DNA of 38,296 nt. Origin: Bacillota bacterium. Its GTDB lineage: Bacteria; Bacillota; Dethiobacteria; DTU022. The notes beneath the pieces are model-generated. The model was given only the letters and a program-made list of their open reading frames with translations. It was not told the origin of the DNA and did not search any database. This document shows, piece by piece, positions 1 through 38,296 of the stretch. The stretch lies in contig JAWSUE010000017.1 in NCBI GenBank assembly GCA_033549065.1, positions 1 to 38,296 on the forward strand, given 5' to 3'. The translations under genes were made by a program, and so were the position numbers. Positions within the stretch are counted from its first letter, which is position 1. Each line of letters begins with the position of its first letter.

Positions 1-113
1 CTTTCAACGATTGACCCAAAATATGCACACCCCTGCTAACTTTCAACGATAACCTCTGTGAACTTCCTAGGTAAATTCAGAGGTTACTTCTTATGACCGC
101 CGAAATAGACCCC
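1..113. repeat. Short repeats at the left edge, possible mobile-element end
   Basis: An 11-base direct repeat, CTTTCAACGAT, occurs at 1-11 and 40-50. Two related stretches follow the pattern TGACC..AAATA..ACCCC, at about 12-33 and 94-113. A 9-bp inverted repeat, TAACCTCTG/CAGAGGTTA, lies at 50-58 and 78-86. No reading frame covers this part. Multiple short terminal repeats are known from some insertion sequences such as the IS21 family, but no transposase is visible because the window begins here. The mobile-element reading is a weak inference. Confidence 0.25.
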
Positions 114-122
114 AGTAAATGT

Positions 123-158
123 TAAAGCCGATCCTCTAGAATAGCAGGAACGGCTTTA
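123..158. other. Inverted repeat TAAAGCCG/CGGCTTTA
   Basis: An 8-bp perfect inverted repeat occupies 123-130 and 151-158 with a 20-base loop. On the plus strand it is followed by a short T-containing stretch, so it could end a plus-strand transcript arriving from outside the window. The gene it would serve is not in view. Confidence 0.3.
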
Positions 159-172
159 TTGCTGGGCTTTTA

Positions 173-222
173 GGCAAAAATAAAACCACCTGCTGATAAA
201 ATACTTTTTATCAATAGATGGT
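173..222 (-). terminator. Terminator of the tRNA-Ser pair
   Basis: Read on the minus strand, 222-185 folds into a stem of about 17 pairs with one mismatch and two G-U pairs, closed by a 4-base loop, with the perfect core TGATAAAA/TTTTATCA. It is followed at once by a T-rich run (184-173). It lies just 3' of the tRNA-Ser(GCT) gene and fits an intrinsic terminator. Confidence 0.8.
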
Positions 223-230
223 AGATTATT

Positions 231-325
231 TGGCGGAGAGAGAGGGATTCGAACCCTCGAAGCGGGTTTTAGTCCCGCTTAATCGCTTAGCAGGCGACCG
301 CCTTCGACCTCTCGGCCATCTCTCC
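231..325 (-). tRNA. tRNA-Ser (anticodon GCT)
   Basis: The minus strand from 325 folds as a class II tRNA. The acceptor stem is GGAGAGA/TCTCTCC with discriminator G and an encoded CCA at 233-231. The anticodon stem GTCGC/GCGAT closes the loop CTGCTAA, giving anticodon GCT (Ser, AGC/AGU codons). The long variable arm (AAGCGGG..CCCGCTT) and discriminator G are serine identity marks. It is the second gene of a two-tRNA unit, 10 bases after tRNA-Ser(TGA), with no promoter between them. Confidence 0.96.
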
Positions 326-335
326 GTGTATCTAG

Positions 336-422
336 TGGCGGAGGGGGTGGGATTCGAACCCACGGCCCTTTCGGGTCACTAGTTTTCAAGACTAGCTCCT
401 TAAACCGCTCGGACACCCCTCC
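336..422 (-). tRNA. tRNA-Ser (anticodon TGA)
   Basis: The minus strand from 422 has acceptor stem GGAGGGG/CCCCTCC, discriminator G and an encoded CCA. The anticodon stem CTAGT/ACTAG closes the loop CTTGAAA, giving anticodon TGA (Ser, UCA and related codons). The variable arm is GACCC GAAA GGGCC-like, as expected for class II serine tRNAs. It is the first gene of the unit, directly behind a strong promoter. serS is encoded 1.5 kb away on the same strand, a common Bacillota linkage. Confidence 0.96.
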
Positions 423-445
423 TTAAAGGCAGATTTGCATTTTTC

Positions 446-474
446 AGTATAGCAAAGCAGACAGTCCATGTCAA
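446..474 (-). promoter_or_regulatory. Sigma-A-type promoter for the tRNA-Ser pair
   Basis: On the minus strand a perfect -35 TTGACA (474-469), a 17-base spacer and a -10 TATACT (451-446) lie about 24 bases before the tRNA-Ser(TGA) gene. The tRNA pair is therefore probably transcribed on its own, separately from the lipoprotein gene that ends at 583. Confidence 0.85.
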
Positions 475-528
475 TCAAACTTCCCAATTAAAAATATTTA
501 TAAATTACGTGAAATCGTGGGTACATTA

Positions 529-560
529 AAACACTCCCCCACATTTGTGGAGGAGTGTTT
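529..560 (-). terminator. Terminator of the tandem-domain lipoprotein gene
   Basis: A perfect 9-bp stem, AAACACTCC (529-537) with GGAGTGTTT (552-560), carries an inner CCAC/GTGG extension. It lies 22 bases past the lipoprotein stop. Read on the minus strand it is followed by a short T run. Confidence 0.75.
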
Positions 561-582
561 CGTAAGTTGTATGTCAATTGAA

Positions 583-1680
583 TTACTTAGCGTTTGCATA
601 TGCTTCTGCAACACATGCCAGATAACTCTCAACAGTAATAGTAACTGATGAAGTTAATTCGGGAACATCGGGAACGTTCTGGTGAGCATCATCAACGACC
701 TTAACCTGCAGGCTAAGAATCTCGTCAACAGTCTGCCCGACCATCCATTCGCTGAGAGCAGCAATCTGCTCATACCATTCCTTATCAATCTCGGATACTC
801 TTCTCATGCCGTATTCATCACCAAGCTGTACTTTAGTTTTCGGCGCTACGGAACGATCGGAAGTAACCTGACCTTCCTCGTCAAAGTTGATCCTGATTTG
901 AGCGTTATCAATAAGCGCCCCTACAACTACACCGTTTGCATCAAAAGCTACAGCAGCCATGGTGTTATCGATCTGCGCCATGGGCATAATGTCGTTTGCC
1001 TCGTCATAGCCTCTTGAACGGGCAATCGAAATCTCTGTACCTAATCCTGCCGAAACAGCATTTTCAACATCGATTGAATGATTGTAAGCGTACTCTACAG
1101 CTGCAATGTAGTCTTCTACCGTAATGGTTACCAGGGAGGTAAGTTCAGGAACATCAGGAACGTTCTGGTGAGCATCATCAACGACTTTAACCTGAAGGCT
1201 CTTGATTTCGTCAACAGTCTGACCGATCATCCAGCTTTCGAATGCTTCCATCTGCTCATACCATTCTTTCCCAATTTCGGAGACCCTTATCATGCCGTAA
1301 TCATCACCAAGTTCAACCTTGGTTTTACCCGGAACTGTGAGATCGGCAGCAACCTGCATATCTTCATCAAAGGGCACTCTGGTCTGAGCATTATTAATTG
1401 TCACACTGACAACTCTGCCATCAGCATCAAAGAGAACTGCAGCCATAACTACATCTGCCTGTGCCTGTGCTGTTAATTCATCCGTTGCGTCTCTTGACCG
1501 GCCAATTGAGGTTATTACACCAAGGCCCAGTTTGTAAGAACCTTCGGTTTCAACTACTTCTTCCTCATCTTCTCCCGGAGCTTCTTCATCGACTGGTGCA
1601 GTTTCTTCTCCGCCACAGCCAAATACTCCAAATGCCAACAATCCAAATACCAACAGTAAAACAAAAAACTTGCTTTTCAT
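583..1680 (-). CDS. Tandem-domain lipoprotein of unknown function
   Basis: Predicted secreted lipoprotein of 365 residues. It has a charged N-terminus, a hydrophobic segment and a lipobox ending at Cys22 (VFGC), then an acidic Glu/Asp linker to about residue 45. The rest is two tandem copies of one domain of about 160 residues (roughly 47-205 and 209-365). Each copy has a GLG.(.)(T/I)SI(G/A)RSR start, an MAAV.FDA(D/N)G strand-turn, K.ELGD(D/E)YGM, EWYEQ, WM(I/V)GQTVDEI, and an identical VDDAHQNVPDVPELTS segment near the end. The strand-turn recalls secreted FMN-binding-type repeats but I see no flavin-attachment motif, so no function is assigned. The gene is monocistronic, with its own promoter and terminator. 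Confidence 0.85.
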   Translation of the reverse strand: MKSKFFVLLLVFGLLAFGVFGCGGEETAPVDEEAPGEDEEEVVETEGSYKLGLGVITSIGRSRDATDELTAQAQADVVMAAVLFDADGRVVSVTINNAQTRVPFDEDMQVAADLTVPGKTKVELGDDYGMIRVSEIGKEWYEQMEAFESWMIGQTVDEIKSLQVKVVDDAHQNVPDVPELTSLVTITVEDYIAAVEYAYNHSIDVENAVSAGLGTEISIARSRGYDEANDIMPMAQIDNTMAAVAFDANGVVVGALIDNAQIRINFDEEGQVTSDRSVAPKTKVQLGDEYGMRRVSEIDKEWYEQIAALSEWMVGQTVDEILSLQVKVVDDAHQNVPDVPELTSSVTITVESYLACVAEAYANAK

Positions 1681-1731
1681 ACGGTACCTTTCCTTTCATT
1701 AATATATTGCTACAATTGACATACGCTGACT

Positions 1732-1760
1732 ATCGTAACATAAAAGTTCGATTGGGTCAA
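1732..1760 (-). promoter_or_regulatory. Promoter of the tandem-domain lipoprotein gene
   Basis: On the minus strand, -35 TTGACC (1760-1755), a 17-base spacer and -10 TACGAT (1737-1732) lie about 50 bases before the ATG at 1680. A purine-rich GAAAGGAAAGG ribosome site follows. Confidence 0.65.
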
Positions 1761-1867
1761 CGTTAAAACATTCACAAAGTTTCCGCCAACAAGCCAACAA
1801 CCTCATTATTGCCTGCTTTCCATTGTTTTTAAGAAAACATATTAACTTAAGAAATTAAATTCATATA

Positions 1868-1905
1868 AAAAAAAGTAAAAGCCGCGTTGTTGAAGATTGC
1901 GGCTT
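1868..1905 (-). terminator. Intrinsic terminator after serS
   Basis: The stem AAGCCGC/GCGGCTT (1905-1899 with 1885-1879 on the minus strand) is followed by TTTTACTTTTTTTT. It lies about 55 bases past the serS stop and probably ends the long ddl-to-serS transcript. Confidence 0.85.
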
Positions 1906-1958
1906 AATGCTAGGTCCTCATGTTAATATTATGGAATATCATTTGAGTATAAATATGA

Positions 1959-3236
1959 TCAAGAAACAGTAATTTTCTCCTGGCCGTTAAAGTAAGGGCG
2001 GAGGACTTTTGGAATTATTACAGAGCCGTCTTGCTGTTGGTAATTTTCAAGTATAGCAGCTACTGTTCTACCTACAGCAACACCTGAACCGTTAAGGGTA
2101 TGAACAAATTTGATTTTCTTACCATCTGCAGGCCTGAACCGAATATTTGCCCGGCGGGCCTGAAAGTCGGTAAAGTTACTGCAAGAAGAGATTTCACGGT
2201 AAGTGTTATATGCAGGCAACCAGACCTCAAGATCATATTTCTTAGCCGGTGCAAATCCGAGATCACCGGAGCACATGAGCATCACCCGGTAAGGCAGTTC
2301 CAGCATCTGTAGCACTTTTTCGGCGTTTTTCGTCAGCTTTTCCAGTTCTTCATCTGATTTTTCCGGAAGAACGAACTTAACCAATTCCACCTTGTTGAAC
2401 TGGTGTTGACGGATAAGTCCCCGGGTGTCCCTTCCATGAGCTCCGGCTTCAGCCCGGAAACAGGCGCTGTAAGCTACATAATAGAGAGGAAGCTGGTTTT
2501 CTTCCAGTATCTCATCACGGTGTAGATTGGTCACAGGTACTTCTGCAGTAGGTATAAGATAGTAGTCCGTTCCCTCAACCCGGAAAGCATCTTCGGCAAA
2601 TTTCGGCAGCTGGCCGGTTCCGGTCATACTGGCTGCGTTAACAAGAAAGGGGGGGAATACTTCCCGGTAACCATGCTCAGATGTATGAAGATCAAGCATA
2701 AAGTTAATAAGGGCCCTTTCAAGTCGGGCGCCGGCCCCAAAATAGAGAGCAAAGCGGCTGCCGGTGATCTTTCCTGCCCGGGGAAAATCAATTATGTTCA
2801 GGTTGGCCCCGATATCCCAGTGAGCTAAAGGCTCAAAACTAAATTCAGGGCGTTTACCCCAACTGCGAATCTCAACGTTGTCGGATTCATCTGTTCCCCT
2901 GGGGACTACCGGATCAGGAATATTTGGTAGGCTCAATAGAAGCTGTTCCAATTCCGCATCAACCTGGCGAAGTTGCTCATCCAAGGTTTTTATTTTCTGA
3001 GCTACTTCCCGCATTTCTTCTTTTTTTCTGTAAGATGTTTCACTGTCAGCTCCAGCCTGCCCAATTTCCTTGGATACCCTGTTGCGGATCTGTTTCAACT
3101 CTTCCGCTTCTTTTAACAAATCACGACGCTCATTATCCCTGGCGAGAAGGCTTTCAAGATCACCTTCTTCATCCTTTAGTTCCATAGCCTGGCGGACGAT
3201 TTCAGGGTTTTCACGAACGAATTTAAGATCGAGCAT
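1959..3236 (-). CDS. serS: Serine--tRNA ligase
   Basis: Cytosolic class II aminoacyl-tRNA synthetase that charges tRNA-Ser with serine through seryl-adenylate. It has 425 residues, the usual bacterial length. The first ~110 residues form the charged antiparallel coiled-coil arm that recognises the long variable arm of tRNA-Ser. Motif 2 appears as [15 protein letters not shown], and motif 3 as [15 protein letters not shown] near the C-terminus. The [15 protein letters not shown] segment is also typical. The ATG has an AGGGAGG site. It follows argS by 49 bases and ends before a strong terminator. Two tRNA-Ser genes, its substrates, lie just beyond the next gene. I saw no T-box in front of it. 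Confidence 0.98.
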
Positions 3237-3285
3237 ATCATAATCCTCCCTTATATTGCTGGATCGTAGTCATAATAATTATCAT

Positions 3286-4995
3286 TTACATTTCTTCCGG
3301 GGCAATAATGCCAAGGAGTCCCAAACCATTTGAAATAACCTGTCTTGCAGCGCTGATCAACAACAACCTTCCATGTTGAAGTTTCCCTTCACTGCTTAGA
3401 ACAGGACAATTATGATAAAAACGGTTAAATTCCCGGGCAACATCTATTAAATAACGGGCAAGAATGGAAGGACGGTAATTTTCTGCCGAAGCAAATATTT
3501 TATCGGGTAATTGGGCTAAAGTTTTGATCAGGTTGATTTCCTCATCCTTGATCAGTTTGGATGCGGCTGTGTTGTCCCATTTCAGAAATTCAGGTTCAGC
3601 TTTGCGTAATATACTGCAAATACGGGCATGGGCGTACTGGATATATGCTGCAGTTTCTCCGGAGAAATCCAGGACTTTATCCCAGTCAAACTCTATATTC
3701 TTGATCCTGTCATTGCTTAAATCACCGAAACGTACTGCTCCAAGGCCTACAGCTTTGGCAGCACTTTCTTTGTCCGGAAGTTCGGGGTTTTTCTCTTCAA
3801 TAATCTCCCGGGCCATATCTATGGAACGCTGCAGCACCTCTTCAAGCAGAATAATTTTACCGGCCCGGGTTGACATTCTGCCTTCTTTAAAGCGGATTAA
3901 GCCGAATGGCACGTGGACACAGTCTTTAGCCCAGTCAAAACCTAACAGCTCCAGGACCTTAAATAGCTGTTGAAAGTGCAAAGTCTGTTCGGCACCGACG
4001 ACATAAAGTGATCGGGCAAAATCAAATCTCCTTTTCCTGTATATCGCGGCAGCGATATCACGGGTAATATATAGAGTTGCCCCATCTTTTTTGCGGAGCA
4101 TAACCGGTGGAAGGCTGTAGGGCTCTAAATCTATGATCAGGGCCCCTTCACTTTCCCTGGCAATTTTCTTCTCCTGGATAAGCTTTATTACATCATCGAG
4201 CATTTCATTATAATGGCTTTCTCCATGAAAATGTTCAAACTTTATACCTAAAAGATCGTATATAACAGAATAATTATCAAGGCTTAGCCGGCGGAACCGC
4301 TCCCAAAAGGCTATCGCTTCAGTGTCTCCTTCTTCAAGCTTCTTGAACCATAAGCGTGCTTCGTCGTCCAGGGTAAGATCGTTTTCAGCTTCTCTGTGAA
4401 ATTGAACATATAAACGATACAGGTAATCTACAGGATCGGATTCCAGATCATTCTCATTGCCCCAACGTTTGAAAGCTACTATTAATTTACCAAACTGGGT
4501 TCCCCAGTCACCAAGATGATTGACTCCTATACTGTTATAACCCAATGCTTTATAGATTAAATAAAGCGAGTGGCCGATAACTGTTGAACGGATATGACCT
4601 ACTCCGAATGGTTTGGCAATATTGGGAGATGAATAGTCAATCGGAACATTTCGACCTTCGCCAAGATTAGTATGCCCGTATTTATTTCCATCTTCCCAAA
4701 TCTGTGCCAATACTTCACGGCCATATTCTTTTGGTGCAATAAAAAAATTAAGATAAGGACCTTTAGGGGCTGTTTTTGACCAAAAGAAACCAGCCTGATC
4801 GGCCAATTTATCACTCAACTCGACAGCAATAAGGTGAGGAGCTTTTTCCCGGGTTTTAGCCAGGGTGTAACAGGGAAAAGCAAGGTCGCCATAAGTCGGG
4901 TCGGGGGGGGTTTCCAGTAGTTTAATAATATCAGCCGGTTCCATGGACACCAGTGGAGCCAGAATCCGACTTACCTCTTCATTTAGCTTCTGCAT
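3286..4995 (-). CDS. argS: Arginine--tRNA ligase
   Basis: Cytosolic class I synthetase that charges tRNA-Arg, 569 residues, normal length. The N-terminal arginyl-specific domain carries the DPTYGDLAFPCY signature. The nucleotide-binding HIGH-type motif reads GVGH at about 131-134 within NIAKPFGVGHIRST, so the first His is Gly. To my recollection clostridial ArgS proteins often carry this variant. The KMSKS region reads RMSTRAGK, as expected because ArgS usually lacks a canonical KMSKS. A helical anticodon-binding domain ends the protein. The ATG has a GAGGAGA ribosome site. It lies 83 bases after the propeller/GerMN gene and 49 bases before serS, probably on the same transcript. Confidence 0.97.
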   Translation of the reverse strand: MQKLNEEVSRILAPLVSMEPADIIKLLETPPDPTYGDLAFPCYTLAKTREKAPHLIAVELSDKLADQAGFFWSKTAPKGPYLNFFIAPKEYGREVLAQIWEDGNKYGHTNLGEGRNVPIDYSSPNIAKPFGVGHIRSTVIGHSLYLIYKALGYNSIGVNHLGDWGTQFGKLIVAFKRWGNENDLESDPVDYLYRLYVQFHREAENDLTLDDEARLWFKKLEEGDTEAIAFWERFRRLSLDNYSVIYDLLGIKFEHFHGESHYNEMLDDVIKLIQEKKIARESEGALIIDLEPYSLPPVMLRKKDGATLYITRDIAAAIYRKRRFDFARSLYVVGAEQTLHFQQLFKVLELLGFDWAKDCVHVPFGLIRFKEGRMSTRAGKIILLEEVLQRSIDMAREIIEEKNPELPDKESAAKAVGLGAVRFGDLSNDRIKNIEFDWDKVLDFSGETAAYIQYAHARICSILRKAEPEFLKWDNTAASKLIKDEEINLIKTLAQLPDKIFASAENYRPSILARYLIDVAREFNRFYHNCPVLSSEGKLQHGRLLLISAARQVISNGLGLLGIIAPEEM

Positions 4996-5078
4996 ATAGA
5001 TTCTCCTCGGAGCTTTTTCACTTATTTTAGCTCAAAGCGAGGTGAATGACAAATATGACTATATTTTTAATACCATGT

Positions 5079-7130
5079 TTATTCCGGATTGATAAAATAT
5101 GGTTGTCGGTAAAATCTGCTAAGCGGAGGATACCCTGCAGGTGGAGCCCAACTATCACCTTCAATTAATATTTCAACCCTCTGTGATCTGCTGTTTTCAA
5201 AAACGGTAAGGAAAATTGCATCCAGAATAAGAGTAGCCCGGAGGTAATCCTGTTCGCTGCCATTTTCAGGGAATATTTCTTTAAAGCTGCTGTTCAGGTT
5301 AACCTGCACCTGTTCCGGAGTTTGCATAATACCAAGCAGGTTTAAATCCGATGGTACAAAAGTAAGTGATCTTGAAGCTCGTAAAGACTGTGAAATTAGA
5401 TTGTCGAGATCTATGTTATCCGTATTTTCAGTAGCTCCTTCCCGGATAGTCAGATAATACCTGTAACCGCTCATTATCGGAGTATAAATCGGATTCTCCC
5501 ACCTGATTGGTTGAATTGGCTGTTCTGCGATTATCATATCGCCGAAGGATACAATAGGCTGCCTTCGTACAGTCAAATAGATTTCTTTTACTTCGTTGAA
5601 AGCACTGACTGTCAAAATTAACGATTGTAAAGCTGATGCACTTTGGATTGTACCGTTCAGCTCAAACAGTTCCGGAGGCATATCCAAAGAAAGCTGACCG
5701 TTCTCTGCAGAAAATTCAACTTCTGCATAAACGTTTTTATCCGGGATTGTCCTGTATAGAGCGCTACCCCTTGCCGGGCCGCGTATAAGTTCTTCCATTG
5801 CAGAACGGATCGGGTTCTCTGTCTGGCTGATAGTTCTTGTAACGGGAATCAGGTTGGCATTTTCATCAATAAAGTATAGCTGTATTTTAGTTTGATTCGC
5901 CGAAAGGCCAGTTGTAACCGGGTTATAAATTGGACCGGAAGCTGTTTCATTATTACCATTACCGCTTTCTGAAAGTAGAGGGCGAAGATTAATTAAATCT
6001 ATATAGCCATCTTCACCGCATACTACTGCCAGATAAGGATGGCCGGACAAGATTAATTTCTCAACACGCATTGCAACTTCCCAGCTGTTTATCTCTTCAC
6101 CATCCCTGTTCAGTAATAGCATCTGTGTATAGTCTTCCCTGAAATGGCGCCAGGAGCTGGTTACAATATGCTGCCCGTCTGAAGTAAAAGAGAAGAGTGA
6201 ACCATCAGGTATGCGTTTCATCCAGAGAAGATCCTGGGCAAGATCAAAATAATAAAGGTTTTCACCTGCGCCTTCCCTGCTACCGTAGACCAATAAACGG
6301 TTATAATTCTGTGGATTAAAGATAACTTTTTGGGGTTCAAAAGGAAGTATGGTATCCCACAAGAGATAACCCAGTGAATCATATACAATTAACTGATTGC
6401 CCTTGACGGCAGCCAGGCGGCTTCCATGTCTTGAAACTGCGGCCAATGTCTGATTTTCAAAACTCCACACTTCTTCGCCGTTAAGGTTTAAGGCCCTGAC
6501 TTTCGGTATTTCTTCCTCAATATAAGTGTAGTAGATATTCGCCTGTTCGAGGTACTCACTGGTCAGGAAGAGATTAATAACCGGCTCTGTTTCAATTGTC
6601 CAGAGGGATTCACCTTTTTGGTTAAAAAAGTCCAGGTTGTTAAAGTCTTCGTCCGGGTTTGATCGGGAAACAACTATCCAGGAAGCAGTTGGAGAGATTG
6701 CAACAAGATCTATTGGATCCCCTTCATTTTCCCACCAAATTTGCTGATCTGAAGTTGTATAAAGAAGTCTTCCCCCGGATGTCCCAATTACTGCATAATT
6801 GCCGCACTGTGAAATTTTTGCCTGACCAGGTGCAGTTGCAAAAGATCTGTCCCACAAAAGCCTGCGTTCGCGGTCGAGCAGGCTTACAGAGTTATTGCCT
6901 GTGCTAAAAAGAATACCATTCAATCCATAGTCAACTGTTAGATCAAGGATACTCGTGCTGGTAAACCACAAATCGTAAAGGGCTTCACCCTGGTCGGCTG
7001 ACTGCGGATCAATTGCCAATGAAGATGATTCTGCGCGGGGAAGGAACTGAATTATGTACAATACAAAACCGGCCAGTATAAATAACATAGCCAGTGAGAT
7101 TATATAATAAAATGGCTGAATCCTTTTCAT
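5079..7130 (-). CDS. Membrane-anchored beta-propeller / double GerMN protein (LpqB-like architecture)
   Basis: 683-residue protein anchored by one N-terminal membrane helix (about 8-30), with no lipobox Cys. The bulk should lie outside the membrane. Residues ~50-385 contain WD40/PQQ-like blade motifs repeated along the chain (LLDRERRLLWD, GESLWTIE, LNGEEVWSF, DSLGYLLWD, LAQDLLWMK, DGEEINSWE), consistent with a beta-propeller. Residues ~412-528 look like a GerMN domain (IQLYFIDENANLIPV, MEELIRGPARGS, ALQSLILTVSAF), and ~556-670 like a second GerMN copy (RYYLTIREG, LRATLILDAIFLTVF). It is the third gene after a response regulator and histidine kinase. LpqB, which partners the MtrAB two-component system in actinobacteria, has the same two domain types in the opposite order. 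An accessory role to the kinase is inferred, not shown. Confidence 0.8.
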   Translation of the reverse strand: MKRIQPFYYIISLAMLFILAGFVLYIIQFLPRAESSSLAIDPQSADQGEALYDLWFTSTSILDLTVDYGLNGILFSTGNNSVSLLDRERRLLWDRSFATAPGQAKISQCGNYAVIGTSGGRLLYTTSDQQIWWENEGDPIDLVAISPTASWIVVSRSNPDEDFNNLDFFNQKGESLWTIETEPVINLFLTSEYLEQANIYYTYIEEEIPKVRALNLNGEEVWSFENQTLAAVSRHGSRLAAVKGNQLIVYDSLGYLLWDTILPFEPQKVIFNPQNYNRLLVYGSREGAGENLYYFDLAQDLLWMKRIPDGSLFSFTSDGQHIVTSSWRHFREDYTQMLLLNRDGEEINSWEVAMRVEKLILSGHPYLAVVCGEDGYIDLINLRPLLSESGNGNNETASGPIYNPVTTGLSANQTKIQLYFIDENANLIPVTRTISQTENPIRSAMEELIRGPARGSALYRTIPDKNVYAEVEFSAENGQLSLDMPPELFELNGTIQSASALQSLILTVSAFNEVKEIYLTVRRQPIVSFGDMIIAEQPIQPIRWENPIYTPIMSGYRYYLTIREGATENTDNIDLDNLISQSLRASRSLTFVPSDLNLLGIMQTPEQVQVNLNSSFKEIFPENGSEQDYLRATLILDAIFLTVFENSRSQRVEILIEGDSWAPPAGYPPLSRFYRQPYFINPE

Positions 7131-7239
7131 AAGTTAACCCCTCCGGACTAAAAACCAAAGTGCATGTTATTCTATCATAAGTTTATTAGTGATTTCTAAT
7201 AAAGATAATAATCTATCATTAAGTTTTAATAATAATTCC

Positions 7240-8652
7240 CTACTCAGTGACCAACGGCAGGGCAAAATAGAAATTGCTTCCTTCACCAAGATTACTTTCC
7301 ACCCAAACGCGACCACCATGTTTTGTCACTATTTCATTGACAATAGCCAGGCCGAGACCGGTTCCACCCGCCTCTCTTGAACGGGCTCGATCTACCCTAA
7401 AAAATCTATCAAAAATGAAACTTAAATCTTCCTCAGGTATGCCGCAACCTGTATCGCTAATTCCGGTAATAACTTCTTCGCCTTCCCTGTACAATGATAT
7501 AGTGATCGCTCCTCCGGGCGGAGTATAATTTAAGGCATTATCCAAAAGATTGCTGATTACCTGTCTCAACTGCATGGGTGCCGCGCGTACGATATAATCC
7601 TGACCGGGTTTTTCATAGATCAATTCAAGCCCCGCATGCGAAAAACGATATTCATTTTCATTAAGCATGTCGCTAAGCAATAGGTTTAAAGTAATATTTT
7701 CCTGCTCAAGGTTATTTTTTTCGAGTTTTGAAAGTTCAAGCAGATCATTTACAAGTGCGGTCAGTCTTTCCAGTTCACCATCCAGATCTGATACAAACTC
7801 TTTTTGCTGTTTTTTATTCATGTCATGTTCCAATAAGGCTTTGGTCAATAAACTCATTGTCGTAAGCGGGGTCCGGACCTCGTGGGCGACATCGGCTGCA
7901 AACTTCTTAAGATTGCTTGTGTAGTAATTTAATTTCTTTGCCATCAGGTTAAACTGTTCAGCAAGCCGTCCGATCTCATCTTTCGATTTAAATTCAATAT
8001 GCTGATCAAGTTTTCCCTCTGCCATTTTCCGGGCAGCTGTAGTTAACTCTTCAAGTGGACCGGTAAATCGACGGGCTAAAATTACTGAGCCACCCCCGAC
8101 TACAGCCATAGCAATTACAGTTGCTAAAAATAGAAAAGTTCTTATATCATCAAGGGTTTGGTATAGATTTTCCATTGAGGCAGATAGAATTATAACTCCA
8201 AGGACAATCTCATTTTCATCCTTAACAGGTATGGCAACCTGCATTACCGGCTGCTGCAGCCTTTCACTAAAGCTCACACTGCTGCTTACAACACCCTGCA
8301 GGGCAACAGCAACATCTTCATGCGTTAAAAGCTGATTCAGCATTCCTCCAATCCTAATTGAATCACCCACAACAAGCCCCTGCTGATCGGTAAATATAAC
8401 CCTGGCCTGGGCCTGACGGCTCATATTTTCAGCCAGGGTGCTTAAACGTACCGAGTCGATCTGACCTCGCAGGTGGCCCACTAAAAAGTCAGAAGCCAGA
8501 AAACCAGAAATTTCAAGGCTTTCCTGCATATTGCTCAGGTAGTAATGCTCCAGAGTGTTAAAGAGAAATATACTGATGATTACCATTACCGCCAGGATAA
8601 TTGCCAGGAAAGAGGCTGTCAGGCGGAAACGGATGCTGTAAAACTTAAGCAT
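7240..8652 (-). CDS. Envelope-sensing histidine kinase (HAMP-HisKA-HATPase)
   Basis: Membrane sensor kinase of about 470 residues. TM1 is ~11-31, an extracytoplasmic sensing domain ~32-172, TM2 ~173-193, followed by a HAMP linker. The dimerisation/phosphoacceptor box FAADVAHEVRTPLTT puts the phosphorylated His at ~257. ATP-binding motifs follow: DNALNYTPPGG (N box), SDTGCGIPEED (G1), FDRFFRVDRARS (F box) and GGTGLGLAIV (G2). There is no PAS domain after HAMP. I place the start at the ATG at 8652, seven bases after GGAGG; its A overlaps the regulator's TGA. It resembles PhoR/ResE/MtrB-type kinases. Its partner is the upstream regulator, and the propeller/GerMN protein follows. Confidence 0.93.
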   Translation of the reverse strand: MLKFYSIRFRLTASFLAIILAVMVIISIFLFNTLEHYYLSNMQESLEISGFLASDFLVGHLRGQIDSVRLSTLAENMSRQAQARVIFTDQQGLVVGDSIRIGGMLNQLLTHEDVAVALQGVVSSSVSFSERLQQPVMQVAIPVKDENEIVLGVIILSASMENLYQTLDDIRTFLFLATVIAMAVVGGGSVILARRFTGPLEELTTAARKMAEGKLDQHIEFKSKDEIGRLAEQFNLMAKKLNYYTSNLKKFAADVAHEVRTPLTTMSLLTKALLEHDMNKKQQKEFVSDLDGELERLTALVNDLLELSKLEKNNLEQENITLNLLLSDMLNENEYRFSHAGLELIYEKPGQDYIVRAAPMQLRQVISNLLDNALNYTPPGGAITISLYREGEEVITGISDTGCGIPEEDLSFIFDRFFRVDRARSREAGGTGLGLAIVNEIVTKHGGRVWVESNLGEGSNFYFALPLVTE

Positions 8653-9344
8653 CAAGCATCCTCCCTGATTTTATAACCAGTCCCCCATACGGTAATGATA
8701 TAATCCGGATTGCTTGGATCAGCTTCGATTTTTTCCCTGATATGCCTGATATGTACATCGACAGTTCGAACATCTCCATAGTAATCATAACCCCATACCT
8801 GTTCCAAGAGCTGTTCACGGGAATAAACATTCCCGGCGTTTGTGGCTAAAAAACTTAAAAGAGCAAATTCCTTCGATGTCAGGTTAACATCCTTCTCACC
8901 GAGGCGGATCCTGTGCTGGAGCAAGTCTACCTGTAAGTCACCGATTTGAATCACTTTTTTTGGTTCTTCCTCCCGGGCGGTAGTCCTCCTGAGTATTGCC
9001 TTAATTCTGGCAACCAATTCTCTTGCATTAAAAGGTTTAGTGAGATAATCGTCCGCTCCCAGTTCCAAACCTAAGACCTTATCGATGTCCTCGCTACGGG
9101 CAGTAAGCATAATTATTGGAACATCATGCTTTTTTCGAATACGGCGGCAGACTTCAAATCCATCCAGTCCGGGGAGCATGAGATCAAGAACCACAATATC
9201 AGGTTTTACTTCAACTACTTTCTGTAATGCTTCCTCTCCATCATACGCTTGTTCAACCCGAAAGCCTTCTTTTTCCAAGTTAAAAGTGAGCGCTTTAACG
9301 AGCGTTTTCTCATCATCAACAACTAATACCAGATCTTTATTCAT
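8652..9344 (-). CDS. OmpR/PhoB-family response regulator
   Basis: DNA-binding response regulator of 230 residues from the ATG at 9344. The receiver domain (1-~120) has the acidic pair DDE near 10-12, phospho-Asp at ~54 (VVLDLMLPG), Thr in MLTAR and Lys in LTKPF. The C-terminal winged helix (~135-230) has the family pattern LTSKEFALLSFLATNAGNVYS..LLEQVWGY and RTVDVHIRHIREKIE. A frame extends to 9395, but the ATG at 9344 has GGAGG nine bases upstream and starts directly at the receiver fold. It overlaps the kinase by one base (TGATG), implying translational coupling. The neighbours (ddl, propeller/GerMN) suggest an envelope regulon. Confidence 0.95.
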   Translation of the reverse strand: MNKDLVLVVDDEKTLVKALTFNLEKEGFRVEQAYDGEEALQKVVEVKPDIVVLDLMLPGLDGFEVCRRIRKKHDVPIIMLTARSEDIDKVLGLELGADDYLTKPFNARELVARIKAILRRTTAREEEPKKVIQIGDLQVDLLQHRIRLGEKDVNLTSKEFALLSFLATNAGNVYSREQLLEQVWGYDYYGDVRTVDVHIRHIREKIEADPSNPDYIITVWGTGYKIREDA

Positions 9345-9438
9345 CAGCCGAAACCTCCCTGATCTGTTTTGAAAATTTACAATACCCGTTTTCATTAATT
9401 AACCAGTCGTTCTTATTTAGTTTCATTTCCAACTATGC

Positions 9439-10071
9439 TTACTTCTTATAATACTTTATTACTTCTTTTATGTCTTCCCAAACATATTTTTTCTTGCCGG
9501 GATCTCTTAGCAGCGCTGCCGGGTGAAAAGTTGCTATAATGCGTCTTGAATCCCATTCATGCCAGGTTCCCCTACAGCGGGTTATTGACAAATTCTGACC
9601 GATTAAAGTTTTAGTCGCCAGGGCACCGAGGCAAACAATAATTTCCGGATTTATTAATTCGATCTGCTCCTTCAGGTAAGGAAGGCATGCTTCTACTTCA
9701 GATTGAAGAGGCAATCTATTGGAAGGGGGTCTGCACTTTACAATGTTGGCGATATATACTTCTTCTCTCTTTATATCTGCTGCAGCCAGGATCCTGTCCA
9801 GCAGCTGTCCGGCCCTTCCGACAAAAGGTATCCCAATACGATCTTCATCCGCTCCAGGACCTTCTCCGATAAGCATCAGTTTGGTTTGCGGATTACCATC
9901 TCCAAACACAACCTGTGTGCATGTACTTCTCAGAATACAATTGTTACAGGTTAGGCAGGTTTGTTTTAACCGCTCTAGTTTTTGTACAGGATCTTCTGCA
10001 GGTGTGCTTTGATTTTTATGTGAATTAATCAGTTCAATCAAAGACTGCTGTCGCTCTGTGATTGTCCTCAC
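9439..10071 (-). CDS. Type-4 uracil-DNA glycosylase (Fe-S)
   Basis: Base-excision repair enzyme that removes uracil from DNA, 210 residues. Family 4 UDGs bind a 4Fe-4S cluster. N-terminal cysteines are at 39, 42, 45 and 51, and a further pair (ACLPY, IVCLGA) occurs in the middle. Motif A is GEGPGADEDRIGIPFVGRAGQLLD, and the C-terminal motif is ATFHPAALLRDPGKK. A ~30-residue Gln/Ser-rich extension precedes the first Cys. The start codon is GTG with only a poor ribosome site, so translation may be weak or coupled to the preceding gene. It lies 78 bases after ddl and before the two-component genes. Confidence 0.93.
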   Translation of the reverse strand: MRTITERQQSLIELINSHKNQSTPAEDPVQKLERLKQTCLTCNNCILRSTCTQVVFGDGNPQTKLMLIGEGPGADEDRIGIPFVGRAGQLLDRILAAADIKREEVYIANIVKCRPPSNRLPLQSEVEACLPYLKEQIELINPEIIVCLGALATKTLIGQNLSITRCRGTWHEWDSRRIIATFHPAALLRDPGKKKYVWEDIKEVIKYYKK

Positions 10072-10149
10072 CCCAAAATGTACCGAAAGATAATTTTTAG
10101 TATCGCAATTAATTCAACAGTCAGAACAGTTATTCCTTCACTGGAGCAT

Positions 10150-11256
10150 TTATTCCGGAGGAGCTACCATCAGGGATTTTCTCCTTATAAAACGACTCTC
10201 TGCAATATCAAGAAGGCGGTTTACCAGTTCCGGATAACTGATACCACTTGCTTCCCATAGTTTTGGATACATGCTTATACTGGTAAATCCAGGCATGGTA
10301 TTAATTTCATTGACTATTACCCGTCCAGAAACCCTTTCAATAAAGAAATCAACCCTGGCCAGACCGCTTCCTTCAACAACTTGAAATGCTTTAATGGAAT
10401 AATTCCTTACTTTTTCTTCAATATCCAAAGAGAGTTCAACAGGAACGATCAGCTCAGATCGATCATCGATATATTTAGCCCGATAGTCATAAAATTCATT
10501 ACAAGGAATAATTTCACCGGGTCTGGAAGCTTGGACGTCCAGATCTCCCAAAACACTGCATTCAATTTCCCTTCCATCAATAAACTTATCTACAATCACT
10601 TTTTCATCGTATAAAAATGCTTCTTCTACAGCCGCTCCCAACTCGTCCAAAGAACTGACCTTTGTTATACCAACGCTGGAGCCAAGATTTGCCGGCTTAA
10701 CGAAACAAGGCAACTCCAGTTGTTTTATTATTGTATCCTGCCAGCTAGAGCGATCCTGAACCCACTCATGCCGGTGGAAGTAAACATAAGAAGCAACCGG
10801 TAAACCGGCTCTTTCAAATAATATTTTCATAACCACTTTATCCATGGAAACACTGGAAGCAAGCACTCCGGAACCAACATATGGAATGCCAGCCATTTCA
10901 AATAACCCCTGGATAGTGCCATCTTCTCCATAAGTACCATGTAATATAGGAAAGACTATATCCAGCGGTTGGTAGTTCCATTCAACCGGTGATTTTTCAG
11001 ATTGTATTAATAGGCCGGGTTGGGACGGGTCGGTTAACAATACTGTTTTTGCAGCATTCACAGGAAGGCGATATTCCCAGAATGCCTGCCAGATATCACT
11101 CCCGGAATACCAAAGACCTTCCCGGCTGATTCCAACAGGGATAATTTTATATTTTTCTGAATCAATGGCATCCATGATTGAAGCTGCGGATCTTAAAGAA
11201 ACAACATGCTCACCTGACCTACCGCCAAAGATAACAGCTACGGTTTTCTGGATCAT
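10150..11256 (-). CDS. ddl: D-alanine--D-alanine ligase
   Basis: Cytosolic ATP-grasp enzyme that joins two D-Ala for peptidoglycan precursors, 368 residues. The N-terminal motif is FGGRSGEHVVSLRSA. The ATP-grasp domain has CFVKPANLGSSVGITKV, the omega-loop tyrosine motif YDYRAKY, and the Mg-binding end VNEINTMPGFTSISMYPKLW. The YDY.AKY loop points to D-Ala-D-Ala rather than D-Ala-D-Lac specificity (known for the family; inferred here). It is first in the leftward gene string and divergent from an ATP-grasp ligase at 11446. The mRNA probably begins with a GC-rich hairpin (see 11285-11304). Confidence 0.95.
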   Translation of the reverse strand: MIQKTVAVIFGGRSGEHVVSLRSAASIMDAIDSEKYKIIPVGISREGLWYSGSDIWQAFWEYRLPVNAAKTVLLTDPSQPGLLIQSEKSPVEWNYQPLDIVFPILHGTYGEDGTIQGLFEMAGIPYVGSGVLASSVSMDKVVMKILFERAGLPVASYVYFHRHEWVQDRSSWQDTIIKQLELPCFVKPANLGSSVGITKVSSLDELGAAVEEAFLYDEKVIVDKFIDGREIECSVLGDLDVQASRPGEIIPCNEFYDYRAKYIDDRSELIVPVELSLDIEEKVRNYSIKAFQVVEGSGLARVDFFIERVSGRVIVNEINTMPGFTSISMYPKLWEASGISYPELVNRLLDIAESRFIRRKSLMVAPPE

Positions 11257-11284
11257 TTATTATCAACTCCCTAAATACTGTTAA

Positions 11285-11304
11285 GCCCGCTGTTGGTTGC
11301 GGGC
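11285..11304 (-). promoter_or_regulatory. Hairpin at the 5' end of the ddl mRNA
   Basis: The perfect 6-bp stem GCCCGC/GCGGGC has an 8-base loop. It lies where a transcript from the -10 at 11316-11311 would begin, about 30 bases before the ddl ribosome site. No T run follows, so a 5'-stabilising or regulatory hairpin is more likely than a terminator. Confidence 0.45.
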
Positions 11305-11399
11305 ATTATGATTATATCATACAGCGTTATACAGTTTATATGTAGTTTATCTATTGCAAAAGTGCAGGAGGTTATATAAAGTTACGATATAATCATAAT
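11305..11399. promoter_or_regulatory. Divergent promoter pair with a shared 14-bp element
   Basis: GATATAATCATAAT occurs on the plus strand at 11386-11399 and, perfectly inverted, at 11305-11318. Each copy holds a TATAAT -10 box, one facing ddl (extended -10, TGATATAAT) and one facing the ATP-grasp gene. Neither has a convincing -35, which suggests activator dependence. The two transcripts would start about 95 bases apart and run away from each other. Confidence 0.6.
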
Positions 11400-11445
11400 A
11401 CCTTAATACCATATTAATAGAAAAGAAAAAGAAGGATTGTTGCTA

Positions 11446-12660
11446 ATGCAAATACCGGTAATTATGCTGGGAGCAAATTTCTATACCTCCCTGGGAGCAA
11501 TAAGAACTCTGGGCAGAAGAGGAGTTCCGGTTCATGCATTTGATTATGATTTTTCCACAGCTTATGCTCTCTCCTCAAAATATGTAACCAGAAAAGTACT
11601 TTGTCCCGACATAAACAGCAATGAAAAAGAGTTGGTAGATTTTCTTATAAATTATTCTAATCAATTTACATTGCGCCCTGTCCTGATGTCAACAGCTGAT
11701 AATTATGCTCTGATGGTATCAAGGCATTCTGACAAACTTGCCAAGCATTACAGGTTTCCGATCATGGAACCTGGTTTACTGGAAAAAATCATTGATAAAA
11801 ATGGTTTATATGAACTGGCTATCAAACATGATCTTAGCATACCAAAAACCTATATAGTCAACCAGTATAGTAATCTGAATCAAATAGCACTGGAAATGCC
11901 TTATCCCTGTATAATCAAACCGGCTCTTTCGCATAAATTTGTTAAAGTATTTCGGCAAAAATGTCTTTTTGCGAATAACAAAGAAGATTTATTATCCGCG
12001 CTGGAAACTGCCAGGAAAAGCAGCCTTGAAGTGATGGTACAGGAAATCATCCCCGGATTTGACGACCAGATGTACGTATATGATACATACATAAACAAAT
12101 ATGGTAACGCTACCCATACATTTAGTGGACAAAAATTACGTCAGTTTCCGATTAATTTTGGGTCATCAACTCTTACCCACCAGCTATATGACCAAGAATT
12201 GATCGAATTAGGTCAAATGTATATGAAACGAATTAACTACAGGGGTTACGGTGAAATTGAATTTAAAAAAGATTTCCGTACAGGAGAATTCAAGCTGATC
12301 GAAATTAACGCCCGTTTGAGTACTTTAAATATCCTTTTTGATAAATGCGGTGTGGAGTTTACATATGCAATGTACAGAGATTTAATTGATGATCCTTTAC
12401 CCGACTTTCACCTGGCCGAAAATAAACCGTGGGCTTTCTGGCACGCCTATGAAGATCTGATCAGCAATATAGCATATCTGAAAACAAAGCAATTAACCTT
12501 ATGGCAGATCATCAAACCCTGGGCAAGCCATTATAAAGCTCACGCTATTTTGGCAACAGATGACTGGAAGCCGCTTTTTTCTTTTGCCTGGTTAATAACC
12601 AGAAAAGGTTTGAACAAAATCAAGCGTCTGATTACAAGACAAGAAAGAGGGGCGAATTGA
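11446..12660 (+). CDS. ATP-grasp carboxylate-amine ligase (COG3919-like)
   Basis: Cytosolic ligase of 404 residues. The N-terminus is a Rossmann-like pre-ATP-grasp fold (PVIMLGANFYTSLGAIRTLG). The ATP-grasp core includes YPCIIKPALSH, VMVQEIIPG and the metal-binding end FKLIEINARLST. It resembles the COG3919 group that contains D-aspartate ligases of peptidoglycan cross-bridges and other uncharacterised ligases. The substrate cannot be read from sequence. The ATG at 11446 is chosen over an in-frame TTG at 11437 because GAAGGA lies nine bases upstream. It is divergent from ddl with a matched -10 element, so a cell-wall role is attractive but inferred. It is head-on to replication, and its stop codon lies in the loop of its own terminator. 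Confidence 0.85.
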   Translation: MQIPVIMLGANFYTSLGAIRTLGRRGVPVHAFDYDFSTAYALSSKYVTRKVLCPDINSNEKELVDFLINYSNQFTLRPVLMSTADNYALMVSRHSDKLAKHYRFPIMEPGLLEKIIDKNGLYELAIKHDLSIPKTYIVNQYSNLNQIALEMPYPCIIKPALSHKFVKVFRQKCLFANNKEDLLSALETARKSSLEVMVQEIIPGFDDQMYVYDTYINKYGNATHTFSGQKLRQFPINFGSSTLTHQLYDQELIELGQMYMKRINYRGYGEIEFKKDFRTGEFKLIEINARLSTLNILFDKCGVEFTYAMYRDLIDDPLPDFHLAENKPWAFWHAYEDLISNIAYLKTKQLTLWQIIKPWASHYKAHAILATDDWKPLFSFAWLITRKGLNKIKRLITRQERGAN

Positions 12661-12682
12661 TTTCGCCCCTCTTCCATTTTTT
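12645..12682 (+). terminator. Terminator overlapping the ATP-grasp stop codon
   Basis: A perfect 12-bp stem (12645-12656 with 12662-12673) has a 5-base loop containing most of the TGA stop and is followed by CCATTTTTT. It sits between convergent genes. The minus-strand side has a poorer T tract, so it mainly serves the plus-strand gene. Confidence 0.9.
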
Positions 12683-12694
12683 ATTATATTAAAC

Positions 12695-14782
12695 TCAAGC
12701 TTCCTCTTCTTTTCCTGATTTTGCAGAGGCTATTACCTGCTCAGCAACCTGGTGTGGTACTTCTTCGTAGTGCGAGAAAACCATTGTGAAGAAACCCCTG
12801 CCTTGAGTCATTGAACGCAGGTCAATCGAATACTTGAACATCTCAGACATAGGTACCTGGGCTCGAATTTTTTGTAATCCTCCCTCAGGCTCCATCCCCT
12901 GAATACGTCCTCTCTTACTATTCAAGTCTCCCATTATATCACCCATAAACGATTCAGGCACTATAACCTCAACGTTCATGACCGGTTCCAGCAGTACTGC
13001 TCCGGCCTGCTCCATCCCCTTGCGAAAAGCCTGTGCGGCGGCAATTTTAAAGGCCATTTCGGACGAGTCAACTGTATGATATGAGCCATCAACAAGCCTG
13101 ACTATAATATCCACTACCGGGTATCCAGCGACAACCCCTTCTTCCATTGCTTCGCGAACACCTTTTTCAACTGCCGGGATATACTGTCTGGGAACTGACC
13201 CACCAAAAATTTTATCTTCAAATACCAGACCCTGGCCGGTTTCAGCCGGTTCCAGTTCAAGGTATACATGACCGAATTGGCCACGACCACCGGACTGCTT
13301 CTTGTGTTTTCCTTCAACCTTCGACTGACCACGAATTGTTTCTTTATATGGAACCTTCGGTGTTGATAAATCAACGTCAACACCAAATTTCTGTGATAAT
13401 CGATTAACAATAATCTCTAGGTGCAGCTCGCCCAGACCGGATATCACAGTCTGCTTGGTTTCGGCTTTTCTCTCAAGCTTGAAAGTTGGATCTTCTTCAA
13501 GGAAGCGGGCCAATCCGCTGCTGACCTTTTCTTCATCTCCCTTTGTTTTAGGTTCAACGGCAAAGGAAATTACCGGTTCAGGAAATTGCAGTACGGGGAA
13601 AACTATGGGTTTGCTTTTATCACATAGGGTATCACCTGTAGCGGTATTTTGAAGTTTGGCGACACAGGCTATATCTCCTGTCACAACTTCATCCATTGAA
13701 ACCTGGTTTTTACCACGCATAGAGAATACCTGGCCAAAACGTTCGATAATATCTTTTGTTGAGTTGTATACCTGGCTGTCGGGCTTAATACTTCCCGAAT
13801 ATACCCGGAAATAGTTGATCCTGCCCACATAAGGGTCAGCAAGCGTTTTAAAAACAAAGGCTGAAAGTGGCTCGGAAGGACTCAGTTTACGAGTGATTTC
13901 ATCTTCACTTCCAGGTAGATATCCTTTTACTTCCTCCATGTCCAATGGAGAGGGTAAATAGCGCTTGATCAGATCGAGCAACGGTTGCGTGCCAAAATTC
14001 TTAGTTGCTGCACTGCACAAGACAGGAATTATTTTCCCTTTCAAAACTCCTTGGCGAAGCCCTCTGTATACTTCATCCGTGGTAAGTTCTTCGCCTTCCA
14101 GGTATTTTTCAAGTAAAGAGTCGTCTGCCTCGGCTACAGCTTCTAACAATTTTTCGCGAAGATCCTGTGCTGCAGCAAGAAGATCTTCGGGAATATCTCC
14201 CTCGGTTGTTTTCATGCCATCAGCTGAAAAGAGAAGTGCTTTCTGTTTGACCAGATCAACTACTCCTTTGAATTCAGCTTCTTTCCCGATAGGCATCTGC
14301 AGGGGAGCCACATTTAACCCAAAATGAGAGCGAAGTTGATCCAGGGTTCCTTCGTAATTAGCATTTTCACGGTCAAGTTTATTGATGACAACAAACCGTG
14401 GCAGGTTAAAATTGTTGGCGTAACTCCAAACCTTTTCTGTACCGACCTCAACTCCTGAAACAGCGCAAACAACTGTAACTACGCTATCTGCAACCCTTAA
14501 TGCCCCTAGTACATCTCCGATAAAGTCAAAATATCCCGGAGTGTCGAGCAAGTTGATTTTCACTCCGTCCCACTCCAGTGGAGCAAGACCGACATTAATT
14601 GTTACCTGTTTTTTTATTTCATCAGGATCGTAATCAGTAGTCGTATTACCAGCTTCAATCTTGCCTAGCCGGTTTACTGCTCCCGATGAAAAAAGCAGCG
14701 CTTCAGTAAGAGAAGTCTTACCGGCACCGCCATGGGAAATAAATGCTACGTTGCGAATATTTTCGCTAGTGTACTTCTTCAT
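12695..14782 (-). CDS. EF-G2-type translational GTPase
   Basis: EF-G paralogue of 695 residues with the five-domain EF-G length. G1 is SHGGAGKT (~16-23), G3 DTPGYFDF (~80-87) and G4 NKLD. Domain IV and V motifs include KKQSGGRGQFGHVYLELEP and GDLNSKRGRIQGMEPEGGLQKIRAQVPMSEMF. Canonical EF-G has DTPGHVDF; here the catalytic His is Tyr84, and the switch I motif is KKQVTINV rather than RERGITI. These changes mark the EF-G2 subfamily (for example Thermus EF-G-2), whose role is unsettled. It is unlikely to be the main elongation factor, and no rpsL, rpsG or tuf genes lie nearby. The ATG has a GAGGAGG site. The gene appears monocistronic. Confidence 0.9.
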   Translation of the reverse strand: MKKYTSENIRNVAFISHGGAGKTSLTEALLFSSGAVNRLGKIEAGNTTTDYDPDEIKKQVTINVGLAPLEWDGVKINLLDTPGYFDFIGDVLGALRVADSVVTVVCAVSGVEVGTEKVWSYANNFNLPRFVVINKLDRENANYEGTLDQLRSHFGLNVAPLQMPIGKEAEFKGVVDLVKQKALLFSADGMKTTEGDIPEDLLAAAQDLREKLLEAVAEADDSLLEKYLEGEELTTDEVYRGLRQGVLKGKIIPVLCSAATKNFGTQPLLDLIKRYLPSPLDMEEVKGYLPGSEDEITRKLSPSEPLSAFVFKTLADPYVGRINYFRVYSGSIKPDSQVYNSTKDIIERFGQVFSMRGKNQVSMDEVVTGDIACVAKLQNTATGDTLCDKSKPIVFPVLQFPEPVISFAVEPKTKGDEEKVSSGLARFLEEDPTFKLERKAETKQTVISGLGELHLEIIVNRLSQKFGVDVDLSTPKVPYKETIRGQSKVEGKHKKQSGGRGQFGHVYLELEPAETGQGLVFEDKIFGGSVPRQYIPAVEKGVREAMEEGVVAGYPVVDIIVRLVDGSYHTVDSSEMAFKIAAAQAFRKGMEQAGAVLLEPVMNVEVIVPESFMGDIMGDLNSKRGRIQGMEPEGGLQKIRAQVPMSEMFKYSIDLRSMTQGRGFFTMVFSHYEEVPHQVAEQVIASAKSGKEEEA

Positions 14783-14804
14783 CTATAGGCCTCCTCAAAA
14801 TCGT

Positions 14805-14838
14805 CCGGCAGTTTACTCTGCCGGTTCAATAAATTATA
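14805..14838 (-). promoter_or_regulatory. -10 element and leader hairpin of the EF-G2 gene
   Basis: On the minus strand a TATAAT (14838-14833) lies about 50 bases before the ATG at 14782. Immediately downstream is a 6-bp inverted repeat CCGGCA/TGCCGG with an 8-base loop (14805-14824), near the start of the predicted mRNA. I see no good -35 at 16-18 bases, so the promoter call is tentative. Confidence 0.4.
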
Positions 14839-14961
14839 ACCAATAAAAGGGGAAGAGTAGATGTTCAAACCGCTATCAAATAAAGATTTACTTCCGGTTA
14901 CACCCTACCATTATCGCTAAAAAAATGCAAATAGTAAATGCTCTTTTGTCTGTAAAAAATA

Positions 14962-15459
14962 TTATTTTCCCAAGCGTGCCTTCACATATTCAATTAAGCC
15001 GCCGCTGTTGATAAGCTCCTGCATAAAAGGCGGAAAGGGGGTAGCGTGATAGATTTCACCATTTTGCAAATTTTCAATTGTCCCCTGATCCAGGTTAATA
15101 CTTAGTCTGTCTATTCCGGACACAAGATTTGATAAATCATCAGTACACTCCAGAATAGGCAATCCGATATTAATTGCATTGCGGAAAAAGATCCGGGCAA
15201 AGCTGGAAGCAATAACACAGGATATACCGGCACCTTTAATAGCCAGTGGAGCATGTTCCCGTGAGCTGCCACATCCGAAATTACTGCCGGCCACCAAGAT
15301 ATCACCGGGTTTAACCAGATCCGGGAAATCAGGCTTAATATCCTCCATCAGATGCGCAGCCAGTTCTGCAGGATCTACGGTATTCAAGTAGCGTGCAGCG
15401 ATAATAGCATCAGTATCTACGTTGTCACCAAACAACCATATTTTGCCTTCTATTTTCAT
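14962..15459 (-). CDS. leuD: 3-isopropylmalate dehydratase small subunit
   Basis: Small subunit of the [4Fe-4S] isomerase that converts 2-isopropylmalate to 3-isopropylmalate in leucine synthesis. At 165 residues it is of the short LeuD type, not the ~200-residue E. coli type. The swivel domain shows [34 protein letters not shown] and [20 protein letters not shown]. The YLNT loop resembles the YL(R/K)T loop of isopropylmalate isomerases. Its ATG overlaps the leuC stop by one base (TGATG). It is last in the ilvE operon. I found no strong terminator in the following 180 bases. A citramalate-pathway or homoaconitase-like substrate cannot be excluded. Confidence 0.92.
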
Positions 15460-16739
15460 CAGAAAACCTCCCCGGGGTGGACAATTTTACCGGCTACAGC
15501 AGAAGCCGCAGCTACAGCTGGATTGCATAGATATACCTCACTGGCTGGATGACCCATTCTGCCGATAAAATTACGATTCGTAGTAGCCAGCGCTCTTTCG
15601 CCACTGGCCAGAATACCCATATGACCCCCCAGGCAGGGTCCACAGGTAGGAGTACTAACTGCTGCTTCGGCGTCGATGAAGATAGTCATCAATCCTTCCT
15701 CGATAGCCTTACGGTATATCATTTGTGTTGCCGGAATTACCAGGAGTCTGACCTTTGGATGGACTCGTTTTCCTTTAAGCAGGGAAGCAGCTATTCTAAG
15801 ATCTTCGATCCGTCCGTTTGTGCAGGATCCAATCACAACCTGTTGAATTTTAATCTCCCTGGCTTCAGAAACAGGCCGAACATTATCGGGTGAAGGGGGG
15901 AAAGCTATCTGCGGTTCAAGCCTGCTGATATCGTACTGATAAATCTTTTCATACTCCGCATTATCGTCGCTATAAACTGGCGAATATGATTGCGCAACTC
16001 TTCCTTCCAGATATTTAAAAGTTATATCATCCGGTTGGATATATCCGCATTTCCCACCTGCTTCAATTGCCATATTTGCCATGGTCAGGCGTCCGTCCAT
16101 CGAAAGTTTTTCGATAGCAGAACCGGCAAATTCCATTGCCTTGTAACGTGCACCATCAACACCGATTTGCCCGATAGTATATAAAATTAAATCTTTCCCG
16201 CCAATCCAGTCGGGAATATCTCCGATATACTCAAACCGGAGTGTAGAGGGCACTCTGAACCAGGTTTCCCCAAGTGCCATAGCTGCAGCCAGATCTGTAC
16301 TTCCAACTCCAGTTGCAAAAGCTCCCAAGGCACCATAAGTACATGTATGAGAATCTGCTCCAATAATTACCATGCCTGGCCAGACCAATCCTTGCTCCGG
16401 TAATAATGCATGCTCAATACCCATCCGACCAACTTCAAAGTAGTTCCTGATACCAAATTTTTCGGCAAAGAGACGTAAAACTTTCGCCTGCTCCGCAGAA
16501 GCTATATCTTTATTGGGCGTAAAATGATCAGGAACAAGCACTATCTTATCCGGATCAAAAACCCTATCCAGGCCAAAACGTTGAAATTCTTTAATAGCAA
16601 CCGGTGCAGTAATATCATTACCAAGGGCCAGATCAACTCTGGCGTTAACCAGATCGCCAGGTTTTACTTTATCTAAAGATGCATTTTTGGCAAGAATTTT
16701 TTCCACCATCGTAGAACCGGTATTATGCTTTTTAACCAT
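15459..16739 (-). CDS. leuC: 3-isopropylmalate dehydratase large subunit
   Basis: Large aconitase-family subunit that partners LeuD and carries the catalytic [4Fe-4S] cluster. About 426 residues, the shorter archaeal/clostridial form. Cluster cysteines are in VIGSCTNGR and [34 protein letters not shown] is the substrate-site segment. The frame opens at 16745, but GAGG abuts that ATG, so the ATG at 16739, with GAGG six bases upstream, is more likely. It lies 48-54 bases after ilvN and overlaps leuD by one base. The homoaconitase relatives differ mainly in the small subunit, so the leucine assignment rests on operon context. Confidence 0.94.
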
Positions 16740-16793
16740 CTTCATCCTCTTTTCGGATATTTTTATTGCTATGAGGTATTGATATAATTTCGT

Positions 16794-17288
16794 TTAACTC
16801 TCTCTGGTAACCATAGAACCCCTTAACATAGCCACTTTTCCTGTGCGCACGATTTCTTTGATCCCAAAATGCTGTAAAAGTAATTTAATAGCTTCCAGCT
16901 TATCATCATTTCCGGTTACCTCTATAATCATCGAATCCGGTGATACATCGACCACTTTACCCCTGAAAGTTTCAACAATCTGCTGAATATCACTGCGAAA
17001 TCCGGTTTCTGCTTTTACTTTTAAAAGCATCAGTTCACGCATAACAGAAGGCTCGTTCGAGAGATTGCTAACCTTAATAACATTAATCAGTTTATGCAGC
17101 TGTTTAACAACCTGTTCAATCACTTTTTCGCTGCCTTCGACTGTTATAGTCATTCTAGAAATACCCGGCGTGACCGTTTCACCAACTGCAATATTTTCAA
17201 TGTTGAAACCCCGGCGGCTAAATAGTCCGGAAACCCTTGTCAGTGCCCCGGGCTTATTTTCAACGATTACAGCAAGAACCTGTTTCAT
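16794..17288 (-). CDS. ilvN: Acetolactate synthase small (regulatory) subunit
   Basis: Regulatory subunit that binds branched-chain amino acids, usually valine, and tunes the IlvB catalytic subunit. 164 residues, normal length. The N-terminal ACT domain (~3-75) shows VENKPGALTRVSGLFSRRGFNIENIAVG; the C-terminal ACT-like domain follows ELMLLKVKAE. The ATG at 17288 shares its A with the TGA of ilvB (TGATG), so translation is probably coupled, keeping the subunits in proportion. An in-frame TTG one codon earlier is less likely. Known family behaviour is valine feedback, which matches the valine T-box in front of the operon. Confidence 0.96.
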   Translation of the reverse strand: MKQVLAVIVENKPGALTRVSGLFSRRGFNIENIAVGETVTPGISRMTITVEGSEKVIEQVVKQLHKLINVIKVSNLSNEPSVMRELMLLKVKAETGFRSDIQQIVETFRGKVVDVSPDSMIIEVTGNDDKLEAIKLLLQHFGIKEIVRTGKVAMLRGSMVTRES

Positions 17289-18979
17289 CAATAATCACCC
17301 CCAGTTATAATTTGGTTTATCGGACAATTCGGCGCAACCATGGGGTATACATTTTCATCCGGGTCGACGACAAAATCGATCAGAACCGGTCCTTTTTCCG
17401 TTAACGCCTTTTCAATTGCTGCAGTAGCTTCATTGTTATTTGTTGCTCTCAGCGCTTTCGCACCATACGCTTCGGCAACCTTTACAAAATCAGGATTGCC
17501 ATGAAGAGCCGTATATGAATACCTTTTATTATAGAAGATATTTTGCCACTGCCGGACCATGCCCAGGTTACTATTGTTTATCAAGGCGATTGTCATATCG
17601 AGTTTGTTATTAACCGCTGTGGCTAACTCCTGGATATTCATCTGAAAACTGCCATCACCGGTTATGCAGATTACTTTACTGTCAGGTGAAGCCAATCGGG
17701 CTCCGATAGCTGCCGGAAAGCCATAACCCATTGTCCCCAAGCCACCGGAAGTAATAAAAGAAGCCGGCTGGCGCACTATAAAGTGCTGGGCAGACCACAT
17801 CTGATGCTGTCCGACATCAGTTGCAACTATTGTATTATCGCCACTAAGCCGACTAAGCTCTCTGATTACGAACTGGGGTTTTAGTTTACTTTCCCGGCCA
17901 TTGAATCCGACTGGCAGAGGATATTCCTTTTGCCACGTTTCCAGCTGCTTTAACCATTTGGAAGTATTCCCGGGTTTTAATTTCTTGATCAGTTCTTCGA
18001 GCACCAGCTTTACATCTCCAACAATTGGAATATCGATTGTAACGTTTTTACCAATTTCCGCCGGGTCAATATCAATATGGATGATTTTTGCATTACAGGC
18101 AAATGTATCTAGCTTCCCTGTAACCCGGTCGTCAAACCTTACCCCCGTAGCAATAATCAGGTCAGTTTCAGTTAGAGCATAATTGGCTGTAACACTGCCG
18201 TGCATACCGGGCATGCCCAGGAAAAGATCTCCATCGCCGGGGTATGCACCCAATCCCATTAATGAAAGGCTCACCGGTATCTGCGCCTGTTCTGCAAATT
18301 CACGGAGGATCCCGGATGCACCTGCTCTGATTAATCCACCTCCACCAAAGATAACAGGGCGTTTTGCATCACGTATGGCCTTAACAGCTCTGCTGATCTG
18401 TCCTGCGTGTCCTTCATAAGTCGGGTTATAACCCTTAATATGAACCTGTTTTTCGTAATTGAACGGCGCTTCCTGGTCAAATACATCTTTGGGGACATCA
18501 ATAAGCACTGGACCTCTACGCCCGGTTGAGGCTATATAAAACGCTTCGGCCAGTATATGCGGTAGTTCTTCAGCAGTTCCAACCAGGTAATTGTGCTTGG
18601 TAATCGGTAAAGTTATCCCGGTTATATCCGCTTCCTGAAAAGCATCGGTTCCGATATAACCGCTGGCGACCTGTCCGGTGATTAACACCAATGGTACAGA
18701 ATCCATATAAGCATTGGCAATACCGGTAACCAGGTTTGTTGCTCCCGGTCCTGAGGTTGCAAAAACAACTCCGGGTTTGCCGCTCACTCGGGCATAACCA
18801 TCAGCTGCATGAACAGCTCCCTGTTCATGCCTTACCAACAGGTGTCTAATTGAAGAGCTGTATAGTTGATCATATAAAGGGAGTACTGCTCCTCCAGGAA
18901 AACCAAAAATAATTTCAACTCCCTCTTTTTCGAGCGCAGACAATATCATAGCCGAACCTTTAACCATCTTCTTTTTCAT
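17288..18979 (-). CDS. ilvB: Acetolactate synthase catalytic subunit
   Basis: Thiamine-diphosphate enzyme that condenses two pyruvates to acetolactate (valine, leucine) or pyruvate with 2-oxobutyrate (isoleucine). 563 residues, standard length. The catalytic Glu is at ~52 in [15 protein letters not shown]. The FAD/central domain includes [11 protein letters not shown]. The ThDP-Mg motif is [30 protein letters not shown]. It overlaps ilvD by four bases (ATGA) and ilvN by one. The presence of IlvN and a biosynthetic operon make this the anabolic enzyme, not the catabolic AlsS type. Confidence 0.97.
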
Positions 18980-20667
18980 CGGGCGTCACCTGCCTTACAG
19001 TTCATATTGCTGCTTAAAACCGCACCTCTTCCGGCTGACGATACCTGGTTAGCATAGCGCTTCAGGTATCCTCTGTTAATTTTCGGTTGAGGAGCATGCC
19101 AGGATTCACTGCGTTTTTTTAGCAGTTCATCGGAAACCTTTAGCTCGAGGGATCTTTTAGGCAGATTTATCGCAATAATATCGCCTTCCTCAATAAGGGC
19201 AATAAGCCCACCGGCAGCTGCTTCCGGAGATACATGTCCGATAGAAGCGCCACGGGTTGCTCCGGAAAAACGTCCGTCTGTTATCAGGGCAACTTTATCA
19301 TCTAAACCCATTCCGGCCAGAACTGAAGTTGGAGCGAGCATTTCTCTCATGCCCGGTCCTCCCCGCGGCCCTTCATATCGTATAACCACTACTGAACCTT
19401 CCTTGATTAAGCCTTTGCTGATTGCTTCCACGGCCATCTCCTCTGAATTAAAAACACGGGCTTTGCCTTCGAAAATCTGCATCGCTGCAGAAACAGCACC
19501 TTGTTTAACTACAGCCCCTTCGGGTGCAAGGTTACCGAATAAAATAGCCAAACCTCCTTCTTCGCGATAAGGTTTGTCAACCGAGTTGATAACCGAGCGA
19601 TCATGCACCTCGGCTCCCTGAAGGTTTTCACCAACCGTCTTCCCGGTTACAGTAATCAGTTCCGGATTTATTTTATCGGCATCTAAAAGCTCTTTCATCA
19701 CAGCCTTAACACCACCTGCCCGATCCAGATCTTCAATCCGGTTTGGCCCGGCTGGACTCAGCAGGCAAAGCTGAGGAGTTTTCATACTGATTTCATTTAT
19801 CATGTTTAAGTCAAAATCATGTCCTGCTTCATGAGCCAGGGCAGTCAGGTGAAGAACAGTATTTGTTGAACAACCCAGGGCCATATCAACTGCGAGAGCA
19901 TTTTTAAATGCTTCGTGAACCAGTATTTTACAGGCCGTAATTCCTGCTTCAAGAAGCTTCACGATCCGCATTCCTGCTTCCTTAGCCAATAGAATACGAT
20001 CACTTTTCACCGCCGGAACCGTTCCGTTACCCGGCAACGCCAAACCGATGGCTTCAGCCATACAATTCATTGAGTTTGCGGTAAACATACCGGCACATGA
20101 CCCACAACCGGGACATGCTTTTGAAGCCATATCTTCCAGCTCTTCTTCCGTTGATTTTCCGGCACGGACAGAACCTACCCCTTCGAAAACAGTGCTCAGA
20201 TCAACTTTTTTACCATCGTAATCTCCAGCCAGCATCGGTCCACCACTAATCATAATTGTTGGCAGATCTAATCTGGCAGCGGCAATCATCATTCCAGGAG
20301 TTATTTTGTCACAATTGGTTATCATAACAAGAGCATCAAAACAATGTGCTTCAACCATTACCTCAATACTATCAGCAACTATTTCTCTACTTGCCAGCGA
20401 GTAGTGCATTCCGGCATGATTCATGGCTATGCCATCGCAAACACCAATCGTGGAAAACTCCACAGGTGTTCCCCCACCTAAACGTACACCTGTTTTAACA
20501 GCCTCTGCAATATTTCCTAGATGTATATGTCCGGGGATAATTTCGTTAGCTGAATTTACAATTCCGATTAGCGGGCGGTTCAGCTCTTCCGGGTGAAAGC
20601 CGGCGGCTCTGAACAACGCGCGGTGTGGAGCCCGGTCTAGACCTTTTGTTACCCTGTGACTACGCAT
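18976..20667 (-). CDS. ilvD: Dihydroxy-acid dehydratase
   Basis: Fe-S dehydratase that makes the 2-keto acid precursors of valine and isoleucine. 563 residues, the usual length. Cluster and active-site segments are [18 protein letters not shown] and [32 protein letters not shown], with [20 protein letters not shown] near the C-terminus. The ATG has an AGGAGG-like site (on the plus strand, CCTCC near 20675). It follows ilvE by 75 bases and overlaps ilvB by four. The enzyme preceding it in the pathway, IlvC, is not encoded in this operon. Confidence 0.97.
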
Positions 20668-20742
20668 GACTAACCTCCTGAGTTCAATGGCTTATTCTAG
20701 TCTAAATACCATTATTCATAAATAAATAATATAATCACGCTG

Positions 20743-21618
20743 TTAATCCAGCGGAGTACCTTCTGTCCGGGTCAGTGCCCTGAACAAGTCCATAAGCCTG
20801 CGTGTCACCGGACCGGGAAGGCCGGTACCAACTTTCCGCATATCAACTTCTATTACCGGAATTACTTCAGCAGCAGTACCGGTTAAGAAACATTCATCTG
20901 ATACATATACATCATGGCGAGTGAAAGGTTCTTCCTTAAGTTTTATCCCATCCTGTGAAGCCAGCTTAATAATGGCCTCCCGGGTCACACCTTCCAGAAT
21001 GCCGAGGTAAGGGGGAGGTGTAATCAGTTGCCCTTTGCGGTATATAAATACATTATCACCTGTACCTTCACAAATATAACCCTGGTTGGTCATCATTAAT
21101 GCTTCAAGAACTCCAGCCCGGTTCGCCTCAATCTTTGCATGGATGTTATTGAGATAATTTAACGATTTAATTTTTGGATCCAGGGCGGCAGAAATGTTGC
21201 GGTTTGTTGCGACTGTTATTACAGAAAGTCCTTTTTCATAAAGTTCCTCGGGATATAAAACTATTTTATCAGCAATAACTACTACCTGGGATTCTTTACA
21301 TTTACGGGGATCCAGCCCCAAATCTCCTGATCCGCGGGATACGACAACCCTGATATAGGCGTCCCTCAAATCATTAGCATTGATTGTATCAACAATTATT
21401 CTAATCATTTCTTCCTGGGTATAGCGAATAGGAAGCATGATTGAGTGTGCCGACTCATATAATCTCTTTACATGCTCGACAAGTTTAAATACACGACCAT
21501 TATAAGCCCTGATGCCCTCAAAAACACCGTCTCCATAAAGAAAACCATGATCAAAAACTGAGATAACCGCTTTTTCTTCCGGAACCAATTTGTCATTCAT
21601 GAATATAACTCTTTCCAC
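20743..21618 (-). CDS. ilvE: Branched-chain amino acid aminotransferase
   Basis: PLP enzyme that transaminates the keto acids of valine, leucine and isoleucine with glutamate. 291 residues, fold-type IV. Family features are VFDHGFLYGDGVFEGIRAYNG near the N-terminus, the PLP lysine in KSLNYLNNIHAK, EGTGDNVFI, and the C-terminal GTAAEVIPVIEVD. The start is GTG at 21618: the family N-terminus (VIFMNDKLVPEEKA) begins just after it, and GGGG lies eight bases upstream. It is the first gene behind the T-box. The D-amino-acid transaminase branch shares this fold, but the operon favours IlvE. Confidence 0.94.
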   Translation of the reverse strand: MERVIFMNDKLVPEEKAVISVFDHGFLYGDGVFEGIRAYNGRVFKLVEHVKRLYESAHSIMLPIRYTQEEMIRIIVDTINANDLRDAYIRVVVSRGSGDLGLDPRKCKESQVVVIADKIVLYPEELYEKGLSVITVATNRNISAALDPKIKSLNYLNNIHAKIEANRAGVLEALMMTNQGYICEGTGDNVFIYRKGQLITPPPYLGILEGVTREAIIKLASQDGIKLKEEPFTRHDVYVSDECFLTGTAAEVIPVIEVDMRKVGTGLPGPVTRRLMDLFRALTRTEGTPLD

Positions 21619-21654
21619 ATCTATCGCCCCTTCATGTTAAAAATGAAAGAATAC

Positions 21655-21910
21655 AAAAATACCCCTCGCCCAAAGGGGCGAAGGGATTTCCTCCGCGGTA
21701 CCACCCTTTTCCCATTTCCCTGCTGGAGGGAAGATAGTGCTCGGTGATTTTGATAACGGTATCAACCCGGTCCGGCTTACTAGTTCATTCAACCGGACAG
21801 CTCCAGACCGACTTTCAGCAATCCACCTTTACCGGTTTTCAGCTGCCCCGGATCTCTGTGAAAAGGGTCCTGCCTACTCCTGTCCTTCCTGGCTTGTTTT
21901 TTAAAGATTG
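21655..21910 (-). promoter_or_regulatory. T-box riboswitch, specifier GUC (valine)
   Basis: The leader of the ilvE operon reads uncharged tRNA. On the minus strand: the S-turn AGTA follows the GGAC base stem; the CAGAGA loop is present; the 3' side of the specifier loop reads GAAA-GTC-G before GTCT, which pairs with GGAC. GTC (21812-21810) therefore occupies the specifier position, a valine codon. The T-box proper is AAGGGTGGTACCGCGG (about 21709-21694), whose TGGT bulge pairs with ACCA of tRNA. The terminator is a CCCTTCGCCC..GGGCGAGGGG hairpin (21685-21662) followed by TATTTTT. Low charged tRNA-Val should favour antitermination. Confidence 0.95.
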
Positions 21911-21916
21911 CCTATA

Positions 21917-21945
21917 ATTATAGCTTCCCAATTCTTCAGTGTCAA
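21917..21945 (-). promoter_or_regulatory. Consensus sigma-A promoter of the ilv-leu operon
   Basis: TTGACA (21945-21940), a 17-base spacer and TATAAT (21922-21917) form a perfect consensus on the minus strand. Initiation would fall near 21910, at the start of the T-box leader. A fully consensus promoter implies constitutive initiation, with control left to the T-box. Confidence 0.92.
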
Positions 21946-21969
21946 CAGGAAATGTTTGCTTTAAAAAGC

Positions 21970-23472
21970 TCAAACAACCGGATATACAAAGATATTATCA
22001 TCAGACCAGATCAGGCTTTCATCGATAAATGAAAATTTTTCTACTGCAGCATTTTTTCCTTTATCGTTCGCCGGTTTAATTGTATTTACTACCCGGCCGC
22101 CATTACAGCTACTGCTTAACTCTAATTTTGGCAGTAACCCCTTTCTCCTTTTAAAAAAGTCGATAGCCACGTTAGGGAAAATAACATAAGAGAGCACGTC
22201 TTCATCCTGCTCTATATATTCAGCAATTTCACTCCTGGCTGATTCAAGCTGAGGTTCCAGCAGGTCTGCCGGTCGTCCGTTGATTGGCTTTTCTTTTTTT
22301 AAAACCTTTTCGATCAGTTCTTCACTAACATCTCCTGGGGGACGACCGTAAAGTCCCCGCAGATAATTCTTTATCTCAGTGGATACCATCTTGTAACGTT
22401 CCCCTGTTAACACATTAACCACGGCCTGGGTACCTACAATTTGGCTGCTTGGAGTAACCAAAGGCGGGTATCCCAGATCAGCCCTGACCCGGGGAACTTC
22501 AGCAAGTACATCTTTTAAAAGGTGCGTCGCTTTTTGCTCTGCCAGCTGCGAAGCCAGATTGGAGATCATCCCACCGGGAATCTGATAGCTCAAAACATTC
22601 GTATCAACTCCGAGAGCTTCCCTTGCTATATCATATCCACAGCTGATCTCATTAAAATGTTCACTAACTTTAGTTAACAATTCCAGATCCAAACCGGTAT
22701 CATAGGGAGTATTTCGAAAAGCGGCAACCATACTGTCGGTTGCAGGTTGGCTGGCTCCCATGGCCAGCGCAGCATTAGCAGTGTCAATTACATCCACACC
22801 GGCTTCGGCTGCTTTCAGGTAAGCCATCGAAGCCATGCCGCTGGTGTAATGACAGTGAAGCTGAACTGGTAATCCAACTTCCTTCTTTAGTCGGCTTACC
22901 AGTGTATATGCATCATAGGGCGCAATTAAACCCGCCATGTCTTTGATACAAATTGAATGAACTCCAATACTTTTTAGCTCTTTGCCCATGTTGACAAAGT
23001 AATCAACATCATGGAGTGGACTGATTGTATAACATAATGTTCCCTGGGCATGAGCTCCTTCCCGGGAGGTAAAATGAATTGCCCGCTCCATATTTCGCAG
23101 GTCATTCAGGGCATCAAATATTCGAATAATATCAATACCGTTTGAAACTGCTTTCTTGATAAATTCTTCGAGAACATCATCGGGATAATGCCTGTAGCCG
23201 ACAATATTCTGGCCGCGTAATAGCATTTGCAATTTCGTATTCTTTAACCCTTTTCGAAGAGCACGCAGCCTTTCCCAGGGATCTTCATCCAAAAAACGCA
23301 TACAAGCATCAAAGGTAGCTCCACCCCAAACTTCCAACGAATGATATCCAATTTGATCCATCAACTCAACAACGGGCAGCATCTCAACCAGGCGCATTCT
23401 GGTTGCTAGAAGAGATTGGTGGGCATCGCGCAGCGAAGTATCTGTTATTCCGATTTTTTTCTGTTCAATCAT
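21970..23472 (-). CDS. Pyruvate/oxaloacetate carboxyltransferase without biotin domain
   Basis: HMG-CoA-lyase-like TIM-barrel carboxyltransferase, 500 residues. Motifs: ITDTSLRDAHQS (metal Asp at ~11), LLRGQN, the carbamylated Lys at ~177 in CIKDMAG, and metal His at ~206 and ~208 in LHCHYTSG, followed by the C-terminal conserved domain (VTPSSQIVGTQAVVNV). Pyruvate carboxylase subunit B and oxaloacetate decarboxylase alpha usually end in a biotinyl domain with MKM. Here the protein ends soon after the conserved domain with no such motif, like the transcarboxylase 5S subunit. A separate biotin carrier must exist elsewhere. It starts 77 bases after gyrA and ends 25 bases before the ilvE promoter. 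The physiological direction is unknown. Confidence 0.9.
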   Translation of the reverse strand: MIEQKKIGITDTSLRDAHQSLLATRMRLVEMLPVVELMDQIGYHSLEVWGGATFDACMRFLDEDPWERLRALRKGLKNTKLQMLLRGQNIVGYRHYPDDVLEEFIKKAVSNGIDIIRIFDALNDLRNMERAIHFTSREGAHAQGTLCYTISPLHDVDYFVNMGKELKSIGVHSICIKDMAGLIAPYDAYTLVSRLKKEVGLPVQLHCHYTSGMASMAYLKAAEAGVDVIDTANAALAMGASQPATDSMVAAFRNTPYDTGLDLELLTKVSEHFNEISCGYDIAREALGVDTNVLSYQIPGGMISNLASQLAEQKATHLLKDVLAEVPRVRADLGYPPLVTPSSQIVGTQAVVNVLTGERYKMVSTEIKNYLRGLYGRPPGDVSEELIEKVLKKEKPINGRPADLLEPQLESARSEIAEYIEQDEDVLSYVIFPNVAIDFFKRRKGLLPKLELSSSCNGGRVVNTIKPANDKGKNAAVEKFSFIDESLIWSDDNIFVYPVV

Positions 23473-23549
23473 TTATACTTATCCCACCTCTTCCGGTTAG
23501 TTTTTATAAGAAACAAACAGACATTTATTTAAATGATCTAATTAATAAG

Positions 23550-25976
23550 CTACTCGGCTAAGTCAATCCTGGTCAGATTAACCACTCTGTCATCCTGATC
23601 AAGGCGAATAAGGGTTACTCCTCTTGCATAACGCCCCATCAGAGAAACCTCTTCCACTCTCTGCCGGTTAACAACTCCCCTGGCGGTCATTACAATAAAC
23701 TCTTCTTCGCCACCATCAAGCACAATGAATACTGCCAAAGGTCCGCTTTTCTTCGTAAGTTTTATCCCTATCATGCCTTTACCGCCGCGGCTGTGTATGG
23801 CAAATTCAGAAACTGAGACCCGTTTTCCATAACCTTTAGCCGAGGCAACAAGTATCTGCTTTTGGCCATGAACAATATCTGCTCCGACTACTCTATCTTC
23901 TGGGCCAAGTTTTACAGCTCTAACACCCCGGGTTGCCCGTCCCATTGGTCTGACCTGCTTTTCCGGGAAACGAACAAATAGTCCTGCGCTTGTTCCAACA
24001 ATTACTTCTTTTTGGCCATCTGTCATCTTGACTGCCATTAATTCATCATCAGCAGTAAGATTTAAAGCTGTTAGCCCCGTTTTCCGTGTATTACGATACT
24101 CCAAAAGAGATGTTTTCTTGATCATCCCCCGGGAGGTTACCATCAGGAGATAACGGTCATCAACAAATTCATTGATTGGCATGGTAGCTGTTATAAATTC
24201 TTTCTCTTCAAGCGGAAGAAGATTAACAAGTGCAGTTCCCCGGGCCTGACGTCCTGATTCCGGCACCTCGTGTACAAGAAGAAGATAGACCTTACCCCTG
24301 TTACTGAAGCAAAGTAATTTATCGTGTGTTGATGCTATGTGGCACTGTTCCACGAGATCATTCTCACGGGTCTGAATGCCTACTACACCACGACCTCCTC
24401 TATGCTGACTGCGGTAAGTGGTAAGTGGCAGTCTCTTGATATAACCGCGATCTGTCAGGGTCAAAACTACATCTTCCTGAAAAATCAGGTCGGTAAGCAC
24501 AACTTCACCTTCATCGGCAACAATCTGGGTACGTCTTTCATCACCATGTTTATTCTGAATGGCATTTAATTCATCCCGGATTATTGATAAGACCAAAGAC
24601 TCATCCTCCAGAACTCTTTTCAGGTATGTAATTTTATCCAGCAACTGCTGCTGTTCTTCAGTCAATTTGGAAATTTCAAGCTGGGTAAGGCGCTGTAACC
24701 TCATATCCAAAATTGCCTGGGCCTGTTTTTCTGTAAGAGCCAGTAGGTTCATTAAGCCTTCACGGGCGGTTTGAACATCTTTCGATGCACGGATAAGAGC
24801 TATTACTTCATCCAGGCGATCCAGCGCAGTTAAAAGGCCTTCAACTATATGAAGTCGATCTTCCGCTTTTTTCAAATCAAAGAGGGAGCGGCGTCTAATA
24901 ACTTCTTTCTGATGTTCAAGGTAATAGGCAAGCATTTGCTTTAGGTTTAAAACACGAGGCTGCCCGTCAACCAGTGCAAGCATGATAATTCCATATGTCT
25001 GCTGCAGGGGTGAAAATTTATAAAGCTGATTAATAATTACCTGTGGCTCATGATCCCGCTTGATTTCAAGGACAACGCGTACGCCTGAGCGATCAGATTC
25101 ATCACGTAAATCGGTTATCCCTTCCATTTTGCGCTCTTTAACCAGTTCGGCAATTTTTTCCACCAATTTTGCTTTGTTCTGTTGATATGGCACTTCGGTT
25201 ATCACAACCTGATCTCGCCCTTTATCTTTTTTCTCAACCTGGGCCAGACCTCTTATTTTAATAATCCCCCGACCGGTTTGGTATGCGGAATAGATCCCCT
25301 CATGGCCAACAATTACGCCTCCGGTAGGGAAGTCAGGTCCTTTAATTATTCGCAGCAAATCATTTACCGAGGCTTCCGGGTGAGTAATCAGATGTTTAAT
25401 CGCGTCAATTATTTCATTCAGGTTGTGAGGTGGAATATTCGTTGCCATACCTACTGCTATACCTGAAGATCCGTTGGCCAGGAGATTCGGAAAGCGGGAA
25501 GGCAGTACAACCGGTTCTTCCAGGCTTTCATCAAAGTTTGGCCTGAAAGCAACAGTATCCTTTTCCAAATCGGTAAGTAGTTCACCTGCTATTGAGGAAA
25601 GCCTAGCTTCAGTATAACGCATGGCTGCGGCAGAATCTCCATCAAGCGAACCAAAATTACCATGTCCGTCAACAAGCGGATAACGTGTGGAAAAGTCCTG
25701 AGCCATTCTTACCAATGTATCGTATAAAGCAACATCACCATGGGGATGATACTTACCGAGTACTTCACCGACTATGCGAGCAGATTTTCGATGGGGCTTA
25801 TCATGAGTTGAGCCCATCTCTGACATGGCATATAGAATCCGCCGGTGAACCGGTTTTAAACCGTCACGGACATCAGGCAAAGCCCTGCTTACAATAACGC
25901 TCATTGCATAATCAAGGAATGAAACTTTCACTTCATCGTAAATATTAACCGGGACAATATTTTTTATGTCGGCCAT
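23550..25976 (-). CDS. gyrA: DNA gyrase subunit A
   Basis: Breakage-reunion subunit of gyrase, which introduces negative supercoils. 808 residues, normal length. The active-site Tyr is at ~121 ([10 protein letters not shown]). The C-terminal beta-pinwheel begins after the coiled-coil and carries the gyrase-specific GyrA-box, here QHRGGRG, which separates it from ParC. In the quinolone-binding loop, [10 protein letters not shown] has Val where sensitive enzymes usually have Ser or Thr (E. coli Ser83). The ATG at 25976 follows GGAG, and a TATAAT lies about 40 bases upstream. It is separated from gyrB by 5.5 kb of mostly opposite-strand genes. Confidence 0.97.
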
Positions 25977-26156
25977 TTTTTCTCCTTTGCCGCTTTATTA
26001 CAAGATTATATCGTTGAACTTATATAGGAAGACCTGCCAGGGATGGATACACGAAAATATCCGGGTTTCTTAAGCGTTTTTATTCCTAAAACATAATATA
26101 TACGTTCCTATGAATTTTATCATAATTCGGGATCATAGAAAAGGCAGACATTATAA

Positions 26157-26678
26157 TCATATTTTCTTCTTAGCTCGACTACTTTTTTTAGGAATTAATT
26201 TTTTTAAATGTTGTTCAACCTCTTTTTTTGCGTTCGGAGTAACTTGCCAGGACTCAATCCTTTTCCTTTTTCCCCGGGCTACCGTAATCATTAATACATG
26301 CTTGGACCACCTGAAAGACTCAATCTCATCCCATCTCCAGAATCCTCGCGATGTCGAAATTCCTTTTTCTCTGATTGCCGGCCTTTCCACTTCACGAGCT
26401 ATGACAACAATGATCAAAACCGCATAAAATATAACATAGGCAATAGGATTCTGAATTACACCATCTTCAACCGGAGGCAGGTTACTCAATTCATAGCGAA
26501 CTAAAAAATACGATACTGCGGTCAGTATTGCTATAAGAAATAGAGAATCAGTGCTGTACCTGCTGATTAACACCCTGTTAATTTTCAATATAACATTTCC
26601 CAGCTTGCTCTGGCGGAAATATAAATATATCAAAACTATTAAGATAAGAATCATATAAGGAAAAAGCAATCTGATCAT
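26157..26678 (-). CDS. Small membrane protein, possibly DUF5673-like
   Basis: 173 residues with three predicted membrane helices (about 4-22, 46-62 and 80-96) followed by a basic cytoplasmic domain. The soluble part (GISTSRGFWRWDEIESFRWSKH..LMITVARGKRKRIESWQVTP) looks like a small PH-like beta domain and resembles the DUF5673 group. The tail is Lys/Arg-rich (PKKSSRAKKK). No catalytic motif is visible and I assign no function. The ATG follows GGGGG by seven bases. It is in the gyrA direction, 180 bases before gyrA, but a separate -10 precedes gyrA. A good terminator is not evident after it. Confidence 0.75.
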   Translation of the reverse strand: MIRLLFPYMILILIVLIYLYFRQSKLGNVILKINRVLISRYSTDSLFLIAILTAVSYFLVRYELSNLPPVEDGVIQNPIAYVIFYAVLIIVVIAREVERPAIREKGISTSRGFWRWDEIESFRWSKHVLMITVARGKRKRIESWQVTPNAKKEVEQHLKKLIPKKSSRAKKKI

Positions 26679-26999
26679 GATTGTCCCCCGTTCGACTAAA
26701 ATTATAACCGGCTTGATTAATTAAACCATGAATCTGCACTACGGTAAATAGCTTTCACTTTCAATTAGATAGAGTTTTTTTATAGAGTTTTTTAAAGTTG
26801 GCATAGATATAATCGGATTAATAAAATGCTGTGAAGCATTCTTAATACTTGCTAAATTTGACAAAGCAGGAGATAAGCAAGAAATATCGAATTAATTTAT
26901 ATTATACTAAATAATTCACACTAAACCTGAAACGGAGGGCGATGCCTGGAGAAAATTTGGTAAAGACTTTTTATATTATTAATAACAAGGAGGGTCAAA
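26679..26999. other. 321-base divergent intergenic region
   Basis: AT-rich spacer between the small membrane protein gene (minus) and the TAXI receptor gene (plus). It holds a tandem direct repeat, ATAGAGTTTTTT, twice near 26767-26794, a short hairpin AATGCT-GTGA-AGCATT (26825-26840), a TATAAT near 26808 and a TTGACA at 26858-26863. I could not pair the TTGACA with a convincing -10 at 16-18 bases, so no promoter is called. An AAGGAGGG ribosome site ends the region before the ATG at 27000. Confidence 0.5.
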
Positions 27000-28022
27000 A
27001 TGAAAGAAAAGAAATTGCTGGTATTAGTTTTACTTTTATTTATTGTTTTCGGTATGCTTTCTCTCGTCGGATGCTCACCAGCTCCTACAACCACCCCAAC
27101 AGAACCGGATACTGAAGCTCCTGATGACACACCAGCAGCACCTACGGTAACACGCGTTAACATGGGCTCAGGTTGGGTTACTGGAGCATATTACCCCCTT
27201 GCCGGAGGAATGTCGAGGGTGATTCATAACAATCTGGATACAATAGCCCTAACTGTTGAATCATCAGGCGCATCAGCAGTTAACTCCCGTATGATCGGCA
27301 GTGGTGATCTTGATATGGCTATCGTTCAGAATGATGTTGCCTTTTACGCATATAATGGCGAGGGAGCCTTCGATACACCGATCACAAATATAAGGGGAAT
27401 GTTCATCCTTTACCCGGAACCGGTACAACTTGTAGCCGCAGAAGGCTCGGGTATTAATTCACCTGCAGACCTGGCCGGTAAACGAGTAGCTCTGGGACCA
27501 CTCGGCAGCGGAGCCGAAGTTAATGCTTTACAAGTGCTTGAAGCTGCCGGCCTCACTGAAGATGACCTTGCAATGGCCGAGCGTCTTGAAGCACAGGAAG
27601 CGGCTGACTATCTGAAAGATGGCCGCCTCGATGCTGCTTTTTATACAGTTGCTGTTGGTGCATCAGTGATTGCGGATCTCGCAGTGATGAGTGATGTTTA
27701 CCTGGTAAATATTGAGGGAGAATTTGCTGACAACCTTATCGCTGCTTATCCCTTCTACGCCAAATTAACTATTGAAGGGGATGTATATTCAGGTGTAGCA
27801 GAAGCCCAAACTGTATCGATCCTTTCGATGGTTGTATGCCGCGAAGATCTGCCTGAAGAACTCGTTTATGAGTTCACCAAAACAATCTTCGAAAATCTTG
27901 AAGATGTTCACAGAGCCCATTCTGCTGGCAGATTCGTTACCCTCGAATCTGCATTGGATTGGATGGGCATACCTATTCATCCAGGTGCTGAAAGGTACTT
28001 TACCGAAGCAGGAATAATGTAG
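27000..28022 (+). CDS. TAXI-family TRAP transporter solute receptor (lipoprotein)
   Basis: Extracytoplasmic substrate-binding lipoprotein of a tripartite ATP-independent (Na+/H+-coupled) transporter, 340 residues. The lipobox ends at Cys25 (SLVGC). The mature part starts after a Thr/Pro-rich linker with the TAXI pattern NMGSGWVTGAYYPLAGGMSRVI, then SSGASAVNSRMIGSGDLDMAIVQNDVA, SPADLAGKRVALGPLGSGAEVNA and DGRLDAAFYTVAVGAS. Known TAXI systems often move glutamate or dicarboxylates, but the substrate cannot be read here. It is the first gene of the plus-strand block, followed by a strong hairpin before the permease gene, which would favour more receptor than permease. Confidence 0.95.
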   Translation: MKEKKLLVLVLLLFIVFGMLSLVGCSPAPTTTPTEPDTEAPDDTPAAPTVTRVNMGSGWVTGAYYPLAGGMSRVIHNNLDTIALTVESSGASAVNSRMIGSGDLDMAIVQNDVAFYAYNGEGAFDTPITNIRGMFILYPEPVQLVAAEGSGINSPADLAGKRVALGPLGSGAEVNALQVLEAAGLTEDDLAMAERLEAQEAADYLKDGRLDAAFYTVAVGASVIADLAVMSDVYLVNIEGEFADNLIAAYPFYAKLTIEGDVYSGVAEAQTVSILSMVVCREDLPEELVYEFTKTIFENLEDVHRAHSAGRFVTLESALDWMGIPIHPGAERYFTEAGIM

Positions 28023-28048
28023 CCAAAATTAGATAATGTTCTTTCAGC

Positions 28049-28084
28049 GGTACAGGGCGATTTTTCGCCCTGTACCCTTTTAGA
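28049..28084 (+). terminator. Intercistronic hairpin between TRAP receptor and permease
   Basis: A perfect 12-bp stem (28049-28060 with 28065-28076) has a TTTT loop and is followed by CTTTTAG. It has the form of an intrinsic terminator with a short T tract. Placed between receptor and permease genes, it probably acts as a partial terminator or 3'-end stabiliser. I saw no clear new promoter in the 30 bases before the permease gene. Confidence 0.75.
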
Positions 28085-28106
28085 TTAATGATGAGGGGGG
28101 ATATAG

Positions 28107-30131
28107 TTGAGCCTGGAAGAAGCAATTGAAAAAAGAGACGAAATCGACTTAACTAATATTGTTGATGAAGGAAAAGTCAGAAACCCCGGCGGGACCTTAG
28201 CCTTATTTATCTTTATCATCGGTATACTCTGGTCCCTTTTTCATTTTTATACTGCAGGAGCCGGGCTTCTAACTGCAACACTGCAGCGCTCAGCCCACCT
28301 TTCCGTGGGTCTGGCTCTTTGCTTTTTATACTACCCTTTCAACAAGAAAAAGGACGAATCATTTGAACATCTACCAATCTATGACATAGTATTAGCTGTA
28401 GCCGGATTTTTATCTATCTTTTATGTTTTCTACTATTACCGGGATTTAGCGATGCGGGTTGGTGCACCTAACACAACAGATCTCATAATGGGTGGGATCG
28501 CCATCGTTTTAATTATACTGGCCGCACAACGGGCTTTTGGTTTTGTATTGCCAATTGTTACCCTGGTTTTCTTAAGCTATCCATTTGTCGGGGCTTATCT
28601 TCCCGGGCTTATTGGGCATGGGGGGTACAGGGTTGTACGGGTTATAAACGACCTATACATAACCAATACTGGAATATTCGGTATACCGATTGGAGTTACA
28701 TCAACTTTTGTATTTGCTTTTGTACTATTTGGAGCCTTTTTTCAAACATCCGGTGCAGGGCTCTACATTGTCCGACTTGCTTTTGCTACGCTTGGCCGTT
28801 TTAAAGGCGGCCCGGCCAAAGCGGCAGTAATGGCCAGCGGTTTTATGGGCAGTATTGTCGGCAGCTCAGTCGCAAATACAGTTGTAACTGGTTCGATAAC
28901 TATTCCTGTAATGAAGAAAACCGGGTTCACACCGGAAGTTGCCGGTGGAGTAGAAACAGCTGCATCAACTGATGGTCAGTTCCTTCCTCCCATCATGGGT
29001 GCAGCCGCATTTGTTATGGCTGAATTTACAGGCATTCCCTATTGGCAAATCTGTATCGCTGCAGCGCTTCCAGCTGTTATAAGCTACTTTGCTTTACTGG
29101 TTATTGTCCACCTCCAGGCTGCAAAAACCGGAATGACCGGAATGGATAAAAAAGATATTCCACCTTTTTTAAAAACCTTTCTTAAAGGTATATTTTACTG
29201 GTTCCCTATAGGAATACTTGTTTATTACCTGATTATTGCCCGAATGACCCCTATAACAGCAGGTTATTTCGCCATTTTATCTGTCCTGGCTATAATGGCA
29301 GTTATGAGAGTAATTACTATAATAACTGGCATAAAAAACGATCAATATAGTCTTAAAGAAGGTCTTTTATCAAACATGCTGGGCTTGTTGTCTGACTTTA
29401 TGGAGGGCTTGGATAGCGCAGCAAAGAGTATGTCTGGTATAGCCGTCGCCTGTGCCTGCGCAGGAATAATAGTTGGAGTAGTAACAATGACCGGCTTAGG
29501 ACAAAGCATGATTATGTTATTGTCAGCACTTGCGGGAGATAACCTTTTAGTCCTGCTATTGATATCAGCCGGTATATCTATTATTCTTGGTCTTGGATTA
29601 CCAACTACCGCGAAGTATGTGGTAATGGCCACACTTGTTGCACCAGCCATTCTAACTATAGCTCCCCAGGTATCTGTAATGGCCGTACATCTTTTCATAC
29701 TTTATTATGCAATTTTAGCTGACGATACCCCACCTGTTGGTGTTGCAGCGTATGCAGCTGCAGCAATCGCCCGTTCAGATCCAATAAGAACCGGCTTACT
29801 TGGCTTTAAATTTGATTTAGGTGCTTTTTTACTGCCTTTTATGTTTATTTATAACCCGGAATTCTTGTTAATTGACACTACCTGGTATAAGGCAGTTTTG
29901 GTCGCAGGAACATCACTATTCGGTATTTACTGTTTCTCGGCAGTTATCCAACGCTGGTTATTTACCAGAATGAAAATATGGGAACAGGTTGTCCTTCTGG
30001 GTGTAGCAATTTCAATGATCTGGCCTACCTGGTATACAGATATACTTGGTTTAGCAGTATTTTTAATAATTTATTTCCACCAAAAAGCAGTCAAAGCAAG
30101 AGAGGACAGAGCACTTGTTGCCGGGAGTTAA
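28107..30131 (+). CDS. Fused TRAP transporter permease (4TM-12TM, DctQM-type)
   Basis: Membrane component of the TAXI-TRAP transporter, 674 residues with many hydrophobic helices. The N-terminal part after residue ~30 supplies the small-subunit (DctQ-like) helices. The large-subunit (DctM-like) region includes SGFMGSIVGSSVANTVVTGSITIPVMKKTGF, AASTDGQFLPPIMGAAAFVMAEF, ILGLGLPTTAKYVVMATLVAPA and LADDTPPVGVAAYAAAAIA, all typical of TRAP 4TM/12TM fusions. The start is TTG with GAGGGGGG about six bases upstream. It lies 84 bases after the receptor gene and is followed closely by the DUF1850 gene. Confidence 0.95.
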   Translation: MSLEEAIEKRDEIDLTNIVDEGKVRNPGGTLALFIFIIGILWSLFHFYTAGAGLLTATLQRSAHLSVGLALCFLYYPFNKKKDESFEHLPIYDIVLAVAGFLSIFYVFYYYRDLAMRVGAPNTTDLIMGGIAIVLIILAAQRAFGFVLPIVTLVFLSYPFVGAYLPGLIGHGGYRVVRVINDLYITNTGIFGIPIGVTSTFVFAFVLFGAFFQTSGAGLYIVRLAFATLGRFKGGPAKAAVMASGFMGSIVGSSVANTVVTGSITIPVMKKTGFTPEVAGGVETAASTDGQFLPPIMGAAAFVMAEFTGIPYWQICIAAALPAVISYFALLVIVHLQAAKTGMTGMDKKDIPPFLKTFLKGIFYWFPIGILVYYLIIARMTPITAGYFAILSVLAIMAVMRVITIITGIKNDQYSLKEGLLSNMLGLLSDFMEGLDSAAKSMSGIAVACACAGIIVGVVTMTGLGQSMIMLLSALAGDNLLVLLLISAGISIILGLGLPTTAKYVVMATLVAPAILTIAPQVSVMAVHLFILYYAILADDTPPVGVAAYAAAAIARSDPIRTGLLGFKFDLGAFLLPFMFIYNPEFLLIDTTWYKAVLVAGTSLFGIYCFSAVIQRWLFTRMKIWEQVVLLGVAISMIWPTWYTDILGLAVFLIIYFHQKAVKAREDRALVAGS

Positions 30132-30161
30132 AGCTGCAAATGGCGCATGGAGATGATTAAT

Positions 30162-30653
30162 ATGAATAAACGAATCCTTATTTTATACGCTACGCTGGCT
30201 GTAATTATTTTGGGAGCCGGGATTATCCTGACTGCCCTTTTTCTTGAGCAGCAGGTATTCAAAGCGGACTGGATGCTGATAATAGAGAATCCCCGGACTG
30301 AAAATTTTTATTACCAGATCCCTGTAAACACCGGTGAATCATTCACCCTCAGTTTGCGAAATTCAGTCAGTAAGTCTATGGTTACAGGTACTTTCCTGGT
30401 AACCAGATCAGGTTTAATTAAACCTTATACGACAGAATTTACATCGTATGGCCCCGGTCTACCTATGGATTTTTTAGAGGAAGTAAAAATCGAAAACGGG
30501 ATCATTACCGTATTTCATAATGAAGCACCCCGGGAGCACCTACTTTTATGGGTGTCCCCGCAAACCGAAGAAACTATAATAATATACGATCAAGCCTATC
30601 CGCTTTTCACTTTGTCTGATTCACACCAACTGCTGAAAATACAGCTAAAATAA
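30162..30653 (+). CDS. DUF1850 protein associated with TAXI-TRAP transporters
   Basis: 163 residues: one N-terminal membrane helix (about 4-27) and a small extracytoplasmic domain with LSLRNSVSKSMVTGTFLV and FTSYGPGLP, the pattern of DUF1850. DUF1850 genes commonly accompany TAXI receptor and fused permease genes, so an accessory role in transport is likely, but its mechanism is unknown. The frame opens at 30147, but the ATG at 30162, nine bases after GGAG, is preferred and begins directly at MNKRIL. It lies 30 bases after the permease stop. Confidence 0.85.
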   Translation: MNKRILILYATLAVIILGAGIILTALFLEQQVFKADWMLIIENPRTENFYYQIPVNTGESFTLSLRNSVSKSMVTGTFLVTRSGLIKPYTTEFTSYGPGLPMDFLEEVKIENGIITVFHNEAPREHLLLWVSPQTEETIIIYDQAYPLFTLSDSHQLLKIQLK

Positions 30654-30747
30654 TCAATGGAATATTATAACAATATTTTATAATCAATAGGAACTTATTC
30701 GTTATAAAATTGTCTACTAAATACGATGAAGAATAATGGGGGTAATT

Positions 30748-31383
30748 ATGATGAGAATAAATATTAAGTTCTTATTGGTCATTATAATAACTTTGGTTTT
30801 ACTATCGTCAGGATGTTCAAATGAACTTGAAAGTCCTGATGGCACAGTCGAACCGATCCGTGGCTTAATCTATCTAATCGATAATGATACCATTTTGATC
30901 GTTAGCGACATTGATAATGTCAATATCCCCTGGAACGCCTGGGCTGAAGCTGGCAAGCGTGCTGTTAACTTCACCCTTACTGGAGACACTGAAATAGAAA
31001 TGGATGGAGAGATTGTGGAAAGAGAACGGTTGTCCAGAGGACAGCTGGTTGATGTTTATCATGCCGGGTTCCTTGCAGAATCATATCCGGAGCAAGGTGG
31101 GGCCGATAAAATAATTATTGTTAATGATACTTTTTCCGGTGAATCCATTACTGACTCAGGTAGGTTTATAGGGGTAGTAGTAAAGGGAACTGGGGAGATG
31201 ATAGAAGTAAAAATAAGCGGTGTTCCTGATGAGTTGCCCGGGAGGCTGTACCGATTAACTGATGAGGCCTGGGAGGTTTTCAACAACCTTGACCTTGAGG
31301 TTGAAGAGGAAATATTATTCTGGTATGTTGCTGACTCTGAAACAGAAGGATTGATTTATGACTTATCACGAATAATGAACTAA
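30748..31383 (+). CDS. Lipoprotein with DUF3221-like domain
   Basis: Predicted lipoprotein of about 211 residues with a hydrophobic signal and lipobox ending near Cys23 (LSSGC). The body has an OB/DUF3221-like look (GLIYLIDNDTILIVSD, then TLTGDTEIEMDGE, LSRGQLVDVYHAG..ESYPEQ), followed by a second small beta-rich part (FIGVVVKGTGEMIEVKISG). A frame opens at 30736, but GGGGG at 30738-30742 serves the ATG at 30748 or 30751. Function unknown. It may be separate from the TRAP genes, since 94 AT-rich bases intervene, although the strand is the same. It ends before a strong terminator. Confidence 0.75.
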   Translation: MMRINIKFLLVIIITLVLLSSGCSNELESPDGTVEPIRGLIYLIDNDTILIVSDIDNVNIPWNAWAEAGKRAVNFTLTGDTEIEMDGEIVERERLSRGQLVDVYHAGFLAESYPEQGGADKIIIVNDTFSGESITDSGRFIGVVVKGTGEMIEVKISGVPDELPGRLYRLTDEAWEVFNNLDLEVEEEILFWYVADSETEGLIYDLSRIMN

Positions 31384-31417
31384 TTTAACCCTTAGCATTA
31401 CCTGACCAGGTACAGGA

Positions 31418-31469
31418 TAAAGCTGTTTTCCTGAGAAGGATTTCTTTCCGGAAAACAGCTTTTTATATT
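31418..31469. terminator. Terminator shared by the plus-strand block and gyrB
   Basis: A stem of about 13 pairs, AAAGCTGTTTTCC (31419-31431) with GGAAAACAGCTTT (31450-31462), is followed on the plus strand by TTATATTTT. It lies between the stops of the convergent lipoprotein gene and gyrB. The plus-strand T tract is much better, so gyrB may use it only weakly. Confidence 0.85.
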
Positions 31470-33395
<1,926 letters not shown>

Positions 33396-33480
33396 TCACC
33401 TCGTACAACATTAATTAATATTTTAACTACTATTACTTTATTATACCATTTATTCTAAATAAGGTTAGCATAAGGAATAA

Positions 33481-33720
33481 TTAACGCTTCGATTTTTGCC
33501 GTTTTGCCAGGGTCAGGGGTGATATGGGTGAGATATATATCAATTGGTCTGTAATAATAAATGATTTTGGACGATCTGCTCTGGATGATATATTTAAAGT
33601 AATATTATTCCAATATTTTAAAAAATTTTGATTCGTTGATTCATCATCTGCATCTATATTAAAAATACCGATTAATTCACGATTAAAAACTATGTGAGAA
33701 TCCCCGATATGTAAAAACAT
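33481..33720 (-). CDS. remB: RemB-like DUF370 regulator
   Basis: 79-residue protein. The start MFLHIGDSHIVFNRELIGIFNID matches the pattern of RemB (YaaB) of B. subtilis, a small DUF370 protein linked to matrix-gene control through its relative RemA. It sits between the recF/DUF721 genes and gyrB, the same place as yaaB in B. subtilis, which supports the call. The C-terminal ~40 residues (KSFIITDQLIYISPISPLTLAKRQKSKR) are basic and fit a nucleic-acid-binding tail. GGGGAGAG precedes the ATG. Confidence 0.88.
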   Translation of the reverse strand: MFLHIGDSHIVFNRELIGIFNIDADDESTNQNFLKYWNNITLNISSRADRPKSFIITDQLIYISPISPLTLAKRQKSKR

Positions 33721-33810
33721 TTCTCTCCCCCATTGTAAAATATTTGCTATATTAAATATTAAATCTTGAGCATGAACGACAGACCAAACCAGTCTTATTA
33801 TTTATATATT

Positions 33811-34125
33811 CTACCCATCTTTCCTATTTTTCCTGCAATCAAAATCCGCTATGCTAAAATTTATATCCCTGACTATTTTCCTTCCTGAAAAATCGTTTAA
33901 TTTCTTTATCAGTTGAGGTTTCAACATCGATAGGTGATACGCCCACACCGAATCTTTTACTAAAACCCTAAAGACACCATTAGTTATTTTTTCAGCTTTT
34001 GTAACCTCTGCAAGAGAGTTTCCCACAAGATCGTTCCAGCTTTCAATCAGCATGTGCTGTTGGTAACCCTGCCAGAGGCCATGGCTTTTAAGGAGATTTT
34101 CAATCAAAGGCCCTACTTTTTTCAT
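33811..34125 (-). CDS. DUF721 (DciA-like) protein
   Basis: 104 residues from the ATG at 34125. The pattern ESWNDLVGNSLAEVTKAEKITNGVFRVLVKDSVWAYHLSMLKPQLIKKLND is that of DUF721, which includes DciA, a loader of the replicative helicase in many bacteria. Whether Bacillota members have this role is not settled, so the name DciA is not applied. The start at 34125 has GGGAG eight bases upstream; a GTG at 34134 is possible. It overlaps the end of recF by 26 bases, implying coupling. Confidence 0.88.
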   Translation of the reverse strand: MKKVGPLIENLLKSHGLWQGYQQHMLIESWNDLVGNSLAEVTKAEKITNGVFRVLVKDSVWAYHLSMLKPQLIKKLNDFSGRKIVRDINFSIADFDCRKNRKDG

Positions 34126-35233
34126 CCACAACACTCCCGTGTTGAATATATATTTTTTTTAGATCCTTAGAAACCTTCTCGGTTAGAAAGTTAATATCGG
34201 CAGATGTGGTTATAAAAGATTGGCCATCGTATTTTTTTAAAAATAAAAATAAAAATTCCTGTCGAGCTGAATCAAACTCAGAAAAAACATCATCCAACAA
34301 AATTATCGGTGCAAACCCACACTGCCTTCTAAACAAGTTCACTTCACCTATCCTTAATGCCAATGCTGCAGTTCTTTTTTGCCCCTGAGAAGAATAGTGA
34401 CGGGTGTCGAAATCATTAATATATATTTTCAGATCATCCAGGTGTGGACCAATGAGGGTTGCACCTCTTCTTATTTCCTGATCAAAAAGCTCAGGTAACT
34501 TATATCTAAAATCATTTTCTATATCAGCTAGATTTTCCGCTCCTGAAATCGTGCTCCTATATTCCAGGCGTAACCTTTCATGCGATGAAGTCATATTGTC
34601 AGAAAAAGTCCGCACCTCTGCTGCAAGCTGTTTGGTTAGTTCTGATCTGAATAAGACAATGCTTGAACCAAGAGAAATCAATGCCTGATTCCAGGGTTCC
34701 AGTAAACCTCTTATATTACTATCTCTTCTTTTCTCTTTAAGTATAAAATTTCTTTGCATTAAAACTCTTTGATAATCTTTTAAATCTTGAAAATATCTTA
34801 AACTCAGGCGAGAAGCGAACAAATTAATAAATCTACGTCGTATGGCAGGACCTTCCCTTATTATCAGCAGGTCATCCGGGCTAAAAGCAACTACTGGAAA
34901 ATACTGCAAATGATCATACCGGTTGATCTGATTTTTATTAATTAGTATTTTTAGCTGACTGGCTTTTTCATAGCTGACCTGGATATCATAATATAAGTTA
35001 TCCCTGGTAAAACGGCCTTTTAAAAAAAAGAAAGGTTCATTCCACTTGATAAGTTCATAATCACGTTTTGTCCGGAATGAACGTGTAACAGAAATATAAT
35101 AAATTGATTCGATCAGGTTTGTTTTGCCCTGTGCATTATCTCCAATAATAACATTCAGATTTGGATAAAATTCCAATTGTTGGTTTGAATAATTACGAAA
35201 ATTATTAATTGTTAGGTTATCAAGATAAAACAA
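34100..35233 (-). CDS. recF: DNA replication and repair protein RecF
   Basis: SMC-like ATPase that helps load RecA at gaps (RecFOR pathway), 377 residues. Walker A is GDNAQGKT at ~31-38, the ABC-type signature is YSSQGQKRTAALALRIGE, and Walker B is PIILLDDVFSEFD. The start is TTG at 35233 with GGTGGTG nine bases upstream; the family N-terminus (YLDNLTINNFRNY) begins right there. It lies 20 bases after dnaN. The small S4-domain gene yaaA, found between dnaN and recF in B. subtilis, is absent. Confidence 0.96.
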   Translation of the reverse strand: MFYLDNLTINNFRNYSNQQLEFYPNLNVIIGDNAQGKTNLIESIYYISVTRSFRTKRDYELIKWNEPFFFLKGRFTRDNLYYDIQVSYEKASQLKILINKNQINRYDHLQYFPVVAFSPDDLLIIREGPAIRRRFINLFASRLSLRYFQDLKDYQRVLMQRNFILKEKRRDSNIRGLLEPWNQALISLGSSIVLFRSELTKQLAAEVRTFSDNMTSSHERLRLEYRSTISGAENLADIENDFRYKLPELFDQEIRRGATLIGPHLDDLKIYINDFDTRHYSSQGQKRTAALALRIGEVNLFRRQCGFAPIILLDDVFSEFDSARQEFLFLFLKKYDGQSFITTSADINFLTEKVSKDLKKIYIQHGSVVDEKSRAFD

Positions 35234-35253
35234 AAGTTAAAACACCACCACAA

Positions 35254-36363
35254 TCAGTTAACTTTTTTTATTGGCAGGACAAGGTAGAGATAACTATTGT
35301 CATCTATTAATCTGAAAATCAAGGGACCGCCGTCTCCATGAAAATCTATTATTATTTTCTGTACTTCAATTATTTTTAAAATATCCAGTACAAAACGAGT
35401 ATTAACATGTAATTCAATATCTTCCCCTTCCTGCTCTATAGGGATAATTTCTTCCATACTTCCTTCCTGAGAAGAAACCCTGGCCTCAAGCTTTCCTTTT
35501 CCAATAATAATATTAACCGCCTGGTTTTTTCCTTCAGTGAGAAGAGAAGCTCTGCTTACGGTATTTTCCAGGGATTGTCGATCGATGACGATTCTAGTCC
35601 TGTATTCCCGGGGTATTACACCGCTTACTTCGGGATATTTTTCATCCAATAATCTGGATGTAAAATTGATTTCATTAAAATTAAACTGCAAAGTATTGTT
35701 AATACTGCCAATTTCAACAGTATTCTTATTATCTCCCAAAATTTTCAGAAGCTCACGTAAAACTTTTGCAGGAATAAGACATTTTTTCTGAGAAAAATTC
35801 CATTTTTCATCTTTTAATACTTTGATAACAAGCCTATATGTATCTGAAGCTGTCAAGGTAAGTTGATTTCCATCATAAGAAAAAAGAATACCGTTAAAGG
35901 CAGGCCTTGTTTCTTCCGATGATGCTGCAAAAACAACAGATTTAAGGATTTTTTTAAAGGCATTTTGTTCAATTTCAAAACCTTCACTCGGCTGCTTTGC
36001 TTCAAAATTCAATTGTGGGTAGTCTTGAGGATCTGATCCATAGAGATGAAATCTTGCGGAACCACCGGTTATATCCAGTCTGTAATTTTCCCAGTTTATA
36101 TCTAAAGTAACTTCATCTGTTGGAAAATAACGCATAATCTCAACAATTTTAGGTGGTAAGAGAATACATCCTTCAGTATCGCATGGCTGCTTTAAAAATG
36201 ATGTAATAGTCATTTCGAGATTCGTTGAAGAAAAAATCAGCTGATCACTTTTAACATAGAGCAATATATTACTTATTACTGGAATAGTGGAACGGAGAGG
36301 CAGAGCTTTTTCAACAGTTTCAAGACATTCATACAAATGTGTGGAGCTTGTAATTATGCGCAA
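35254..36363 (-). CDS. dnaN: DNA polymerase III sliding clamp (beta subunit)
   Basis: Ring-shaped processivity clamp that tethers DNA polymerase III, 369 residues, normal length. The three-domain beta-clamp pattern shows in VEKALPLRSTIPVISNILLYV, FHLYGSDPQDYPQL, FAASSEETRPAFNGILF, SDTYRLVI, INFTSRLLDEKYPEVSGVIP and the C-terminal YLYLVLPIKK. The start codon is TTG at 36363 with GGAGG eight bases upstream, and the conserved MRII start follows it. It lies 265 bases after dnaA and 20 bases before recF. Confidence 0.97.
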   Translation of the reverse strand: MRIITSSTHLYECLETVEKALPLRSTIPVISNILLYVKSDQLIFSSTNLEMTITSFLKQPCDTEGCILLPPKIVEIMRYFPTDEVTLDINWENYRLDITGGSARFHLYGSDPQDYPQLNFEAKQPSEGFEIEQNAFKKILKSVVFAASSEETRPAFNGILFSYDGNQLTLTASDTYRLVIKVLKDEKWNFSQKKCLIPAKVLRELLKILGDNKNTVEIGSINNTLQFNFNEINFTSRLLDEKYPEVSGVIPREYRTRIVIDRQSLENTVSRASLLTEGKNQAVNIIIGKGKLEARVSSQEGSMEEIIPIEQEGEDIELHVNTRFVLDILKIIEVQKIIIDFHGDGGPLIFRLIDDNSYLYLVLPIKKVN

Positions 36364-36628
36364 AGGAATAACCTCCGATCAATTAATAACTTATAAACAG
36401 GTAAATATTTAATTGGTACTTTATATTATTAATTAGCAGTAGTAATAAACCTTGTGGACACTGTTAATAAATATATTAATAGAAATAATATGCCTACCTG
36501 ATTGGATTTATTATTCACTGTTCGCTAATTTGAATGTTAATAAATGTTGTAAAAAATGTTGACTAATAAGGGTACACTGGTGATAGAAATTTATATTTTC
36601 ACTTTGACACAGATAATCCACAGGTTAA
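36364..36628. other. oriC: Candidate origin region between dnaA and dnaN
   Basis: Very AT-rich 265-base gap. DnaA-box-like sites (consensus TTATCCACA): TAATCCACA at 36614-36622 (8/9), TGTGGACAC at 36453-36461 (7/9 on the minus strand), TTATAAACA at 36391-36399 (7/9), plus TTATCCAAA at 36636-36644 just inside the dnaA end. Next to the 36453 site, separated by a 4-base spacer, TAGCAGTAGTAATAA (36434-36448) reads 3' to 5' as AAT-AAT-GAT-GAC-GAT, like the DnaA-trio of B. subtilis. In B. subtilis the unwinding element lies in this same gap. Function is inferred. Confidence 0.6.
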
Positions 36629-38014
36629 TCAGGAATTATCCAAAATATTGTTCTTGATGAGTTCGATACGGTGTTTAAAATCACTGTCTTTTGAAATAAG
36701 TGTATCAATCTTCTTAAATGCATGAAGTACTGTTGTATGATCTCTTCCACCAAACTCCTCACCGATTTTAGGTAAAGATAAATCTGTCAACATGCGGCAG
36801 AGATACATTGCTACCTGTCTTGCAAGTGCAATATTTTGTGTTCTTTTTTTTGACAATAAATCACCCGCATTAAGATCAAAAGTTGCAGAGGTTATTTCAA
36901 TGATTGAAGATATAGTAATATTTTTTTGTCGGGTAAAAATAATATCTTGTAATGCTGCTTCCGTTAGTTCCAATGTAACAGGGGTATCTGATAAAGAAGC
37001 ATAGGCTACTATGCGTATCAAAGCGCCTTCTAACTCCCTGATATTTGTAATAACCTTACCTGCAATATATTGAATAACCTGATCGGGAATATCTATCCCG
37101 TCAGAAAGAGCTTTTTTCTTTAAAATGGCTGTTCTGGTTTCCAGGTCCGGGGGTTGAAGATCTGTAATTAATCCCCATTCGAAACGTGAACGTAAACGGT
37201 CTTCCAGGGTGGGAATTTCCTTTGGTGGGCGATCGCTTGATATCACAATTTGTTTATTATTATCGTGTAGTGCATTAAATGTATGGAAAAATTCTTCCTG
37301 AGTCTGTTCTTTTCCGGCAAGAAACTGTATATCATCAATAAGTAATATATCCATATTTCTGTATTTGTTTCTAAACTCAAGGGTTTTATTATCTCGTATA
37401 GCATTAATGAATTCATTAGTGAATTTTTCCGATGAAAAGTAAAATACCCGGTTGAAACCATGATTCATAAGGGTAAATTGGCCGATTGCATGCAATAGAT
37501 GGGTTTTTCCAAGTCCTACCCCACCATAAATAAACAAAGGATTATAGGCACGTGCAGGGCTTTCAGCAACTGCAAGTGAGGCAGCATGAGAGAGGCGGTT
37601 ACATGATCCGACAACAAAAGTGTCAAAAGTATACCTGGGATTAAAAGAAGGTACAAAAACATTATTGGTCTGAGAGCTTTGCCCAGCGTAACGAGCTGGT
37701 GGGGGATTTGAATTGGGAAAAAGATTTTCATTTTGCACTGCTGGTAAAACTGTTTCTTGAAATTCGGAGTTGATCACAAAGTTAACCTTATAATCTTCGG
37801 TAGTTATTTCTTTCAGTGCACGAACAATTTGATCACGATACCTGGTTTCAAACCATTCTTTTGTAAAATCATTTGGCACTTCAATTACAAAACATTGATT
37901 ATCAAGCGAAACTGGCTTCGTAAGATTAAACCATGTTTCAAAACTGGGTTTGTTTAAATCTTTACTTAGTTCAGCCAAAGTAAGTTGCCATATTTCATTA
38001 ATTTGGCTGTTCAT
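36629..38014 (-). CDS. dnaA: Chromosomal replication initiator DnaA
   Basis: AAA+ initiator that binds DnaA boxes and opens oriC, 461 residues. Domain I is ~1-85 (WQLTLAELSKDLNKPSFETWF), and a variable Asn/Pro/Ser-rich linker runs to ~125. Walker A is GGVGLGKT at ~164-171, Walker B LLIDDIQFL, and the DNA-binding domain ends with the signature GGRDHTTVLHAFKKI. The frame extends to 38140, but the ATG at 38014 has GGAGG eight bases upstream and matches the family start. It heads the dnaA-dnaN-recF cluster, leftward from the origin. Confidence 0.97.
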   Translation of the reverse strand: MNSQINEIWQLTLAELSKDLNKPSFETWFNLTKPVSLDNQCFVIEVPNDFTKEWFETRYRDQIVRALKEITTEDYKVNFVINSEFQETVLPAVQNENLFPNSNPPPARYAGQSSQTNNVFVPSFNPRYTFDTFVVGSCNRLSHAASLAVAESPARAYNPLFIYGGVGLGKTHLLHAIGQFTLMNHGFNRVFYFSSEKFTNEFINAIRDNKTLEFRNKYRNMDILLIDDIQFLAGKEQTQEEFFHTFNALHDNNKQIVISSDRPPKEIPTLEDRLRSRFEWGLITDLQPPDLETRTAILKKKALSDGIDIPDQVIQYIAGKVITNIRELEGALIRIVAYASLSDTPVTLELTEAALQDIIFTRQKNITISSIIEITSATFDLNAGDLLSKKRTQNIALARQVAMYLCRMLTDLSLPKIGEEFGGRDHTTVLHAFKKIDTLISKDSDFKHRIELIKNNILDNS

Positions 38015-38057
38015 TAAACAAACCTCCGTAAATGGTATCAATAATTTATTTTGCAAG

Positions 38058-38099
38058 TTATTAACATTAAATGAGGATATCAACAAGAACTGTGGATAA
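38058..38099. promoter_or_regulatory. oriC: DnaA boxes upstream of dnaA
   Basis: A perfect DnaA box, TGTGGATAA (TTATCCACA on the minus strand), lies at 38091-38099, about 80 bases before the dnaA start. A weaker TTATTAACA (7/9) is at 38058-38066. They fall in or near the region where the dnaA promoter should be, so they could serve both origin binding and autoregulation. I could not fix the dnaA promoter itself; TTGTTG and TAATAA with 17-base spacing nearby is a weak candidate. Confidence 0.7.
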
Positions 38100-38235
38100 C
38101 CTGTTATTTCGCGCTGTTCAGCAACTGCTATTGTAAACATATTAACAGATCGTAGTTACATCTGCAAAGAAAAGATTTCGCCGTTCATTTACCGCGGTAG
38201 AATCGGTTCGATTTTAAATGAGTGATCGCGGTTCC

Positions 38236-38265
38236 TTGACATGTTTACTTTTATTACTGTATAAT
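38236..38265 (+). promoter_or_regulatory. Outward sigma-A promoter at the right edge (expected rpmH)
   Basis: TTGACA (38236-38241), an 18-base spacer and TATAAT (38260-38265) form a full consensus promoter on the plus strand, followed by GAAGGG at the window end, which may be a ribosome site. In Bacillota the gene divergent from dnaA here is usually rpmH (ribosomal protein L34). The gene itself lies outside the window. Confidence 0.85.
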
Positions 38266-38296
38266 TTTCATATTCTAAATGCCTATTTAAGAAGGG

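Follow-up and report, generated by a model that had tools for sequence, protein, structure and literature searches.

A perfect inverted repeat between divergent ddl and ATP-grasp genes in a Dethiobacteria genome: an apparent lineage-specific coincidence of two differently built promoters

We begin with the described systems that stand closest to this locus. On the promoter side these are the extended -10 sigma-A promoters of Gram-positive bacteria (TRTGn, the '-16 region'); for B. subtilis the -16 consensus is given as TRTG (PMC6570832). The locus resembles them in carrying TRTG-N-TATAAT at ddl in 22 of 23 genomes and differs from them by the frequent CA right after TATAAT. On the enzyme side are the D-aspartate ligases AslA/Aslfm of peptidoglycan cross-bridges, which share with the locus the ATP-grasp fold and a gene beside a cell-wall gene; in Lactococcus lactis the ATP-grasp D-Asp ligase AslA is encoded in one operon with racD (PMC4155827). 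A further point of reference is given by the carbamoyl-phosphate-synthase-like proteins PRK12767 (NCBIfam) and by the structure 2pn1 (PDB), to which the ATP-grasp protein studied here is best matched in NCBIfam and by fold.

The window, i.e., the whole stretch of 38,296 nucleotides that was analysed, contains the following features.

10150-11256, minus strand: ddl, D-alanine--D-alanine ligase gene (Pfam and NCBIfam)
11305-11318, minus strand: left arm of the 14-bp inverted repeat, GATATAATCATAAT, exact match
11311-11321, minus strand: predicted extended -10 promoter of ddl, TATG-A-TATAAT (TRTG at 11318-11321, hexamer at 11311-11316)
11354-11359, plus strand: candidate -35 of the ATP-grasp gene, TTGCAA (TTGYAA with the same spacing in 13 of 25 intergenics)
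11377-11382, plus strand: -10-like hexamer TAAAGT of the ATP-grasp gene, 17 bp past TTGCAA, kept in relatives
11386-11399, plus strand: right arm of the inverted repeat, GATATAATCATAAT, exact match
11388-11393, plus strand: second TATA block of the predicted ATP-grasp promoter, TATAAT here; TATA is common at this offset, more loosely kept than the first block
11437-12660, plus strand: putative ATP-grasp ligase gene (Pfam CPSase_L_D2, fold)

The divergent gene pair is as the preliminary description had it. The minus-strand protein has both Ddl domains of Pfam above cut-off (PF01820 and PF07478, Dala_Dala_lig_N and _C) and scores 447.7 bits against NF002528 of NCBIfam (cut-off 262), and by these matches is clearly a D-alanine--D-alanine ligase. 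The plus-strand protein has CPSase_L_D2 as its sole Pfam match; its translation likely starts at the ATG at 11446, judging from the spacing of the ribosome site and from relatives. The ddl gene heads a same-strand run (5079-11256) with a uracil-DNA glycosylase of family 4, a response regulator, a histidine kinase and a Germane-domain protein; the best models of the regulator and the kinase are YycF/WalK, with scores below cut-off, and the gene order of the run is also seen by eye in G006 and G004.

The inverted repeat itself is real. The intergenic region of 180 bp (11257-11436) holds one exact copy of GATATAATCATAAT on each strand, the longest exact inverted repeat in it being 14 nt; in extended form the repeat reaches 20 nt at 90% identity, with 61 nt separating the arms. 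The whole window has no further match to the 14-mer, even at up to two mismatches. In 500 dinucleotide shuffles of the intergenic the longest inverted repeat has a mean of 7.6 nt and a maximum of 12, and none of the 500 reaches 14 nt. The identity of the two arms in this genome therefore exceeds chance for random sequence.

Does this repeat exist in relatives that keep both genes? Among 99 related genomes searched (own included), the ATP-grasp protein has matches in 48 (E ≤0.001) and ddl in 91. The divergent order of the two genes is kept on one contig in 23 genomes of the family, this one included, and all 23 intergenics were extracted; in three of these pair genomes (G020, G021, G035) one gene of the pair is only partly on the contig. 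CPSase_L_D2 is found in the ATP-grasp proteins of all 23. In an alignment of ATP-grasp proteins from 29 loci, the named records are mostly Syntrophomonadaceae and other metagenome-assembled genomes of Bacillota, and Dethiobacter is one of the more distant. The longest exact inverted repeat in the 22 relatives' intergenics is 6-9 nt, and none of the 22 has one longer than 9 nt, so that the repeat is not conserved where both genes are. Eight relatives reach 9 nt (G002, G028, G031, G038, G040, G012, G023, G020), and in them TATAAT and the bases that follow are alike on both sides.

The ddl arm is a different matter. TRTGN-TATAAT stands upstream of ddl on the minus strand in all of the 23 pair genomes save G014, which has TATACT. 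The columns of TRTG carry 1.4-2.0 bits of information and those of TATAAT 1.7-2.0; the two bases that follow, mostly CA, have 1.2 and 0.9, and positions further on 0.26-0.58. Because the information drops so sharply past these two bases, the conservation is asymmetric. No common -35 is seen by eye in the flanks upstream of the 23 ddl hexamers. With TRTG one base before a conserved TATAAT, this has the form of an extended -10 promoter. Within 300 nt upstream of ddl in 16 genomes from other families, TGN-TATAAT is found in none.

Thirteen further genomes of the family extend the comparison. Six of them (G017, G025, G008, G003, G018, G026) carry TGATATAAT upstream of ddl, and G016, left out of this count, has TGTTATAAT 133 nt upstream; in the rest of the 13 no TGATATAAT is found upstream of ddl. 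G017, G025, G018 and G026 keep the extended -10 though they lack an ATP-grasp ortholog, a distant homolog being present in G018 and G026. The G017 interval is without the ATP-grasp gene, and ddl there stands face to face with the gene of elongation factor EF-G; the contig of G025 ends 216 nt upstream of ddl. Since the ddl arm is retained in genomes that lack the ortholog, it is independent of the partner gene. As a separate observation, a G+C stem of 6 bp with a loop of 8 nt lies at 11285-11304, where the ddl transcript would begin; it is terminator-like on the plus strand and was not seen by eye at that place in relatives.

The ATP-grasp side is built differently. The pattern TTGYAA-N17-TA.A.T occurs on the ATP-grasp strand in 10 of the 23 intergenics, against a mean of 0.04 and a maximum of 1 in shuffles, and on the ddl strand in none of the 23. 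The count becomes the 13 of 25 given above when the partly assembled intergenics of G008 and G037 are included and G is accepted as the fourth base of the second hexamer. In consensus form the promoter is TTGYAA, 15 bp, TATAAAGTT, 4 bp, TATA, and the right arm of the repeat in the window sits at the second TATA block. The earlier statement that neither gene has a good -35 thus stands for ddl, for which none is visible, but not for the ATP-grasp gene, for which TTGCAA is kept in relatives. Likewise, the plus-strand TATAAT that was taken as a -10 belongs to this predicted promoter as its second TATA block but is not clearly its -10. Six g3 genomes (G002, G028, G031, G036, G038, G040) are without the TTGYAA promoter and have the TATAAT block only, five of them as TACGTTATAATCAT and G028 as TACGTTATAATAAT, so that either block may serve as the -10; G039, also of g3, retains the TTGYAA form. 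Upstream of the six ATP-grasp genes that do not face ddl (G009, G011, G089, G091, G094, G095) there is no TTGYAA-N17. A strict consensus scan detects neither the ddl nor the ATP-grasp promoter; the latter is missed because TTGCAA/TAAAGT fits the consensus at 8 of 12 places and the threshold is 9.

Combining these results, we read the element as, probably, two independent promoters of sigma-A type that point away from each other. The ddl gene would be transcribed from the extended -10 TRTGN-TATAAT, which has no clear -35, and the ATP-grasp gene from TTGCAA-17-TAAAGT together with the second TATA block just downstream, both being predicted from conservation; at the ATP-grasp promoter either block may be the one that is melted. 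RNA polymerase would recognise each promoter separately, and a common operator would not be needed. What makes the arms identical here is that the second block is TATAATCATAAT, which agrees with the ddl -10 region at every base across 14 nt. Because the relatives show two differently built promoters that are identical only here, the repeat is little evidence of shared control: it is real and specific to this lineage, a place where, as far as the alignments indicate, two conserved promoters of different build coincide. Several findings count against this two-promoter account: the 14-nt identity is beyond chance, a 17-mer that includes it (TATGATATAATCATAAT) stands at two more genes, CA follows the ddl TATAAT, the two sides agree in several lineages, the six g3 genomes have the TATAAT block only, and the strict scan is empty. 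A literature search on D-alanine-D-alanine ligase, divergent promoter and inverted repeat found nothing, and we make no wider claim. Two conserved but different promoters can by local coincidence form a perfect and striking inverted repeat across their divergent -10 regions, and comparison with relatives exposes such cases.

The preliminary description proposed that identical promoter cores put the two genes under joint control. With the repeat absent from 22 relatives and the ddl half surviving where the ATP-grasp ortholog is missing, this is not supported. Does any coupling of the two arms remain? The best match of the ddl 17-mer on the ATP-grasp side has a mean of 11.2 of 17 positions within a genome and 10.7 across genomes, which is little coupling. 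A permutation across lineages of the agreement between the bases after TATAAT on the two sides gives, with this genome included, p 0.025 when three bases are compared and 0.005 when six are; without it the values are 0.065 and 0.019. The permutation takes one representative per lineage in 7-8 lineages (g5 had two, G020 and G004; G002 stood for g3) and leaves out genomes without TATAAT on the ATP-grasp strand, and both this and the cross-pair test are post hoc, designed after the matches were seen. The agreement is at most a weak hint of residual coupling, and the alignments do not support joint control beyond it. It could be explained without a protein operator if the two -10 regions, 72 bp apart, interacted by supercoiling and selection kept the initial transcribed sequences alike. 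The divergent order retained in 23 genomes would fit such coupled transcription, as would the likeness of the bases after TATAAT in g1, g3, g13 and G020; we nevertheless hold it to be unlikely, since the permutation is small as well as post hoc, 9 of the 23 pair genomes have no TATAAT at all on the ATP-grasp strand, and ddl retains its promoter without the partner gene.

The other copies of the 14-mer bear on a second alternative to two independent promoters. The whole genome (2.39 Mb) holds four copies of GATATAATCATAAT, and the two outside the window lie upstream of a MazE-like gene and of an ArsR-like gene, both reading the 17-mer. A regulator might then bind over each -10, at ddl to the palindrome TATGAT-ATA-ATCATA and on the other side to a near-copy, controlling the divergent pair and, here, the MazE-like and ArsR-like genes as well. 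Such a shared operator would account for the perfect 6-3-6 palindrome at ddl and at the two other genes, and for CATAA after three of the five TATGATATAAT sites of this genome when among the 140 listed non-ddl sites of the family only two have it, both from this genome. Of the ddl sites listed, 8 of 10 likewise have CA directly after TATAAT (11309-11310 in the window), compared with 9 of the 140 other listed TATGATATAAT sites, the sequences being related and not independent; a plain extended -10 does not require this CA. Other findings speak against it. The site at ddl is conserved asymmetrically; if other centres are counted, ATGAT-N3-ATCAT occurs five times in 2.39 Mb, close to the roughly four that base composition is estimated to predict; and the element on the ATP-grasp side is not retained outside this genome. 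Among 25 loci of ArsR-like orthologs, TNTGN-TATAAT stands upstream in 18, with A as the next base in 12, G in 5 and C in one, which is this genome. Since 17 of the 18 have A or G at that base, the copy here is best read as the promoter proper to the ArsR-like gene, altered at one base. For the MazE-like gene, which is hardly present in the family, one fair match is found there, and the identity of its 17-mer copy is not accounted for in this way. We consider the shared operator very improbable. A regulon joined by the extra 14-mer copies and ATGAT-N3-ATCAT was tried as a candidate and rejected, the orthologs of the MazE-like and ArsR-like genes not keeping the site; a regulon sharing the 14-mer is thus not supported by these comparisons. 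The small ArsR-like regulator (L164-L188) has a match of at least 63% identity in 28 of 43 genomes of the family, this one included, and its extended -10 promoter is conserved at 18 of the 25 loci examined.

We turn our attention to the enzyme, which is the more lasting lead: an ATP-grasp ligase, so far uncharacterised, that a Bacillota family keeps divergent from ddl and that is replaced in one genus by a distant homolog linked to a racemase. The structure model of the window protein (pLDDT 90.9) has 2pn1 as its best PDB match, with a TM-score of 0.59 over the query and 18% identity, and sequence searches of the PDB give weak or general ATP-grasp matches only. Against PRK12767 it scores 45.5 bits where the cut-off is 271, and it is therefore not a member. 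Homologs with 36-40% identity are found in G047, G082 and G071 (about 38-40% in the first two). Downstream of the homolog, G047 and G082 carry genes for a Mur ligase and for an Asp/Glu-type racemase, the latter named cysteate racemase or amino acid racemase by NCBIfam. In G018 a distant homolog (26% identity over part) and an Asp/Glu-type racemase occupy the slot flanked by ddl and the EF-G gene (L152, 1740-3777), in G026 a distant homolog beside ddl is cut by the contig end, and in G083 one adjoins a FemAB gene. These distant homologs beside Asp-type racemase genes resemble the pairing of AslA with racD as described for L. lactis (PMC4155827).

A cell-wall ligase is the best reading of the window gene, putative as it is. 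The suggestion that both enzymes work on one precursor gains some support from the Mur-ligase, Asp-type racemase and FemAB genes beside distant homologs, but the D-Asp substrate that went with it does not: unlike AslA/Aslfm, the window gene has no racemase of that subfamily beside it, and none was found elsewhere in the genome (0 matches to the G047 racemase); the likeness to AslA considered here is one of fold and gene context. Matches to Asp_Glu_race in this genome lie on other contigs: C7, C4 (judged by eye to resemble glutamate racemase) and, weakly, C2. Racemase and ATP-grasp gene do not co-occur in the family, the racemase being found in 8 of 28 genomes with an ATP-grasp match of at least 50% identity and in 5 of 15 without, and the orthologs that do not face ddl (G009, G011, G091, G089, G095, G094) have no cell-wall neighbour seen by eye. 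One could imagine the ddl/EF-G interval as a slot for cell-wall cross-bridge genes that holds one of two ATP-grasp ligase subfamilies, the ligase promoter having converged in some lineages on the ddl -10 region; a single factor or initiation signal would then govern the D-Ala-D-Ala end of a precursor together with its branch. As a whole this is a long shot. The interval itself, as seen in L152, L153 and L154, is a possible slot for such genes. In G010 the usual ATP-grasp gene faces ddl, and a distant homolog with a racemase faces the EF-G gene on another contig.
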